Assembly (NCBI GenBank): GCA_947487165.1 | Contig: CANKWX010000002.1 | Coordinates: forward strand, 1-64,000 | Origin: Burkholderiales bacterium | GTDB taxonomy: Bacteria > Pseudomonadota > Gammaproteobacteria > Burkholderiales > Burkholderiaceae_E | Length of the DNA stretch: 64,000 nt | Direction: 5' to 3' | Shown: piece after piece, positions 1 to 64,000 of the stretch | Numbering within the stretch: the first letter of the stretch is position 1 | Layout of the letters: each line of letters begins with the position of its first letter | Notes under the pieces: generated by a model | What the model was told of the DNA's origin: nothing | The model's database searches: none | What the model saw: the letters and a program-made list of their open reading frames with translations, nothing else | Made by a program: the position numbers and the translations under genes

Positions 1-84
1 CAGCAGCACCACCGGCGTTGCGCCCGGATCACCGTGATCCTGATAGGCGATCCGCAGGACGCCTGCTTCGACTGCCTGATTCAT
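1..84 (-). CDS. alpha/beta hydrolase, N-terminal fragment (cut by window edge)
   Basis: Reading leftward from an ATG at 84-82, 28 codons stay open to the window edge. The peptide begins MNQAVEAGVLRIAYQDHG and continues DPGATPVVLLL-like, the usual first strands of an alpha/beta hydrolase (a substrate-mimicking strand, then the turn before the oxyanion HG loop). A purine-rich GGAGAG ribosome site lies about 7 bases upstream of the ATG, which supports the start. The catalytic residues are beyond the window, so the substrate is unknown. Its start region overlaps the extreme 5' end of the longest rightward frame, which argues that the DUF1631 gene really begins further downstream. Confidence 0.6.
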   Translation of the reverse strand, partial: MNQAVEAGVLRIAYQDHGDPGATPVVLL

Positions 85-318
85 CAGTACTCTCCCTTCT
101 TCGCTTTGCGCTCGGCAGCTTTCGGGCTGCGGACGTGCGCCGCTGCGAATCATAGTCTGCCCCGCCTGGGCACCATTTGGTCAGAAAGGACGCCCCAACC
201 GGCCGCTCATGATCGCAATGCCGACCTTTCGTCGGCCGCGCGCGGCCAGACGCCCATCGTTACAACACCCTTGGTCAGTCCGCCCCGATCACCCTGCAAG
301 CGACTCGTGCCTATCCCC

Positions 319-2523
319 GTGAACGCGATCCCCAGCCTGAAAAACAATGCGCTGATTGCGAGCTGCCAGCGCAGCCTCACGAATCGCCTGACCGAGGGCG
401 TTGCGCAGGCCTTTGAGCGCTCGGTCACCGCGCTGACCGCCCGATCGGCTATCGCAGAGACCTCCGAGGAGAAGTCTTTGCTGGCGATGGCAGCCGAGTT
501 CGCGCATCGCCACCAGCACGACATGACACTGCGTTTTCGCAATCATTTCGAGAAGGCGCTGGCAGCGGCATTCGATGCGCCGATGCCAACGGCAGCGCGC
601 AGCGACAAGATCGACTTCGCCTCGCTGTCGCTGGTGTCGGATGATCTGATCGAGCACAGCATGGAGCGCAGCCGTTGGGCGCAGCGCTGCGGCATCGGTG
701 TCGATCAGGAGATCCTGGAAGAACTCAAAGCCAGACTGCGTGCCGTTCTCGAGAACCCGTCGCTGGGCAGCGACCAGCTTCCTGCCTCATTGGCAAGCAT
801 TTATGACGCGCTCAAAGCGGCTTTGCCCGAGGACAACACTGCGGCTCAAACGATCAAGGCTGCGCTCGCCGCTGTCGGCGCCAATCTCTCGACCGCGATC
901 AACGATGCCTATGCCGCGGCCAATGATCAGCTGCGCCAGAGCGGTGTGCTGCCCGATTTCGTCCTTGGTGCGGTGATCCGCGATGCTCGCCGTCAGTCGC
1001 AAGGAACGGCTCGTGGCGGGTTGCAGCGCAAAGGCGACATGATGGGCATCGCTGATCTGCCCGACGCCGATATCTCGGACGACGATCAGATGCTGATGCT
1101 TCAGCACGCGATGGCACAGGCCTATTCAGGACAGGGACAAGGCCAGGGCGAGGGCCGCCGTCAGGTCGCCAGGATGCTGTCCAACCCGGTTGCCATCGAC
1201 CGGCTGAGCGGCGCATTACCGTCAGTCCAGGAGCGTTCGGCGCTGATGTCATCACTGACGTCATTTCAGCGGTCGGACCATGCATTTGCGCAGGGTGGCG
1301 TCCATCCCGACCTGCTTGCCCGAATCAAGGACGAAGGCACGCCGCTCGATCAGATCACCGTCGATATCGTCGGCGTGGTCTTCGACTACATTTACCTGGA
1401 TCCGCGCCTGCCTGACTCGATCAAGCAGCAACTCCTGAGAATGCAGGTGGTTGCCGTCAAAGCGGCGCTGCTGAGCCGCGGTTTTTTCGCGCGGCGCCAG
1501 CATCCCCTGCGCCAGCTGATCGATCGCATCGCCGAGATCGGGTCCGACCCGGAATCGGATGTCAGCGAGGGATCGGATCTGATGGTCGGCCTTCGCAGCA
1601 TCGTCGACCGTGTCATCGTCAGTTTTGATACCGATGTCGAGGTTTTTGTGCAGGCAACCCAGTCCACCGACGAGCTGAGCAAGCAGCAGATCGAAAAACA
1701 CCGTGCCCGTCTTGCCGCAACCGAGCGGGCGATCGCGCTGCGCGAAGCTCAAAGCGCGGCCCTCGACGAGGCACGCGCCGAGTTCGCGCTGTATATGTCG
1801 CCGCAATGCCCGCCATTCGTGAAAGCCTTCCTTGATGACTGGTGGGCGCTCTTCATGGCTGGCACCAGAACCGCCGCCGATTTCAACCAGGCCAAGGCCG
1901 CCTGGAAAACCGGCATTGATACCGCCAAGCTGCTGATCTGGAGCACCTGCGAGAAAGACGCCCAGGATATCGGCGCCCTGGCTGAAATCCTGCCGGGCAT
2001 GATCCGCGAGTTGCGCACCGGCCTGGCCCGTGTCGATATGCCGCAGGTCGATCAGACTCGATTTTTCCAGGCCCTGATGCTCAAGCACACCGAGGAAATT
2101 GCGGCCGCCAAGACACGTCCTCCTTTCAGCGCGACGATCCCGGTCTCGAGCACCGAAACCACGGCGCTCCTTAAAATTGCCGACGCCGCACCCCACGCAT
2201 CCTCGCCCGATGCTGCCATGTCATTCACACAGACAGCGCCGCGAATCTTGCCGACTCGCCCGATCGATGCCTCGCTCGCCGCGATCCGTCGCGGCCAGAT
2301 GATCGAAATCAGCCGTGATGGCGATTTCCGTGTCTACAAGCTGGCCTGGATCAGCCCGGCTCGCAAGGTGTACATCTTCAGCCGTCACCCGGAAGAAACC
2401 CTCACCTATGAAGACACCGACCTGGCCGGCCTGATCGCCAGCGGACAGGCTCGTCCCAGCAGCGAAACCTCGCCGCTGGACCGTGCGATTGCCCTCGCCG
2501 CGGGTGACAGCGGCACCGATTGA
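319..2523 (+). CDS. DUF1631 family protein
   Basis: Large, mostly helical cytoplasmic protein of the DUF1631 family, common in beta- and gammaproteobacteria; its function is not established. The N-terminal block (ALIASCQRSLTNRLTEG, then a conserved MTLRFRNHFEKAL stretch) and the C-terminal segment with KLAWISPARKVYIFSRH match the family layout: helical repeats followed by a short PilZ-like beta region. The frame is open from 34, but that part overlaps the divergent hydrolase start and has no family character. GTG at 319 (or GTG 307) fits the homologous region best, although neither has a convincing Shine-Dalgarno site, so the start is uncertain by tens of codons. It ends 89 bases before ppc and may be cotranscribed with it. 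Confidence 0.8.
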   Translation: MNAIPSLKNNALIASCQRSLTNRLTEGVAQAFERSVTALTARSAIAETSEEKSLLAMAAEFAHRHQHDMTLRFRNHFEKALAAAFDAPMPTAARSDKIDFASLSLVSDDLIEHSMERSRWAQRCGIGVDQEILEELKARLRAVLENPSLGSDQLPASLASIYDALKAALPEDNTAAQTIKAALAAVGANLSTAINDAYAAANDQLRQSGVLPDFVLGAVIRDARRQSQGTARGGLQRKGDMMGIADLPDADISDDDQMLMLQHAMAQAYSGQGQGQGEGRRQVARMLSNPVAIDRLSGALPSVQERSALMSSLTSFQRSDHAFAQGGVHPDLLARIKDEGTPLDQITVDIVGVVFDYIYLDPRLPDSIKQQLLRMQVVAVKAALLSRGFFARRQHPLRQLIDRIAEIGSDPESDVSEGSDLMVGLRSIVDRVIVSFDTDVEVFVQATQSTDELSKQQIEKHRARLAATERAIALREAQSAALDEARAEFALYMSPQCPPFVKAFLDDWWALFMAGTRTAADFNQAKAAWKTGIDTAKLLIWSTCEKDAQDIGALAEILPGMIRELRTGLARVDMPQVDQTRFFQALMLKHTEEIAAAKTRPPFSATIPVSSTETTALLKIADAAPHASSPDAAMSFTQTAPRILPTRPIDASLAAIRRGQMIEISRDGDFRVYKLAWISPARKVYIFSRHPEETLTYEDTDLAGLIASGQARPSSETSPLDRAIALAAGDSGTD

Positions 2524-2612
2524 AGCCCTTGGTACGGACCTTGCGTCGAGACGCGTGGCCCTTGATCGGGGCCGATTGTGCACAATGACTGTGCCAACAA
2601 CCGGTCTCGACA

Positions 2613-5408
2613 ATGAACAACGCACCTGAAACACCCAAGCGCAACGCAAGCGCACCCGACAAGGATTCAGCGCTTGTCGCCGACATTCGCTTCCTGGGAC
2701 GACTACTCGGTGATGTGATCCGGGAGCAGGAAGGCCAGGATGCCTTCGACCTTGTCGAGCGGGTCCGACAACTGTCGGTGTCCTACCGGCTCAAGCGCGA
2801 TGCGGCCGCCGGCAAGACCCTCGATCGACTGCTGAAAAATCTCACGATCGACCAGATGGTCTCGGTTGTTCGTGCTTTCAGCTATTTCTCGCACCTGGCC
2901 AATATCGCCGAAGACCGTCATCACGTCCGCCGCCGGGAAGCCCACGAGCGCCGGGGCGATCTGCAGGAGGGATCACTTGCGATGGCCTTCTACCGGCTCG
3001 CTGCCCGAGACATCCGCGCAGACGACATCGCGGACGCGCTTCGTACCGCCTATATTTCGCCGGTCCTGACTGCCCACCCCACCGAGGTCCAGCGCAAGAG
3101 CATTCTCGATGCCGAGCGCGCGATTGCCGAACTGATCGGCCAGCGCGACGATCTGCACACCGCACGCGACCTCAAGTCCAACGAGGCCCTGCTCCGAGCG
3201 AGGGTCACCCAGCTGTGGCAGACCCGGATGCTTCGCTATGCAAAGCTCACGGTCGCCGACGAAATCGAGAACGCACTGAGCTACTACCGCTCGACGTTTC
3301 TCAAGCAGATACCGCGCATGTACGCCGACATTGAAGAGGCGCTGCCGGGGCATGAGATCGCCAGCTTCTTTCGCATGGGCAACTGGATCGGTGGTGATCG
3401 CGATGGCAATCCCAATGTCACCGCTCAGACACTTCAGATCGCCTTGCGCAGTCAGAGTGAAACCGTTTTGCGTTTTTACCTCACCGAACTTCACGAACTT
3501 GGCGCAGAGCTGTCGATCTCGGCGCTGCTGGCAACGGTGACGGATGACATGAAGGCGCTGTGCGATCGCTCGCCCGATCGCAGCGAACATCGCCAGGACG
3601 AGCCCTATCGGCGCGCTCTGACCGGCATGTATTCCCGAATGGCCGCGACGCTTCATGATCTGACCGGCACCGAAGCGCTTCGGCATGCCATCGCACCACA
3701 GCAAGCGTATCCGGATCCCGAGACCTTCCTGGCCGATTTAAAGGTGATGGCCGAATCGCTTGCCTCGCATCATGCGCAGGCCATCATCGGCGCACGCCTC
3801 GCGCCGCTGATTCGCGCGGTCCAGGTCTTCGGCTTTCATCTTGCAACCGTCGATCTTCGTCAGAGTTCGGACAAGCACGAGGCGGTCATCGACGAGCTGC
3901 TCGCGGTGGCGCGCGTCGCGCCTGCTTATTCAGCATTGACGGAGACCGACAAGCGAAGCCTGCTGCTGGGACTGCTGCGTGAGCCTCGAGCACTGCGCGT
4001 GCAGGGCGCGGCCTATTCCGAGCACAGCCTGGGCGAGCTGGCGATCTTTGACCTGGCTGCGGTGCAGCGGCGTCGCTATGGTCCGGCCGCGCTGCGCCAC
4101 TACATCATTTCGCACACCGAGGACGTCAGCGATCTGCTCGAGGTCCTGCTGCTTCAAAAAGAAGCCGGACTGATGCGAGGCACGCTCGATCGCGATGCGG
4201 TCAACGATCTGATCGTCGTGCCGCTCTTCGAGACCATCGGAGATCTGCGCAACGCCGCCAGCATCATGCAGGCGTTCTATGAGTTGCCGGGCATACTCGA
4301 GATGATCGTGCGCTCGGGTGCCGAGCAGGACATCATGCTTGGCTACAGCGACAGCAACAAGGACGGCGGCTTTTTCACCAGCAACTGGGAGCTCTATCGC
4401 GCCGAGACCGAACTGGTGCGCGTCTTTGATCCGATGAGACAAAGCCACGCGATCACGCTGCGGCTGTTTCACGGGCGCGGGGGCACGGTCGGTCGCGGCG
4501 GCGGTCCGAGCTACCAGGCCATCCTCGCGCAACCGCCGGGCACGGTGAACGGCCAGATCCGCCTGACCGAGCAGGGCGAGGTGATCGCCTCGAAATATGC
4601 CAACCCCGAGATCGGCCGGCGCAATCTCGAGACACTGGTGGCGGCCACCCTCGAAGCCACCCTGCTGCATCCGACTCGCAGTGCGCCTGCAGTGTTTCTG
4701 GAGACGGCGCAGGCACTGTCAATCGCCAGCATGGCCGCCTATCGTGAGCTGGTCTACGAGACGCCCGGATTCACCGATTACTTTTTCGACACCACGCCGA
4801 TCCGAGAAATTGCCGAACTCAACATCGGATCACGCCCGGCCTCGCGAAAGGCCAACCGCGCCATTGAAGACCTGAGAGCGATTCCGTGGAGCTTCAGCTG
4901 GGGACAATGCCGCGTCGCCCTGCCCGGCTGGTATGGATTCGGATCGGCAGTGTCGGCCTATCTGTCGGCCGGCAAGGGCGACCGGGACAAGCGACTCGAG
5001 GTTCTGCGCAAAATGTACAAGCAGTGGCCATTTTTCCGGACCCTGCTGTCGAACCTCGACATGGTGCTGGCCAAGAGCGATCTCGGCATCGCGGCCCGGT
5101 ATCTCGAACTGGGCACTGATCGCAAGCGGGAACGCAAAATCTTCGCGACGATTCAGGCAGAGTGGCAGGCTGCGCACGACGCGCTGACCCTGATCACCGG
5201 CGAGCGCGAAAGGCTCGCCTCTAACCCGTCGCTTGCCCGATCGATTGCCCATCGCTTCCCTTACCTTGATCCGCTCAATCACCTGCAGGTCGAGCTGATG
5301 CGACGCTACCGTGGTCGCAGTCCGAATGAGCCGCTTAACGAACGGGTCAGGCGGGGCATTCATATTTCCATCAATGGTGTGGCGGCCGGTCTGAGAAATA
5401 CCGGCTGA
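2613..5408 (+). CDS. ppc: phosphoenolpyruvate carboxylase
   Basis: Cytoplasmic anaplerotic enzyme that carboxylates PEP with bicarbonate to give oxaloacetate and phosphate. The 931-residue length is that of a full bacterial PEPC. Visible signatures are [12 protein letters not shown] with the catalytic His at residue 155, the [15 protein letters not shown] block, [10 protein letters not shown], and the glycine loop [14 protein letters not shown] near residue 620, which closes over the active site. The C-terminus, [14 protein letters not shown], is the canonical PEPC end that forms the aspartate/malate inhibitor site. It is followed after 39 bases by a phosphofructokinase gene on the same strand, so glycolytic and anaplerotic steps probably share a transcript. 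Nothing looks truncated. Confidence 0.97.
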
Positions 5409-5447
5409 AGTCGCACCGCCACGAGCCTGAACAGGAACGGATCGAGC

Positions 5448-6821
5448 ATGGTCATGACACACGGCGATCAGGGCCTTCGCAATGCACGCCTGTTGCCCGA
5501 GGATCTGGCGATAGACACCCTGGGCAAATGCCTGCTGCCCTCCCCGGTCACCCGACACCTCGGTGTACGGGGTATGAAGTTCGTGGGCGAGGCCGACAGG
5601 GTTCTGTTCGATGATTCGATCTCGAGCTTGAGCCAAGGCATCGCAGACCCGAACAGTCTGCCGGCGTTTGAGCTGGCCGGCCCGCGAGACAGGATTTTTT
5701 TCGATCCGAGGACGCTTCGCTGCGGCATCGTGACCTGCGGCGGACTGGCGCCGGGCTTGAACAATGTCATTCGCGGCATCGTGCTCGAACTGTGGGCCGG
5801 CTATGGCGTGCGACATATCGTCGGTTATCGGTATGGCTATGAAGGGCTGATCGCGCGCCTCGGTCATCAGCCGATGATGCTGACCCCCGAATCGGTCGCC
5901 AGCATCCACCACGAAGGCGGCACGGTGCTCGGGACCTCGCGCGGCGCGCAGGATGCGGGCGAGATGGTCGACGGGCTCGAGGCCAATGGCATCGGTATTC
6001 TCTTTGTACTCGGAGGCGACGGCAGCATGAACGGGGCCTTGAGCCTGAGCGCCGAAATCGCCCGGCGAGGGCTTCGCATCGCCGTCATCGGCGTGCCCAA
6101 GACCATCGACAACGATGTGCCCTTCATCGATCGCAGCTTCGGTTTCGTGAGCGCTTATTCAGCGGCGGTCGATGTCATCCACAGTGCCCGTATCGAAGCG
6201 GTTGCGGCGCGAAACGGCATCGGACTGGTCAAGCTCATGGGCAGGCACGCCGGCTTTCTTGCCTGCCAGGCGGCACTGGCCTCCACCGAAGCCGATCTGG
6301 TGCTGATTCCGGAAGTGCCGGTCTTGCTCGAGGGCAACAATGGCGTGTTCGCCTGCATCGATCGGGTACTGGCTCGCAAGGGTCATGTGGTGATCGTGGT
6401 GGCCGAGGGTGCAGCGCAGGACCTGATCGTCAACCCTGACGCCGCCCCGGGCCGCGTCGGCTCACGCGACAAGAGCGGCAATGCCAAGCTCAAGGATGTC
6501 GGCGTCTTCCTGCGCGATCGGATCCTCGCGCACTTCGAGAGCGCGGGGCGCGAGACCACTGTCAAGTACATCGACCCGAGCTACACCATCCGCAGTATTC
6601 CGGCGTGTCCGTCCGACAGTGTCTATTGCTGGGACATGGCCCGCAACGCGGTGCATGCCGGGCTTGCCGGCAACACCGCAATGCTGATCGGCCGCTGGCA
6701 TGGCCATTTCGTGCACGTGCCGATTGCGCTGGCAACCAGCAAGACCCGCAGCGTCGACCCTGACGGCGATCTGTGGATGTCGGTGATCGAGGCGACCGGG
6801 CAGCCTCGCGAATTCGCCTGA
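5448..6821 (+). CDS. 6-phosphofructokinase (ATP-type, long-form PFK family)
   Basis: Phosphorylates fructose 6-phosphate to the 1,6-bisphosphate, the committed step of glycolysis. At 457 residues it is longer than E. coli PfkA and resembles the plant/trypanosome-like PFK group, with an N-terminal extension of about 90 residues before the nucleotide loop CGIVTCGGLAPG. Motifs are GTSRG, LGGDGSMNGA, GVPKTIDNDV and KLMGRHAGF. The GGDGS form (Gly rather than Asp at the phosphoryl-donor position) indicates ATP use. PKTIDND has Lys where E. coli PfkA has Gly; Lys occurs both in PPi enzymes and in this ATP-using group. Donor assignment is therefore inference. It lies 39 bases after ppc and is convergent with glgP. 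Confidence 0.88.
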   Translation: MVMTHGDQGLRNARLLPEDLAIDTLGKCLLPSPVTRHLGVRGMKFVGEADRVLFDDSISSLSQGIADPNSLPAFELAGPRDRIFFDPRTLRCGIVTCGGLAPGLNNVIRGIVLELWAGYGVRHIVGYRYGYEGLIARLGHQPMMLTPESVASIHHEGGTVLGTSRGAQDAGEMVDGLEANGIGILFVLGGDGSMNGALSLSAEIARRGLRIAVIGVPKTIDNDVPFIDRSFGFVSAYSAAVDVIHSARIEAVAARNGIGLVKLMGRHAGFLACQAALASTEADLVLIPEVPVLLEGNNGVFACIDRVLARKGHVVIVVAEGAAQDLIVNPDAAPGRVGSRDKSGNAKLKDVGVFLRDRILAHFESAGRETTVKYIDPSYTIRSIPACPSDSVYCWDMARNAVHAGLAGNTAMLIGRWHGHFVHVPIALATSKTRSVDPDGDLWMSVIEATGQPREFA

Positions 6822-6846
6822 GGGCAGCAGCCCCCAGACAAACCGC

Positions 6847-9390
6847 TTACTGCAGGAAACCCTCGATCACGTCAGCGCGGGTCAGCAACTTGACCTCGAC
6901 CGGCTTGACCTTCCAGATTTCGCCGGCGTATTCGCGAATGGTCCGGTCCGACGAGAACTGACCAGAGCGGGCGACATTCAGGATCGACATTCGCGTCCAG
7001 CGCTCGGAATCGCGATAGGCCGCATCGACCCGCTGCTGACAATCGAGGTAGGCATCGAAATCGGCCAGCAGCAGATAAGGATCGTGACTGAGGAGGCTGT
7101 CGAGCAGCGGGCGGAACATCTCGGTATCGCCGCCGCTGAAGTAGCCGGTGCTGATCAGGTCGAGGGCGCCGCGCAGTCGTTCGCTGCCGTGATACTGATC
7201 GAGCGGCTGATAGCCCCTGGCCCACAAGGCATCGACCTCCTCGACGGTCTTGCCGAAGAGAAAGAAATTCGCGGGGCCGACCGCATTGCGAATCTCGATA
7301 TTGGCGCCATCGAGGGTGCCAACAGTGAGCGCGCCATTCATCGTGAATTTCATGTTGCCGGTGCCGGAGGCTTCCTTGCCGGCCGTCGAAATCTGCTCTG
7401 AAACATCGGCCGCCGGATAGACCCTGTGCCCGATGCTGACATTGAAGTTCGGCAGGAACGCCACCTTCAGCAGCCCCCGCGTTGCCGGATCGTTGTTGAC
7501 CACATCGGCCACCGAGGTGATCAGCTTGATGATCAGTTTGGCCATCCGATAGCCGGGCGCTGCCTTGCCTCCGAAAACAAAGGTACGCGGCGCGACCTCG
7601 ATTGCTGCTCGGGTACGGATGCGATGGTAGAGATCCACCACATGCAGCACGCTCAGATGCTGGCGCTTGTACTCATGAATGCGCTTGACCTGAATATCGA
7701 AGAGCGATTGCGGATCGACGGTCACACCGGATCTGAGCTTCAGCTCCCTGGCCAGGAGCTGCTTGTTGCGATGCTTGATCTCACGCCATTGCTCGCGAAA
7801 CGCTGCGTCCTCGACCAGCGGCTCGAGCTCACGCAGGCGCTCGAGATGCTTGAGCCAGCCTTCGCCGATCTTGTCAGTGATCAGCCCGGACAGCGTCGGG
7901 TTGCTCAGCGCAACGAATCGGCGCGGTGTCACGCCATTGGTCTTGTTGCTGAACTTTTCGGGCCACAGCGAATGGAAATCTTTGAGAACGTCGCGCACCA
8001 GCAGATCGGAATGCAGCTGTGCCACGCCATTGATCGCATGGCTGCCCACGCAGGCCAGATGGGCCATGCGCACATGACGCCCGCCATGCTCATCGATCAG
8101 TGACATCCGGGCAATAAGGTCGGGATCGCCCGGAAAGCGCCGCTCGACTTCTTTCAGAAACTCGGCATTGATCGCGAAAATGATTTCGAGGTGGCGTGGC
8201 AGGACCCGGCCAAACAGGTCGAGCGGCCAGCGCTCGAGCGCCTCGGGCAGCAGTGTGTGATTGGTGTAGGCCAGCGACGCGCGGGTAATCGCCCAGGCCT
8301 CTTCCCATTCGAGCAGCTCCTCATCGACCAGCAAGCGCATCAGTTCGGCGACAGCAATGGCCGGATGCGTGTCATTGAGCTGGATCGCGAATTTCTCGTG
8401 AAATCGTGACAGCGGCAGCTTTTGCGTGCGCATGATCCGCAGCATGTCCTGCAGGGAGCACGAGACAAAAAAGTACTGCTGCTCGAGTCTGAGCTCCTTG
8501 CCCTGAATCTGCTCGTCGTTCGGATAAAGAACCTTGGTGATGTTCTCGGACACGATCTTGCGGTTGACTGCGCCGTAATAATCGCCTCGATTGAACTGCT
8601 CGACATCGAAGCCTTCAGGCGCTTCAGCGCGCCAGAGTCGCAGCGTGTTGGCGGTGTTGGTGCGGTAACCGAGGATCGGCGTGTCGTAAGGAATGCCGTT
8701 GACGATGCGGGCCGGATGCCAGCGCACCCGCTCCGTGCCCTTGACGCCCCGGTAACGCTCGGTGTGGCCGCCCAGCTTGATCTGCACGGTCCACTCCGGG
8801 CGCATCAGTTCCCAGGGATTGCCGTGACGAAGCCATTTGTCGGTCTTTTCAACCTGCCAGCCATTGGTGATCACCTGATCGAAGATGCCGAACTCATAGC
8901 GGATGCCATATCCCAGGGAGGGCAGCTCGAGCGTCGCCATCGAATCGAGAAAACACGCTGCCAGCCTGCCCAGGCCACCGTTGCCCAGGCCCGGCTCTTC
9001 CTCTTCGGCCAGCAGTTCATCGAAATCCAGGCCGAGTTCGGTCACCGCCTGCTTCACCTCGTCGAAGATCCCGAGGTTGATCAGGTTATTACCAAGATGC
9101 GGCCCCATCAGGAATTCGGCTGACAGGTAAGCCACTGTGCGCGCGCCCTGTCTGGTGTAGGCCGCGGCAGTGCTGATCCAGCGCTGCAGCAGGCGGTCGC
9201 GCACCACGAAGGCGAGCGCCAGATAACAGTCGGTGCGGCTTGCCAGAGCCGGAAACTTGCCCTGAACGTAAAAAAGATTGTCAAGAAAAGCGCTTTTAAG
9301 CGAGTCCTTGCTCAAGCCTGTGCGGTTTTCTTCGCTCTCGCGTTCAGGGGCAGGCATGCCCTGGGCGCTCACAATCTCGGCAGGATTCAC
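6847..9390 (-). CDS. glgP: glycogen/starch/alpha-glucan phosphorylase
   Basis: Pyridoxal-phosphate enzyme that releases glucose 1-phosphate from the non-reducing ends of storage glucan. The 847-residue length is typical. The PLP site EASGTGNMKFTMNGAL is intact, with the Schiff-base Lys at residue 681, followed by the GTLDGANIEI segment. N-terminal signatures include FLMGPHLGNNLINLG, GNGGLGRLAACFLDS and GYGIRYEFGIF. The gene is convergent with the phosphofructokinase gene, 25 bases apart, so glucan breakdown, PFK and PEPC are clustered. It starts at an ATG. No glycogen-synthesis genes are in the window. Confidence 0.97.
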   Translation of the reverse strand: MNPAEIVSAQGMPAPERESEENRTGLSKDSLKSAFLDNLFYVQGKFPALASRTDCYLALAFVVRDRLLQRWISTAAAYTRQGARTVAYLSAEFLMGPHLGNNLINLGIFDEVKQAVTELGLDFDELLAEEEEPGLGNGGLGRLAACFLDSMATLELPSLGYGIRYEFGIFDQVITNGWQVEKTDKWLRHGNPWELMRPEWTVQIKLGGHTERYRGVKGTERVRWHPARIVNGIPYDTPILGYRTNTANTLRLWRAEAPEGFDVEQFNRGDYYGAVNRKIVSENITKVLYPNDEQIQGKELRLEQQYFFVSCSLQDMLRIMRTQKLPLSRFHEKFAIQLNDTHPAIAVAELMRLLVDEELLEWEEAWAITRASLAYTNHTLLPEALERWPLDLFGRVLPRHLEIIFAINAEFLKEVERRFPGDPDLIARMSLIDEHGGRHVRMAHLACVGSHAINGVAQLHSDLLVRDVLKDFHSLWPEKFSNKTNGVTPRRFVALSNPTLSGLITDKIGEGWLKHLERLRELEPLVEDAAFREQWREIKHRNKQLLARELKLRSGVTVDPQSLFDIQVKRIHEYKRQHLSVLHVVDLYHRIRTRAAIEVAPRTFVFGGKAAPGYRMAKLIIKLITSVADVVNNDPATRGLLKVAFLPNFNVSIGHRVYPAADVSEQISTAGKEASGTGNMKFTMNGALTVGTLDGANIEIRNAVGPANFFLFGKTVEEVDALWARGYQPLDQYHGSERLRGALDLISTGYFSGGDTEMFRPLLDSLLSHDPYLLLADFDAYLDCQQRVDAAYRDSERWTRMSILNVARSGQFSSDRTIREYAGEIWKVKPVEVKLLTRADVIEGFLQ

Positions 9391-9559
9391 GGCAGTACAT
9401 CTTTTGAAGGCTAAGCCTGCAGATTAGCAAGAATTGGCGGGCCTGCCGATCAGCAGCGGCATGTTCGAACACCTTGCGCGAAGCGATTTAAAAAAGGCCG
9501 GGCTTGCTATTACGGCGATAGCGTGGACACTACGCAGGTTTTGCATAGAGAGTTCTGTC

Positions 9560-11425
9560 TTGACTGAAGCGATTACCCCCCTTTTTACTGATCTTGGCCT
9601 GAGCCCTGCCCTGCTGCAGGCACTCCATGACGTCGGCTACGAGTCCCCGTCGCCGATTCAGGCTGCCACCATTCCGCTGCTGCTCGCCAATCGCGACCTG
9701 CTTGGCCAGGCCCAGACAGGTACCGGCAAAACCGCTGCCTTTGCGCTGCCGATCCTGTCTCGCCTAGATCTCAGGCAGACCGTGCCTCAGGCGCTGGTGC
9801 TTGTCCCGACCCGCGAACTCGCGATTCAGGTCGCAGAAGCCTTTCAGCGTTATGCCGCCCATATTCCCGGATTCCATGTGCTCCCGATCTATGGTGGAGC
9901 GAGCTACGGGCCGCAGTTGTCTTCGCTCAAACGGGGTGTGCATGTTGTGGTCGGTACGCCGGGTCGGGTGATCGACCATCTCGACAAAGGCTCGCTCGAT
10001 CTGTCCAAGCTCAAGACTCTGGTGCTTGATGAGGCCGACGAGATGCTGCGCATGGGCTTCATCGACGAGGTCGAGCGCATCCTGCAAGACACACCCAAGA
10101 CCCGGCAGACCGCGCTTTTTTCGGCAACGATGCCTTCTGCGATCAAGCGAATCGCCCAGACCCAGCTGCAAAATCCGGCCGAAATCATGGTGGCCGCCAA
10201 GACCGGCACTGCCGACAACATCCGTCAGCGCTACTGGCTGGTGAGCGGCATGCACAAGCTCGATGCCCTCACCCGCTTGCTCGAAGCCGAGGATTACGAC
10301 GGCATCATCGTGTTTGCCCGCACCAAACTGGCCACCGAGGAGCTCGCCGTCAAATTGATGGCCCGCGGGTTCTCGGCGGCTGCCATCAATGGCGACATGC
10401 AGCAGCAACATCGCGAGCGCACGGTCGGTCAGCTCAAGGACGGCAGCATCGACATCCTGGTGGCCACCGATGTGGCGGCAAGGGGTCTTGATGTCGAACG
10501 CATCAGCCATGTCATCAACTATGACGTGCCCTCCGACCCGGAGAGCTACACCCACCGCATCGGCCGTACTGGCCGTGCCGGGCGCAGCGGCGAAGCGATC
10601 CTGTTCATCACGCCACGCGAGCGAAGCCTGCTCAAGGCGATCGAACGGTCGACGCGCCAGCCAATCTCGCAGCTCGAGCTGCCGACGATCACCACGGTCA
10701 ACAATGTGCGGATCGCCCGTTTCAAGGAGCAGATCTCCCAGACGCTTGTCGATGGCGATCTCGATGTCTTTGCCGCGATCGTCGAGGCTTATGAGAACGA
10801 ACACAATGTGCCGGCCATCGAAATCGCGGCAGCACTCGCCAAGATGTCGCGCGGCGGTGTGCCATTGCTGCTGGCCCGTCCCGAGCGCGGCGCGAAGTCC
10901 GGGCACGAGACATCCGGCCCGGCCGTATCAAGCCCGGTTGCATCCAGTCCGCCCCCATTTTTCCAGACAGACAGGTCGGACGATCGACCTGTCCGTGCGG
11001 CCCGAAAGAGCGCACCGCCTCTCGAGCGACCAGCCCGGGCCGAGCCATCAGCGGCCTTGTCAGCCCCTGATTCGCCACCAGCCTCGACCTGGCGCGAGCG
11101 CGCCAGCCAGGCATCGCAAGAACCGATCGACGCCAAGCCGGCACGACTGGGCAGTCAGGCTTATCGCATCGAGATCGGCCATATCCATGGCGTCAAACCG
11201 GGCAATATCGTGGGCGCGATCGCCAATGAGACTGGCCTGGAGGCCAAGCACATTGGTCGAATCGAGATCTTCGACACCTACAGCCTGATCGAGCTGTCTT
11301 CAGGTCTGCCCAAAAAGACGCTGAAGCATCTGCAGACCGTCAGGGTCGGCAGTCAGCCGCTTCGGATCAGCGAATCCGATGTGATGCCAAGACCGGCAGC
11401 CAAGCGTCCGAAGAAAAAGACCTGA
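9560..11425 (+). CDS. deaD: DEAD-box RNA helicase, DeaD/CsdA-like with DbpA-type RNA-binding domain
   Basis: ATP-dependent RNA helicase likely acting in ribosome assembly or mRNA unwinding, often cold-induced. In order: the Q motif, motif I AQTGTGKT, motif Ia PTRELAIQ, motif II DEADEMLRMGF, motif III SAT, motif V DVAARGLDV and motif VI HRIGRTGRAG. A low-complexity Pro/Ser/Arg-rich linker follows (about residues 445-530), then a C-terminal DbpA RNA-binding domain containing GHIHGVKPGNIVGAIANETG. The domain order is that of DeaD. The frame is open from 9434, but I prefer the TTG at 9560 (TEAITPLF): it has an AGAGAG site about 9 bases upstream and places the Q motif at the usual distance. ATG 9461 is the main alternative. 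Confidence 0.9.
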   Translation: MTEAITPLFTDLGLSPALLQALHDVGYESPSPIQAATIPLLLANRDLLGQAQTGTGKTAAFALPILSRLDLRQTVPQALVLVPTRELAIQVAEAFQRYAAHIPGFHVLPIYGGASYGPQLSSLKRGVHVVVGTPGRVIDHLDKGSLDLSKLKTLVLDEADEMLRMGFIDEVERILQDTPKTRQTALFSATMPSAIKRIAQTQLQNPAEIMVAAKTGTADNIRQRYWLVSGMHKLDALTRLLEAEDYDGIIVFARTKLATEELAVKLMARGFSAAAINGDMQQQHRERTVGQLKDGSIDILVATDVAARGLDVERISHVINYDVPSDPESYTHRIGRTGRAGRSGEAILFITPRERSLLKAIERSTRQPISQLELPTITTVNNVRIARFKEQISQTLVDGDLDVFAAIVEAYENEHNVPAIEIAAALAKMSRGGVPLLLARPERGAKSGHETSGPAVSSPVASSPPPFFQTDRSDDRPVRAARKSAPPLERPARAEPSAALSAPDSPPASTWRERASQASQEPIDAKPARLGSQAYRIEIGHIHGVKPGNIVGAIANETGLEAKHIGRIEIFDTYSLIELSSGLPKKTLKHLQTVRVGSQPLRISESDVMPRPAAKRPKKKT

Positions 11426-11447
11426 GTCGAGGGCAAGCCGCCGGCGA

Positions 11448-12101
11448 TCAGGCGGACGGGGCCTGCGGTAAGGACGAGGCAGGTCCCAGGATCGTCGTCA
11501 TCCCGGCGTAAAGCACGTCAAGGGCCGCTTCATGCAATGGCCTGGCAGCCTCGCCTTGGGGCATGCCTGGAGGCAGGCCGACATCGGTCCACAGCATCGC
11601 CAATCCGTGGGCCTGTGCCCAGGCGGCCACCGACAGGACAGACACCAGGCGCGAATCGGCCGCTTTTGCCGGCCCGATATGGCGAACCACTGCCTGGCTC
11701 AGTGCGATCCAGGCCCGCATCGATTGGGACAGGACATCGGGTGAACTCGCACTGCTGCTGCTGCGAAAGATCAGCTCCATGCGACGCGGATGCGACAAAG
11801 CGTAGGCCACATAGGCGCGCCCCATATGGCGAAGGGCATCGGGTGCGTCGCCAGCTGACTCAAGCGCATCGGCGAAGTCGCTCCAGGCTTGCCTGCGCAG
11901 TTCTTGCAGCAAGGCCTCCTTGTCGGCGAAATGATGGGCGGGAGCGGCATGAGATACCCCCAACGCCTCAGCCACGGCGCGCATCGATAGCGCTGCCTGA
12001 CCGCGCTGATCGATGATCGCCCATGCCTGGGTAATGAGCGCGTTTCGCAGATCGCCATGATGGTAGCGATCAGCAGGCCTTTTTTGTCTTGAATTTGGCA
12101 T
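11448..12101 (-). CDS. TetR/AcrR family transcriptional regulator (WHG-domain type)
   Basis: Predicted one-component repressor of 217 residues. The N-terminal YHHGDLRNALI segment and the helix-turn-helix (LSMRAVAEALGVSHAAPAHHF) are typical of TetR proteins that carry a WHG C-terminal ligand domain; the latter runs from about residue 85 to 200. It is transcribed away from the haem-lipoprotein gene at 12289. The 187-base gap contains a palindrome with a TTGACA box inside it, a plausible autoregulatory operator that could also control the lipoprotein gene. The ligand cannot be predicted. The gene is convergent with the RNA helicase gene, 22 bases apart. Confidence 0.88.
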   Translation of the reverse strand: MPNSRQKRPADRYHHGDLRNALITQAWAIIDQRGQAALSMRAVAEALGVSHAAPAHHFADKEALLQELRRQAWSDFADALESAGDAPDALRHMGRAYVAYALSHPRRMELIFRSSSSASSPDVLSQSMRAWIALSQAVVRHIGPAKAADSRLVSVLSVAAWAQAHGLAMLWTDVGLPPGMPQGEAARPLHEAALDVLYAGMTTILGPASSLPQAPSA

Positions 12102-12165
12102 TGGAATCCACCCCCGTCAGGCCTGTGTCAGCAGGACTGGCGCCAGTCTAACTTGTCGGCGAAAA

Positions 12166-12191
12166 GTTTATCTTGACATTGCATAGATAAC
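12166..12191. promoter_or_regulatory. candidate TetR operator / promoter
   Basis: Imperfect inverted repeat with TATCT at 12169-12173 and AGATA at 12185-12189, extended by GTT and AAC at the outer ends. A TTGACA hexamer (12173-12178) lies inside. The spacing and position between two divergent genes fit a TetR-family operator overlapping a -35 box. A matching -10 at 17 bases is not evident. Confidence 0.35.
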
Positions 12192-12288
12192 AGCCCCACC
12201 ATAACTAGGCGCCGTCAACATTAACCCGCAAAACCATTGACTTCTTGCAGTGAACGACTGCATCAACAACCACCACGGAGGACACGCC

Positions 12289-13257
12289 ATGAAACTGATC
12301 ACCACGCTAGCCATTCTCGCCACATTCGCCCTCACAGGCTGCTCCTGGCTGGCAACCGCCACCGCTCCAGCCAAAGTGGCGAGCCCTCCCTCCGACCAGG
12401 CGCAGGTTCAAGCCCGCGCATTCTGGGAAGCCCTCCATAACGGGCAATACGAGCGCATCGACGCATTGCTCGAATCGCACATGCAAGTCGTGCTCGCCAA
12501 TCCGAACGATCCGCTGACCTTGTCGCACACCGGATGGCTCCATGCCTGGAAATTCGCCGAACGCAACCGGATGAAACCGCAGGCACGCATCGTCGAGCAT
12601 GCCACCGAGGCGCGCCGGCTTTTCGACGAAGCGGTGCTGCTTGCGCCCGACGAAGCCCGCTACCGCGGCTTTGCTGCGGGATTCACGATGACTGAAGCCA
12701 GCATCCTCAAAAACGAAAAACAGATGCGCCAGGGCTATTACGAGATGAAGCACGCAGTCTCGATGTGGCCTGAGTTCAATCTCTTCACCAGCGGCTATGT
12801 CATGAGCCGCAATCCGCCTGACAGCGCGCCATTCAAGGAAGGTCTGGCCCAGCAGTGGGAAAACCTGGACGCCTGCTTCGGCGAGAAAGTCAGCCGCAAT
12901 CGCCCTGACTTGAGCAAATACATCGCGCTCGAGACGACTGAAGGGCCCAAGCGCGCCTGCTGGAACGGCTGGATCGCTCCGCACAATTGGGAGGGGTTCT
13001 TCCTGAATTTCGGGGACATGCTGGCCAGGGCCAATGACCTGCCCAATGCAAAGACCATGTACGAAGCCGCGCGGCTATCCAGGACCTATGCGCAATGGCC
13101 ATACCGGGACGTGCTGGAGCGCAGGCTGGCCAGGCTCGACGCACTACCGAGCCTGCTCAACTCGGCAAAACCCGAGGAGCCGGAATATGCAACGATGCTC
13201 AACACCCGCTTCTCCTGCATGGGTTGCCATCAGAAATACGCGACGCCATCACTCTGA
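12289..13257 (+). CDS. outer-membrane-type lipoprotein with a single C-terminal haem-binding CxxCH
   Basis: Unrecognised family. The start ATG has a CGGAGGA ribosome site 6 bases upstream and gives a type II signal peptide ending in the lipobox LTGC. The 322-residue product has TPR-like helical content in its middle (residues 40-230, repeated E-A-L-L-x-P patterns), an internal WNGWIAPHNWEG segment, and a single c-type haem motif CMGCH about eight residues before the C-terminus. One covalent haem at the extreme C-terminus of a lipoprotein suggests an electron-carrying or sensing role at the periplasmic face; this is inference. It diverges from the TetR gene, and its 3' end overlaps the convergent LysR gene by 28 bases. 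Confidence 0.8.
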   Translation: MKLITTLAILATFALTGCSWLATATAPAKVASPPSDQAQVQARAFWEALHNGQYERIDALLESHMQVVLANPNDPLTLSHTGWLHAWKFAERNRMKPQARIVEHATEARRLFDEAVLLAPDEARYRGFAAGFTMTEASILKNEKQMRQGYYEMKHAVSMWPEFNLFTSGYVMSRNPPDSAPFKEGLAQQWENLDACFGEKVSRNRPDLSKYIALETTEGPKRACWNGWIAPHNWEGFFLNFGDMLARANDLPNAKTMYEAARLSRTYAQWPYRDVLERRLARLDALPSLLNSAKPEEPEYATMLNTRFSCMGCHQKYATPSL

Positions 13258-14216
13258 TGCGCTTGCGCCTCGACCTCCCGCAGTATCTCGATGAAGGCTT
13301 TCTCGGCCGGTCCGAGTGATCGATCGGCCAGGCGAATGATTCCATGTGAGCTTTTGGCGGCGGGTTCGTCGACGCGCAGCATGACAAGACGGCCTGCCGC
13401 AACATCGTCTGCGAGCGACCAGGCCGTCGCGATGAATACCGCGTCACTGTGCAGGACAATCAGACGGGCTGCAGACAGCGAACTGACCGTGATCTGAGGG
13501 GCAAACATCGCGCCCCGGGTGGCACTGTCAGTTGCCGGCATCAACTGCACAGGCTTGCTGCGCAGCGGCGTGCCAGACACGGCGGTGGCTGCCGCCGCGA
13601 CCTCGGCATGTTCGCCTCTGAGCGTCTGCGCGGCCAGTGGATAGGCGAGCACCTGCCGCAGGGACAAGCTGCCCTCTTTCGTCAGAGGATGCCCCGCGCG
13701 GCAGGCAAAAAAGACCGGCAGGGGATCCATCGTATCGATCACCAGTCGGCGATCCTGCTCAGATCCATAAACATTTGCCACCCCCAGATCGGCGCGACCC
13801 TTCAACAGATCATCGACCACCTGATCAGGATGAGAAATCGTGATGCTGATGTGCAGCTTCGGAAACCGGGCTGATACCTGCCCCAGTGCAATCGCGACGA
13901 CGCTTTCGCCCAGCACCGGCGAGGCCGAGACACGCAACTCACCGCTTTGGGCACCTGCAAGCAGCTCGATCTCACGCTTGAGTGTGGCCGCCTCCCGAAG
14001 CAAGGCACTGCCCTTGTCGAGCAGGACTCGCCCGAAGGCGGTTGGCACGACCCCTTTGCGCGTCCTGTCGAAAAGCGGCACGCCAAGCGAGCGTTCGAGT
14101 TCGGCAATGCCTCTGGACAGGCTTGGCTGCGACAGATTGAGCGAGTCTGCGGCGCGGCGAAAATTGCCGTGCTCGGACAGCGCGAGCGCCAAACCAATGA
14201 GTCGCAAGTCGTTCAT
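13230..14216 (-). CDS. LysR-type transcriptional regulator
   Basis: A 328-residue LysR regulator. The winged helix-turn-helix is at residues 3-62 (NFRRAADSLNLSQPSLSRGIAELE, then GVPLFDRTRKGVVPT), and a periplasmic-binding-fold effector domain spans about residues 90-300. It is divergent from the secreted sulfatase gene at 14355; two inverted repeats lie in the 138-base gap, as expected for a LysR regulator that autoregulates and controls its neighbour. A sulfated-compound inducer is a guess from this context only. The 3' end overlaps the haem-lipoprotein gene by 28 bases tail to tail. Confidence 0.92.
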   Translation of the reverse strand: MNDLRLIGLALALSEHGNFRRAADSLNLSQPSLSRGIAELERSLGVPLFDRTRKGVVPTAFGRVLLDKGSALLREAATLKREIELLAGAQSGELRVSASPVLGESVVAIALGQVSARFPKLHISITISHPDQVVDDLLKGRADLGVANVYGSEQDRRLVIDTMDPLPVFFACRAGHPLTKEGSLSLRQVLAYPLAAQTLRGEHAEVAAAATAVSGTPLRSKPVQLMPATDSATRGAMFAPQITVSSLSAARLIVLHSDAVFIATAWSLADDVAAGRLVMLRVDEPAAKSSHGIIRLADRSLGPAEKAFIEILREVEAQAHQSDGVAYF

Positions 14217-14233
14217 GATACGGATATCGTATC
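14217..14233. promoter_or_regulatory. inverted repeat directly upstream of lysR start (likely autoregulatory site)
   Basis: GATACG (14217-14222) and CGTATC (14228-14233) form a perfect 6-base inverted repeat with a 5-base spacer. It touches the start codon of the LysR gene and resembles a T-N11-A LysR box. A role in autorepression is inference. Confidence 0.45.
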
Positions 14234-14244
14234 GCTGATTAAAC

Positions 14245-14278
14245 TTTCAGTCATTGACCGAATCACCATTGACTGAAA
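14245..14278. promoter_or_regulatory. perfect 9-bp inverted repeat between lysR and sulfatase gene
   Basis: TTTCAGTCA at 14245-14253 is repeated as its exact reverse complement TGACTGAAA at 14270-14278, 16 bases apart. It lies in the divergent promoter region, about 77 bases before the sulfatase start, where a regulator would act. Confidence 0.45.
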
Positions 14279-14354
14279 CCATATTGCAGCGTGGCCATCA
14301 CGACACCCGATCAACCGGTTCGCGTCTGAGCCGGCAACAGAAAGGACACAATCC

Positions 14355-15908
14355 ATGATGCTTCCAAAATTTTCAATCAAATGGCTGGCCTGGTTCTCAG
14401 GCCTGCTGTTTGCGGTGATGACCATGACTGCCGGCGCACAGACCGCCCGCAAACCGAACATCCTGATTATCTGGGGCGATGACATCGGCCAGTTCAATAT
14501 CAGCGCCTATAACCGCGGGATGATGGGCTACAAGACGCCCAATATCGACAGCATCGCCCGCGATGGCGCGCTGTTCACCGACTGGTATGGTCAGCAGAGT
14601 TGCACTGCCGGCCGTGCCGCCTTTATCACCGGCCAGTCACCGATTCGCACCGGCCTGACCAAAGTCGGGTTGCCGGGCGCGCCTGAGGGCATGAAAAAAG
14701 AAGACCCGACAATTGCCGGCCTGCTCAGGGCACAGGGCTACATGACCGGTCAGTTCGGCAAGAATCACCTCGGCGACTCCGACGACACCCTGCCGACCAA
14801 GCATGGTTTCGATGAGTTCTTTGGCAACCTCTATCACCTCAATGCCGAGGAAGAGCCCGAGAACCCTGACTATCCCAAGGACCCGGCCTTCAGGAAGCGC
14901 TTCGGTCCGCGCGGCGTGATCCACAGCTTTGCAGATGGCCGCATCACCGACACCGGGCCGCTCACCAGAAAGCGGATGGAGACCATCGACGAGGAAGTCA
15001 ATGTCAAAGCGCTCGACTTCATGGAGCGCGCCAAGAAGGCCGACAAGCCCTTCTTCCTGTGGTGGAACTCCACCCGCATGCACATCTTCACGCACCTGAA
15101 AAAAGAGTCGCAAGGCAAGACCGGCCTTGGCATCTTTGCCGACGGCATGGTCGAGCATGACGGGCATGTCGGGCAGGTTCTGGCCAAGCTCAAGGAACTC
15201 GGCCTGGATGAGAACACCATCGTCATGTATTCGTCAGACAACGGTGCCGAGACCTTCACCTGGCCCGATGGCGGTACCACGATGTTCCGCGGCGAAAAGA
15301 ACACCAACTGGGAAGGCGGCTATCGCGTGCCGACGATGATCAGATGGCCGGGCACCATCAAGCCCGGCACCATCGTCAATGACATCGGCGCCCACGAAGA
15401 CATGCTGACCACTCTGGTGGCTGCGGCCGGCAACAAGACCGTCAAGCAGGACCTGCTCACCGGCCTGAAGGTCGGCAGCTTGAACTACAAGGTTCATCTG
15501 GATGGCTACGATCTGGGCCCCGCACTGCGTGGTGAATCGGCCTGGCCGCGTCGCGAGTTCATCTACTGGACCGATGACGGCAGCGTTGCCGCGCTTCGCT
15601 ACGACAACTGGAAGGTCACCTTCCTGATGCAGGAAGCGGAAGGGATGAATGTCTGGCAAAAGCCCTTCACGGTCCTGCGTGCGCCTTTGCTGACCAACCT
15701 GCGCATGGATCCCTTCGAGCGGGCCCAGCAGGAAAACGCCATTGGCTATCAGCGCTGGTATCTCGAGCATATGTTCGCGATTGCTCCCGCCGGCGCTTAT
15801 GTCGGGAAGTGGCTGCAAAGCTTCAAGGAATACCCGCCGCGACAAAAGCCTGGCAGCTTCAATCTTGATCGGGTGATGGAAGAGGTCATGAAAAGCTCCG
15901 GACGCTGA
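14355..15908 (+). CDS. secreted arylsulfatase (Cys-type, formylglycine-dependent)
   Basis: Hydrolyses sulfate esters in the periplasm or outside the cell. There is an N-terminal signal peptide with an A-x-A type site (TAGAQTA region, residues 1-32). The metal-binding start IIWGDDIGQFN follows, and the activation motif C-T-A-G-R has the Cys that becomes formylglycine at residue 83. FGKNHLGD, MYSSDNGAE and the closing metal ligands are also present. At 517 residues it is full length. AAGGA about 8 bases before the ATG supports the start. It diverges from a LysR regulator and is followed by a strong intrinsic terminator, so it is a single-gene unit. No sulfatase-maturing enzyme is in the window. 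The natural substrate is unknown. Confidence 0.93.
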   Translation: MMLPKFSIKWLAWFSGLLFAVMTMTAGAQTARKPNILIIWGDDIGQFNISAYNRGMMGYKTPNIDSIARDGALFTDWYGQQSCTAGRAAFITGQSPIRTGLTKVGLPGAPEGMKKEDPTIAGLLRAQGYMTGQFGKNHLGDSDDTLPTKHGFDEFFGNLYHLNAEEEPENPDYPKDPAFRKRFGPRGVIHSFADGRITDTGPLTRKRMETIDEEVNVKALDFMERAKKADKPFFLWWNSTRMHIFTHLKKESQGKTGLGIFADGMVEHDGHVGQVLAKLKELGLDENTIVMYSSDNGAETFTWPDGGTTMFRGEKNTNWEGGYRVPTMIRWPGTIKPGTIVNDIGAHEDMLTTLVAAAGNKTVKQDLLTGLKVGSLNYKVHLDGYDLGPALRGESAWPRREFIYWTDDGSVAALRYDNWKVTFLMQEAEGMNVWQKPFTVLRAPLLTNLRMDPFERAQQENAIGYQRWYLEHMFAIAPAGAYVGKWLQSFKEYPPRQKPGSFNLDRVMEEVMKSSGR

Positions 15909-15939
15909 ATTCCGGTTCCGGCGGTCATTCGGATCTTCA

Positions 15940-15961
15940 CGGGGGCTTCGGCCCCCGTTTT
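15940..15961 (+). terminator. intrinsic terminator after sulfatase gene
   Basis: Seven-base-pair CGGGGGC/GCCCCCG stem with a stable TTCG tetraloop, followed by four T. It lies 32 bases after the sulfatase stop. Confidence 0.85.
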
Positions 15962-15997
15962 CATTGGTACGCCCGGTGTCGCGGATAATGCGACCAC

Positions 15998-17281
15998 ATG
16001 ATGTCGAAACACACCAAGGTCGGGATCATCGGCGGCGGCCCTGCCGGCCTGATGACCGCAGAGCGTCTGCTGCAGGCGGGCCTGCAGGTCGATCTCTTCG
16101 ATGCCATGCCCTCGGTGGGTCGCAAGTTTTTGCTTGCCGGCAAAGGCGGCCTGAACCTGACCCACAGCGAACCGATCGAGCCTTTTCTCAGGCGCTATGG
16201 CACTCGTGCACCCGAGATCGGTCGATGGCTTGCAGGCTTTTCGCCGCAGGCCTTGCGAGACTGGGCTCAGGCGCTCGGCATCGCGACCTTTGTCGGCAGC
16301 TCCGGTCGGGTTTTTCCGGTCGAAATGAAGGCTGCGCCGCTGCTGCGTGCCTGGCTGCATCGCCTGCGCACGCAAGGACTTCGGCTGCATGCCCGTCATC
16401 GCTGGCAGGGATGGACCGAGGGTGATGTGCCGACCCTGCTTCACTTTGCCTCACCGGGTGGTCCGGTCAGCGTGCAGACGGATGCGGTCGTGCTGGCACT
16501 CGGTGGCGCGAGTTGGCCGCAGCTCGGCAGCGACGGCGCCTGGGTCCCATGGATGACAGCGCGCGGTGTTTCTGTTGCACCACTGCAGCCGGCCAACTGC
16601 GGCTTCGATGTCGCCGCGGGTTTGTCGACAGGAGGCTGGAGCCCTTATTTTGCCGAGCGATTTGCCGGTGCTCCGGTGAAGTCAGTGCGATTGCATTTTC
16701 ACGATGGGTGCGGGCCGGACTTTGATCGGCCGGGCGAGTTCGTGATCACGTCAACGGGCATCGAAGGCAGTCTGGTTTACGCCGCGGCATCGCGTATTCG
16801 TGACGCGATCAGGCGAGACGGCCATGCGACGGTGCAACTCGATCTTGTGCCCGGGCGAAGCCTTGAGTCGCTGGGTGCCGCACTCGCTCGTGATCGGGCG
16901 ACCCGCTCGATGCCTCGGCATCTGAAGCAGGCCACCGGTCTTGAGGGCGTCAAGGCGGCGCTATTGCGCGAACGCCATAACGCCGCCGGATTGGCCGAAT
17001 CACTGGCACGGGACCCGCTTCAATTGGCCCGCGAACTCAAGTCATGGCCGCTCAAGCTGGTGGCCGCCCGCCCGGTGGCAGAAGCGATCAGCACCTCGGG
17101 CGGCGTGCGCTTCGATGCGCTTGACGATCGATGCATGCTGCGCAATCTGCCGGGCGTGTTTTGCGCCGGTGAGATGCTCGACTGGGAGGCGCCGACTGGC
17201 GGCTATCTCCTGACTGCCTGCTTTGCCAGTGGTGTTGTTGCAGCCGAAGGGGTACTCAGCCACCTCGGGTGCGCCACTTGA
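15998..17281 (+). CDS. FAD-binding flavoprotein, HI0933/TIGR03862-like
   Basis: A 427-residue flavoprotein of the HI0933-like family (TIGR03862-type; E. coli YhiN belongs to the broader group); its reaction is not established. The N-terminal dinucleotide-binding motif is VGIIGGGPAGLMTAERLL. The characteristic GRKFLLAGKGGLNLTH segment follows, then an ALGGASWPQLGSDG block and the C-terminal CAGEMLDWEAPTGGYLL segment that closes the FAD site. Two adjacent ATGs (15998, 16001) are possible starts. The 3' end overlaps the convergent P-type ATPase gene by 26 bases. Confidence 0.9.
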   Translation: MMSKHTKVGIIGGGPAGLMTAERLLQAGLQVDLFDAMPSVGRKFLLAGKGGLNLTHSEPIEPFLRRYGTRAPEIGRWLAGFSPQALRDWAQALGIATFVGSSGRVFPVEMKAAPLLRAWLHRLRTQGLRLHARHRWQGWTEGDVPTLLHFASPGGPVSVQTDAVVLALGGASWPQLGSDGAWVPWMTARGVSVAPLQPANCGFDVAAGLSTGGWSPYFAERFAGAPVKSVRLHFHDGCGPDFDRPGEFVITSTGIEGSLVYAAASRIRDAIRRDGHATVQLDLVPGRSLESLGAALARDRATRSMPRHLKQATGLEGVKAALLRERHNAAGLAESLARDPLQLARELKSWPLKLVAARPVAEAISTSGGVRFDALDDRCMLRNLPGVFCAGEMLDWEAPTGGYLLTACFASGVVAAEGVLSHLGCAT

Positions 17282-19832
17282 TGGCCTCAAACCACAGGAG
17301 ACTGAGGGCAGCCGCCGCAACGGTCAGCATCAGCAAGCCGGGCGATGGCCGTTCGAACGAGAACAAGCGACTGACCTGACCGACACCAAGAACGATCGCC
17401 AGCCAGGCGACGGTGGCCACCGCGATCCATCCGAAGGCGGCATTGCTTGAGACGCGCCCGGGCAGCGCGATTCGGCTCCAGTGACGATTCGCGAAAATCA
17501 GCGCCAGGTTCGAGAGCACCATCGCCGCGAAAGTGGTGGCACGAGCCACATCGTCCGATCCCGACCATCCGCGCGCCAGCGCAAACACGCCCAGCAAGAT
17601 CATCAGCAAGCCGATGCCCTGCCACAGCCCTCTTACCAGCACTTGTCTGTCGAAAAGACGCGCAGTGGCCCGGCGGGGCGGCCTGGTCATGGCGTCGGCC
17701 TCGAGCGGCTCGGCCTCGAAGACCACCGAGCACGCCGGATCGATGATCAGTTGCAAAAACAGGATGTGCACCGGCATCAGCAGCATCGGCCATCCGAACA
17801 TCAGTGGCAGGATCGACAGGCCCACGATCGGCACATGGGCCGCCACCAGAAAAGCAATCGCCTTGCGCAGATTGGCAAAGACCCGGCGCCCATAACGCAC
17901 TGCGGTGACCAGCGATCCGAAGTCGTCGTTCAGCAGCACCAGCGCCGCCGCCTCACGGGCCACATCTGTACCGCGCGCCCCCATGGCCACGCCAATATCG
18001 GCAGCCTTGAGCGCCGGCGCATCATTGACGCCATCGCCGGTCATGGCCACCACCTCACCGCGCGCCCGAAAGGCCTGCACCAGTCGCAGTTTCTGCTCAG
18101 GCAGCACCCGACAGAACACCTGCGTGACGGCCAGTTTCCGATCAAGCTCGGCATCGCTGAGCGTCGAGAGTTCAGCCCCGGTGATAACGCCATCGTTACT
18201 GCTCAAACCCGCCTGCCTGGCGATCGCCAATGCGGTCGCCGGATGATCGCCGGTGATCATCACCACCCTGATGCCCGCCGCCATGCAGCTTGCAATCGCC
18301 GCCGGCACATCGCTGCGCAACGGATCTTCGAAAGCGATCAGCCCCAGAAATTCGAAGGCGAAATCATGCTGCTCAGCTGGCAATTCGGCCGCCTCGAATC
18401 GCGCCAGCGCCACGCCAAGAACCCTCAGCCCATCCGCCGCCAGCGATTCGACCTGATGCATCAACCCATCGTGCTGGTCGCGACTGAGATGACACAGATC
18501 AGCAATCGCCTCAGGCGCGCCCTTGGCCGCGATCAGGCGGTCGCGACGATCAGGCGATTGCCAGACGCGCGACATCGCCAGCATCTCGCGCGTCAACGGG
18601 TAGTCGTCGATCAGAGACCAGTCGCCATGCAGGTGTTCGGTCCCGGCGAGCAGACTGCGACCGCTGTCACCGATCGCCGACTCCATCGGGTCAAAGGCTT
18701 GCCGGTGACTCGCCAGCACCGCAAATTCGAGCACTTCGTGCAGCGTCTCCGGAAGCGGCAATGCTGCATCGGTCAGGCAGTCGTAGCTTGCCTGCGGCGC
18801 CCAGATCCGCCGCAACGCCATCCGATTAGTGGTCAGCGTGCCGGTCTTGTCGACACACAGCACTGTGGTGGCGCCCAGCAGCTCAACCGCCGGGATGCTG
18901 CGGGCAAGCACTTTTTCGCGAGCCAGTCGCCAGGCACCCAGACCCAGAAACAGGGTGAGCACCACCGGCAGTTCTTCGGGCAGCAAGGCCATGGCCAGGG
19001 TCAGCCCGGCCAGCAGGCCATTGAGCCAGTCACCCGATGACAGCCCATAGGCCAGCGTGAGCGCTGCGGCCAGCATCATGCCGACAGCCGCCACCTGTTT
19101 GACGATGGTGCCGGTCTCGCGCTGAATCGGCGTGCTTTGCGGCCCAAGTGTTGCCAATGATTGGCCGATCAGACCGAGCGCGCTGCGAGTGCCGGTTGCA
19201 ATCACCCTGCCCCGTGCGCTGCCACGGGTGACCAGCGTGCCGGCAAAGACGCCAAAGGCCATGCCCCGATCGGGCTGCAATCGTTTATCGAGATCGCATT
19301 CCGTGGCCATTGCAGCCCGCTTGTCGATCGGCATCGACTCGCCGGTCAGCATCGATTCATCGACGCTCAGATTCGAGGCCTGCAGTAACACCATGTCGGC
19401 AGACACCCGATCGCCTTCGGCCAGCAAAACAAGGTCGCCACAGACCAGTTCACGCTGGGCCAGCCGCACCGCAATGCCATCGCGAAGCACCAATGCCTGG
19501 GGTGTCGACAACACGCGCAAAGCGTCGAGTGATCGTTCAGTACGTCGCTGCTGCACGAAGGTGATGGCCATGACCACGAACACGAAGCCCAGCAGCATCA
19601 GCGCTTCATGGACATCGCCGAGCAGCATGTAGATCGCACCACAGGCAACCAGCAGCATGAACATCGGTTCGGTGCCAATGTCGCGTATCAGCCGCAGCAC
19701 GCCTTTTCGCTGCGAGACCGGCAACTCGTTCGCGCCATCGCGAGCAAGGCGCGCCTGCGCGCAAGGCGTGCTCAATCCTTGCGCTTGCTCAGCTGCGTCA
19801 GCGTCCCCGCAAACCTCAGATGCCGCGGTCAT
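17256..19832 (-). CDS. cation-translocating P-type ATPase (P2/Ca2+-type)
   Basis: Membrane pump that exports a cation using ATP. The 858-residue protein has the N-terminal cation-ATPase domain, an actuator with LTGES, the phosphorylation motif DKTGTLT with the acceptor Asp at residue 328, the hinge MTGDGVNDAPALKAADIG, and a C-terminal set of membrane helices. TM4 has the PEELPVVL motif, which in this class is associated with Ca2+/Mn2+-like or Na+ pumps rather than heavy-metal pumps, and no N-terminal CxxC metal-binding domain is present. Ion specificity is therefore only tentatively Ca2+. A cation diffusion facilitator gene lies 36 bases downstream of its start side, giving a local pair of cation exporters. 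Confidence 0.93.
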   Translation of the reverse strand: MTAASEVCGDADAAEQAQGLSTPCAQARLARDGANELPVSQRKGVLRLIRDIGTEPMFMLLVACGAIYMLLGDVHEALMLLGFVFVVMAITFVQQRRTERSLDALRVLSTPQALVLRDGIAVRLAQRELVCGDLVLLAEGDRVSADMVLLQASNLSVDESMLTGESMPIDKRAAMATECDLDKRLQPDRGMAFGVFAGTLVTRGSARGRVIATGTRSALGLIGQSLATLGPQSTPIQRETGTIVKQVAAVGMMLAAALTLAYGLSSGDWLNGLLAGLTLAMALLPEELPVVLTLFLGLGAWRLAREKVLARSIPAVELLGATTVLCVDKTGTLTTNRMALRRIWAPQASYDCLTDAALPLPETLHEVLEFAVLASHRQAFDPMESAIGDSGRSLLAGTEHLHGDWSLIDDYPLTREMLAMSRVWQSPDRRDRLIAAKGAPEAIADLCHLSRDQHDGLMHQVESLAADGLRVLGVALARFEAAELPAEQHDFAFEFLGLIAFEDPLRSDVPAAIASCMAAGIRVVMITGDHPATALAIARQAGLSSNDGVITGAELSTLSDAELDRKLAVTQVFCRVLPEQKLRLVQAFRARGEVVAMTGDGVNDAPALKAADIGVAMGARGTDVAREAAALVLLNDDFGSLVTAVRYGRRVFANLRKAIAFLVAAHVPIVGLSILPLMFGWPMLLMPVHILFLQLIIDPACSVVFEAEPLEADAMTRPPRRATARLFDRQVLVRGLWQGIGLLMILLGVFALARGWSGSDDVARATTFAAMVLSNLALIFANRHWSRIALPGRVSSNAAFGWIAVATVAWLAIVLGVGQVSRLFSFERPSPGLLMLTVAAAALSLLWFEAIKWRTRGG

Positions 19833-19868
19833 CGGGGCTCAGCCGCTGAGCATCAACCGATACCGCGA

Positions 19869-20825
19869 TCAGGGCGCAGCGCTGATGCCGCCCGGATGAT
19901 CGAGATCGGGCGCACGCCAGGGATCGACATGAGTCATCAGATTAAGCACCCGATGGCGCTGCAAGACCCGCCGACGAGCCTCGACCGCGATATCGTGACC
20001 GGCCTCGACCGTCAGGGTGGCGTCGACCTCGATGTGCGCATCGACCATGATCATGTCTCCCATCTTGCGTGTGTGCACGTCATGGACCCTTTTCACTCCA
20101 GGCGTCTCGGACAGCGTTTGCCGGATCGCCTCGACTTCCTTGTCATCCACCGCACGGTCCATCAGATCGTGCAAAGCGTCATAAGCAAAGCTCCAACCCA
20201 TCCTGGCAACCATGAAGCCCACGATCAGTGCAGCAATCGGGTCGAGAATCGGATGACCGGCCAGGTTGCCGATGATGCCGAGTCCGACCACCAGCGAGGA
20301 GGCGGCATCAGAGCGTGCATGCCAGGCATTGGCCACGAGCATGCTTGATTTGACACGTTTGGCGACAGAAAGCATGTAGCGAAACAGGAGTTCCTTGGCG
20401 AGGAGCGCACCGCCTGCGACATACAGGGCGACGATATGCACCTCCTGGATGGACTCGGGCACGGCCAGCTTGTGCATGGCCGACCACACCATCCCGATAC
20501 CGACTGCAAGCAGAATTCCGCCCAGTACCAGCGACGCCGCCGTCTCGAATCGCTGATGCCCATAGGGATGATCTGCGTCGGCATCCTTGCTGGCATGACG
20601 ACCCGCAAACAGCACCACGAAATCCGAAACCAGATCGGACAGCGAATGCACGCCGTCGGCCACCAGGCCCTGGGACCCGGAGATCAAACCGATCGAAATC
20701 TGCAGCGCGGTCAATACGATGTTCACCACCACACTGACCCAGGTGCTGCGCGACGCTGCTGCTGTACGCGCCTGCAGCGTCTGCGCGCTCTCCTCGCTAT
20801 CGCCGGGAATATCGGTGAAGTTCAT
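19869..20825 (-). CDS. cation diffusion facilitator family transporter
   Basis: Proton-coupled divalent metal exporter of the inner membrane (Zn2+, Fe2+, Co2+, Ni2+ or Mn2+ class; substrate unknown). I start it at ATG 20825 (MNFTDIPGDSEESAQ), giving 318 residues with six helices. The metal-site motifs are LVADGVHSLSDLVSDFVV in TM2 and ANAWHARSDAASSLVV in TM5, i.e. the HxxxD/DxxxD-type tetrahedral site. The C-terminal cytoplasmic domain has VHDVHTRKMGDMIMVDAHIEVD. The frame stays open upstream to 21338, but that part is antisense to the next genes and has no family similarity. It precedes the P-type ATPase gene on the same strand and may be cotranscribed with it. Confidence 0.92.
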   Translation of the reverse strand: MNFTDIPGDSEESAQTLQARTAAASRSTWVSVVVNIVLTALQISIGLISGSQGLVADGVHSLSDLVSDFVVLFAGRHASKDADADHPYGHQRFETAASLVLGGILLAVGIGMVWSAMHKLAVPESIQEVHIVALYVAGGALLAKELLFRYMLSVAKRVKSSMLVANAWHARSDAASSLVVGLGIIGNLAGHPILDPIAALIVGFMVARMGWSFAYDALHDLMDRAVDDKEVEAIRQTLSETPGVKRVHDVHTRKMGDMIMVDAHIEVDATLTVEAGHDIAVEARRRVLQRHRVLNLMTHVDPWRAPDLDHPGGISAAP

Positions 20826-20996
20826 GGGGTCTGCCTGATAATGTTGGCCGCAGCGGCGAAAAAGGGCGGTTCTCAGGCGCACCTCGCGCCCACGCGGCAG
20901 ATTACAGCGTCCCGGGTTGCCATCGGGTGACCGCGCCCAATGCCGACTCGACAATCCCGACGAATCAACCGACACCAGACAAGGCCCAACCGAGCG

Positions 20997-21320
20997 ATGA
21001 CGCCCCCGGACATCAACCTGACCGAGTGGATCGGCTATATCGCTGCCACGCTGACCACCTCGTCCTTCGTGCCGCAAGCGCTGCTGATCCTGCGAACCCG
21101 CAATGTCATCGGCATCTCGGTCGGCATGTACTGGACTTTCACGCTCGGGGTGGCCTTGTGGCTGGTCTATGGATGGCAAATGCGGGCCTGGCCGCTGATC
21201 ATTGCCAACACGATCACGTTTGCACTGGCCGCAACGATTCTGATCACGAAGCTGACCGTCGATCGAAATGCCCGCCTCGCGCAAAAGCAGCGCGACGCGC
21301 GAAAAAAAGGCTCCGCTTGA
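20997..21320 (+). CDS. SemiSWEET-family sugar transporter (PQ-loop)
   Basis: Small 107-residue membrane protein with three predicted helices, the unit size of bacterial SemiSWEETs, which dimerise to move sugars down a gradient. The PQ motif is in TM1 (SSFVPQALLIL) and a WLVYGW segment is in TM2. The chosen start MTPPDINLTEWIGYIAATL has GAGCG just upstream; ATG 20940 would add an unrelated basic extension. The stop codon overlaps or abuts the next gene (possible TTG at 21317), so translation may be coupled to the betaine-type transporter gene. Substrate is unknown. Confidence 0.85.
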   Translation: MTPPDINLTEWIGYIAATLTTSSFVPQALLILRTRNVIGISVGMYWTFTLGVALWLVYGWQMRAWPLIIANTITFALAATILITKLTVDRNARLAQKQRDARKKGSA

Positions 21321-21328
21321 TTGCGCTG

Positions 21329-22924
21329 ATGTCGCCATCGGGTGGCGGGCGCCTGGGTCGGGCCTGCACTCATCTGCTTCTTGCGCTTGCCTTGCTGATG
21401 CCAGGCAGCCGCCTGTTGGCGGCCGATCCTGTCAAGGTCGGCTCCAAGCGCTTCACCGAGAGCTATCTGCTCGGCGAGCTGGTCACTCAGTCCTTGCGCA
21501 CCTCGGGCACACCAGCCGAGCACCGGCAAGGCCTGGGCAACACCGGCATCCTCGAGCAGGCCCTCACGACCGGCGCCATCGATGTCTATCCCGAATACAC
21601 CGGCACGATCGTGCGCGAGTTACTCAAGCGCAATCGCCCCGAAGATGCGACAGCCACCCTGGAACAGATCAACCGATGGCTCGCACCCCGCGGGCTCAAG
21701 GCAAGCGTTCCGCTTGGTTTCAACAACACCTATGCAATCGCGATGCGCGAGGCGGATGCCGCGCGGCTGGGCATCGATTCGCTGTCAGGCCTCGCAAAGC
21801 TGCCGACATCGGCAAGCGCAAGCCTTCGTCTGGGGCTGTCCCACGAGTTTCTGGTTCGGGCTGACGGCTGGCCTGGTCTCAAAAAAGCCTACGGTCTGCA
21901 AATCAGTGCCGGCAGCGGAATCGACCATGGACTGGCCTACAAGGCCCTCGCCGATGGCCAGCTCGACATCATCGATGTCTACAGCACCGATGCTCAGATC
22001 GGCCGCCTCAAGCTGCGGGTCCTGCGCGATGATCTCGGCTACTTTCCCCGCTATGACGCCGTCCTGCTGATGCGCGACACGCTCGATGACCGCGTGCTGC
22101 AAGCCAGGCTCGCAGGCCGCTTCGATGAAGCGACGATGAGATCATTGAACGCCGAAGTCGAGCTTGATCGGCGCAGCTTCGAAGAGGTGTCGCGTGGCTG
22201 GCTGGCTCTGGGCGCGTCAACACCCCGAATGGTTGGCAGTTCGATCAGCGGCGATGACGGACCTGGTGCATTCGATCGATTCGTCTCGCGCCTTCTTGCC
22301 CCCGATCTTGGTCGGCTGCTTGGCCAGCATCTGCTGCTCGTCTTCGGATCGCTGGCGATCGCCGCTGTCATCGGCATACCGCTCGGTGTACTGGCCTGTC
22401 GCCGACCTTCGCTCAGCAGCCCCATCATGGCGCTGACAGGCCTGTTGCAGACCATCCCATCGCTTGCACTGCTCGCTTTTCTGATTGCACTGCTCGGGTC
22501 AATCGGCTTTGTGCCGGCACTCATCGCACTGTCGGCCTATGCATTGCTGCCGATCGTGCGCAACACGCATGCCGGACTGCTATCGGTCGCACCAGGACTG
22601 ATCGAAGCCGGCAGCGCACTGGGCCTGCGCCGCCCCCGGATCCTCCAGAAAATCGAACTGCCGCTGGCCGCACCGATGGTGCTTGCTGGCCTGAAGACGG
22701 CGGCTGTCATCAATGTCGGCACCGCTACCGTGGCGGCCTTTGTGGGGGCTGGCGGTCTGGGCGAGCGCATCGTCTCCGGCCTTGCAGTCAGCGACACGAC
22801 TCAGATGCTTGCCGGCGCGGTACCGGCGGCCTTGCTGGCGATTACCATGCAAGCGGCGTTCGACGCGGCTGAACGACTGATGCGCCCGCGATATTCCGCA
22901 AAGCCCACCACGCCATCGGCCTGA
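21329..22924 (+). CDS. fused substrate-binding protein/permease, glycine betaine/choline (OpuC/YehZ-like) ABC transporter
   Basis: 531-residue fusion. After a signal peptide (residues 1-31, ending LLAADP) comes an OpuAC-type binding domain (about 33-290; KVGSKRFTESYLLGELV, DVYPEYTGTI, the VLMRD-like end), as in YehZ/OpuCC. From about residue 325 a BPD-type permease follows, with TIPSLALLAFLIALLG, the EAA-loop EAGSALGLRR and GAGGLGERI. It should bind betaine, choline or a related quaternary amine and move it inward, but no ATPase gene is adjacent. The start is ATG 21329; TTG 21317, with AAAAAAGG upstream and overlapping the SemiSWEET stop, is an alternative. The binding-domain-first order is unusual compared with permease-first fusions. 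Confidence 0.88.
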   Translation: MSPSGGGRLGRACTHLLLALALLMPGSRLLAADPVKVGSKRFTESYLLGELVTQSLRTSGTPAEHRQGLGNTGILEQALTTGAIDVYPEYTGTIVRELLKRNRPEDATATLEQINRWLAPRGLKASVPLGFNNTYAIAMREADAARLGIDSLSGLAKLPTSASASLRLGLSHEFLVRADGWPGLKKAYGLQISAGSGIDHGLAYKALADGQLDIIDVYSTDAQIGRLKLRVLRDDLGYFPRYDAVLLMRDTLDDRVLQARLAGRFDEATMRSLNAEVELDRRSFEEVSRGWLALGASTPRMVGSSISGDDGPGAFDRFVSRLLAPDLGRLLGQHLLLVFGSLAIAAVIGIPLGVLACRRPSLSSPIMALTGLLQTIPSLALLAFLIALLGSIGFVPALIALSAYALLPIVRNTHAGLLSVAPGLIEAGSALGLRRPRILQKIELPLAAPMVLAGLKTAAVINVGTATVAAFVGAGGLGERIVSGLAVSDTTQMLAGAVPAALLAITMQAAFDAAERLMRPRYSAKPTTPSA

Positions 22925-22973
22925 GCGCACCTCGCGTCTCAGACTTATCGAGGGGCGCCCTGCGGCGCGCGGC

Positions 22974-23282
22974 TCACACCCCGGACAGGATATGCACCAC
23001 TCGGTTGGCAATATGCGGGCGCGACTTCGCCGCATAGCTCGCCATATGAGGGGCTGCACCGTGTGCCTTGAGTGCTTCCAGGCTCGCCCATTTTTCAATC
23101 ACGATAAAAGTGTCCGGCCCGGCAGGTGTCTGAACCGGCAAGCCCGGCTCAGCATCAACGACCGCACCGTACTCGATACATCCATCTTCAGCCAGCACCT
23201 TGGGCACATTGGCCTGAAACGCCTGCAACACGATCTCGCGTTCGCCTGGTTTGGCAGTGATGATGGCAAGGACGTGAATCAT
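22974..23282 (-). CDS. ABM-domain monooxygenase-like protein (putative quinol monooxygenase)
   Basis: 102-residue protein with a single antibiotic-biosynthesis-monooxygenase fold. It starts MIHVLAIITAKPGEREIVLQAF, with the central GCIEYGAVVDAE strand and FIVIEKWASLEALKAH, the pattern of YgiN/LsrG-like proteins. Such proteins oxidise quinols or small ligands, or act as isomerases; the substrate cannot be told. The start codon overlaps the stop of the GMC oxidoreductase by 4 bases (ATGA), so the two are translationally coupled and probably serve one pathway. Confidence 0.88.
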   Translation of the reverse strand: MIHVLAIITAKPGEREIVLQAFQANVPKVLAEDGCIEYGAVVDAEPGLPVQTPAGPDTFIVIEKWASLEALKAHGAAPHMASYAAKSRPHIANRVVHILSGV

Positions 23283-24937
23283 GAATGAATCTCCTGGGGT
23301 GAACGGCTCGGTGCCGTGTGTGAGTGGGAAGAAGCCTGATCGTGGGCCGCCAGCAGCAGCGATGCGCCCTTCTCGGCAATCATGAAGGTCGGCGCGTTGG
23401 TGTTCGACGAGGTCACAGACGGCATGACCGAGGCGTCGATGACGCGCAGTCGATCCACGCCGCGCACCCGCAACTGTTCATCGACCACCGAGGCCGAATC
23501 GACGCCCATGCGGCAGCTCGAGGTCGGATGAAACACGGTGCCGCCCTTCATCCGGGCATGCTGCCAGAGATCTGCTGGCGTCCTGAATTCAGGTCCCGGT
23601 AGGGTCTCGGTATCCCAGAGCGCTCGAAAGGCCGGCTGCCGATAGATGTCACGAACCATTTCCAGGCCGGCAACCATCACTTTGCGATCATGCTCTGCGC
23701 TGAAATAGCGCGGCTCGATGCGCGGCTGATCGAAAGGGTTGGTCGAGCGGATCGCGAGCCTGCCGCGCGAGTCAGGTCGGCATTGCGCGACCGAGACGCT
23801 GAAACCCGAGTAATTGTGCAAGGGCATGCCCGGCCGATCGACCGACAGCGGCATCACATTGAACTGAATATCGGCGCGACTGTCACGCGCCTGCGCCGTG
23901 CGGGCAAAACCGCCCACCTGTCCTGCGCCGACGGTCAGCGGCCCCCGATTGAGGAGCAGCCATTGCAGGCCCATCTTTGCCAGCCCATAAGGACTTCGGA
24001 CCTGATCATTGAGGGACATGCGCTGCTTCAGCCGCACGATCACACGCGCCTGATAATGGTCCTGCAGGTTTTCGCCGACCTCGGGCGAATCGGCCACCAC
24101 CGCGATACCGTGCTCGCGCAGCAGCGCTGCCGGGCCGATCCCTGACAACTGCAACAACTGCGGCGACTGCAATGCCCCAGCGCACAGAATCACCTCGCAC
24201 TGCGCACGTGCAGAGCTTGTCGCGCCTGCTTCAATCCACTCCACACCGATCGCGGTCTGTCCTTCAAACAGCACCCGCGAGACCTGTGCATTCATCACCA
24301 GAGTCAGTGTCGGATTGCTGAGCGCCGGCCGAAGAAAACAGCGCGCCGCTGACGAACGCCATCCGCCTTGAATCGACAGCTGATAGGCACCCACGCCATA
24401 GTCGGTCTCGGCGTTGAAATCGTGATTGCGGGGCAGACCGAATTGCTGCGCAGCCTGCAGCCAGGCATCGCAATAGGGATGGTCGTTACGCAGATCGCTC
24501 ACCCCCAGTTCGCCTGAGGCGCCATGGTAGTGACTCGCCCCGCCCGCGTAATTCTCGGAGCGCTTGAAAAATGGCAGCAGCGACTCGTAATCCCAACCGC
24601 GTGCGCCGGCAGCAACCCAGTCGGCATAGTCCTCACGCTGGCCGCGAATGTAGATCAGGCCATTGACCGATGAGGACCCGCCCAGCACCCGGCCTCGCGG
24701 CCAGACGATATTGCGGTCGCCCGATGCTTCGTCGGGTTCGGTGTCGAACTGGCGCGTGACCCTGGGATCGACCATGGTCTTGAAATAGCCCACGGGCAGG
24801 TGAATCCAAAAACTGCGATCGCGACCGCCCGCCTCGATCAACAGCACCCGATGGCCGGCTGCAGACAAGCGATTCGCCAGCAGGCAGCCGGCCGAGCCCG
24901 CACCGACCACGATGTAGTCATAAGCCGCCGACTTCAA
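23279..24937 (-). CDS. GMC-family FAD oxidoreductase (choline/alcohol dehydrogenase-like)
   Basis: 552-residue flavoenzyme oxidising an alcohol to an aldehyde. The FAD Rossmann motif is YIVVGAGSAGCLLANRL; the GMC signature 1 GRVLGGSSSVNGLIYIRG and signature 2 GALQSPQLLQLSGIG are intact. The catalytic His lies in FHPTSSCRMG, and the C-terminus reads DASVMPSVTSSNTNAPT. The start is a TTG at 24937 preceded by a strong AGAGGAGG site. Similarity covers both choline dehydrogenase (BetA) and alkanol dehydrogenase (AlkJ). A betaine-type transporter gene is near, but no betB is present, so I do not call it betA. Confidence 0.92.
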   Translation of the reverse strand: MKSAAYDYIVVGAGSAGCLLANRLSAAGHRVLLIEAGGRDRSFWIHLPVGYFKTMVDPRVTRQFDTEPDEASGDRNIVWPRGRVLGGSSSVNGLIYIRGQREDYADWVAAGARGWDYESLLPFFKRSENYAGGASHYHGASGELGVSDLRNDHPYCDAWLQAAQQFGLPRNHDFNAETDYGVGAYQLSIQGGWRSSAARCFLRPALSNPTLTLVMNAQVSRVLFEGQTAIGVEWIEAGATSSARAQCEVILCAGALQSPQLLQLSGIGPAALLREHGIAVVADSPEVGENLQDHYQARVIVRLKQRMSLNDQVRSPYGLAKMGLQWLLLNRGPLTVGAGQVGGFARTAQARDSRADIQFNVMPLSVDRPGMPLHNYSGFSVSVAQCRPDSRGRLAIRSTNPFDQPRIEPRYFSAEHDRKVMVAGLEMVRDIYRQPAFRALWDTETLPGPEFRTPADLWQHARMKGGTVFHPTSSCRMGVDSASVVDEQLRVRGVDRLRVIDASVMPSVTSSNTNAPTFMIAEKGASLLLAAHDQASSHSHTAPSRSPQEIHS

Positions 24938-25107
24938 AGGGCCTCCTCTGCCGATGCATCGCGCTTTGCCAACTTAAGATTCATCTCATTCATTCCTGAT
25001 ACGCCTGCTCGACCCGAATCAGGGTCCCCTGAACAATGACCAGTATCATGCCCAGCGAAAGCCGGTCAAATCCGGTATGCCATCACACATCGACGAGGCG
25101 GTAGACC

Positions 25108-25896
25108 ATGCAGCCACCAAGCCCGCCACTCGGTTCACCGCTGAGTGCCCACGACATCGCCGCTTACCGCCGTGACGGCATCATCGTCCCGAAAAGCGGA
25201 TTGACCGCTGAGCAGGTCGCAGGTCTTCAGAAAAAGCTCGATGACTTTCTCGCCGCACAAAACATCACTGACGCCGACTATGTGCCCGATATCATCGAGC
25301 GCGATTCGAGCTGGCTCGAGTATGCGGTGATGCCACAGATTCTCGACGCTGTGGCCCAACTGATCGGCGACGACATCATCGTCTGGGGCTCGGCGCTTTT
25401 TTGCAAGGCGGGCAAAGGCGGTCGCGCCACACCCTGGCATCAGGATGGGCACTACTGGCCGATTCGTCCGCTTGAAACCGTCACCGCCTGGATTGCAATC
25501 GATGATGTCAATATCGAGAACAGTTGCCTGAGGGTAATTCCGGGCTCGCATCGCGACCGCGTCAGCTATTCGCACGACACCGACAACAGCGACGCCATCA
25601 TCCTGAACCAGGTCCTCAAGCCCGAGCACCTGCAAAGCGCGCCGCCACGCGACATCGAACTCGCCCCCGGCATGTTCTCGATCCATGATGTCTATCTCAT
25701 TCACGGCGCCAACCCGAACAATTCGGGAAAGCGTCGCGCCGGGATGGTGTTTCGCTATATGCCAGCCAGCTCGTATTTCGACCGTGAGCTGGCGTCACGC
25801 CAGGTCCGCGACATGGGCGTGCTCGACTTGTCCCGGCGAAAACTGTTTCAGGTCCGCGGCAGCGATCGAAGCGGCAAGAACGACATTCATCGCTGA
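25108..25896 (+). CDS. phytanoyl-CoA dioxygenase (PhyH) family protein
   Basis: Predicted Fe(II)/2-oxoglutarate-dependent hydroxylase of 262 residues. The metal triad is visible as WHQDGHYW (His and Asp) and a distal His in VYLIHGANPNNS, followed by an Arg that would bind 2-oxoglutarate (KRRAGMVFRYMP). It starts at ATG 25108. A dehydrogenase of the 3-hydroxyisobutyrate family follows after 14 bases and an enolase-superfamily enzyme after that, so it probably opens a short catabolic operon for an unknown organic acid. It diverges from the GMC oxidoreductase gene. Confidence 0.9.
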   Translation: MQPPSPPLGSPLSAHDIAAYRRDGIIVPKSGLTAEQVAGLQKKLDDFLAAQNITDADYVPDIIERDSSWLEYAVMPQILDAVAQLIGDDIIVWGSALFCKAGKGGRATPWHQDGHYWPIRPLETVTAWIAIDDVNIENSCLRVIPGSHRDRVSYSHDTDNSDAIILNQVLKPEHLQSAPPRDIELAPGMFSIHDVYLIHGANPNNSGKRRAGMVFRYMPASSYFDRELASRQVRDMGVLDLSRRKLFQVRGSDRSGKNDIHR

Positions 25897-25910
25897 TCGC
25901 TCGACTCGAT

Positions 25911-26810
25911 ATGGCTGATATTGCGTTTTTCGGGCTCGGAGCGATGGGAACCCCGATCGCCACCAATCTGATCGAGGCCGGTAACAGGCTGTCGGTTTAC
26001 GACATTTCGGCGGCGGCCTGCGAGCGCATTGCGCAACTCGGTGCACGCGTCGGCACGACGCCTGCCGACACCGTACGCGGCTGCGACACCGTCATCACCC
26101 TGCTGCCGACCTCGATCGAGGTGCGAGAAACCGTTCTCGGGCCGCACGGCGCACTGTCTGCAGCCGGCCCCAATACGGTCTTCATCGACATGACCACCGG
26201 TTCACTCGCCGACTTCGTGCAGCTTCATGCCGACATCACCCGTCTGGGCATGACCCTGATCGACTCGCCGATTGCCCGTGGCCCCGACTATGCCGCCGCC
26301 CGGCAGGTGCTCTTTCTGGTGGGCGGCGAAGCGACCCAGATTGATCGCATCAGGCCGGTACTCGCGCCAGTCTGCGAAGAGGTGATTCATTGCGGCCCCA
26401 CGGGCAGCGCGCTGACCACCAAGATCATCAACAACTATCTGGCTTCAGTCAGCGTGGTGGCGAACGCCGAAGCGCTCGCGATGGCAAGCGCCGCCGGACT
26501 CGATCGCGATTTCCTTCGCAGCCTCTTCAAGCGCACGGTCGCAGGGCGTGGATCGCTCGAGACGGTTTACCCCGGCAAGGCGCTGTCGGGCGACTTTACG
26601 CCGGGGTTTTCTGCGCGCCTTGCGCGCAAGGACCTCCTTCTCGCGCAGGAACTCGGCGACGCTTACGGCATCCCACTGGCGACTGGCACAGCTGCCCGCG
26701 AGATGTTCGACCTGCAGGAGCGCACTGGGCGCATTGATCAGGACTGGACCGCTCTGCTCGACATTCTCGAGCGCCAGACAAGCGGAAAAAGCGGACGAAG
26801 CGGCCAATGA
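25911..26810 (+). CDS. NAD(P)-dependent beta-hydroxyacid dehydrogenase (HIBADH family)
   Basis: 299-residue enzyme oxidising a beta-hydroxyacid, or reducing the corresponding semialdehyde. The N-terminal Rossmann motif is FFGLGAMGTPIATNLIEAG, followed by the substrate strand IDSPIARGPDYAA and the catalytic-Lys helix GSALTTKIINNYLASV. Family members include tartronate semialdehyde reductase and 3-hydroxyisobutyrate dehydrogenase; the signature DAPVSGG is altered here to DSPIARG, so the substrate may differ. Its stop overlaps the next gene by 4 bases. Confidence 0.92.
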   Translation: MADIAFFGLGAMGTPIATNLIEAGNRLSVYDISAAACERIAQLGARVGTTPADTVRGCDTVITLLPTSIEVRETVLGPHGALSAAGPNTVFIDMTTGSLADFVQLHADITRLGMTLIDSPIARGPDYAAARQVLFLVGGEATQIDRIRPVLAPVCEEVIHCGPTGSALTTKIINNYLASVSVVANAEALAMASAAGLDRDFLRSLFKRTVAGRGSLETVYPGKALSGDFTPGFSARLARKDLLLAQELGDAYGIPLATGTAAREMFDLQERTGRIDQDWTALLDILERQTSGKSGRSGQ

Positions 26811-27943
26811 GCATCGCAATCGACCGTATTGAGGCCTTTGTTTTCAGGGCACCGATCGATACGCCTGTTCAGACCTCGTTCGGCATCATGCGTGATCGCC
26901 CGGCGGTCTTCCTGCGGATCACCGACAAAGACGGCTGCGCAGGATGGGGGGAGGTCTGGTGCAATTTTCCGACGGTCGGCGCCGAGCACCGCGCGCGGCT
27001 CATCGACTCGGTCTTTGCCCCCCTTCTCGTGGGCCGCACATTCGAATCAGCGTCGAGCGCTTTTTTCGATCTCACCCTGCAAACCGCGGTACTGGCAATT
27101 CAATCGGCGGAGCCCGGCCCGATCGCACAGTGCATTGCGGCGATCGATATTGCGCTCTGGGACCTTCAGGCACGACGCAGTCATTTGCCACTCTGGAAGA
27201 TGCTCGGTGGCCATTCGCCGCGAGTTCGCGTCTATGCCAGCGGTCTGAACCCGACCGACCCCCACATTCTGGCGGCCGACAAACTTGCTCAAGGTTACCG
27301 GGCGTTCAAACTCAAAGTCGGTTTCGGGCTGGAGCGTGACATCGCCAATTTGCGCGCTTTGCGCCAAGTAGTGGGCGATGTACCCCTCATGATCGATGCC
27401 AACCAGGCCTGGGATCTGAGCACCGCCGTCGAGATGACCTGTGCCTTCGAGTCCTTCGGGCTGATATGGCTGGAGGAACCACTGCGCGCAGATCGACCGT
27501 TGTCCGAATGGCAGGCACTGGCGTCACAGACTGGTATGCGATTGGCTGCCGGCGAAAACATGGCGTCTGTTGCCGGATTTGACGCAGCACTCGCATCGAA
27601 GGCCTTCGGTGTCCTGCAGCCCGATCTGGCTAAATGGGGCGGCTTTACCGGCTGCCTGTCGGTGGCCCGCAAGATCATCGAACAAGGGACGCACTTCTGC
27701 CCGCATTACCTTGGCGCGGGCGTCGGACTGCTCGCCTCGGCGCATCTGCTTGCCGCAGCCGGCGGCGACGGCATGCTGGAGGTCGACGCCAACCCGAATC
27801 CGCTTCGCGATCTCACCAGCGGACCGTTGTCACGCCCTGCTGACGGTGTCATGACCCTGAGCAATGAGCCAGGGCTTGGTATCGAACCAGACATTGGCGC
27901 CTTATCGAGTTTTGCTCGCAGCCATCAATCATTTCAAAAATGA
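26807..27943 (+). CDS. mandelate racemase/muconate lactonizing enzyme family protein
   Basis: Enolase-superfamily enzyme of 378 residues that abstracts the alpha-proton of a carboxylate, giving a racemase, dehydratase or cycloisomerase. The N-terminal capping domain runs to about residue 125. In the barrel are the KLKVGFG Lys motif, metal ligands in MIDANQAWDL and WLEEPLRADR, and GENMASVAGFDAA, with the C-terminal HYLGAGVGLLAS segment. The last closely resembles the distal His/Glu region of MR-subgroup enzymes. It overlaps the HIBADH-like gene by 4 bases and is the third gene of the PhyH operon. Confidence 0.92.
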   Translation: MSIAIDRIEAFVFRAPIDTPVQTSFGIMRDRPAVFLRITDKDGCAGWGEVWCNFPTVGAEHRARLIDSVFAPLLVGRTFESASSAFFDLTLQTAVLAIQSAEPGPIAQCIAAIDIALWDLQARRSHLPLWKMLGGHSPRVRVYASGLNPTDPHILAADKLAQGYRAFKLKVGFGLERDIANLRALRQVVGDVPLMIDANQAWDLSTAVEMTCAFESFGLIWLEEPLRADRPLSEWQALASQTGMRLAAGENMASVAGFDAALASKAFGVLQPDLAKWGGFTGCLSVARKIIEQGTHFCPHYLGAGVGLLASAHLLAAAGGDGMLEVDANPNPLRDLTSGPLSRPADGVMTLSNEPGLGIEPDIGALSSFARSHQSFQK

Positions 27944-28057
27944 CACGATGTCGTATCTGACTTCGCAAGTATGATCCCCATAAGCCGACGTACAGCACTG
28001 TTCGGCGAACCATTCGCCAGACACCTCTTTTGCCTCGTCTCTCAGCAGGAAAACACC

Positions 28058-28732
28058 ATGAAATATTCCAAAGCGCTCTTACTTGCCGCTGCATTGACCG
28101 TCGCCGCAACGGTGACGGGTTGCGCCAGTAACAACAAACTCAAGGGGCAGGCAATACCTCAGTCCGGTTTCCTGCCCAACTACAACCTGCTGACCGAAGT
28201 CGGCGGCATGCCGAAAGACGTCAAGCTGTGGCGCTATCGCAATGCGTCAATCAACCCGGCCACCTACACCGCCATCATCATCGATCCGATCGCGACCGAC
28301 GCGGGTGGCTATAACAAGGACGTCACGCCCGAGATCGTCGCCCAGACCCGGGCTGCACTGCAGACCGCGCTCTATGAGGCAGTGGATAGCCGGCGCTCGA
28401 TGAAGATCGTCACCACCCCTGGCCCGGGCGTAGCCCGTATCTCGGTTGCGATCACCGGTGCCGAGATCGATGCGGAAGGTCTGAAGATCTACAACTTCAC
28501 GCCAGTTGGCCTGGTGGTCAATGGCGCAGCCTATGCCGGCGGCGTCAATTCAAAGATTCCGGCGATGGTGGTCGAGAGCAGGATCGTCGACAGCATGTCG
28601 CGGGCCTTTCTGGGCGGCGGCGTGCTGACCGTCCAGGGCGATTCATTCCGAACCGGCACCGGCTCGGTCGAAGCCTTCCAGAACATGGCCAAGCGGGCGG
28701 TTCAGGCAGCGGTGATGAGCCCTGCCCAATAA
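28058..28732 (+). CDS. DUF3313 family lipoprotein
   Basis: 224-residue predicted outer-membrane lipoprotein. The start ATG has CAGGAAAA upstream. The signal peptide ends in the lipobox VTGCAS (Cys about residue 23). The mature part (SGFLPNYNLLTEV, WRYRNASINPATYTAIIIDPI, YNFTPVG, MVVESRIVDSMS) follows the DUF3313 pattern. Function is unknown; related lipoproteins sit in envelope or stress contexts. It is monocistronic, with its own terminator 21 bases downstream. Confidence 0.9.
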   Translation: MKYSKALLLAAALTVAATVTGCASNNKLKGQAIPQSGFLPNYNLLTEVGGMPKDVKLWRYRNASINPATYTAIIIDPIATDAGGYNKDVTPEIVAQTRAALQTALYEAVDSRRSMKIVTTPGPGVARISVAITGAEIDAEGLKIYNFTPVGLVVNGAAYAGGVNSKIPAMVVESRIVDSMSRAFLGGGVLTVQGDSFRTGTGSVEAFQNMAKRAVQAAVMSPAQ

Positions 28733-28753
28733 ACTCGACACGGCAGCATCTCG

Positions 28754-28786
28754 AAAAGCGCCCCGTTTCGCGGGGCGCTTTTTTTT
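28754..28786. terminator. bidirectional intrinsic terminator
   Basis: A 12-bp stem (AAAAGCGCCCCG pairing with CGGGGCGCTTTT) with a 5-base loop, followed by a T run on the + strand; the A run at its left serves as the T run for the - strand. It lies between the DUF3313 gene and the convergent bchC-like gene, whose stop codon is within the right arm's T tract. Confidence 0.88.
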
Positions 28787-29735
28787 ATGCTCGCCAGTCG
28801 ACCATCATCTTCAGACACTGCGGGTCACCGAAAGCCACTTCATAAGCCTGACGCGCACGCGACAGCTCGCAGGTATGGGTGATCAGACCGTCCAATGACA
28901 GCGCACCAGACGCCACCAGCGTGGTCACCGCCAGCAGGTCGTGCTTTTTCCACTGAGCCGCGACCCTGATCTGCGCTTCACGCATGAAGGCCGGTGCAAA
29001 GGCAAAACTGAGATCCTGCTTGTAAAAGCCTGCCAGCACGACTTCGCCGCCCGGTGACAGGCGCGAAATCAGACCATTGAGAATCGAGCCGTCGCCGCTG
29101 ACGTCATAGATGGCAGTGTAAGTTTTCCGGGTGTCTTCATCGGGATGGATCACCGTGTAAGCGTCGCCACCCTCGCGGCGCACCGGCTGCGTATCCCAGA
29201 CGGTCGGGGCCGGCATGCCGAGCGCAAGCGTGATGCGCGCGAGCAGTCGACCCATCACGCCATGACCGACGATCAGATCGGGCGCCACCATCGGCTCGCG
29301 GGCACCACCGATCGAGACGGTGTGATAACAGGTTGCCGCCAGCGCCAGCAGGACCGCCTTGGGCCCCAGATCGGGCGCAACCCTCACGACCCGATCATGC
29401 GAGACGATCAGCCGCGAGCCTGCACCGCCAAAGAGATTGCGCACGCCCTGAAAGCTGTACGAACCCGGAATGAAGACCTGGTCACCGACCTTGACGCTGT
29501 CCGAGTCACCCACCTTGACCACAGTGCCGACGGTTTCGTAGCCCGGCACCAGGGGATAGGCCAGCCCCGGAAAGGGCGGCATGGTCCCATCCCAGAGCAG
29601 TCGCTCGGTACCGGTGCTGATGCCGCTGAAGCTGACATCGACCTCGACATCAGTGGCCTCGAACGGCTTGAGCTCGAGCGTCTGGACCGACAGCTGTTGC
29701 GGGGCATCAAAGACGATCGCGTTTGCTTTTGACAT
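28785..29735 (-). CDS. bchC: BchC-like bacteriochlorophyllide a dehydrogenase
   Basis: 316-residue member of the zinc-less medium-chain dehydrogenase group. BchC oxidises 3-hydroxyethyl bacteriochlorophyllide a to bacteriochlorophyllide a, late in bacteriochlorophyll synthesis. Strongly BchC-like stretches are SGISTGTERLLWDG, PFPGLAYPLVPGYE, GVRNLFGGAG and LPDLIVGHGVMGRL-like APDLIVGHGVMG, ending in HTCELSRARQAYEVAF. General alcohol dehydrogenases lack the SGISTGTE block. It follows a BciA-type gene by 15 bases on the same strand. The usual neighbours bchXYZ, crtF or puf are absent from the window. Photosynthetic function is inferred from family similarity and the bciA pairing. Confidence 0.85.
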   Translation of the reverse strand: MSKANAIVFDAPQQLSVQTLELKPFEATDVEVDVSFSGISTGTERLLWDGTMPPFPGLAYPLVPGYETVGTVVKVGDSDSVKVGDQVFIPGSYSFQGVRNLFGGAGSRLIVSHDRVVRVAPDLGPKAVLLALAATCYHTVSIGGAREPMVAPDLIVGHGVMGRLLARITLALGMPAPTVWDTQPVRREGGDAYTVIHPDEDTRKTYTAIYDVSGDGSILNGLISRLSPGGEVVLAGFYKQDLSFAFAPAFMREAQIRVAAQWKKHDLLAVTTLVASGALSLDGLITHTCELSRARQAYEVAFGDPQCLKMMVDWRA

Positions 29736-29750
29736 GGTGTCTCGGAGAAA

Positions 29751-30746
29751 TCAGAAAACCGCATGATCGCCGCGATCGGGCGCGATCTCGCCGCTGACCA
29801 GGCCTGCATAAAAGTCAAAGAGGGTGTCGGTGCCGGTCGAGGGCGTGATCGCCGCATCATAGACACCGGTTTCAGGGTTGAGCACCAGCATCGATTCGGT
29901 TGCGTAATAGCGCCCGATCCGGGCCAGCTCGCTCTTTTCGGCCAGTGCGGGGAACACACGACCTGCCGTGCCGAGCACGCCGATGATCACGTCAAGCAGC
30001 CTCACCGGAACATGCTTGAAACGCGGCGGGCGCCCGAGCAAGGCGAACAGATGCTCGCCCTGCTGCAGAGGCGTGATGGCCTCGCCCGGGCCGCCGATCG
30101 GCAAAATGCGATTGTGGCGAGCGACGTCATTGATGCAGCCGGCAAGGTAATCGCCAAGATCGTCGTCGCTGATCGGCTTGCAGGCGGTGAGTTCGCCATT
30201 GCCGAACACCAGAAAGGGCTTGCCCTGTCGCACCCGCTCGATCTGTCCGGACAAAGACTTGAAAAACGCCGTCGGGCGAACGATGGAATAGGTCAACCCG
30301 GATTCGATCAGCAGCTTCTCGAAAGCGAGCTTGGCCTGCTGAAACGCCAGCACCGGCTTTTGCACGCAGATGGCAGACAGCAGCACGACCTGCGTAACAC
30401 CGGCCCTGCGTGCGCATTCAAGCGCCGTGACATGCGCCTGATGATCGATGGCCCAGGCATCGCGGGGCACCCCGGTGCGAGACGCCATACAGGACACCAG
30501 CACATCAAATTGCTCGCCCTGAAAGCCGTCGTTGGTCAGCGATTGCGCCTCGGTCACCTCCCCGACTCGCACCGTGGCACCAGGAAACTGGCGCCGGATC
30601 TCGTCTGCCGTCAGGGAGCGGTCTGACCCTGATCGCGGCCGCACGAAGCAGACCACATCGTGGCCATGACGCACCAGCGCACGCACGCTTGCACGCCCGA
30701 TGGTGCCGGTCGCACCCAGGACAAAGACGCGATGGGGCGGTGCCAC
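29751..30746 (-). CDS. bciA: divinyl (bacterio)chlorophyllide 8-vinyl reductase, BciA type
   Basis: 331-residue NAD(P)-binding atypical SDR that reduces the 8-vinyl group of 3,8-divinyl (proto)chlorophyllide, as in plant DVR and purple-bacterial BciA. Visible are the nucleotide motif VFVLGATGTIGRASVRAL, the DVLVSCMASRTGVP segment, SIVRPTAFFKSLSGQIERV and GNGELTACKPISDDDLG, all typical of the DVR/BciA group. The start is GTG at 30746, without a clear ribosome site; it begins 5 bases after the cupin gene stop, which suggests coupling. Together with the bchC-like gene it implies bacteriochlorophyll synthesis in the organism. Confidence 0.87.
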   Translation of the reverse strand: MAPPHRVFVLGATGTIGRASVRALVRHGHDVVCFVRPRSGSDRSLTADEIRRQFPGATVRVGEVTEAQSLTNDGFQGEQFDVLVSCMASRTGVPRDAWAIDHQAHVTALECARRAGVTQVVLLSAICVQKPVLAFQQAKLAFEKLLIESGLTYSIVRPTAFFKSLSGQIERVRQGKPFLVFGNGELTACKPISDDDLGDYLAGCINDVARHNRILPIGGPGEAITPLQQGEHLFALLGRPPRFKHVPVRLLDVIIGVLGTAGRVFPALAEKSELARIGRYYATESMLVLNPETGVYDAAITPSTGTDTLFDFYAGLVSGEIAPDRGDHAVF

Positions 30747-30751
30747 AGCGC

Positions 30752-31189
30752 TCAGGGGACGATCGTCTGACCATGGCTGGCCGCGATAGCGATCAGCTCG
30801 GTCCGGTCGGGGCTTTCCCAGTTAATGCCTTTGTCGAAGTCTGTAAACATGGCCGCGGCGTTGCCTTTCGAGGTGATGGCAAGCAGCTCTCCGCCGCCCT
30901 CGCCAAATCGGAACCAATGCGTCGAGCCACCCGGCACATGCATCATCGCGCCCGCTGTCAGCACGGTCTCGACCCCATCGACGCCGCAGTGAAGTTCACC
31001 CTTGAGGACATAGAAGGTTTCGTCCCAGGGATGAAAATGCGGCCCAGGGCCTTTGCCTTGCTCACCCGACTGATGGAAGAACTCGTTTGCACCGGTCTGC
31101 GCGACAGACGCGAGCACACTGATCCTGAACCCGCCGACATTGAGCGGCGCAGGACGTTGGTCTTGAGAAATGATCATCGGTTTGTTCAT
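30752..31189 (-). CDS. cupin-domain protein
   Basis: 145-residue single-domain cupin. The start ATG 31189 has CAGGA nearby. The motif-1 metal ligands are GPGPHFHPWDETFYVLKGEL and motif 2 is MHVPGGSTHWFRFG, so a metal site (His, His, Glu, His) is intact. Enzyme or regulator status is unknown. It is the first gene of a cupin-bciA-bchC run with gaps of 5 and 15 bases. A link to tetrapyrrole chemistry is guilt by association only. The frame continues far upstream antisense to the CoA-transferase gene, which is not coding. Confidence 0.88.
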   Translation of the reverse strand: MNKPMIISQDQRPAPLNVGGFRISVLASVAQTGANEFFHQSGEQGKGPGPHFHPWDETFYVLKGELHCGVDGVETVLTAGAMMHVPGGSTHWFRFGEGGGELLAITSKGNAAAMFTDFDKGINWESPDRTELIAIAASHGQTIVP

Positions 31190-31306
31190 GGTCTGTCCTG
31201 AATAGAGCTCAAGGCAATCGTTAAATGGTAGCGCGTCGCCGCGCCATGAGCATTGCAGTGCAGCCCGGCTGATATCCTCACGCCCTACAGAACTCGGAGC
31301 GCCACC

Positions 31307-32497
31307 ATGACACGCCAGGCCATGCTCGAAGGAATCCGCGTCACCGACCTCACTACGGTGTTCTTCGGACCTTATTGCACACAGACCCTGGCCGATCTGG
31401 GCGCCGAGGTCGTCAAGCTCGAACCGGCAGAAGGCGACACCTCGCGATTGATCGGCAACCCGCCGACCACGCCGGGCATGGGCCCGGTCTTCATGCGACT
31501 GAACCGCGGCAAGCGAACGGTCGACTGGGATCTCAAGAGCGAGTCGGGTCGCGAGGCGATGCGTCGCCTGATCGAGGTGAGCGATGTGTTCATCCACAAC
31601 ATCCGCAGCGATGCGATCGAGCGAGCGGGTCTGGGATATGAGGCGGTTCGCAAGATTCGCCCTGATATCGTCTATGTGCACTGCACCGGCTTCGATGAGA
31701 GCGGTCCCTATGCAGGCCTGCAGGCCTATGACGACATCATTCAGGCAGCCACTGGCCTGGCGCAGCTGCTGCCGATGACAGACGGCAATCCGCAACCCCG
31801 GTTCATGCCGGCAGCGATCGCCGACAAGGTCTCCGGGCTGCATGCGGTCTATGGCGTTCTCGCCGCGATCATTCACAGATTGCGCACCGGCGAAGGTCAG
31901 TTCGTCGAGGTGCCGATGTTCGAATCGATGGTGAGTTTCAACACACTCGAACATCTGTGCGACAACAGCTTTCTGCCGGCCACCGCCAGCCCCGGCTATT
32001 ACCAGCGCCAGCTCGACCCCACCCGCCAGCCGATGCGCACCAAAGACGGATACATCGCGTTTGCGCCCTACATGGACGATCGATGGGTGCGTTTTTTTGA
32101 AGCCGCAGGCCATGGTCATGTGCTCAAGGAAGCCCGTTTCATCGACAAGCCCACCCGACGCGCCAACATGTCGCAGATGTTCGAGGTGATGGCGTCGATT
32201 TCGCCCGAGCGCACCACCGAAGAATGGCTGGCACTCATGAAGCAGGCTCAGGTGCCGGCGATGCGGGTCAACCGCATCGATGAATTGCTCGACAATCCAC
32301 AGCTCAAGGCCAGCGGTCTGATCCGCGAGCGCGAACACCCCACCGAAGGGCCTTATGTCGAGGTCGGCATGCCGGTTAAATTCTCGGCCAGCCAGCCACG
32401 GACGCTGCCTCATCCCGCCAATCTCGGCGAGCATTCGCAGGAAGTCGCCCGCGAGCTGGGCGTCGAACTTGCTGCGCGGCCCAGACCGGCCGCCTGA
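31307..32497 (+). CDS. CaiB/BaiF family (class III) CoA-transferase
   Basis: 396-residue enzyme transferring CoA between acyl-CoA and an organic acid. The typical N-terminus LEGIRVTDLTTVFFGPYCTQTLADLGAEVVKLE, the NRGKRTVDWDLK segment and YDDIIQAATG with the catalytic Asp are present, followed by the family's C-terminal domain. The acid substrate is unknown (formyl-, succinyl-, carnitine- and bile-acid-type enzymes share these motifs). The start is ATG 31307 with CGGAGC upstream. It diverges from the cupin gene and is followed 21 bases later by cydA, so the pair may be cotranscribed. Confidence 0.93.
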   Translation: MTRQAMLEGIRVTDLTTVFFGPYCTQTLADLGAEVVKLEPAEGDTSRLIGNPPTTPGMGPVFMRLNRGKRTVDWDLKSESGREAMRRLIEVSDVFIHNIRSDAIERAGLGYEAVRKIRPDIVYVHCTGFDESGPYAGLQAYDDIIQAATGLAQLLPMTDGNPQPRFMPAAIADKVSGLHAVYGVLAAIIHRLRTGEGQFVEVPMFESMVSFNTLEHLCDNSFLPATASPGYYQRQLDPTRQPMRTKDGYIAFAPYMDDRWVRFFEAAGHGHVLKEARFIDKPTRRANMSQMFEVMASISPERTTEEWLALMKQAQVPAMRVNRIDELLDNPQLKASGLIREREHPTEGPYVEVGMPVKFSASQPRTLPHPANLGEHSQEVARELGVELAARPRPAA

Positions 32498-32518
32498 AAA
32501 AACAAAGGACTGTATTCG

Positions 32519-33892
32519 ATGGATTCTCTTGACCCGGTGGTCCTGGCGCGCATTCAGTTTGCGGCCAACATCACTTTCCACATCCTGTTTCCAACGATCA
32601 GCATTTCGATGGGCTGGTTCCTGCTGTTTTTCAAATCGCGCTTCGTTGCGACCGGTCATCAGTACTGGATGGATGCCTACCAGTTCTGGATCAAGATGTT
32701 TGCCCTGACCTTCGTGCTCGGTGTGGTCAGCGGCATCACCATGAGTTTCCAGTTTGGAACCAACTGGCCGGGCTTCATGAACGCGGTCGGCAATGTCGCC
32801 GGGCCGCTGCTGGCCTATGAGGTACTGACTGCCTTCTTTCTTGAAGCGACGATGCTGGGCATCATGCTGTTCGGACGCGGGCGTGTCAGCGAACGGGTCC
32901 ACACGATGGCCACCCTTCTGGTCGCCATTGGAACGACGATGTCGGCCTTCTGGATCCTGGCCCTGAACTCCTGGATGCACACCCCGGCGGGCTTTGAAAT
33001 GATCGACGGCCAGGCACATGTCACCAACTGGTTCGAGGTGATCTTCAATCCGTCGTTTCCCTACCGCTTCAGCCATATGATGATTGCATCGGCACTCACC
33101 GGCTCCTTCTTTCTTGCTGGCATCAGTGCCTACCGCTGGTTGCAGGGTGACCGTGGCCGAGACGTGATGGCAACGCTTCGCACCGGCGTTTTCGTTGCGG
33201 CGACACTGATCCCGGTTCAGTTTGTCGTGGGCGATTCACATGCCCTCAACACCCTGGAGTATCAGCCGGCCAAGATTGCCGCAATGGAGGGCATCTGGGA
33301 GACGCAAGGCAACGTGCCGGCGATTCTGTTTGCCTGGCCGGATGCAAAGACCCAGTCGAACCTCTACGAAGTCGCGATTCCCCATCTCGCATCGCTCTAT
33401 CTGACCCACTCCTGGAGTGGTCAGGTCAAGGGCATCAAGGACTTCGGCGATAAGCACCCACCGGTCGCTCCGATCTTCTGGGCCTTTCGCGTGATGGTCG
33501 GCATGGGCGTCTTGATGATGGCAGTCAGCTGGTGGACCGCCGTTCAGCTCAGGCGCAAGCAGGACCTGTCGGTCATCACCGCCCGTGTCCTGGTGGCCAT
33601 GACCTTCGCCGGATGGGTGGCTCTGGTAGCAGGCTGGTATGTCACCGAAATCGGGCGCCAACCCTGGATCGTTTACGGGGTCCTCACGACGGCACAGGCC
33701 GCCTCCAAGGTGCCGGCCTCAAATATTGCCATCACGCTCGCGATGTATTTGACGATGTACTCGGCATTGCTCGCTTCATATGTATCGGTGGTGTTCTATC
33801 TCGCCAAGAAGGCAGGCTCACGCGAGACGGATGAGCAACCCGCCAGTACCCGGCAAATCGGCCAGCATTCGGCAGGGCTTGGCAATGCATGA
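32519..33892 (+). CDS. cydA: cytochrome bd-type ubiquinol oxidase subunit I (CIO-like, short Q-loop)
   Basis: Quinol oxidase subunit carrying the three haems. At 457 residues it is shorter than E. coli CydA, consistent with the short Q-loop, cyanide-insensitive (CioA) type. The b595-ligand region ARIQFAANITFHILFP has His21; EAxMLG (LEATMLGIMLFG) carries the conserved acidic proton-channel residue, FSHMMIAS the b558 His, and EIGRQPWIVYG the GRQPW block. AAAGGAC precedes the ATG. It overlaps cydB by 8 bases. The oxidase allows respiration at low oxygen or with cyanide or sulfide present. Confidence 0.96.
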   Translation: MDSLDPVVLARIQFAANITFHILFPTISISMGWFLLFFKSRFVATGHQYWMDAYQFWIKMFALTFVLGVVSGITMSFQFGTNWPGFMNAVGNVAGPLLAYEVLTAFFLEATMLGIMLFGRGRVSERVHTMATLLVAIGTTMSAFWILALNSWMHTPAGFEMIDGQAHVTNWFEVIFNPSFPYRFSHMMIASALTGSFFLAGISAYRWLQGDRGRDVMATLRTGVFVAATLIPVQFVVGDSHALNTLEYQPAKIAAMEGIWETQGNVPAILFAWPDAKTQSNLYEVAIPHLASLYLTHSWSGQVKGIKDFGDKHPPVAPIFWAFRVMVGMGVLMMAVSWWTAVQLRRKQDLSVITARVLVAMTFAGWVALVAGWYVTEIGRQPWIVYGVLTTAQAASKVPASNIAITLAMYLTMYSALLASYVSVVFYLAKKAGSRETDEQPASTRQIGQHSAGLGNA

Positions 33893-34922
33893 GCTTGCGA
33901 ACCTCGACCTGAGCAGCCCGGCGGGTTGGCTTCCGCTGTTCTTCGCTCTGATCATGGCGGTCTCGATGCTGGCCTACGTGATCCTTGACGGCTACGACCT
34001 CGGCGTCGGCATTCTGCTTCGCCAGACCACCGACCTTGACCAGAAGGACATGATGATCGCCAGCATCGGCCCTTTCTGGGATGCCAACGAGACCTGGCTG
34101 GTACTCGGCGTGGGAGTCCTGCTGGTGGCGTTTCCATCGGCGCACGGCATCATTCTGGGTGCGCTCTACCTGCCGGTTGCGCTCATGCTGCTGGGTCTGA
34201 CGCTGCGTGGCGTGGCCTTCGACTTTCGGGTCAAGGCCAAGATGTATCACCGACCGCTCTGGGACCGCGCTTTTTTTGCAGGCTCACTGATCGCTTCATG
34301 GGCCCAGGGTTTCATGCTCGGGCAGCTGATCACAGGCTTCCGGCAGGACCTGCCGGGACTGCTGTTTGCTGCGTTGATCGGTCTTTGTCTGATCTCGGCT
34401 TACCGTCTGCTCGGCGCCGGATGGCTGATCATGAAATCCGAAGGCGAACTGCAGCTCAAAGCAGTTGGCTGGGCAATGAGCAGCCTGTGGCTCACGGCGG
34501 CGGGGGTGGTGGCCATCTCGATCGCCACACCCTGGATCAGCCCGGAGATCTTCAACAAGTGGTTCAAATTTCCGAACGTTCTCATGCTGCTGCCGATCCC
34601 GGCTGTCACGCTCGGGCTCTTCGGCGTCATGATCCGCAGCATCAGACGTCTGCCGGTACGCCTCGAACAGGGCAACCAGTACGGTGCCGAAGTGCCTTTC
34701 GCCTGCACGGTGGGCATTTTCCTGTTGTCGTTCTACGGCCTGGCCTACAGCCTGTTTCCGTGGCTGGTGGTCGATCAGCTGACGATCTGGAAGGCGGCGA
34801 GTTCGACCGAGGCCCTGCGGGTCATCTTCTATGGCGTGGTCGTCGTCTTTCCGGTGATCGTCGGCTATACCGTCTTTGCCTATCGAATTTTCTGGGGCAA
34901 GACTCAGGCACTCAGCTATTGA
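33885..34922 (+). CDS. cydB: cytochrome bd-type ubiquinol oxidase subunit II
   Basis: 345-residue membrane partner of CydA. The hallmark N-terminal stretch AYVILDGYDLGVGILL and FWDANETWLVLGVGVLLVAFP are intact, followed by LRGVAFDFR. I start it at ATG 33885 (MHELANLDLSSPAGW), overlapping the cydA stop by 8 bases, rather than further upstream inside cydA. No cydX-like small gene follows: the convergent SDR gene ends 6 bases away. Confidence 0.95.
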   Translation: MHELANLDLSSPAGWLPLFFALIMAVSMLAYVILDGYDLGVGILLRQTTDLDQKDMMIASIGPFWDANETWLVLGVGVLLVAFPSAHGIILGALYLPVALMLLGLTLRGVAFDFRVKAKMYHRPLWDRAFFAGSLIASWAQGFMLGQLITGFRQDLPGLLFAALIGLCLISAYRLLGAGWLIMKSEGELQLKAVGWAMSSLWLTAAGVVAISIATPWISPEIFNKWFKFPNVLMLLPIPAVTLGLFGVMIRSIRRLPVRLEQGNQYGAEVPFACTVGIFLLSFYGLAYSLFPWLVVDQLTIWKAASSTEALRVIFYGVVVVFPVIVGYTVFAYRIFWGKTQALSY

Positions 34923-34928
34923 GCCCGC

Positions 34929-35660
34929 CTACCACTTTTCGATCCAGGGGCGCAGGTCGAGTTCATGGGTCCAGGCCGAACGATGCTGGCAATGCAGATT
35001 CCAGTAGTTTTCGGCGATTGCATCAGGATTCAGAATACCGTCCTGCGGCTTGAGCGCTTCGTAGCGCTCGGGGTTGCGTTGCTGAATGAAGGCGGTATCG
35101 ATGCCGCCGTCAATCACGATATGCGCCACATGGATATTCCTGGGGCCAAGTTCGCGCGCCATGCTCTGAGCCACCGCGCGCAGCGCGTGCTTGCCGGCTG
35201 CAAAAGCCGAAAACCCTGAACCGCCTCTCAGACTGGCCGTCGCGCCGGTAAACAGAATGGTGCCGCGCCCACGCGCCGTCATGAGCCTGGCCGCCTCGCG
35301 CGCATTGAGAAAACCGGCCAGACAGCACATCTCCCAAACCTTGCGAAAGACGCGCTCGGTGGTCTCGGTGATCGGAAAATTGACGTTACCGCCGATATTG
35401 AAGACCAGCACCTCGACCGGACCGATATCGCGCTCGATCGTCTCAAAGAGCGACACCACCTGCTCCTCGATCCGGGCATCGGACCCAAAGCCGTGTGCCT
35501 GCCCGCCGGCGGCCTCAATCTGCTTGACCAAGGGTTCGAGCGGCTCACGCGTTCGTCGTGTCAGGCAGACGATAAAACCTTCACGCGCGAAGCGCCGTGC
35601 AATCGCGCCACCGGTTGCATCGCCTGCACCGATGATCAGTGCCACTTTCTTATCGTTCAT
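34929..35660 (-). CDS. SDR-family protein lacking the catalytic tyrosine (SDR_c10-like)
   Basis: 243-residue short-chain dehydrogenase/reductase homologue. The N-terminal nucleotide motif is degenerate (IIGAGDATGGAIAR instead of TGxxxGxG), the NNAG motif reads NIGGN, and where YxxxK is expected there is F153-A-A-G-K157. Such Phe-for-Tyr members form a recognised atypical SDR subgroup, so this is probably not a sequencing fault, but it questions classical hydride chemistry. It ends 6 bases from the convergent cydB gene and has no clear operon partner; the next gene on the strand starts over 100 bases away. Confidence 0.88.
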   Translation of the reverse strand: MNDKKVALIIGAGDATGGAIARRFAREGFIVCLTRRTREPLEPLVKQIEAAGGQAHGFGSDARIEEQVVSLFETIERDIGPVEVLVFNIGGNVNFPITETTERVFRKVWEMCCLAGFLNAREAARLMTARGRGTILFTGATASLRGGSGFSAFAAGKHALRAVAQSMARELGPRNIHVAHIVIDGGIDTAFIQQRNPERYEALKPQDGILNPDAIAENYWNLHCQHRSAWTHELDLRPWIEKW

Positions 35661-35772
35661 CTGAGGGGTCTCCCGGAAGATCGTCGCGGCGCCTCATCTG
35701 AGAGAGGCTTTGCGTCGTGATGATATCGACTTCATCCCGATCATGCGCCGACCAAGCGGCTCGGTCCGTCGC

Positions 35773-36795
35773 TCAGCGACGAGCCAGCAGCAAGGAGCCT
35801 TTTTCGAGCGGATTCAGATCGATACGCGAGACAGACGAAAAGCCCGCCTCATTGAGCCAGCCCAGGTATTCCTCGTGGCTGTAGGTGCGTGTTCCGGTCT
35901 CATAGAGCAGCGTCAACCGAAACGCCGCGTGAAAGGCGTTCAGCGGTTCTTCGGCGAGATAGTCATGGATGACAAGCAGGCCGCCCGGACGAAGCGACCG
36001 CGCAATCTCGGCGAGCACCCGCCGGTTATCGGTCTCCTGCTGGTTGTGACCGACAGACAGGTAAAGCACGATGTCGCAAGGCTGAATCCAGTCGAGTGCA
36101 AGCAGGTTCGCAGGATGCAAGCTGATGCGATCGGACAACCCTGCCTGCGCCGCCGTGTGCGCGGTATCGGTCAGCGCCGAGGGCATGTCAACGATCACCG
36201 CATTCAGATGCTGATATCGGCGGCAAAAGCGGATCGAATGCAATCCATGTGATCCGCCGAGATCGAGCAGTCGCGTGTAATGGTCGGCGACAGGCACATG
36301 AGCGATCAGGTCGGGACCGAGATCCTGCGCAAAAGCCTGCATGTAGCGCGAAAAAAGCGGCCCCAGATGCGGCTTGTCACGCATCGTGTCCCACAGCGAA
36401 CGCTGCGGTGTCCCGGCCACCACCGCGCTCGAGAGGTCACCCATCATCGCCCAGGCCTCGTGCGTCCAGAGCGCGCCTGGCGTGTAGTCGATCTTCCCGG
36501 CACTCGTGAACCAGCGTTGGGTGCTGTCGGTGTTGGCGTAAGTCGACCCGGATCTGCTCAGATAGCCGAGCGCAACCAGAAAGTCAGCCAGCGTTCGCGC
36601 GCCGTTCGGATCGGCACCAATACGCTGCGCAAGGACATCCGTCTCGAGCGGGCCAGAGGCCAGCGCCTCGAACAGCCCTGTGCGGGCGGCAGAAACAATC
36701 GCCGCCGTCTTCATCATGGGCATATAGACGTCCAGCATCGGCAACTCGGCGGTTCCGGTGGGCTGGCAAATATCGGGTTTTCGGATCGGTGACAT
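35773..36795 (-). CDS. SAM-dependent O-methyltransferase (Methyltransf_2-like)
   Basis: 340 residues from ATG 36795 (MSPIRKPDICQ). A winged-helix dimerisation domain (about 25-100: MKTAAIVSAARTGLFEAL) precedes a Rossmann methyltransferase fold with the SAM loop LLDLGGSHGLHSIRF, the acidic strand VIVDMPSAL and the LRPGGLLVIHDYL post-core strand. This two-domain form is shared by acetylserotonin-type enzymes and by CrtF/BchU-like pigment methyltransferases. With bchC/bciA only 5 kb away a pigment role is conceivable, but no signature decides it. An MFS gene diverges from it. Confidence 0.85.
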   Translation of the reverse strand: MSPIRKPDICQPTGTAELPMLDVYMPMMKTAAIVSAARTGLFEALASGPLETDVLAQRIGADPNGARTLADFLVALGYLSRSGSTYANTDSTQRWFTSAGKIDYTPGALWTHEAWAMMGDLSSAVVAGTPQRSLWDTMRDKPHLGPLFSRYMQAFAQDLGPDLIAHVPVADHYTRLLDLGGSHGLHSIRFCRRYQHLNAVIVDMPSALTDTAHTAAQAGLSDRISLHPANLLALDWIQPCDIVLYLSVGHNQQETDNRRVLAEIARSLRPGGLLVIHDYLAEEPLNAFHAAFRLTLLYETGTRTYSHEEYLGWLNEAGFSSVSRIDLNPLEKGSLLLARR

Positions 36796-36890
36796 CGGCG
36801 CATTGTGCTCGAAACCGGCGCAGCGATGAAATGCGAGCGCTGCCTGTAACTGATCGGTATACAGTCTGAAGGAAACCAACCGGAGCACCG

Positions 36891-38120
36891 ATGTCAGACC
36901 TTCGCGCCTTGCGCCCTGTCCTGCCGATCCTGATCGGCGCATCGCTGATGCTCACCATGAGCCTGGGACTGCGTCAGAGCCTGGGCGTTTTCATGCCAGC
37001 ACTCACGAAAGACGTGGGGATATCGGTTTCGCAATTCACGCTTGCCATCGCCGTGCAAAACCTGGTGTGGGGATTTTTGCAGCCCTTCGCAGGCGCCTTG
37101 GTCGTTCGGATCGGCTATCGCCCGCTCATGGTTTCGGGTGCGCTGCTCTATGTTCTGGGCATGACGCTGCTGGCGACCGCTCAGGGAATGCTTGGCGTGA
37201 CACTCGGCGCCGGTTTCGCGATCGGTGCGTCGATGGCCTGCAACGGTTCTGCCATCGCCATGGCAGTGGCTGCCCGCCCGGTTCCCGCCGCCATCCGCAG
37301 CACGGTGCTCGGCGTAGTCTCGGCAGCGGGTTCGATTGGCGCACTGATCGCTGCACCGATCGGTCAGGCGCTGTCGCAGGAATTCGGCTGGCGAGTCGGC
37401 GTGGCCGGCTTCGTCGTGATGGCAATGGTCCTCGTTCCGGCTGCCTGGTTTGCCGGCAAAGTCGATGCCCTGCCCTTGCCGCCGAAGGTCGCGGGCGACA
37501 CCGAGAGCCGTGCGATGGTCGTGGCCCTGCGCGCATTGAAGCACCCGCCCTTTGCGGTGATGTCGATCGCCTATTTTGTGTGCGGTATGCAGCTTGTCTT
37601 CCTCACCACGCACCTTCCGTCCTATCTCGACAACTGCGGACTTGACCCGATGCTCAGTGCGCAGGCGCTTGGCGTGATCGGCGGCTTCAACATTCTGGGC
37701 AGCCTGTTTTTCGGCTGGGCCGGCGGCCGATACAACAAGCTTCTGTTGCTGGGTGGCATCTACACCCTGCGTTCACTCGGCATCGCCTGGTACTTCCTGT
37801 CGGCTGCGACACCAGCCAACACCCTGGTCTTTGCGGCAATCATGGGCTTTCTGTGGCTGGGCGTCGGGCCGCTGGTGGCAGGCTACATCGCTGAAGCCTT
37901 CGGTCTGCGATGGCAGGCCATGCTGGGGGGCGTCGCTTTCATGACTCACCAGATCGGCAGCTTCGTCGGTGCTTTCGGTGGGGGACTGGCCTATGACGCG
38001 CTCGGGTCCTATCAACTCGCCCTGCAGGTTGGTGTGTCGCTGGGGCTTGCCGCAGGTCTTGTGCAGATAGCCTTCGCCTTGTCTCGCCCGCCCGATCGAC
38101 CGACCTTGGCGCCAGCGTAA
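36891..38120 (+). CDS. MFS transporter (OxlT/YcxA-like)
   Basis: 409-residue, 12-helix major facilitator. Features are the N-terminal LRQSLGVFMPALTKDVGIS stretch, the loop 2-3 region RIGYRPLMVSGA and the second-half GWAGGRYNKLLLLGG loop. It resembles the monocarboxylate/oxalate-formate antiporter-type subgroup that often serves organic-acid uptake. The substrate is unknown. The ATG has a CGGAGC site upstream. It diverges from the O-methyltransferase gene, with a 95-base gap between them. Confidence 0.9.
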   Translation: MSDLRALRPVLPILIGASLMLTMSLGLRQSLGVFMPALTKDVGISVSQFTLAIAVQNLVWGFLQPFAGALVVRIGYRPLMVSGALLYVLGMTLLATAQGMLGVTLGAGFAIGASMACNGSAIAMAVAARPVPAAIRSTVLGVVSAAGSIGALIAAPIGQALSQEFGWRVGVAGFVVMAMVLVPAAWFAGKVDALPLPPKVAGDTESRAMVVALRALKHPPFAVMSIAYFVCGMQLVFLTTHLPSYLDNCGLDPMLSAQALGVIGGFNILGSLFFGWAGGRYNKLLLLGGIYTLRSLGIAWYFLSAATPANTLVFAAIMGFLWLGVGPLVAGYIAEAFGLRWQAMLGGVAFMTHQIGSFVGAFGGGLAYDALGSYQLALQVGVSLGLAAGLVQIAFALSRPPDRPTLAPA

Positions 38121-38226
38121 TGTCCATGCAGCAGAGCCGCTGCAACACGCTGACCGAGCGATTCCTCGTTGCGTCCGAGAAGCGGTTTTACAGCCAAGTC
38201 ATCGAGTCGGGCCAGCTCACATTGAA

Positions 38227-38892
38227 CTAAGGACGCCCGGCCGACTCGGCAAGCGAGGTCGCAGGGCTGATGGCAAGATAGCTCGGTCGTGCCCGCAAGC
38301 GCTCCAGATAGGCAGCGGTGCCCGGGAAAGCGTCGAGATCAAACGCATCGACCTGCAGCACCATCGCCAGACACATGTAACCGACATCGGCCAGACTGAA
38401 CTCACCGCAGAGATAATTCCTGTCGCCGATGGTGCGTTCGATAAACGGCAGTGCACGATTGCGCAGTGCAGTGCGACTCTTTTCCATGCGCTCGAGATCG
38501 CGCTTTTCAGGCGGCGACCAGTACGGCATCCACAGCCCCGGCAGATCACCGACCAGTATCGCCTCGTCGCAATAGTTTTCGATCATCCGAACCGCGGCGC
38601 GATCGAAAGCCGCCGCGGGCATCAGGCTCGGGACCGAATACTGTTCTTCGAGGTACTCATTGATGACAGTCGAGTCATAGATCAGCCGATCACCATCCTC
38701 GATATAGGGCACCTTGCCCAGCGGATGCTTGGCCAGAAATGCGGCAGGCTTTTTCCAGAGATCACCTGGTCGCATCCGCTCGACACGATAGGACAAGCCC
38801 TTTTCCTCGAGCACGACTTTGACCTTGCTGGCATTGGTCGAGCGCAAAGTACCCCATGGATACTCAAGCTCGGTGGTATGGACAACGATCAT
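38227..38892 (-). CDS. glutathione S-transferase family protein
   Basis: 221 residues from ATG 38892 (MIVVHTTELEYPWGT), chosen because AAGGAA lies 7 bases upstream; an ATG 15 bases further up lacks one. The thioredoxin-fold N-terminal domain has the KVPYIEDGDRLIYDSTVINEYLEE block (cis-Pro and the Glu/Ser glutathione site), then an all-helical C-terminal domain with YLCGEFSLADVGY. It conjugates or reduces with glutathione; the substrate is unknown. It diverges from a second, YghU-type GST gene. Confidence 0.9.
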   Translation of the reverse strand: MIVVHTTELEYPWGTLRSTNASKVKVVLEEKGLSYRVERMRPGDLWKKPAAFLAKHPLGKVPYIEDGDRLIYDSTVINEYLEEQYSVPSLMPAAAFDRAAVRMIENYCDEAILVGDLPGLWMPYWSPPEKRDLERMEKSRTALRNRALPFIERTIGDRNYLCGEFSLADVGYMCLAMVLQVDAFDLDAFPGTAAYLERLRARPSYLAISPATSLAESAGRP

Positions 38893-39045
38893 GGCGTTTC
38901 CTTGCACGCTGGGTGGTCGAATTTCTCAAAAGCGGACCGTGTGTGAACAAGTCTGGTGACTTGGCCACGCGGGTTCGCTATCTTCTATCAGAACACGCTC
39001 ATGTCGATGCGTGATCACTCAAATGACGGCAGGAGCCCCGACCCA

Positions 39046-39915
39046 ATGACCGATGCGACTTATGCGCCCGCGACAATCTGGACCTGGAACAAGGCCAGCG
39101 GCGGACGTTTCGCCAACATCAACCGACCGATCGCAGGCGCGACGCATGACAAGGAGCTGCCGATCGGTCGTCACCCGATGCAACTCTATTCACTGGGAAC
39201 GCCCAACGGTGTGAAGGTCACGGTCATGCTCGAGGAGCTGCTCGCGCTCGGGCACACCGGCGCCGAATACGATGCCTGGCTGATCCGCATCAGCGAAGGC
39301 GACCAGTTCGGCAGCGGTTTCGTCGACGCCAATCCCAACTCGAAAATTCCTGCACTGGTTGATCGCAGCGGCGCCACACCGATCAATGTCTTCGAGTCGG
39401 GTGCGATCCTGCTGCATCTGGCCGAAAAGTTCGGCGTCTTCCTTCCTGCACAGGGCCAGGCACGGGCTGCCTGCCTGTCGTGGCTCTTCTGGCAGATGGG
39501 CAGTGCGCCCTACCTGGGCGGCGGCTTTGGCCATTTCTATGCCTATGCACCGACGAAAATCGAATACGCCATCGATCGCTTCGCCATGGAGGTCAAGCGC
39601 CAGCTCGACGTCCTCGATCGCCATCTGGCCACGAGCGAATACATGGCTGGTCAGGATTACTCGATCGCCGATATTGCGATCTGGCCCTGGTATGGCGCAC
39701 TGGCCAAGGGTCTGCTCTATGGCGGCGGCGAGTTTTTGCAGGTCCAGGAATACAAGCATGTTCAGCGCTGGACCGATCAGATCGCCCTGCGACCCGCGGT
39801 CAAGCGCGGCCGGATGGTCAATCGATTGATGGGCGATCCGGCAAACCAGCTGCACGAGCGCCATGACGCCAGCGACTTCGACACCAAGACGCAGGACAAG
39901 CTCGCAAAGAGCTGA
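39046..39915 (+). CDS. yghU: glutathione transferase/disulfide-bond oxidoreductase, YghU type
   Basis: 289 residues, the same size as E. coli YghU, a nu-class GST with glutathione-dependent disulfide reductase and peroxidase activity. Typical blocks are TIWTWNKASGGRFANINRPIAG at the N-terminus, QLYSLGTPNGVKVTVML, NPNSKIPALVD, VFESGAILLHLAEK and QDYSIADIAIWPWYG. ATG 39046 has AGGAG about 10 bases upstream. The thioredoxin-fold gene of the selenoprotein pair starts 20 bases downstream, so the GST may be the head of a thiol-redox operon. Confidence 0.92.
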   Translation: MTDATYAPATIWTWNKASGGRFANINRPIAGATHDKELPIGRHPMQLYSLGTPNGVKVTVMLEELLALGHTGAEYDAWLIRISEGDQFGSGFVDANPNSKIPALVDRSGATPINVFESGAILLHLAEKFGVFLPAQGQARAACLSWLFWQMGSAPYLGGGFGHFYAYAPTKIEYAIDRFAMEVKRQLDVLDRHLATSEYMAGQDYSIADIAIWPWYGALAKGLLYGGGEFLQVQEYKHVQRWTDQIALRPAVKRGRMVNRLMGDPANQLHERHDASDFDTKTQDKLAKS

Positions 39916-39935
39916 GCCTTCCCCCAGGAGACCTG

Positions 39936-41387
39936 ATGAGCATTGCGCATGTGTCGCTACCCGTCGCGGGCCTGATCGCCGTCGTCAAGCGCGATTGCCC
40001 CACCTGCGTCCTGATCGAGCCGGTGCTGGCCGAGCTGGCGCTGGGCGGCAATCTGACGGTCTTTACGCAGGACGATCCGGTCTTTCCTGAATCGATTGGG
40101 CATCCGGTTGACGACACCGCGCTGAATGTGTCGCATGCCCTGGCCATCGAGATCGTTCCAACGCTGATCCGCCGCGAGGCCGGAGCCGAGATCGACCGTA
40201 CTTTCGGCTGGGATCGCAGCGAGTGGCAGCGCGTGAGCGGGCAGGACAAACTCGGCGCCGACTTGCCTGCCCTGCGTCCGGGTTGCGGGGCGCTGAATGT
40301 CGAGCCGGCGAAGCTCGAAGATCTGCTGATCCGTTTCGAGCAGACCGGATTGAACGCTCGGAAAGTCGAATTCGGTGAGGACGAGGACGAGATCGAAGCG
40401 ATCTATCAGCGCGGCTGGACCGACGGATTGCCGGTCGTGCCGCCGACTCAACGCCGGGTGCTGCGCATGCTCGGCGGTACCACCCGTGACCCCGGGGAAG
40501 TGATCGGCGTGTGTCCTCCCAATCTGGTGCCCTTGACGGTTGAAAAAGTCGCGATCAATGCGGTGATGGCAGGTTGCAAGCCCGAGTACCTTCCGGTCGT
40601 ACTTGCTGCGGTCGAAGCAGTACTCGATCCGGCCTTTGCGATGCACGGCGTGCTTGCAACCACGATGTTCGTCGGGCCGGTGCTGGTGGTCAATGGCCCG
40701 ATACGCCGGCAGATATCGATGAACGCCCGCGGCAATGCGCTCGGCCAGGGCAACCGCGCCAATGCAACCATCGGGCGGGCCCTGCAGCTCGTCATCCGCA
40801 ATGTGGGCGGTGGCAGGCCGCAGGAAGTCGACCGGGCCACGCTCGGCAATCCCGGCAAATACACCTACTGTTTTGCCGAGGACGAGGAAGGGTCGTCCTG
40901 GGAGCCCCTGTCGAGCGACTTCGGGCTTGCGCGCGGCGTCTCGAGCGTCACGGTCTTTGCCGGATTCGGACTTCAGGGCATTGTCGATCAGAAATCGCGG
41001 ACCCCTGAGAGCCTTGCGCGCAGCATGGCCGAGTCGCTCAAGGCGATTCACAACGTCAAGCTCGCACCCGCCTGCGACGCGATGCTGGTGGTCTGCCCCG
41101 AGCACGAGCGCACCTTCAGACAGGCCGGCTGGAGCAAGCAGCGATTGCTCGACGAATTGATGCGGCTTTGCGAGATTCCGGGCGACAGCCTGGTGCGCGG
41201 CGCCAAGGGCATCGACGAGGGCTATCCCGAGTCGGTTGCAGGCACCACACGAAACAAATTTCGCCCGGGCGGACTGCTCATCGTTCGCGCGGGCGGCGGC
41301 GCCGGAATGTTCTCCGGCATCATCGGCGGCTGGTCTTCCGGCGGTGCAGCCGGATCGCTGCCTGTCAACAGAGAGGTGAAATCATGA
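39936..41387 (+). CDS. thioredoxin-fold protein, partner of the UGSC selenoprotein
   Basis: 483 residues in two parts. Residues 1-115 form a thioredoxin-like domain with the dithiol C21-P-T-C24 and a cis-Pro-like IVPTLIR segment. From about 145 a conserved domain of unknown function follows, with the signature WTDGLPVVPPT and then EVIGVCPPNLVPLTVEKVAIN, GPVLVVNGPI, GNRANATIGRALQL and a Gly-rich end (RAGGGAGMFSGIIGG). AGGAG lies upstream of the ATG. The last codons overlap the selenoprotein ATG (ATGA, 41384-41387), so the two are translationally coupled. A reducing or complex partner role is inference; the enzyme reaction is unknown. Confidence 0.8.
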   Translation: MSIAHVSLPVAGLIAVVKRDCPTCVLIEPVLAELALGGNLTVFTQDDPVFPESIGHPVDDTALNVSHALAIEIVPTLIRREAGAEIDRTFGWDRSEWQRVSGQDKLGADLPALRPGCGALNVEPAKLEDLLIRFEQTGLNARKVEFGEDEDEIEAIYQRGWTDGLPVVPPTQRRVLRMLGGTTRDPGEVIGVCPPNLVPLTVEKVAINAVMAGCKPEYLPVVLAAVEAVLDPAFAMHGVLATTMFVGPVLVVNGPIRRQISMNARGNALGQGNRANATIGRALQLVIRNVGGGRPQEVDRATLGNPGKYTYCFAEDEEGSSWEPLSSDFGLARGVSSVTVFAGFGLQGIVDQKSRTPESLARSMAESLKAIHNVKLAPACDAMLVVCPEHERTFRQAGWSKQRLLDELMRLCEIPGDSLVRGAKGIDEGYPESVAGTTRNKFRPGGLLIVRAGGGAGMFSGIIGGWSSGGAAGSLPVNREVKS

Positions 41388-41902
41388 CTGTCATCATGGA
41401 CCCGACGGCGGAACAAAGCCCGACGTCGCGCGAAAGGCTGGCGCGCCCCGACCAGCTGCAAGGCCTCACGGTCGGTCTGCTCGATATCTCGAAACCGCGG
41501 GGCAATGTTTTTCTTGATCGCCTCGATGAACTGCTCACCGAGCGCGGCATCGTCGTCAAGCGCTACATGAAGCCCACGGTGGCAAAGCCAGCCCCCTTGC
41601 CATTGCGTCAGCAGATCGTGGGTGAGGTCAATGTGGTGATCGAAGGGTTGGCCGACTGAGGGTCCTGTACGTCGTGCTGTACGCATGACCTCGCAGATCT
41701 CGAAGCCAGTGGCATTCCCTCGGTCGGTGTGGCCACCACCGAATTCATCGATGCAGCAGCCGTCCAGTCGAAGGCGCTCGGTACCGATCCGGCTTATGTT
41801 TTCGTGCCGCATCCGGTGCAGGATCGTACCGACGACGAAATGAAAGCGATGGCCGATCAGCACCTGGAGGCAATTCTCGCGCTGCTGGTCAAGAAGTCCT
41901 GA
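41384..41902 (+). CDS. UGSC-family selenoprotein (in-frame UGA read as selenocysteine)
   Basis: 172 residues when the TGA at 41657-41659 is read as Sec92; read as stop, only 91 residues remain. The motif is U92-G-S-C95-T-S-C98-C99-T-H-D, the hallmark of the UGSC family reported from marine selenoproteome surveys. The frame continues for 80 codons (SVGVATTEFIDAAAVQSKAL, then FVPHPVQDRTDDEMKAMA) to a normal TGA at 41900-41902. GAGAGG lies 8 bases before the ATG. A hairpin directly follows the UGA. The redox Sec/Cys suggests reductase or peroxidase chemistry with the overlapping upstream thioredoxin-fold gene; the reaction is unknown. No sel genes are in this window, so decoding depends on genes elsewhere. 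Confidence 0.88.
41661..41690 (+). promoter_or_regulatory. candidate bacterial SECIS hairpin for Sec92
   Basis: Starting 2 bases after the UGA codon: GGTC (41661-41664) pairs with GACC (41687-41690); an internal loop follows; T-G plus GTAC (41667-41670) pairs with GTAC (41679-41682); the 8-base apical loop GTCGTGCT (41671-41678) contains GU dinucleotides. It lies inside the coding region directly 3' of the UGA, as bacterial SECIS elements do. Folding was done by eye, not calculated. Confidence 0.5.
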
Positions 41903-41973
41903 GTCAAGCTGCCGATGCGCGCTGCCGTCTGACGTGGCGCCTCGGCACCCCCTACAACACACAGGAGACAGAC

Positions 41974-42918
41974 ATGCACCTTGAAGGCAAAGCTGCCATC
42001 GTCACCGGCGCGGGCCGCGGCATCGGCCGCGATGTCGCGCTGCTTCTTGCCCGCGAGGGCGCACGGGTCATCGTGAACGACCCCGGTGTCGGCCGCGGCG
42101 GCGAACCGACCGACGAGCGACCGGCCGACGACGTCGTCAACGAAATCAGGGCAGCCGGTGGCACTGCAATCGCCAACTACGACAGCGTGGCCGATTACCA
42201 GAAAGCCGGACGCATGGTCGCGCAGTGCGTCGATACCTTCGGCAAGATCGACATCCTGGTCAATGTCGCCGGCATGCTTCGCGAGCGCATGATCTGGAAC
42301 ATGTCGGAAGACGATTTCGACACCGTCATCAATGTGCACCTGAAGGGGCACTGGGCGATGTCGCATCACGCAATCAAATACATGCGGCGCGAGGGCTATG
42401 GGCGCATCGTGAACTTTTCGTCGGATGCCTTCAAAGGCTCAGTGGGTCAATGCAACTACAGCGCGGCCAAGGCCGGCATCATCGGACTGACCCGCTCGAT
42501 CGCCAAGGAGACTGCGAAATTCGGCATCACCTGCAACGCGCTGTGCCCTGCCGCCGACACACGGATGATGATGAATGACGCGGTGATCGCGAATCAGAAG
42601 CGCAAGCTCGAGGCCGGGCTGATGACGCAGGAACAGTACGACCGCTTCTTCGAAGGCCGCGGACCGGAGCATATTGCACCGATGGTCGCTTACCTTTGCA
42701 CTGACGGCGCCGACGCGATCAACGGCCATGTCTTTCACGTCGAGAAGGGACGCATCAACACCTACTACTACGGCGAAGACTTCAAGACCCTGACCAATGA
42801 TGGCTCTGTGTTCACCGTCGATCAGCTAATCGCGCAGATCCCCTCGAGCATCATGAGCGGCATTACCCCGGTAGTGCCTGCCGTCAAGCGGGAGGATGCG
42901 GTCAAATCCGCCGGTTAG
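41974..42918 (+). CDS. SDR-family dehydrogenase (hydroxyacyl-CoA dehydrogenase/MFP2-like)
   Basis: 314-residue classical SDR. Visible are the NAD(P) loop TGAGRGIGRDVALLLA, the acidic D after strand 2 (VNDPGVGRGG, suggesting NAD), NVAG, and the catalytic Y162-S-A-A-K166 with the Ser strand NFSSDAF. The extra loop after beta-2 (GVGRGGEPTDERPAD) is typical of the (3R)-hydroxyacyl-CoA dehydrogenase part of MFP-2-like proteins. It starts 71 bases after the selenoprotein gene on the same strand and may be in the same operon. The stop overlaps that of the convergent acyl-CoA synthetase gene by 4 bases. Confidence 0.9.
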   Translation: MHLEGKAAIVTGAGRGIGRDVALLLAREGARVIVNDPGVGRGGEPTDERPADDVVNEIRAAGGTAIANYDSVADYQKAGRMVAQCVDTFGKIDILVNVAGMLRERMIWNMSEDDFDTVINVHLKGHWAMSHHAIKYMRREGYGRIVNFSSDAFKGSVGQCNYSAAKAGIIGLTRSIAKETAKFGITCNALCPAADTRMMMNDAVIANQKRKLEAGLMTQEQYDRFFEGRGPEHIAPMVAYLCTDGADAINGHVFHVEKGRINTYYYGEDFKTLTNDGSVFTVDQLIAQIPSSIMSGITPVVPAVKREDAVKSAG

Positions 42919-44489
42919 ATCGACCGGCCGGTTCCCGCCCAGTAGGGTTCGCGCAGCAAGCGCTTCTGGAGCTTGCCAGTCTCGGTGCGTGGCAAGGTGT
43001 CACGAAATTCGATCGTGCGTGGCACTTTGTAGCCGGCCAGCGCCTCGCGGCAATGGCGCAAGAGCGATTCGATCAGCGCGTCATCGGCACGCAAGCCGGG
43101 CGTGAGTTGCAAGATCGCCTTGACCTCCTCGCCGAACTCCCCGTTTGGCACACCGATCACTGCAGCATCAAACACCGCAGTATGGGTGGCCAGAACTGCT
43201 TCAATTTCGGCCGGGTAGATATTCACACCACCGGAGATGATCATGTCGATCAGGCGGTCAGTGAGATAGAGATAGCCTTCGGCATCCATCCACCCTACAT
43301 CGCCAGTGGTGAACATCCCCGCACCGCGATGCGCTGCCGCGGTCTTGGCCGGATCATTGTGATACTGCATGGCGATGCCACGCCGGTTGCGCATCCAGAT
43401 CGTGCCGTGCTCACCGACCTGCGCGGCCGAGCCGTCTTCATGAAGAATGAAGACATCGGTTTGCTGGATGACGCGCCCCACTGAACCCGGGCGCTTGAGC
43501 CACTCCGCCGACGAGATACCGGTCACCACAGCGCCTTCGGTCGAGCCGTAATACTCTTGAATACAAGGCCCCCACCAGTCGATCATCTCGCGCTTGACCT
43601 GCGGCGGACAGGGCGCCGCGCCATGCCAGACGCATTGCAGCGATGAACCGTCGAAAGCGTCTTTCACTGACGCATCAAGCCGAAGCAGCCGAATGAACTG
43701 GGTAGGCACCAGATGCAGATTGGTGACGCGGTAATCGTCGATCAGACGCAGGGTGCCTGCGGCATCGAACCGATGCGTCATGACCACCGTCGAGCCGGCA
43801 AGCAGCGGCAAAAAAGCAAAGCTCCACTGCGCCGAGTGATAGTAGGGACCGGCCAGCAGCGTCATGCCGTCGGGCGGCAAGGCGAGCGTGGCCAACATCC
43901 CCTGGGCCATCGACCTGAGCGATTCGATCGGCGGCGGTCCATCAGTCAGCCGCACCACGCCCTTGGGCCGACCGGTGGTTCCCGAGGTGTAGAACATCGG
44001 GCCACCGGCGCACTGCCCTTCAGGCTCGCTGTCATCGCCGTCGGCGCCGATCAGCGTCTCATACCCGATGAGTCCATCAGGGGTATGGTCGGCAGGATTG
44101 GTCAATGCGCAAACCCGCAGGCGCGCTGCGCTGTCGGGCGCCAAGGCCAATGCCTGCGAGGCAAGGCTGGCAAAGCGGGTATCGGTAAACAGCGCCACCG
44201 ACCCCGAATCAGCCAGAACATGGGCCAACTCATCGGCGGTGAAGTGCCAGTTGACCGGGACATAGGTAACACCGGCATGGTGAGCCGCTGCCATCAGTTC
44301 AAAGGCCTGTCGCGAATTGCCGCAGAAAAAGGCGATCCGATCGCCCGGCTCAAGGCCTGCTGCACGCAGTGCGCGAATCAGACGATTGACGCGGCTGTTC
44401 AGGGCGATCCATGAACAGGATCCGGCTTCATCGATCAGCGCGGGCGCATTGCCCCGACGCTGAGCCGCCAAAGCGGTCATCAGGGCCAT
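42915..44489 (-). CDS. AMP-forming acyl-CoA synthetase (FadD-like)
   Basis: 524-residue ANL-superfamily enzyme activating a carboxylic acid through an acyl-AMP to the CoA thioester. The P-loop-like motif is FYTSGTTGRPKGV; A5 is QEYYGSTEGAV; A7/A8 are TTGDVGWMDAEGYLYLTDRLIDMIISGG; and the catalytic Lys lies in PRTETGKLQKRLL. Chain-length preference is unknown; short insertions and the SGTTG context resemble FadD3/FadD17-like steroid or aromatic-acid ligases as much as fatty acid ligases. It is convergent with the SDR gene. Confidence 0.92.
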   Translation of the reverse strand: MALMTALAAQRRGNAPALIDEAGSCSWIALNSRVNRLIRALRAAGLEPGDRIAFFCGNSRQAFELMAAAHHAGVTYVPVNWHFTADELAHVLADSGSVALFTDTRFASLASQALALAPDSAARLRVCALTNPADHTPDGLIGYETLIGADGDDSEPEGQCAGGPMFYTSGTTGRPKGVVRLTDGPPPIESLRSMAQGMLATLALPPDGMTLLAGPYYHSAQWSFAFLPLLAGSTVVMTHRFDAAGTLRLIDDYRVTNLHLVPTQFIRLLRLDASVKDAFDGSSLQCVWHGAAPCPPQVKREMIDWWGPCIQEYYGSTEGAVVTGISSAEWLKRPGSVGRVIQQTDVFILHEDGSAAQVGEHGTIWMRNRRGIAMQYHNDPAKTAAAHRGAGMFTTGDVGWMDAEGYLYLTDRLIDMIISGGVNIYPAEIEAVLATHTAVFDAAVIGVPNGEFGEEVKAILQLTPGLRADDALIESLLRHCREALAGYKVPRTIEFRDTLPRTETGKLQKRLLREPYWAGTGRSI

Positions 44490-44655
44490 CTTCGTCTCCA
44501 GCGAGCTTCGCTTTGCTGGTGATCTTACCGTCTCCCTTCAAGAGCGCGGCGACAAGCTGATCGAGCGACGGCTCATCGACTTCAGTTCGACAAACACATG
44601 TGTACTGATTTTGGTGATTGGCACTAAACTTCGCCACTCACCAAGGACAAAACCG

Positions 44656-44928
44656 ATGAATCTTGTACTCAGGGGCTTGTGCCTCTTCGCTTATGTGATG
44701 GCGAGCGCCAAACTGGCCGGCCTGCTCCCCGAAGGTCAATTCGAGCATGCACCGATCGTGGCCGGTGTCCTGCTCGGACTGCATCTGCTGGAGGTGATCT
44801 TCATGTTTCGGCATGTGCGCCTTTACAAGGGGTCACTGGCGGTCAGCATCATGCTGACCCTGCTGTTCGGATTGCTGCACTGGAAGCCGCTTGCCGATGC
44901 CAGGGCGCGAGCTGAAGCAGGCGGCTGA
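44656..44928 (+). CDS. small membrane protein, DUF1145-like
   Basis: 90-residue protein with about three predicted helices (residues 2-20, 28-48 and 58-76). The pattern AGVLLGLHLLEVIFMF...LLFGLLHWKPL resembles DUF1145 (E. coli YhhL-like) proteins of unknown function. The start is ATG 44656 with CAAGGAC 9 bases upstream. The sulfatase gene begins 10 bases after its stop, so the two share a transcript. Confidence 0.72.
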   Translation: MNLVLRGLCLFAYVMASAKLAGLLPEGQFEHAPIVAGVLLGLHLLEVIFMFRHVRLYKGSLAVSIMLTLLFGLLHWKPLADARARAEAGG

Positions 44929-44938
44929 GGCGATGAGC

Positions 44939-46726
44939 ATGAAGTCGACACCACGAAGGCATCTGCTCGGTCTGGGCCTTGTCACGGCATTGGGGTTGAG
45001 CCTGTGCAGCATGGCCATCGCAGCACCGGCCGACCGGCCCAACATCGTGGTGCTGGTCGCCGATGACTGGGGATTTACCGATGTCGGTGCTTTCGGCGGC
45101 GAAATCGCAACCCCGAACATTGACGAGCTGGCCCGCCGGGGTATGCGCTTTTCGAACTTTCATGTCGCTGCCTCCTGCTCGCCCACGCGATCGATGCTGC
45201 TGACCGGCGTCGACAGTCATCGCAATGGTCACGGCAACCTGCGTGAGACCATGCCGCGTGAACACCTGGGCAAGCCCGGCTATCTCGGCTCTCTGGTACC
45301 CAATGTCGTGACCCTGGGCACACTGCTGCGCGATGGCGGCTATCGAACCTATGTCGTCGGCAAATGGAATGTCGGCAGCGAGCCCGACAACCTTCCCGAT
45401 CGCCGCGGCTTCGACAGGTCCTTCGTGATGGGCGATACCGGCTCCGACAACTGGGAGCCCGAAAAACGCTACCTGCCGCATAACGCGAAGGTGAACTGGT
45501 TTGAAGACGGCAAGACGCCGGTCATGCCTGCCGAGTTTTATTCGTCGACCTTCTTCATCGACAAGACCATCGGCTATCTGAAAAGCGGTGAGACCGGCAA
45601 AAAGCCCTTCTTTGCCTATGTCGGCTTCCAGGCCAACCATGTCCCGGTGCAGGCGCCACAGGCCTTCATCGACAAATACCGGGGACGCTATGACGGCGGC
45701 TGGGCGGCGCTGCGCGAGGCGCGGCGCGACCGGGCCGCAGCGCTCGGACTGGCGCCGAAGTCCGCGCCGATGGTGACCATGCGCACCACCGAGAACTGGG
45801 ACGCATTGAACCCGACCGAGCGCCAGTACCAGGCACGGCTGATGGAGGTTTATGCCGGCATGGCCAGTGCGATGGACCATGAGGTGGGTCGTCTGATTGC
45901 GCATCTGAAATCCACCGGCGAATTCGACAACACGGTGTTCGTGTTCTTGTCCGATAACGGACCGGAAGGCTCGGATTACAAGGAAGCCGACATCTGGCTG
46001 AGGTTCCATTACAACCGGGACCTCGATCGACTCGGCGGCAAAGGCGCGTATGTCGTCCCCGGCCCATCATGGTCAAGCGCGTCGGCGTCGCCGCTGAGCA
46101 CGTTCAAGTTTTACGCAGGCGAAGGCGGCATCCGCTCACCGCTGATCATCAGCGGTGCACACGGCACTGCGTCCAATCAGATTCACGCCGGGCTGACCCA
46201 TGTCACCGACATCTTGCCGACACTGCTCGATCTGGCGAAAGTGCCGCGGCCCGGAACGACCTATCAGGGCCAATCCATCGAGGCACCCATCGGGCGAAGT
46301 CTGCTGCCGGTCCTTGCCGATCCGGCCTTGCGTGTGCGCACCGATAGCGAGCCGATCGGCTATGAACTCGCCGGCAATAAGGCGCTCTTCAAGGGTGACC
46401 TCAAACTTGTGCTGAACACGGCGCCGATCGGCGACGGGCAATGGCATCTCTATGACCTGCGCCTCGACCCGGGTGAAACCAATGACCTGCGCCAGCAAAG
46501 GCCGCAGGAGTTCGCCGCCATGCAGGCCGACTATTTGGCTTGGGCGAAAGAACAGGGAGTGCTGTCGATGCCGGAAGGCTACAGCCCGGTGCGACAGGTC
46601 ATGATCAACACCGTGTTCAACTACTGGATTCCGACCTATCTGACCTCGATGATCGTCGCGCTCGCCGGAATCGTCGTCGTGGGCTGGGCCCTGATCGCCC
46701 GACGCTGGCGCGCTCGCAGGGGTTGA
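44939..46726 (+). CDS. membrane-anchored sulfatase (Cys-type)
   Basis: 595-residue sulfatase. It has an N-terminal signal peptide (ending AIAAPAD), metal ligands in VVLVADDWGFTDVG and the activation motif C80-S-P-T-R, which matches the C-x-P-x-R formylglycine consensus. FLSDNGPEG and the late substrate region follow. Unlike the sulfatase at 14355 it ends in a single helix (about 570-588, TSMIVALAGIVVVGWALIA) with a basic tail, so it is probably tethered to the inner membrane facing the periplasm. ATG 44939 is preferred over ATG 44933 because GAGG then sits 8 bases upstream. No maturase gene is nearby. The substrate is unknown. Confidence 0.9.
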   Translation: MKSTPRRHLLGLGLVTALGLSLCSMAIAAPADRPNIVVLVADDWGFTDVGAFGGEIATPNIDELARRGMRFSNFHVAASCSPTRSMLLTGVDSHRNGHGNLRETMPREHLGKPGYLGSLVPNVVTLGTLLRDGGYRTYVVGKWNVGSEPDNLPDRRGFDRSFVMGDTGSDNWEPEKRYLPHNAKVNWFEDGKTPVMPAEFYSSTFFIDKTIGYLKSGETGKKPFFAYVGFQANHVPVQAPQAFIDKYRGRYDGGWAALREARRDRAAALGLAPKSAPMVTMRTTENWDALNPTERQYQARLMEVYAGMASAMDHEVGRLIAHLKSTGEFDNTVFVFLSDNGPEGSDYKEADIWLRFHYNRDLDRLGGKGAYVVPGPSWSSASASPLSTFKFYAGEGGIRSPLIISGAHGTASNQIHAGLTHVTDILPTLLDLAKVPRPGTTYQGQSIEAPIGRSLLPVLADPALRVRTDSEPIGYELAGNKALFKGDLKLVLNTAPIGDGQWHLYDLRLDPGETNDLRQQRPQEFAAMQADYLAWAKEQGVLSMPEGYSPVRQVMINTVFNYWIPTYLTSMIVALAGIVVVGWALIARRWRARRG

Positions 46727-46815
46727 GGTTTCCTTTTATCTCGCAACACGGCGAGCGATGAGTGTCCGGCAAGCGACGGGGGCCCGGCCGCAGCATCGTC
46801 ATCGTCGCAGCTCGA

Positions 46816-47223
46816 TCAGTTGGCCGACATCCAGCGCCTGAGGTCATTGGTGCGGCGCTCGGTGTGCGCAATCATGCATCCGGCATAGACCGCCCCACGG
46901 ATCGTGCCGCCGGCATAAAGCGCGTAGCGACCGTTGCAGTCGTTTTGACTGAAATTGATCCAGGCGCGCTGAGCATCGACAAGTTGACGCTTGATCGACT
47001 GGTAATCCACCCCGTCAGTCGGATCAGACGCGTCAAGACGCTTTAAAAGTGCGCCGTAAGCGGCATTCAAGGCCTTGTCGCGGGCTTCAAGCCGATTGCC
47101 CAGGCATTGATTGATCTCGACGGTGTTGCCCTGAAAGCACGGATCGGCCTGCTTCGACTGCGCAATGCCAAGCGCCGGCGTGATGGCCAACAGCATTGCC
47201 ATTGGAATGATCGAGTAGTTCAT
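46816..47223 (-). CDS. LprI/DUF1311-like secreted protein
   Basis: 135 residues from ATG 47223, preceded by GGAAGG. After a signal peptide (ending GIAQS) comes a DUF1311/LprI domain with paired Cys residues (DPCFQGNTVEINQCLG; NDCNGR; AGCMIAHTERR) and the typical DAQRAWINFSQNDC block. Members include lysozyme inhibitors of the LprI type; here an envelope or lysozyme-inhibitor role is only possible. It stands alone, convergent with the sulfatase gene and divergent from the SirB1-like gene. Confidence 0.85.
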   Translation of the reverse strand: MNYSIIPMAMLLAITPALGIAQSKQADPCFQGNTVEINQCLGNRLEARDKALNAAYGALLKRLDASDPTDGVDYQSIKRQLVDAQRAWINFSQNDCNGRYALYAGGTIRGAVYAGCMIAHTERRTNDLRRWMSAN

Positions 47224-47363
47224 TTGCCTTCCTTTGTCACGATAATTGTCGCTCACCCAAGACGACACGCCTGAACCACACCGCGGCGCGCCGCTTCGGG
47301 CATCATCGCTGGACGAGCCGTCATTCGATCGGCGCCGTCGGTCCCATATGCCCTGTTTTCGAC

Positions 47364-48023
47364 ATGTATCACGCCATTCCCGAGCTGGCCTATTTCAAGC
47401 TGCTGATCAGCGATGCTGACACCATTCCGCTCTTTGAGGCCGCAGCCTCAATCGGCCAGGATGCCGATCCGTCGCTCGATCTTCAGGGCACGCTGGCGAG
47501 GTTCGATGAACTGGCGCGCGCCTTGTCCCAGGCCTGCCGCGGTGCCACAACCGAAATGTCTCGACTGCAACGGCTGCTTGGTTTTGTTTATGGCACGCAA
47601 GGCTTTGCCGGCAATGCCAATGACTACTACAACGCCGACAACAGTTATCTTCACCGCGTCATCGAGACTCGAAAAGGCATTCCGATCACCCTTGCAGTGC
47701 TGCTGTGCGAACTGGCCGAGCATATCGGCATCGACATCGAAGGCATTGCCTTTCCAGGGCATTTTCTGGTCAAGGCAACTCTGCATGAAGGCATCGTCGT
47801 CATCGACCCGTTCACCGGGAAAAACCTTGATTACGAGACACTCGAGATTCGGGCCGCGCCCTATGGCATGAGCGTCGAGCGGCTGTTGCGACCGGCGTCG
47901 GCACGTCAGATCCTCATTCGAATGCTCAGCAACCTGCAAGCGATTCACGAGCAGCAGCGCAGCCCCGAGTTGCTCGACAAAGTGGTGCAACGTCTGCAGA
48001 TGCTCCAGGAAGGCCTTGAATGA
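47364..48023 (+). CDS. SirB1-like protein (transglutaminase-like fold)
   Basis: 219-residue member of the SirB1/PF13369 family. The core motif is DYYNADNSYLHRVIETRKGIPITLAVL, then a His-containing GIAFPGHFLVKA and a DPFTGK Asp strand, giving a Cys-less transglutaminase-like layout. Members of this family usually carry C-terminal TPR-like helices, which are short here. Function is unknown. The ThDP enzyme genes start 48 bases downstream with their own ribosome site. Confidence 0.85.
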   Translation: MYHAIPELAYFKLLISDADTIPLFEAAASIGQDADPSLDLQGTLARFDELARALSQACRGATTEMSRLQRLLGFVYGTQGFAGNANDYYNADNSYLHRVIETRKGIPITLAVLLCELAEHIGIDIEGIAFPGHFLVKATLHEGIVVIDPFTGKNLDYETLEIRAAPYGMSVERLLRPASARQILIRMLSNLQAIHEQQRSPELLDKVVQRLQMLQEGLE

Positions 48024-48071
48024 GGCCTCGCGGCAGTACGGCCATTATCTGATCCCAGGCAAGGAGAATCC

Positions 48072-48608
48072 ATGACCGACCATACGCCTGCGCCGATGGC
48101 TTGGCCCGAGCAGATCTTCGAGATCCTCAAGCGAGGCGGCATCCGGCAGGTGGCCTACGTGCCCGATGCCGGCCATGCTCACGTCATTCGCCGGGTCCAT
48201 GCCGATCCCGACATGCGGGCGATCGTCCTGACCACCGAAGAAGAAGGTGTGGCGACCTGCTGTGGTGCCTGGCTCGGCGGCGAGCGTTCGGTGCTGCTGA
48301 TGCAAAGCAGTGGTGTGGGCAACTGCATCAACATGATGTCGCTGATCCAGAATTGCCGATTCCCCTTTCTCACGCTGATCACCATGCGCGGCGAGTTTGC
48401 CGAGTTCAATCCCTGGCAGGTGCCGATGTCGCGTGCAACCCAGCCGGTTCTCGAAGCCATGGGCCTGACGGTCATGAGGGTTGAGCGCCAGGAGGATGTG
48501 GCCGATGTCGTGCAGGCCGGTCTGGATGCGGCTTTCGAGAGCGGCGAACCGATTGCAGTCCTGCTTTCCCAGCGTCTCATCGGTCGAAAAAAATGGGTAG
48601 CAAAATAA
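48072..48608 (+). CDS. ThDP-dependent decarboxylase, alpha (Pyr) subunit, sulfopyruvate/phosphonopyruvate-decarboxylase-like
   Basis: 178 residues that match the N-terminal pyrimidine-binding domain of ThDP decarboxylases, encoded as a separate subunit as in ComD of sulfopyruvate decarboxylase. The motif VLTTEEEGVATCCGAWLGG has the Glu that activates the cofactor. AAGGAGAA precedes the ATG. The stop overlaps the beta-subunit start by 1 base (TAATG), so the two are made together. Whether the substrate is sulfopyruvate, phosphonopyruvate or another 2-oxoacid cannot be decided. Confidence 0.85.
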   Translation: MTDHTPAPMAWPEQIFEILKRGGIRQVAYVPDAGHAHVIRRVHADPDMRAIVLTTEEEGVATCCGAWLGGERSVLLMQSSGVGNCINMMSLIQNCRFPFLTLITMRGEFAEFNPWQVPMSRATQPVLEAMGLTVMRVERQEDVADVVQAGLDAAFESGEPIAVLLSQRLIGRKKWVAK

Positions 48609-49204
48609 TGACAAGCACACCACAAGAACCGATGCTTGATCGCCGGGCGGTGGTCAAACGCCTGCTCGCTGCCAGCCCTGAAGCGCTGGTCGTGACCGGT
48701 CTGGGCTCAGCCGCCTACGATGTTTTCGCCGCAGGCGATCGCCCCGAAAATTTCTATCTGTGGGGCGCAATGGGCGGCGCTGCCGCGATCGGTCTGGGGC
48801 TGGCGCTGGCTCAACCATCGCGCAGCGTCCTGGTCATCACCGGCGATGGCGAGCAGCTCATGGGCATTGGCGCGCTCGCCACCATCGGTGCCCAGCAACC
48901 CGGCAATCTCAGCATCGTGGTGCTCGACAACGGTCACTTTGCCGAAACCGGTATGCAGGCCAGCCACACCCGACTGGGTACCAATCTGATCGAGGTGGCA
49001 CGTGCCTGCGGCATCCGTCGCTGTGAGGCGGTGACGAGTCTCGAGTCGGTCGATCGTCTCGGCGCCTTGGTCAATGCCCGTGAGGGCTGCCTTTTTGCGC
49101 GAATCGCCATTGCGGCCGATGACGTTGCGCGTGCCCTGCCACCGCGCGACGGCGCATTCCTGAAGAACCGCTTTCGAGGGACGCTCAAACTCCAGCCGTT
49201 TTGA
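48608..49204 (+). CDS. ThDP-dependent decarboxylase, beta (PP) subunit
   Basis: 198 residues, the diphosphate-binding half of the enzyme above (ComE-like). The ThDP motif starts GDGEQLMGIGAL and ends with the metal-binding VVLDNGHF. The start is ATG 48608, overlapping the alpha stop; ATG 48593 would lie inside the alpha gene. The C-terminal RFRGTLKLQPF ends the fold. The sigma-54-preceded ABC importer operon follows, possibly supplying a substrate, but its promoter is separate. Confidence 0.87.
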   Translation: MTSTPQEPMLDRRAVVKRLLAASPEALVVTGLGSAAYDVFAAGDRPENFYLWGAMGGAAAIGLGLALAQPSRSVLVITGDGEQLMGIGALATIGAQQPGNLSIVVLDNGHFAETGMQASHTRLGTNLIEVARACGIRRCEAVTSLESVDRLGALVNAREGCLFARIAIAADDVARALPPRDGAFLKNRFRGTLKLQPF

Positions 49205-49363
49205 GTTGGCGATGGCGGCTCTCGATCACGACGCTTGAACTGCGCAACAATCGAACGATTTCGGTGCAGGCAAGCCACGAAACTGTGAGTCGCGCGACCC
49301 ACATCAGGACGGTTTGTGTTTTTCTGGTGCACAATCGGCCGGCTTTGACGCCAGGCAAATCAC

Positions 49364-49390
49364 GATTCAAGGCGGGCAGGCCTTTGAATC
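49364..49390. promoter_or_regulatory. inverted repeat, candidate activator site
   Basis: GATTCAAGG (49364-49372) is mirrored by CCTTTGAATC (49381-49390) with one extra base. It lies about 25 bases upstream of the sigma-54 -24 element, a plausible binding site for an NtrC-type activator or an accessory regulator. Confidence 0.4.
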
Positions 49391-49414
49391 GCCCGAGCGA
49401 CGCCAGCCTTGTCG

Positions 49415-49430
49415 TGGCACAGACTTTGCA
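49415..49430 (+). promoter_or_regulatory. sigma-54 (RpoN) -24/-12 promoter
   Basis: TGGCAC (49415-49420), five bases, TTGCA (49426-49430): this matches the TGGCAC-N5-TTGCW consensus at every position, with the invariant GG and GC at the correct spacing. Transcription should start near 49442, about 73 bases before the ABC binding-protein ATG. Nitrogen or stress control through an enhancer-binding protein is inferred. Confidence 0.8.
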
Positions 49431-49514
49431 TAGGGATTTCCTGCCCGCCCACCAATGACCCGTGCCGTATCCGCCGGTTGAGAGCGGCGGCTTTCACCTA
49501 CAACAGGAGTCAAG

Positions 49515-51185
49515 ATGAATTTCAATGCAAGCGCCCGCCGCCCCGGCATCGTCGTCAGCGGCCTTGTCGCCCTGGCGATTTGCGTCGGTGCAGGGGTTCC
49601 CGGATCGGTTCAGGCGCAAGAGAAGGTATTGCGCATCGCGATGACGGCAGCAGACATTCCGCGCACGCTCGGGCAGCCCGATCAGGGCTTCGAGGGCAAT
49701 CGATTTACCGGCATCCCGATGTACGACGCGCTGACGCAGTGGGACCTCTCCAAGGCCGACGCGCCCAGCATCCTGATCCCGGGTCTGGCCCTGTCATGGG
49801 CAGTCGATGCAAAAGACAAGACCAAGTGGGTCTTCAAGCTGCGCCCCAATGTCAAATTCCATGACGGCAGCGCATTAAACGCCGATGCCGTCGTCTGGAA
49901 TGTGCGCAAGGTGCTCGACAAGGACGCGGTCCACTTCGATGCCAGCCAGGTCGGTGTCACAGCGAGCCGGATGCCGACGCTGCGCAGCGCACGCAAGATC
50001 GATGAACTGACCGTCGAATTGACGACCAGTGAACCCGATGCCTTCCTGCCGCTGAATCTGACGAACCTGTTCATGGCCAGCCCCGCACACTGGCAGAAAA
50101 AGTTCGATGCCGCCGCAGGTGCAACGCCGGCCGACAAGGCGAAAACCGCCTGGACCGCCTTTGCTGCGGATGCCAGCGGCAGCGGTCCGTTCAAGATGAC
50201 GCGCTTCGTGCCGCGCGAGCGCCTTGAGGTGGCAGCCAACAAGGCTTACTGGGATCCGGCAAGGGTGCCGAAGATCGACCGCGTCGTGATGATCCCGATG
50301 CCTGAGGCCAATGCCCGCACGGCAGCGCTGCTGTCAGGTCAGGTCGACTGGATCGAGGCACCATCTCCCGACGCGATGTCGCAAATTCAGAGCCGCGGCT
50401 ACAAGATCTACTTCAACCAGCAGCCGCACGTCTGGCCCTGGCAGCTGTCGTTCGCAGAAGGGTCGCCTTGGCTCGACAAGCGCGTGCGCCATGCCGCCAA
50501 CCTCTGTGTCGACCGAACCGGTCTTCTGAAGCTGCTCGGCGGGATGATGTCGGTACCGAAGGGCACCGTGCCGCCGGGCCACCCGTGGTGGGGCAATCCG
50601 AAGTTCGACATCACCTATGACCCCGATGCCGCCAAGAAGCTGATGAGCGAGGCCGGCTGGTCTGCAGCAAAACCCCTGAAGGTCAAGGTACAGATCAGTG
50701 CCAGCGGCTCGGGCCAGATGCAGCCTCTGCCGATGAACGAGTTTGTCCAGCAGTCGCTCAAGGCCTGTTACTTCGATGTGCAGTTCGACGTGATCGAGTG
50801 GAACACGCTGTTTACGAACTGGCGCAAAGGCGCGAAAGATCCGTCAGCCAATGGTGCCAACGCGACCAACGTCAGCTTTGCGGCGATGGATCCGTTCTTC
50901 GCGATGGTTCGCTTCACCAGCACCAAGACCTTCCCGCCGACCTCGAACAACTGGGGCTACTTCGGCAACGCCGAGTTCGACAAGCTGATCGCTGATGCCC
51001 GGGGCGCCTTCGATGACAAGGCGCGCGATGCGGCGCTGGCAAAGCTGCATGCGCGAATCGTCGAGGAGGCACCCTTTGTCTGGATCGCCCATGACGTCGG
51101 CCCGCGTGCCATGAGCGCAAAGGTCAAGGGCGTGGTGCAGCCTCGCAGCTGGTTCATCGACATCGCAACGATGTCGATGGATTGA
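49515..51185 (+). CDS. ABC transporter substrate-binding protein, family 5 (peptide/nickel/opine type)
   Basis: 556-residue periplasmic protein. The signal peptide (residues 1-35, ending SVQAQEK) precedes a DppA/OppA-type fold with the motif FKLRPNVKFHDGSALNADAVVWN and RHAANLCVDRTGLLKLLGG. AGGAG lies just upstream of the ATG. It is the first gene of a binding protein-permease-permease-ATPase-ATPase operon controlled by a sigma-54 promoter. The ligand is unknown; family members bind peptides, nickel chelates, sugars or opines. A strong hairpin after the stop probably raises its mRNA level over the downstream genes. Confidence 0.93.
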   Translation: MNFNASARRPGIVVSGLVALAICVGAGVPGSVQAQEKVLRIAMTAADIPRTLGQPDQGFEGNRFTGIPMYDALTQWDLSKADAPSILIPGLALSWAVDAKDKTKWVFKLRPNVKFHDGSALNADAVVWNVRKVLDKDAVHFDASQVGVTASRMPTLRSARKIDELTVELTTSEPDAFLPLNLTNLFMASPAHWQKKFDAAAGATPADKAKTAWTAFAADASGSGPFKMTRFVPRERLEVAANKAYWDPARVPKIDRVVMIPMPEANARTAALLSGQVDWIEAPSPDAMSQIQSRGYKIYFNQQPHVWPWQLSFAEGSPWLDKRVRHAANLCVDRTGLLKLLGGMMSVPKGTVPPGHPWWGNPKFDITYDPDAAKKLMSEAGWSAAKPLKVKVQISASGSGQMQPLPMNEFVQQSLKACYFDVQFDVIEWNTLFTNWRKGAKDPSANGANATNVSFAAMDPFFAMVRFTSTKTFPPTSNNWGYFGNAEFDKLIADARGAFDDKARDAALAKLHARIVEEAPFVWIAHDVGPRAMSAKVKGVVQPRSWFIDIATMSMD

Positions 51186-51190
51186 TCCGC

Positions 51191-51217
51191 CCGGGAGGCG
51201 CTGACAGCGCCTCCCGG
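51191..51217 (+). other. perfect intergenic hairpin between binding-protein and permease genes
   Basis: CCGGGAGGCGCT (51191-51202), loop GAC, AGCGCCTCCCGG (51206-51217): a perfect 12-bp, very GC-rich stem without a T tract. It starts 6 bases after the binding-protein stop and ends 17 bases before the permease ATG. Such elements protect the upstream mRNA or partially terminate transcription, giving excess binding protein. Confidence 0.8.
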
Positions 51218-51234
51218 TCCGTCTGGCGTCCCAC

Positions 51235-52188
51235 ATGCTCGCTTTCCTGCTGCAACGTCTTCTCTACACGCTGCCGATCATGTTCGGCGTCGCGCTGGTG
51301 TGCTTCGGCCTGGTCCACCTTGCGCCCGGTGATCCGCTGGTCTCGATCCTGCCGCCTGATGCCAGTGCTGAATTGCAGCAGCAAATGCGCGCCCTCTACG
51401 GCTTCGATCGTTCGCTGCCCGAGCAGTTCGCCAGTTGGGTCTGGCGTGCCCTGCAGGGAGATCTCGGCACCTCGATCGCAAGCAACCGGCCGGTCGCCAC
51501 CGAGGTGATGAAGGCGGTCGGTAACACCCTGCGTCTGGCTGTCATGGCGACCCTGATCGGCTTCATCCTGGGTGGGCTCTTCGGCTTCGTCGCCGGCTAC
51601 TTTCAGAACAGCTGGATCGACAAAGCGGCATCGCTCACCTCGGTGCTGGGCGTCAGCGTGCCGCACTACTGGCTGGGCATGGTGCTGGTCATTGTGTTTT
51701 CGGTGCAGCTGATGTGGCTGCCTTCCTCCGGCGCCGGCCCGGGCGGCTCCGACGAATGGGTCTGGAATTGGGCTCACCTTCAACACATGGTGCTGCCGGC
51801 ATTGACGATGAGTGTGATTCCGATGGGCATCATTGCACGCACGGTGCGCGCACTGGTCGCCGAGATCCTGTCCCAGGAATTCATCGTCGGGTTGCGCGCC
51901 AAAGGTCTGACCGATGTCGGGATTTTCATGCATGTCGTCAAAAACGCGGCCCCGACGGCGCTGGCGGTGATGGGCTTGCAGCTCGGCTATCTGCTTGGCG
52001 GCTCGATCCTGATCGAGACGGTGTTCTCGTGGCCTGGCACCGGCTTTTTGCTCAACAGCGCGATCTTTCAGCGCGACTTGCCACTGCTGCAGGGCACGAT
52101 CCTGGTGCTGGCCATGTTCTTCGTACTGCTCAATCTGGTGGTCGATGTGATCCAGACGCTGCTCGACCCGCGTATTGCAAGGACCTGA
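51235..52188 (+). CDS. ABC transporter permease, DppB/OppB type
   Basis: 317 residues with six predicted helices. The N-terminus MLAFLLQRLLYTLPIMFGVALVCFGLVHLAPGDP is the usual DppB start, and the EAA-like loop is EFIVGLRAKGLTDVGIFMHVVKNA, followed by GGSILIETVFSWPGTG. It forms the inner-membrane channel with the DppC-like permease that starts 12 bases downstream. Confidence 0.95.
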   Translation: MLAFLLQRLLYTLPIMFGVALVCFGLVHLAPGDPLVSILPPDASAELQQQMRALYGFDRSLPEQFASWVWRALQGDLGTSIASNRPVATEVMKAVGNTLRLAVMATLIGFILGGLFGFVAGYFQNSWIDKAASLTSVLGVSVPHYWLGMVLVIVFSVQLMWLPSSGAGPGGSDEWVWNWAHLQHMVLPALTMSVIPMGIIARTVRALVAEILSQEFIVGLRAKGLTDVGIFMHVVKNAAPTALAVMGLQLGYLLGGSILIETVFSWPGTGFLLNSAIFQRDLPLLQGTILVLAMFFVLLNLVVDVIQTLLDPRIART

Positions 52189-52199
52189 GGGCGAACCCA

Positions 52200-53089
52200 A
52201 TGCTCAGCATCAGCGTTGATCCCACCAAGGTCCCGGATATCGGGCTCGAGCGCTCGCCCGGCTACTGGCAAACCGTCGGTCGTCGCCTGCTGCGCGACAA
52301 AGTTGCGATCGGTGCCGGCCTGGTGATTCTCGGATTGTTCGTGTTAGCGGTGTTCGGCTCGTGGCTGACGCCGTCCGACCCCTACACCGCCTCGATGCTC
52401 AACCGCCTCAAGCCGATCGGCACCGAGGGCTATCCGCTGGGCAGCGACGAACTCGGGCGCGATATGTTGTCGCGGCTGATGGTCGGCACGCGACTGTCGC
52501 TGTTCATGGGCATTACGCCGGTGATCTGCGCCTTCGTGATCGGTTCGGTCATTGGCATCATCGCCGGCTATGCCGGTGGCCTGACCAACACCCTGATCAT
52601 GCGTACGATCGACGTCTTCTACGCCTTTCCGTCAGTGCTGCTGGCGATTGCACTGTCAGGCGCGCTGGGGGCCGGCATTACCAACTCGCTGATCTCATTG
52701 ACGATCGTCTTCATTCCGCCGCTCGCCCGCGTGGCCGAGAGCGTCACGACGCAATTGCGCGGGCGCGATTTCGTCGAGGCAGCACGCGCATCAGGCGCCG
52801 ATGCCTTGACGATCGTTCGCGTCCACGTGCTGGGCAACGTCCTCGGGCCGATCTTTGTCTATGCCACCAGCCTGATCGCGGTATCGATGATTCTGGCCTC
52901 CGGCCTGAGCTTTCTCGGCCTGGGCGTCAAACCCCCGGAGCCCGAGTGGGGACTGATGCTCAATACGCTGCGCACCGCGCTGTATGTGCAGCCCTGGATC
53001 GCCGCACTGCCCGGGGTCATGATCTTCATTACCTCGATCGCCTTCAATCTGCTGTCGGATGGGCTTCGTTCGGCGATGGAGATCAAGCA

Positions 53090-53093
<4 letters not shown>
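52200..53093 (+). CDS. ABC transporter permease, DppC/OppC type
   Basis: 297 residues from ATG 52200 (MLSISVDPTKVPDIG). DppC-type features are LTPSDPYTASMLNRLKPIG, GSDELGRDMLSRLMVGTR, the EAA loop DFVEAARASGADALTIVRVHVLGN, and SFLGLGVKPPEPEWG near the end. The frame is open upstream within the preceding permease gene, but only this start gives the family N-terminus. It ends in a 4-base ATGA overlap with the ATPase gene. Confidence 0.95.
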
Positions 53094-54129
<1,036 letters not shown>

Positions 54130-54133
<4 letters not shown>

Positions 54134-55170
54134 CGAGCGCCAGCATCGCCGCGACCACCCCGAACGCCGACGAGGTCTTCGTTGACATCCAGGCACTGAC
54201 CGTGACTTTCAAGGGCGCACGCAGGCCGGTCAACGCAGTCAGCGGCGTCGACCTGCAAGTGCGCCGCGGCGAGGTGGTCGCGCTGATCGGTGAATCGGGC
54301 TCGGGCAAAAGCGTCACGCTGCGAACGCTGCTGCGCCTGCATGCCGAGCGTCGTACGAGTCTTGGCGGGTGCATCCGCGTCGGCAGCCACGCGGTCCTGG
54401 ACCTCGCGCCAAGGGCGCTCGCCGACTACCGCGGAAAGGTCGCTTCGATGATCTTTCAGGAGCCGCTTCTCGCACTCGACCCGGTCTACACCGTGGGCGC
54501 TCAGATCGTCGAGGCGATCCGTCGCCACGAGCCGGTCAGTGCACACGAGGCTCGTCAGCGTGCACTGCAGTTGTTCGAGCGTGTGCGAATCCCCAGCCCC
54601 GAGCGACGGCTCGATGCCTATCCCCACGAACTGAGTGGCGGCATGCGCCAGCGAGCGATGATTGCGTTGGCGTTGGCCTGCCGACCGCAACTGCTGCTTG
54701 CCGATGAGCCGACCACCGCGCTCGATGCCACCGTCCAGATTCAAGTACTGTTGCTGCTGCGCGAACTGCAGCGCGAACTCGGCCTTGCCGTGATCTTCGT
54801 CACCCACGACATCGGCGCGGCGGTCGAGATCGCCGACCGCATCGCGGTGATGTATGCCGGGCGCATCGTCGAGGAAGGTCCGGTGCGCACCCTGATTCGC
54901 GAGCCTCGCCATCCCTATACACGGGCGCTTTTGCAGAGCCGCGCCCATGGTGCAATGGCCAAAGGCACTCGACTCGTGACAATCCCCGGCGCCCCTCCCG
55001 ACCTCAGCGCCCTGCCCCCGGGCTGTGCCTTTGCCGAGCGCTGCTCGATCGCCCAGGATGCCTGTCGTATCACGCAGCCGGAGATCGTCCATTTGTCGAT
55101 TGAGCACCGCGCGCGCTGCTTTCGCACTGGCGAGACGGTCACTGGCAGCGAGCCGCCTGCTGTGCGCTGA
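54130..55170 (+). CDS. ABC transporter ATP-binding protein, OppD/DppD type
   Basis: 346 residues. Walker A is [12 protein letters not shown], the Q-loop [15 protein letters not shown], the signature [17 protein letters not shown], and Walker [13 protein letters not shown] with the H-loop VTHDIGAA. The C-terminal Cys cluster is [14 protein letters not shown]. It pairs with the OppF-like ATPase as a heterodimer. It is the last gene of the importer operon; no T-rich terminator was seen immediately after. Confidence 0.94.
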
Positions 55171-55305
55171 CCCTCGTCAGACATTGCACGCCGGTTGCCA
55201 TACTGTGTGCATCCTCGTCTTTGTCTGCTGACGAGTGGCTTGGGACGGGTGGCTTGGTATCGGGTGCCTTTGTTAACATTCGCCGAAAGCCAAAGGAGAC
55301 AGCCC

Positions 55306-56178
55306 TTGCGAATTGCCTTTCAGCGCCTCACGGCACTGGTCACCCTGCCCTTGCTCTTTGCGGGCAGCATCGCGCACGCGGCCCAGCAAATCGTCGAATT
55401 GGGCGCCAATGGCGCGCCCGCGACAGTCCAGATGCCCAAAGGAACGCGTGAAGTCGATCTGGTCACTCAGCGTGGCGGCAACTGTCGCTTCGGTCGGACC
55501 TGGGGCTATGACCTCACCTCGCTCGAACTCTGGGTCAACGGCTGCGCAGGCAGCTTCAGACTGACGGTCGCTGACCCTCAACCCGCCGCGGCGCCGGCGG
55601 CCGGCGCCCCGGATTCATCCAATGCTGCCGCCGCACTCGCTGCTGCTGCCGCGATCGCCGGTATCGCGATCCTCGCAAGCCGGGGCAATCAGAATCACAA
55701 CAATCAACCGTCCTACAACCCGCCGCAGGGTGGTCAGTATTACCCCCCGCCCAACGCCGGCTACTATCCGCCGCCACAAGGCGCCTATCCGCCAGGCGGC
55801 GGACGCCAGGGCCCGATCAGAGGCCCGAACAATCTGTGCCTCGATATGCGCGGCGGCCAGGCAGTCCAGGGCACCGAACTCACTGTCTTTCGGTGCCATG
55901 GCGGCCCTAACCAATCCTTCACCTGGACGCAACGAGGCGAGTTGATCGTTCAAGGACTGTGTCTTGACATCGCAAACGCCGATCGCAACGACGGCGCCAA
56001 GGTGGTGACCTGGCGCTGCAATGGCGGACCCAATCAGCGCTGGGCCGCCAATGGTGCGCAGATACAGAGCCAGATGAACAGCAAATGCCTGGACATCTTC
56101 GGCGGCAATTTGAACAACGGTACGCAGGTGATCATGTACTCGTGCAATGGCCGCCCTAATCAACGCTGGTTCTGGTGA
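55306..56178 (+). CDS. secreted DUF3011-like/ricin-type lectin protein
   Basis: 290 residues starting at TTG 55306, preceded 7 bases upstream by AAAGGAGA; no ATG gives the signal peptide (ending IAHAAQQ). Residues about 25-85 resemble the DUF3011 beta domain (VDLVTQRGGNCRFGRTWGYD, NGCAGSF). A hydrophobic Ala-rich segment and a Pro/Tyr/Gly-rich linker (PPPNAGYYPPPQGAYPPGG) follow. The C-terminal half (about 165-290) is a ricin B-type beta-trefoil with three QxW-like repeats: GGPNQSFTW, GGPNQRWAA and GRPNQRWFW. It should bind sugars outside the cell. It overlaps the possible upstream start of the EF-hand gene. Confidence 0.87.
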   Translation: MRIAFQRLTALVTLPLLFAGSIAHAAQQIVELGANGAPATVQMPKGTREVDLVTQRGGNCRFGRTWGYDLTSLELWVNGCAGSFRLTVADPQPAAAPAAGAPDSSNAAAALAAAAAIAGIAILASRGNQNHNNQPSYNPPQGGQYYPPPNAGYYPPPQGAYPPGGGRQGPIRGPNNLCLDMRGGQAVQGTELTVFRCHGGPNQSFTWTQRGELIVQGLCLDIANADRNDGAKVVTWRCNGGPNQRWAANGAQIQSQMNSKCLDIFGGNLNNGTQVIMYSCNGRPNQRWFW

Positions 56179-56201
56179 GCGCTCAGCGCGAGGTGAATAC
56201 C

Positions 56202-56663
56202 GTGACGAAACATCCTTTGCATGTGCTGACCATCTCGGCGGTCCTGACCTGTTTCATGGTGTCAGCCGCTGCGCAGTCAGCGCAGCCAACCGTCTCAAAA
56301 CAGATCTTCAGTGACGCCGATGCCAACCGCGACGGCTATGTCGACCTCAATGAATTTCATCGGGATATTGCGGCTAGCTTCACGCTGCTTGACCATGATC
56401 GCGATGGCTACATCACTCGGGAAGAGATCGAGTCGATTCCGGACAAGGCGCGTGTGAAGCTGCTTTTGCGTGCATTGAAAGCGGCCGATCGCGACGGTGA
56501 TGGGCGGCTTTCGTTCAAGGAAGTGATCGAAGCGCGAATGGCCTACTTCGATCAGGCCGACACCAATCGCGACGATCGGATCTCGCTGGATGAAGCGCTT
56601 GCCTATGATGCACTGCTGCAAAAGCGACTCCGCGAGACGCAGGGGGCCGCTTCAGTCCGATAA
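56202..56663 (+). CDS. secreted EF-hand calcium-binding protein
   Basis: 153 residues from GTG 56202, with GAGG 8 bases upstream; GTG 56175, overlapping the lectin stop, is an alternative. After a signal peptide (ending VSAAAQS) come four EF-hand loops: DADANRDGYVDLNE, DHDRDGYITREE, DRDGDGRLSFKE and DTNRDDRISLDE. The first three keep the acidic 1-3-5-12 positions; the fourth has Asp instead of Gly at position 6. A calcium-dependent envelope or matrix role beside a lectin is inference. Confidence 0.87.
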   Translation: MTKHPLHVLTISAVLTCFMVSAAAQSAQPTVSKQIFSDADANRDGYVDLNEFHRDIAASFTLLDHDRDGYITREEIESIPDKARVKLLLRALKAADRDGDGRLSFKEVIEARMAYFDQADTNRDDRISLDEALAYDALLQKRLRETQGAASVR

Positions 56664-56757
56664 AGCGCGACCGCTTTATCTAACAGCGGGCTAGCCGGCG
56701 GCACTTGGGCACGGCAGAAGGATCGCGATGCCGATCCCGACAGATGCGACGAAGAAG

Positions 56758-56774
56758 TGTCGATTTTCTTTACA
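56758..56774 (+). promoter_or_regulatory. candidate upstream activator motif of the PEP-CTERM gene
   Basis: TGTCGATTTTCTTTACA, a TGT-N11-ACA imperfect inverted repeat, 64 bases upstream of the sigma-54-like -24 element. The position fits an enhancer for a PrsR-type activator; a motif search over other PEP-CTERM genes of the genome would be needed to confirm it. Confidence 0.3.
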
Positions 56775-56837
56775 GCCGCATCGCAAACAGTCGTGACATT
56801 TTTCCTTGCTTTAAGCCCAGAGCGGTGTTCGGGCTGA

Positions 56838-56853
56838 TGGCATGCATTTCGCT
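56838..56853 (+). promoter_or_regulatory. candidate sigma-54 promoter of the PEP-CTERM esterase gene
   Basis: TGGCAT, five bases, TCGCT, with the invariant GG and GC at correct spacing; two positions deviate from consensus. The predicted start is near 56865, about 56 bases before the ATG. PEP-CTERM genes in some betaproteobacteria are under RpoN control, which makes this plausible. Confidence 0.4.
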
Positions 56854-56920
56854 TAGCCATCCGTCCAGAAGGTGCGCTGGGTGCCTTCCTGAAAACAATC
56901 GAGAACCTGGGAGGCAGTCC

Positions 56921-57856
56921 ATGAAGCGGATAGCAGCAATTTTTGGTGTGGTGCTGGGACTTATGACCGGCGCTGCGCAGGCCGTGCCAAGCAATATGTT
57001 CGTGTTCGGCGACAGCTTGATGGATACCGGCAATCTGTACATCGCCAGCACCAGTAGTGGTACGCCAACACCACCCTCTCCGCCTTATTTCAACGGGCGT
57101 TTCTCGAACGGCCCGGTATTTGCTGAACTGATTGCGGGTACCTATGGCATCGCCCTGACCCCCAGTCTCCTGAGCGGCAACAACTTTTCTTGGGCCGGCG
57201 CCCAAACCGGCCCTGGCGTCACCAACGGCTTCATCCCCAACGTCCAGACGCAGATCGGCAGCTTCCTCACAAGCAGATCAGGCGTCGCTGACCCCAACGC
57301 GGTGTACTGGATCGAAGGCGGCGGTAATGATGTGCTGCCAGCATCCCAGTCCGCCAACATCCCGGTTGCGATCGCAGGCATCGTCAACAATATCGCCACC
57401 GAGATCGTGACCCTGGCGAGCAGCGGGGCGAAAAACTTCGTGATCGTGAATGTGCCTAACGTCGGGGCGACGCCTCGTGTCCAGGCGATGGGACCTGCTG
57501 CCGCAGCCGGTGCGACCGGCATCACCATGGCAATCAATCAGGGCCTGCTGCAGGCGATCACATCGATCAGCGGCAGCTACCCGTCGCTGAACCTGCAACT
57601 GCTGGATCTTTACGGCATTGGCAACATGGTCGCTGCCAATCCGCTCGCCTATGGTTTCACCAACACCACAGACGCCTGCCTGACCGAAACCAGTTTGTGC
57701 GCCAACCCGGATCAATACCTGTACTGGGATGCATTCCACCCCACTGCTGCGGTGGGGCGATTGGTTGCGGCGGTCTATATTCCTGAGCCGTCCACCCTGC
57801 TCTTGCTGCTGCTGCCGATCGCCGTGCTTGGATTTTCAAAGCGCAAATCGAGCTGA
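56921..57856 (+). CDS. PEP-CTERM-anchored SGNH/GDSL esterase
   Basis: 311-residue secreted hydrolase. The signal peptide ends GAAQAVPS. GDSL block I is VFGDSLMDTGN with Ser32; the block III oxyanion segment is EGGGND; block V is YWDAFHPT with the catalytic Asp and His. The C-terminus is a PEP-CTERM sorting signal: IPEPSTLLLLLLPIAVLGF followed by the basic tail SKRKSS, so it should be processed by an exosortase encoded elsewhere. GGGAGG lies 6 bases before the ATG. The ester substrate is unknown. It has a strong terminator, but an antisense frame overlaps its last 200 bases. Confidence 0.93.
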   Translation: MKRIAAIFGVVLGLMTGAAQAVPSNMFVFGDSLMDTGNLYIASTSSGTPTPPSPPYFNGRFSNGPVFAELIAGTYGIALTPSLLSGNNFSWAGAQTGPGVTNGFIPNVQTQIGSFLTSRSGVADPNAVYWIEGGGNDVLPASQSANIPVAIAGIVNNIATEIVTLASSGAKNFVIVNVPNVGATPRVQAMGPAAAAGATGITMAINQGLLQAITSISGSYPSLNLQLLDLYGIGNMVAANPLAYGFTNTTDACLTETSLCANPDQYLYWDAFHPTAAVGRLVAAVYIPEPSTLLLLLLPIAVLGFSKRKSS

Positions 57857-58451
57857 GTTGCTGCTGTCGAATCGTCACGAAGCCCCGGTCGTCCGGGGCT
57901 TTTTCATTTGACAGACCGAGCGCGCGCAACGCATGAGTGACCGACACCCATGCGCTAACTGAGCGCATCGGCGTCGACTTCACATAGTCGACCAGTTGCT
58001 CCAGCACCCTGCCCCATCCCTGAGAAAAGCCCATCTGCTCGTGTGCCTGTGCGTCTTCTCGGGTGCTGTGAATGGCACGGGCGGTATAGGTGCAGCCGCC
58101 GCCTGAGTGCGGCTCGAAAGTCAGTACGACGGTGAGGAACCAGGGCACCGAGCCCGGTGTGAGCGGCCGATATCCGGGACCGAGCGCTGAAGTCCAGACC
58201 AGCCTGCGGTTCGGCACGATCTCGAGATAGCAGCCCGGCGCCGTGGGCAACTTGTTACCGTCAGGATCGACCATCTGAGCAAAAAATTGGCCTCCAGGCC
58301 TCAGATCGATCTCGCACTCGATGGTTCGATAGGGTTTCGGACAGAACCACGGCATCAGATGTTCAGGTGTGGTCCAGGCCTTGAACAGGAGCTCGGGCGG
58401 CACGTCGACCACGCGCTGCAGCACCAAGTCTCTTTCGTCTTGCATCGTCAT
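57657..58451 (-). CDS. SRPBCC/AHSA1-like protein with read-on C-terminus
   Basis: 264 residues from ATG 58451, backed by a strong AAGGAGGA site. Residues 1-158 form an activator-of-Hsp90-ATPase-like SRPBCC domain (RVVDVPPELLFKAWTTPEHL, DLRPGGQFFAQM, GWGRVLEQLVDYVKS). Family proteins normally end about here. The frame instead continues about 105 codons through the convergent terminator hairpin and antisense to 200 bases of the PEP-CTERM gene. The tail (SAWVSVTHALRALGLSNEK and on) has no family character. It may be a lost stop, a frameshift or simply a long real tail; the domain itself is secure. Confidence 0.75.
   Translation of the reverse strand: MTMQDERDLVLQRVVDVPPELLFKAWTTPEHLMPWFCPKPYRTIECEIDLRPGGQFFAQMVDPDGNKLPTAPGCYLEIVPNRRLVWTSALGPGYRPLTPGSVPWFLTVVLTFEPHSGGGCTYTARAIHSTREDAQAHEQMGFSQGWGRVLEQLVDYVKSTPMRSVSAWVSVTHALRALGLSNEKAPDDRGFVTIRQQQLSSICALKIQARRSAAAARAGWTAQEYRPPQPIAPPQQWGGMHPSTGIDPGWRTNWFRSGRRLWCW
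57880..57905. terminator. intrinsic terminator after PEP-CTERM gene
   Basis: AAGCCCCGG (57880-57888), loop TCGT, CCGGGGCTT, then T-rich. It lies 24 bases after the stop. The SRPBCC frame reads across it on the other strand. Confidence 0.85.
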
Positions 58452-58561
58452 GGTCGTCCTCCTTTGAAGCAGGTACAGATTGTGCCGACTCGTTGAGGCT
58501 GAAGCGAATTGCCCGGCACTGATGGAACGAAAGTGAAAAGACAAACCGTGACGTGCTCGCA

Positions 58562-59878
58562 ATGAGCCTGAATCTTGAGGGCAATGCGCAAGCTGCACGC
58601 AAGCGATCCGGCGCAGCACTGCTCGGCTTGCTGGCGCTCACGGTGGCCCTTGCCGGCTGTGGTGGCAACAGCGATGACGACAGTGTTGGTGGCAGCACTG
58701 GTGGCGGGACGGTAAAGACCAGCGTGGCACCGCTGACACTCCCTGGGCCCTATCCGATTGCCTGCAGCAACGTCGCACAGGATTTCAGCGGCACAGCGCA
58801 AAGCGCCGCTCAGGCGCAAGCCTACTGGGAAGGCAGGCCTGCCTCGGACGGGAGCACTCGTTATGCGACCGATCTTCTGACCGACCCAGGCAATGCACTG
58901 TCGGTGACCGTCAATGCGCCTGACAACACCACACTCTTTGGCTCATTTGCCGGCAAGCTAGCCCAGTTTGTCGTGCTCGTCTGCTATCCCACCAGTGCAG
59001 ACAACGCCAGGTCAGACTTCGCCTTGCCCACCGGCAAGGTCGTACCGCGCATGCAGACCGGCGCGCAGCCGCCGCTGTTCGCAAACGAATCGACCCGCTA
59101 TCCGGTGCTCGCCTTCTCGCACGGGCTGGCGGGAAGCCCACTGTCTGGCGACTATTTCGTTGTGCTGTCCTGGCTGGCAAGTTTCGGCTATGTGGTGGTC
59201 GCGCCCTTTCATGGCGATCCGCGCTTTACCAATCTGCAGATTGCAGACTTCGGTGACGCGCTCACCGTCCTGTCACATCTGAGCGATGCGGTTGCCATGC
59301 AGGCACTGCGTCCCCTGTCTGTCACGGCATCGTTGGACCTGGTGCTGGCGCACCCTCAGTGGCGAGATCACCTCGATAGCGCGCAGATCGGCGGATTCGG
59401 CACGAGCATCGGCGGCGAAACCATGATGCTGATGGGCGGTGCCGCGCTGACGACCACAGCCGGCCTCGCCTCGACCTCGGTCGGTGTCGATCACCGCATC
59501 AAGGCCGCGGTGGGCTATGTCCCCTACTTCGGGCAACCGCTGCTGCCGGCCTTCGGTCGCGACCAGCAGGGACTCGACAGCGTGACGCTGCCCTTCCTTG
59601 CCATCAGCGGGACATCGGACAGGATCGCTCCAGTGCTCGTGACGCAGCAAGGCATGACGCGGCTTGGCGGCACGCGACAGCTGGTCAGTCTGACTGGTGG
59701 CGATCACGAGCTCAATGCCTCGTCATCCGCCGACGTCATGACCTGGTCAGTCACCTTCCTGGATGCCCTGGTACGCGGCACGCCGAGCGCTCGCGCGACA
59801 CTGACCACGATGACCAGTGTGGAGGGAGGCGGCGACGACAGACTGGTCTTGCCCTTGAGCAGCCCTCTTGCGCCTTGA
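58562..59878 (+). CDS. lipoprotein alpha/beta hydrolase (lipase/acetylhydrolase-like)
   Basis: 438 residues from ATG 58562 (GTG 58553 possible). The lipobox is VALAGCGG near residue 35, followed by a Gly/Ser/Asp-rich linker. The fold resembles platelet-activating-factor acetylhydrolase-like dienelactone hydrolases: the oxyanion HG in AFSHGLAGSPL, nucleophile G-T-S282-I-G, an acid in ISGTSDRIAPV and His in TGGDHELNA. It is probably an outer-membrane or periplasm-facing esterase. It diverges from the SRPBCC gene with a 110-base gap; no ribosome site is clear. Confidence 0.88.
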   Translation: MSLNLEGNAQAARKRSGAALLGLLALTVALAGCGGNSDDDSVGGSTGGGTVKTSVAPLTLPGPYPIACSNVAQDFSGTAQSAAQAQAYWEGRPASDGSTRYATDLLTDPGNALSVTVNAPDNTTLFGSFAGKLAQFVVLVCYPTSADNARSDFALPTGKVVPRMQTGAQPPLFANESTRYPVLAFSHGLAGSPLSGDYFVVLSWLASFGYVVVAPFHGDPRFTNLQIADFGDALTVLSHLSDAVAMQALRPLSVTASLDLVLAHPQWRDHLDSAQIGGFGTSIGGETMMLMGGAALTTTAGLASTSVGVDHRIKAAVGYVPYFGQPLLPAFGRDQQGLDSVTLPFLAISGTSDRIAPVLVTQQGMTRLGGTRQLVSLTGGDHELNASSSADVMTWSVTFLDALVRGTPSARATLTTMTSVEGGGDDRLVLPLSSPLAP

Positions 59879-59904
59879 GATGATCGCGGCGCCTGCTTAC
59901 TTAA

Positions 59905-61833
59905 CTAAGCACCCAGCTTGAAGGCCGACACGCCTTGCAGCAACTGGGCGGCCTGCTGGCGCAGGCTTTCAGCAGCGGCAGCACTTTCCTCGACCAGCGC
60001 GGCATTTTGCTGCGTGCTGCGGTCCATTTGTGCTACGGCTTCGCCGACCTGGTGAACGCCGGTGCTCTGCTCGGTGCTGGCACTGCTGATCTCGGCAACG
60101 ATGGCCCGCACGTGCTCGATCGCGGCCACGACCTCGGTCATCGTCGAGCCCGCCGTATCAACCTGCTCGGCGCCCTTCGCAACGCTCTCGACGCTGGCGG
60201 CGATCAGTTGCTTGATCTCGCGAGCGGCGTCGGCAGCGCGCTGGGCCAGCAAGCGCACCTCGCCGGCCACCACCGCGAATCCACGCCCCTGTTCACCTGC
60301 CCGCGCGGCCTCGACTGCGGCGTTCAGCGCCAGGATGTTGGTCTGAAAGGCGATGCTGTCGATGGTGCTGGTGATATCGGCAATGCGCTTTGAACTGTCA
60401 TTGATGCCCTTCATCGTCTGCACCACCTGGCCCACTGCCTGGTTGCCGCGCTGCGCCACGCTGCTTGCATCCTGTGCCAGCTGATTGGCCTCGCGGGCGT
60501 GCTCAGCGGTGCTGCGCACCGTCGATCCCAGCTCATCCATGGTGGCTGCGGTTTGCTGCAGCGCTGCTGCCTGCTGCTCGGTGCGCCCGGACAAGTCCTG
60601 ATTGCCCTGGGCGATCTGGGCGCTTGCCGTGGCGACACTTTCGGCGTTATGACGCACACCGCTGACCACGTGCTCCAGACTGCTGTTCATGGCTGCCAGC
60701 GCGCGCAGCAGTTGCGCGATCTCGTCATTGCCCTTTACTTGCACCCGCGAGCGCAAATCGCCTTCGGCGACCGCCTGAGCCAGGCGCAACGCATTGCCGA
60801 CCGCCGATGTGGTGGTACGTGTGGCGATCGACATCACCCACACCACCAGTGCGGCGAGCAAGGCGAGGCTGACGCAAAGCCATATAAGGCTGCTGCGTGC
60901 TGCTGCCGCATGTTGCGCCAGCGCTTCCTCAATCAACGTGAAGCCAACCGTCATCAGCGCGAACTGTTCGTCGATGACCCGGGTGTAGGCTGCGAAGTAG
61001 TCGCTGGCCGGATAAGCGATCTTGTCGGCCTGCAGGATGTGCTCCTCCATCAGCTTGAGCGCTTGCGCAGCGCCCGAACGGGCCGCTTCCAGCGGTTTAG
61101 CCAGGGCCTGGCCCATCTCCGGGTTGACCTGCGACACCTGATCAAACAGCTTTGCGGCTTCGCGCATGTGAAGCTCCAACTGCGCAGACATGCCTTCGAA
61201 ACGCGCCTTGTCAGCCCCCGAGGCCTCGCCACGAGTCAGCAGCACGGCGCCGCGCGCGCGCATTTGCCCGAGGTCTTCGGTCACCTTTGGCAAAGCCGCC
61301 AGCACAGCCGCCTGCAGAAAGTAAGTCGCAGGGTCACTTTCGAAAACCAGACCACTTTCATGGCTGAGTTCCTCAAGCAGTGCCAGCGCATCAGCAATCA
61401 GCGCGGTGTGCCTGGCAAAACTCTGCGCCGCAGGAATCGCCTTGCCTGCCACTTCGCCGGAGAGCGTCTTCCAGCTTGACGACCACACTCGCAGACTCTG
61501 AGTGATGCGTTCGCTGTTCAGGGCGCCCACGGCCTCCTGCACCGCCGCCAGCGCTTGATCGACCTCGGCCTGCTTTGCCTGACGTTTGGCGACCATCGCC
61601 TCGTTACCCGCCAGCATGCCGGCTGAGAACCCGCGGTGCTGCTGAGCGAGGCGAATCAGCGACAGCGTGGCGCTCAATGACGGCAGACCCGACAGTTCCT
61701 TGCGCGCCGTCGACCACTGACCGATACGGTCCTGCACAACCAGCGTACCGGGCACTGCCAGCATGACGAGGGCGATCAGACCGACAAGCAGAAACTTGTG
61801 CGCGATGCGAAGGTTGGTAATCAAAGCGCTCAT
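59905..61833 (-). CDS. methyl-accepting chemotaxis protein with NIT-like sensor domain
   Basis: 642-residue chemoreceptor. TM1 is at about 12-32; a helical periplasmic domain (about 40-310) starts with [20 protein letters not shown], as in nitrate/nitrite-sensing (NIT) domains; TM2 lies near 315-335; a HAMP domain follows, then the signalling hairpin with the conserved tip [33 protein letters not shown]. Methylation-helix sequences flank the tip. It ends without a CheR-binding pentapeptide (GVSAFKLGA). The ligand is unknown; nitrate is only suggested by the domain. No che genes are adjacent. Confidence 0.93.
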
Positions 61834-61924
61834 GCCGCGTAGGTCCTCATGTTGCTGCCCGACGAGGGCGCAGACCTAGAATGTCACGCGATTGTGTCTT
61901 TCAATCTTCCGATAAGCGCTGGTG

Positions 61925-63289
61925 TCATGCGCTTGTTGTGACGGGCGCAAGCTCGTTGCCGAACACAGCTGCAAGGTCAACCCTCGCGCGCAAGCGGGTG
62001 CACAGCATGAAGGTCCCGGCGAATTTGCGTTGCAAAAAGAGCAGATCGGGGGGTGGTGAACGGGCATACCCGTGACCGAAAAACTGGGCTCGCCCTTGTT
62101 CGAAACCGCGGGCGAAGAGGTCGGAGGCCCCAAAGTCGAAGGCGCCGGCATGACGCAGCGGCTCGCCGGCCATACGCATCATCGCGATCACGTCACGGGT
62201 CTGCTCGACAGGGTCCTCGGCTGCAGTAAAGCCAGCGACCTCGCACGCGGTGGCCAGGCGATGCCTGTCGTCTTCCCGCAGCGCACGGCCAAGTTCGCGC
62301 AGCTGCGCCACGCGCTCGGGCGTGACCGCTTCCGTCGCGCCAAAGTCGATCAGCGCGATGCGGCCGCTGTTCGCATCGAACAGGTAGTTGCCGAAGTTCG
62401 GGTCGGTCTGGACCAGTCGCATCCGGAAAAACTCATGCACCGCGAGCCGACTCAATGACGCCGCGACATGGTCACGCTGTGCCTGAGGGCTGTCGCCCTG
62501 GGCCAGGCGATCGACCGGAAAGCCAGCGGCGAAATCGGTGGCGATGATGTGATCGGTGCAGTGCTCGTCGACGACAGCCGGCACGGTCAATACCGGGTCA
62601 TCGCCCAGCCGCGCCCGGTACTCGGTGGCGGCTCGCGCTTCTGCGCGGTAGTCGGTTTCGTGCTCGAGCTGAGCGCGAACACGGGCAAGCAAGGACCTTA
62701 TATCGATGCCAGCCGGCACGAGGCCGGGCGTGCGTGCAAGAAGCGCCAGATTGGCCATATCGCTGGCAATGCTCTGGCGCACCCCCGGATACTGGATTTT
62801 CAAGGCGAGCACGCGGCCGTCATGGGTTTCTGCCCGATGCACCTGGCCGATTGATGCCGCCGCAACCGGCCGATAACTGAAGCGACGAAAGCGTCGGCTC
62901 CAGTTGCTGCCGTACTCGCGCTCAAGTACCTCCACCAGCTGGGATGCCGGCATTTCATGGGCCTGATCGCGAAGACCACCAAGCAGGTCGGCAACATGCG
63001 GTGGCAATAAACCTTCGCTGTCCATCGACAACAGTTGGCCGACCTTCATCACTGCGCCACGCATCGTCGACAAGCGCTCGGCAAGCCGACGCGCGTTTCC
63101 CGGATTGAGCAGTAAGGCCGCCAATTCGGGGCGCTCCCCCCTTACCAGGCTGTCAACCCCCTGCGCTGCAGCACCGGCAGCCATCTCGCCCAGGGCACGG
63201 CCGAAGTGCCACAGGCGCTGCACCCGGCCTTGGGGCACAGGCGCGCGTCGATCGATCATTGAGGGGCTGAAAGGGGGAAGGTCCGACAT
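61925..63289 (-). CDS. ABC1/AarF/UbiB-family atypical kinase
   Basis: 454 residues with the UbiB-type protein-kinase-like fold. The family-specific KxGQ motif is MKVGQLLSMDSEGLLPP, the A-rich loop and Lys strand are VLALKIQYPGV, the catalytic loop is TDPNFGNYLFD and the metal motif LIDFGATE. Members (UbiB, Coq8, plant ABC1K) support quinone or lipid metabolism as ATPases. It lacks an obvious C-terminal pair of transmembrane helices, unlike E. coli UbiB, so it is probably a soluble AarF-type protein. A pentanucleotide microsatellite lies about 130 bases upstream of the start. Confidence 0.93.
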   Translation of the reverse strand: MSDLPPFSPSMIDRRAPVPQGRVQRLWHFGRALGEMAAGAAAQGVDSLVRGERPELAALLLNPGNARRLAERLSTMRGAVMKVGQLLSMDSEGLLPPHVADLLGGLRDQAHEMPASQLVEVLEREYGSNWSRRFRRFSYRPVAAASIGQVHRAETHDGRVLALKIQYPGVRQSIASDMANLALLARTPGLVPAGIDIRSLLARVRAQLEHETDYRAEARAATEYRARLGDDPVLTVPAVVDEHCTDHIIATDFAAGFPVDRLAQGDSPQAQRDHVAASLSRLAVHEFFRMRLVQTDPNFGNYLFDANSGRIALIDFGATEAVTPERVAQLRELGRALREDDRHRLATACEVAGFTAAEDPVEQTRDVIAMMRMAGEPLRHAGAFDFGASDLFARGFEQGRAQFFGHGYARSPPPDLLFLQRKFAGTFMLCTRLRARVDLAAVFGNELAPVTTSA

Positions 63290-63417
63290 CGCATTGACGG
63301 AACCTCAGCGTCCCGCGTCCGGATTATGCCCGGCATGGCGATAAGCTTGCGCGCCGCATGCTCGGCAAAAAGGGCTGCGCGGCAAACCGGGCCTCACGGG
63401 AGGCCGGTTGCCGCGAA

Positions 63418-63500
63418 ACGACACGACACGACACGACACGACACGACACGACACGGCACGACACGGCACGACACGGCACGACACGACACGACACGGCAGG
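63418..63500. repeat. ACACG pentanucleotide tandem repeat
   Basis: About 16 units of 5 bases: six uninterrupted ACACG, then alternating ACACG/GCACG, then ACACG again. It lies between the amidase stop (63516) and the UbiB-like start (63289), both on the - strand. No frame through it is credible as coding. Slippage could change the spacing upstream of the kinase gene. Confidence 0.95.
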
Positions 63501-63515
63501 CCACGCTGCAGCTGA

Positions 63516-64000
63516 TCAGCGGATTGTCAGAACCGGGGCCTTTCGATGCCGAGTCGCACTCTCATAGGAGTAGGCATAGGCCAGCAGATCGGCCTCAGTC
63601 CAGAGTTTGCCCACAAACAGCAGACCGAAGGGCGCACCGGACGCGTAGTAGCCTGCAGGCATCGCAACCGCAGGCATGCCGGCGATATTGATTTCGCTGA
63701 CAGTGGTCTCCTTGATGGTGAGCCCCGATCCGGCCAGGGGCAACTCCTGACGCATCTGAGGGAACACCAGGCCATCGAGCCTTTCACGCGCAAAGACCTC
63801 CTCGACGATCTCAAGGTAGCGTGCCTTGACCGCGATAAATTCGGACAGGTCGGGCGGTACCGTGGGCGACTTCAGACAGGCCACGAACTGGGGCAGCCTG
63901 TGCAGGAAACTGAGCAGACCTTTTGGGCCGAAGGCCGACTCGCGGGCAGTGGCCCTGGCAAATGCCGCGAAGCTCTTCAGGGCTGCGTTCGGGCCGAGGC
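63516..64000 (-). CDS. amidase, C-terminal part (cut by window edge)
   Basis: The frame stays open from the right edge to the stop at 63516, 161 residues. The C-terminal amidase-signature-family core is visible: GLVFPQMRQELPLAG, NIAGMPAVAMPAG and GAPFGLLFVGKLWTEADLLAYAYSYE. These are the usual strands and last helix after the Ser-cisSer-Lys site, which would lie beyond the window. The substrate amide is unknown. Confidence 0.85.
   Translation of the reverse strand, partial: LGPNAALKSFAAFARATARESAFGPKGLLSFLHRLPQFVACLKSPTVPPDLSEFIAVKARYLEIVEEVFARERLDGLVFPQMRQELPLAGSGLTIKETTVSEINIAGMPAVAMPAGYYASGAPFGLLFVGKLWTEADLLAYAYSYESATRHRKAPVLTIR

Follow-up and report, generated by a model that had tools for sequence, protein, structure and literature searches.

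UGSC proteins rank with the commonest selenoproteins of aquatic metagenomes, with 255 selenocysteine (Sec) versus 21 cysteine (Cys) sequences reported in the part of the Global Ocean Sampling study available to us (PMC2398784). According to the accessible portion of a 2026 review, UGSC is listed among the selenoproteins with largely uncharacterised biological functions, and UxxCxxC is given as the motif of GrdB (PMC13188914). Our literature search on UGSC proteins found no biochemistry in the portions of the sources that are accessible, and no mention of the Pfam family PF24696 was found; the available text of PMC2398784, PMC13188914, PMC9312934, PMC9402790, PMC5029168, PMC1088965 and PMC12176620 names no partner gene, except for the fusion of UGSC to a domain designated Unknown_1 in the Global Ocean Sampling study. 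The original prediction for the locus described here had placed the family in marine metagenomes; it is indeed present in the Global Ocean Sampling study, but is reportedly commoner in non-marine samples (PMC2398784, available part).

The gene examined here lies in a stretch of 64,000 nucleotides of DNA from a Burkholderiales bacterium, referred to as the window. Its reading frame starts with ATG at 41384 and runs through 91 sense codons to a TGA at 41657-41659, which is followed in frame by GSCTSCCTHD, the beginning of a segment of 80 codons that contains no further stop before the TGA at 41900-41902. The coordinates and codon counts originally given for this frame are right. The locus comprises the following features.

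38956..39915, + strand: glutathione-dependent disulfide-bond oxidoreductase (NF008731, GST family), directly upstream in 4 of 8 orthologous loci
39936..41387, + strand: near-obligate partner, 483 aa, with an N-terminal thioredoxin-fold domain (Cys-Pro-Thr-Cys) and an unmatched core; near UGSC in 42/42 Cys loci
41384..41387, + strand: ATGA stop/start overlap of the partner and UGSC genes, read from the sequence
41384..41902, + strand: UGSC-family selenoprotein gene, 172 residues plus stop, with predicted Sec92; matches NF041046 and PF24696
41657..41659, + strand: in-frame UGA, predicted Sec92 of the UxxCxxC motif U92-G-S-C95-T-S-C98; 44 of 45 homologous places carry TGA
41671..41689, + strand: candidate bSECIS upper stem-loop, stem 41671-41677 with 41683-41689 (7 bp), loop 41678-41682 (UGUAC)
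41974..42918, + strand: SDR-family dehydrogenase, directly downstream in 4 of 8 orthologous loci

When read through the TGA, the protein matches NF041046 (UGSC_fam) with 147.9 bits (cut-off 125; profile positions 2-146 of 147) and PF24696 (UGSC) with 143.3 bits (cut-off 25; positions 2-171 of 172), i.e., it scores above both curated cut-offs, and the UGSC motif occupies residues 92-95, in agreement with the family assignment made from the letters alone. The motif and the length are those of the family, which has Sec and Cys forms, and there is no essential difference between the family and the window protein. Judged by these matches, the window protein is a member of an already known selenoprotein family with an uncharacterised function, which is the unsurprising part of the results. 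What is added to the known family is the pairing with a partner, the fold, the alignment with GrdB-like proteins and the linkage to selAB, and these make the function testable. The original prediction took in neither the upstream partner nor the hairpin, nor the resemblance to selenoproteins of the GrdB type.

The CGSC homologues that had been predicted were found as well. A scan of named genomes with a pattern demanding Cys codons (TGC or TGT) yielded 42 loci, which we take to be from Burkholderiales, Rhodospirillales, Hyphomicrobiales, Bacteroidota, Actinomycetota, haloarchaea and others, and one TGC form is present among the relatives of the window genome. Alignment A1 has 17 rows; A2, A3 and A5 combine the window's own sequence with 33, 34 and 24 of the 42 Cys loci, respectively, the rows dropped being near-duplicates and one truncated gene. 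The U/C-G-S-C motif is invariant in A3 and varies in some divergent paralogues (GAC, GTC, GRC); Cys95 is invariant in both A1 (17 rows) and A3 (35 rows).

That the UGA at 41657 encodes Sec92 is almost certain, a reading that several lines of sequence evidence support, namely the conservation of TGA, a downstream hairpin, the decoding machinery and purifying selection. A search of 61 genomes (the window's own and 60 relatives) with the UGSC profile gave 45 places, the window's included, of which 44 carry the TGA and one is a CGSC form (TGC). Loci that were extracted and read show the TGA at the motif itself; the exception, L022, is the Cys form. From a set of 30 UGSC loci, the motif filter extracted 24; besides L022, a contig end truncates L023, and L024, L032, L033 and L034 were passed over by the filter, and L023 and these four all show TGA at the motif on separate inspection. 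The possibility that 41657-41659 is a miscalled TGC or TGT, which had been named as a refutation of the prediction, is in practice excluded by the 44 of 45 homologous places that carry TGA.

The median dN/dS among nine orthologues is 0.077 before the TGA (80 codons) and 0.054 after it (77 codons), and among seven members of a second paralogue group the corresponding values are 0.100 and 0.149; since all these values are far below 1, what follows the TGA encodes protein. TGA does not serve generally as a sense codon in this DNA because the UGSC gene and the gene preceding it both end in TGA, and a general reassignment was rejected on these grounds.

The original prediction would have fallen with the absence of selB, selC or selD from the genome, and all four sel genes, selA included, are present in the assembly (3.78 Mb, 140 contigs, 98.26% complete). 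The genome encodes SelA (572 bits), SelD (423 bits) and SelB (a frame of 685-691 aa on contig 125), and selC is found on a contig outside the window as a tRNA-Sec match of 70 bits that ARAGORN calls tRNA-SeC with the anticodon tca. The tRNA scan of the window itself found none. A second tRNA-Sec match above the cut-off (contig 20, 49.6 bits) is a tRNA-Ser according to ARAGORN. Two similar, non-identical selB N-termini are seen in the assembly, at contig 33:2-568, where the gene adjoins selA and is cut by the contig end, and at contig 125:3242-5230, the long frame; judging from the sequences, these could reflect either a duplication or a mixture of strains in the assembly. Over the genome set, selA is above the cut-off in 14 of the 15 genomes with a TGA-bearing UGSC gene versus 12 of the 46 others, a count from related genomes uncorrected for kinship, so that a Fisher value for this association is no clean probability. 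In one genome (G004), a TGA-bearing UGSC fragment lies at a contig end and selA is absent.

The hairpin downstream of the UGA fits the bSECIS model quoted in the accessible part of PMC13188914, i.e., a stem of 4-16 bp, a loop of 3-9 nt with G in the first two positions, a distance of 16-37 nt from the UGA and an MFE of -7.5 or below. Here, the stem has 7 bp, the loop 5 nt, the distance from the UGA to the loop is 18 nt, and the folding energy is -13.5 to -16.8 kcal/mol (39 and 46 nt). Counting the UGA as 1-3, the stem joins 15-21 to 27-33, and the loop at 22-26 has its G-U at 23-24 (41679-41680). Of 15 distinct Sec sequences, 14 have at least six of the seven pairs together with the loop GU, as against none of 39 distinct Cys sequences, in a comparison of 24 Sec loci with 43 Cys loci whose rows were not preselected for the hairpin. 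In the forms encoding TSWSVHD, the loop serine is AGU in Sec sequences (two distinct) and AGC in Cys sequences (one distinct, three loci), a small sample. In the wider paralogue set of 33 distinct Sec sequences, drawn from 40 of the 45 UGSC profile matches and the 24 loci extracted earlier, the hairpin is found in the common register in 24; the remaining nine are divergent, mostly fused paralogues, several of which have a strong hairpin in another register. Both sides have changed at three of the seven pairs, and none of 500 shuffles reaches the covariation score; the rows of this test are the 24 of 33 distinct sequences chosen for the hairpin, so that the percentage paired is high by construction. 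The Rfam scan of the window gave no match at the gathering thresholds.

That the TGA is a true stop, leaving a 91-residue protein or a pseudogene, or else a sequencing error, is extremely improbable. A standard gene caller would halt at this codon, and folding of the single sequence only modestly beats shuffles (z -1.5 to -2.0), both of which such a reading accommodates. It is contradicted by TGA in 44 of 45 homologous places, by a dN/dS of 0.054 downstream of the TGA, by a hairpin specific to the Sec forms and by the complete Sec machinery; sequencing error, pseudogene and simple stop were accordingly rejected on the conservation of the TGA and the purifying selection that follows it.

The UGSC gene does not stand alone. 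A homologue of the partner is found near UGSC in all 42 Cys loci, usually abutting, and in 28 of the 30 loci of the genome set, the two exceptions being a contig-end fragment and a locus with the partner 3.5 kb away. In 36 of the 42 Cys loci, a possible start codon of the second gene would give the 4-nt overlap seen here, 24 loci having one gene order and 12 the other, a count in which the true starts are unproven and which becomes 32 of 42 with a heuristic choice of start. Among the 61 genomes, 15 have both genes, one has UGSC only (the G004 fragment) and none has the partner only. There are 49 partner copies versus 45 of UGSC, some loci having two partners, and two of the 49 partner copies (G041:C13:101991 and G047:C4:128240) have no UGSC match within 6 kb. 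Two partner homologues adjoin one UGSC gene at L079:4230-7583 and L105:6590-8666, which suggests that the partner subunit is duplicable.

Furthermore, UGSC and the partner are fused in one reading frame in 12 of the 40 places examined. In this respect, they resemble the UGSC/Unknown_1 fusion, in which a UGSC domain is likewise joined to a second domain (PMC2398784, available part); Unknown_1 might, as a guess, correspond to the partner core. From this pattern of adjacency and fusion, the partner and UGSC very likely associate physically, and we infer that they would constitute a two-subunit protein.

The partner finds no family match in Pfam even at an E-value of 10. When 34 partner members were compared with Pfam and NCBIfam, only thioredoxin-like models and weak, scattered matches were obtained, and no model of either collection matches the core. 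The 34 aligned partners fall into two types, 20 with a CxxC thioredoxin-like domain (type 1) and 14 without a thioredoxin domain (type 2); the absence of this domain implies that any recharging must differ in type 2.

In the predicted structure of the UGSC protein (mean pLDDT 91.4), beta-strands at 29-34, 57-62, 84-90, 113-118 and 137-141 alternate with alpha-helices; residue 92 lies after a strand, just before a helix. In the fold search, the model matches flavodoxin- and receiver-like chains, and we model the UGSC subunit as flavodoxin-like. This differs from the thioredoxin-like fold proposed for UGSC (PMC2398784, available part); no thioredoxin is among the matches listed, although a list of this kind is no proof against that fold. 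The best of the listed structural matches is 8S7V chain H of the MCR activation complex (Z 12.2, 3.0 A over 131 residues, 16% identity), a fold resemblance only, a designed protein reaching Z 11.7 in the same list. The accessible text on the MCR activation complex describes FeS-cluster subunits (PMC12176620).

The model of the partner (pLDDT 87.3) has a thioredoxin fold at its N-terminus (Z about 10), followed by a core for which no match was convincing. The best Foldseek matches of the partner, a class I fumarate hydratase (E 3.9e-4, TM 0.23) and Toblerone-fold cyclic amide hydrolases, were set aside as too weak. The VIA match list for the whole partner was filled by matches to the thioredoxin domain, so that it barely probes the core. 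A sequence search against solved structures returned nothing significant for either protein.

Beyond its own family, the UGSC protein resembles, as far as sequence comparison can tell, the Sec half of the GrdB/GrdF/GrdH/PrdB family (TIGR01918, PF07355), with which it shares the UxxC(xxC) motif, Sec aligning on Sec with GrdB-like proteins of the same phylum. In hhalign, the UGSC alignment A3 (35 rows) and a GrdB-like alignment A7 (seven rows only, with UxxC or CxxC) match with a probability of 65 and an E-value of 6e-5, the motif U92-G-S-C95-T-S-C98 being aligned Sec on Sec. Matches to TIGR01917 at E-values up to 0.1 are found for 24 of 35 UGSC members, weak but repeated. UGSC has 172 aa as against 431-435 positions in the GrdB-family profiles, and the window protein scores far under the family cut-offs (19.2 bits with TIGR01917, cut-off 602.2; 14.5 bits with TIGR01918, cut-off 65.45), hence UGSC is not a member of the GrdB family. 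The partner core shows no relation to either the GrdB-like profile or the UGSC profile. Glycine reductase employs pyruvoyl chemistry, which is not indicated here because the partner core is unrelated to GrdB-like proteins.

A separate GrdB-like protein is encoded elsewhere in the genome of the window (L136:1183-2085, + strand, contig 22); its frame contains a TGA, its motif is U-P-V-C and it has no Pfam match at 0.001. It has a Cys paralogue with C-P-I-C in the same genome (L132:1366-2223, - strand, contig 39; PF07355, 32.5 bits). The in-frame TGA of the L136 protein points to at least one more probable selenoprotein in this genome.

The genes flanking UGSC vary from locus to locus; in high-G+C DNA they were predicted by codon scoring, as the longest ORF is unreliable there. 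In the window, two GST-family genes adjoin the pair, and the oxidoreductase at 38956..39915 is probably outside the UGSC system. A fixed GST-partner-UGSC-SDR operon was rejected, this arrangement being found in 4 of 8 orthologous loci.

The same genome holds another TGA-bearing partner-UGSC pair directly upstream of selA-selB (L015/L101, contig 33:1-9000), its UGSC gene lying between the partner homologue and selA, and selA follows the same second paralogue in relatives (L009, L018, L025, L026). In this paralogue group, selA lies within 1.5 kb downstream in five of seven cases, about 2 kb away in G025 and on another contig in G009.

Two genomes of the same order have 19 and 6 UGSC copies. In the former (G041, L112-L130), all 19 carry TGA, the partner homologue of each is no more than about 3.5 kb away, and several of the pairs are fused in a single frame. 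Genes for TctC, the tripartite tricarboxylate receptor, account for 28 of the 129 genes flanking 24 loci of these two genomes; TctC is abundant in both genomes overall (at least 149 scoring in each; 386 and 417 candidates), and set against this background an enrichment near UGSC loci is likely. Elsewhere, 20 hand-picked flanking genes include BKACE, 3HCDH (3-hydroxyacyl-CoA dehydrogenase), SDF dicarboxylate symporters, a class III aminotransferase, an amidohydrolase, an acyl-CoA synthetase-like protein and a thiolase, along with a TonB receptor, a helicase, a caspase-like protein and an ABC transporter of no evident bearing. In five Bacteroidota loci (L051, L052, L054, L055, L057), a gene beside a 3-hydroxyacyl-CoA dehydrogenase-like gene is directly upstream of the pair; it is BKACE in L054 according to Pfam, and the other four cluster with the L054 gene by BLAST. 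This combination resembles what we take to be a degradation cluster of the carnitine/betaine type. Altogether, the predicted functions of the flanking genes point to organic-acid catabolism, with no single fixed pathway.

We infer complex formation, a catalytic cycle and a substrate class along the following lines. The SelA/B/C/D machinery of the genome almost certainly reads the UGA at 41657 as Sec92, aided by the downstream bSECIS hairpin. The UGSC product would be the catalytic Sec subunit and the upstream gene (39936-41387) would provide the other subunit. Sec92, which in the model follows a beta-strand and opens a helix of a flavodoxin-like domain, one akin to the Sec domain of GrdB/PrdB-type reductases, would attack or reduce the substrate, which the partner core would bind; a selenenyl-sulfide between Sec92 and Cys95 would be the resolving step, and the CxxC thioredoxin domain of the partner would recharge Sec92/Cys95. 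The substrates would probably be organic acids or their derivatives, in catabolism. GrdB-like catabolic redox chemistry is a serious candidate that falls just short of being probable, and the whole chain, a two-subunit, Sec-dependent, thioredoxin-recharged catabolic redox enzyme, is proposed a shade more tentatively.

The pair could also be a real selenoprotein system with another role. One alternative is general redox defence, with the pair acting as a thiol/peroxide or disulfide reductase that the partner's thioredoxin domain feeds. Such a role would be in keeping with the UxxC motif, with the thioredoxin-fold domain of type 1 partners and with the two neighbouring genes of the GST family in the window; we regard it as unlikely, as type 2 partners lack the thioredoxin domain, GST adjacency extends to only 4 of 8 orthologous loci, and the 19 copies of one genome, set among diverse genes for transport and catabolism, suit a diversification of substrates better than defence. 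A non-redox enzyme, with the selenolate or thiolate acting as a nucleophile or as acid/base, has a model in the flavodoxin-fold enzymes of the Asp/Glu racemase kind, and both the alternating beta-alpha fold, in which the reactive residue begins a helix, and the catabolic neighbours are compatible with it. The invariance of Cys95 three residues on, a resolving-cysteine pattern, and the kinship with GrdB argue against such an enzyme, which we consider slightly less likely still.

A Sec-dependent catabolic redox pair being the preferred reading, a broader version of it, rather unlikely as it stands, is that these pairs represent an undescribed class of two-subunit Sec-reductases, in which the GrdB principle would operate outside the anaerobic amino-acid fermenters, with a thioredoxin module of its own in one subtype, a radiation to different organic acids and one copy often linked to selAB. 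If this is true, the 19 UGA-bearing copies in a single genome would represent a radiation onto different organic acids, and the selAB-linked copy would let the Sec machinery and its main client be expressed together. A standard annotation would lose Sec92 and all the residues after it. The near-obligate, adjoining partner provides a handle on the family, and the pair, rather than UGSC alone, would be the right target to purify and assay.
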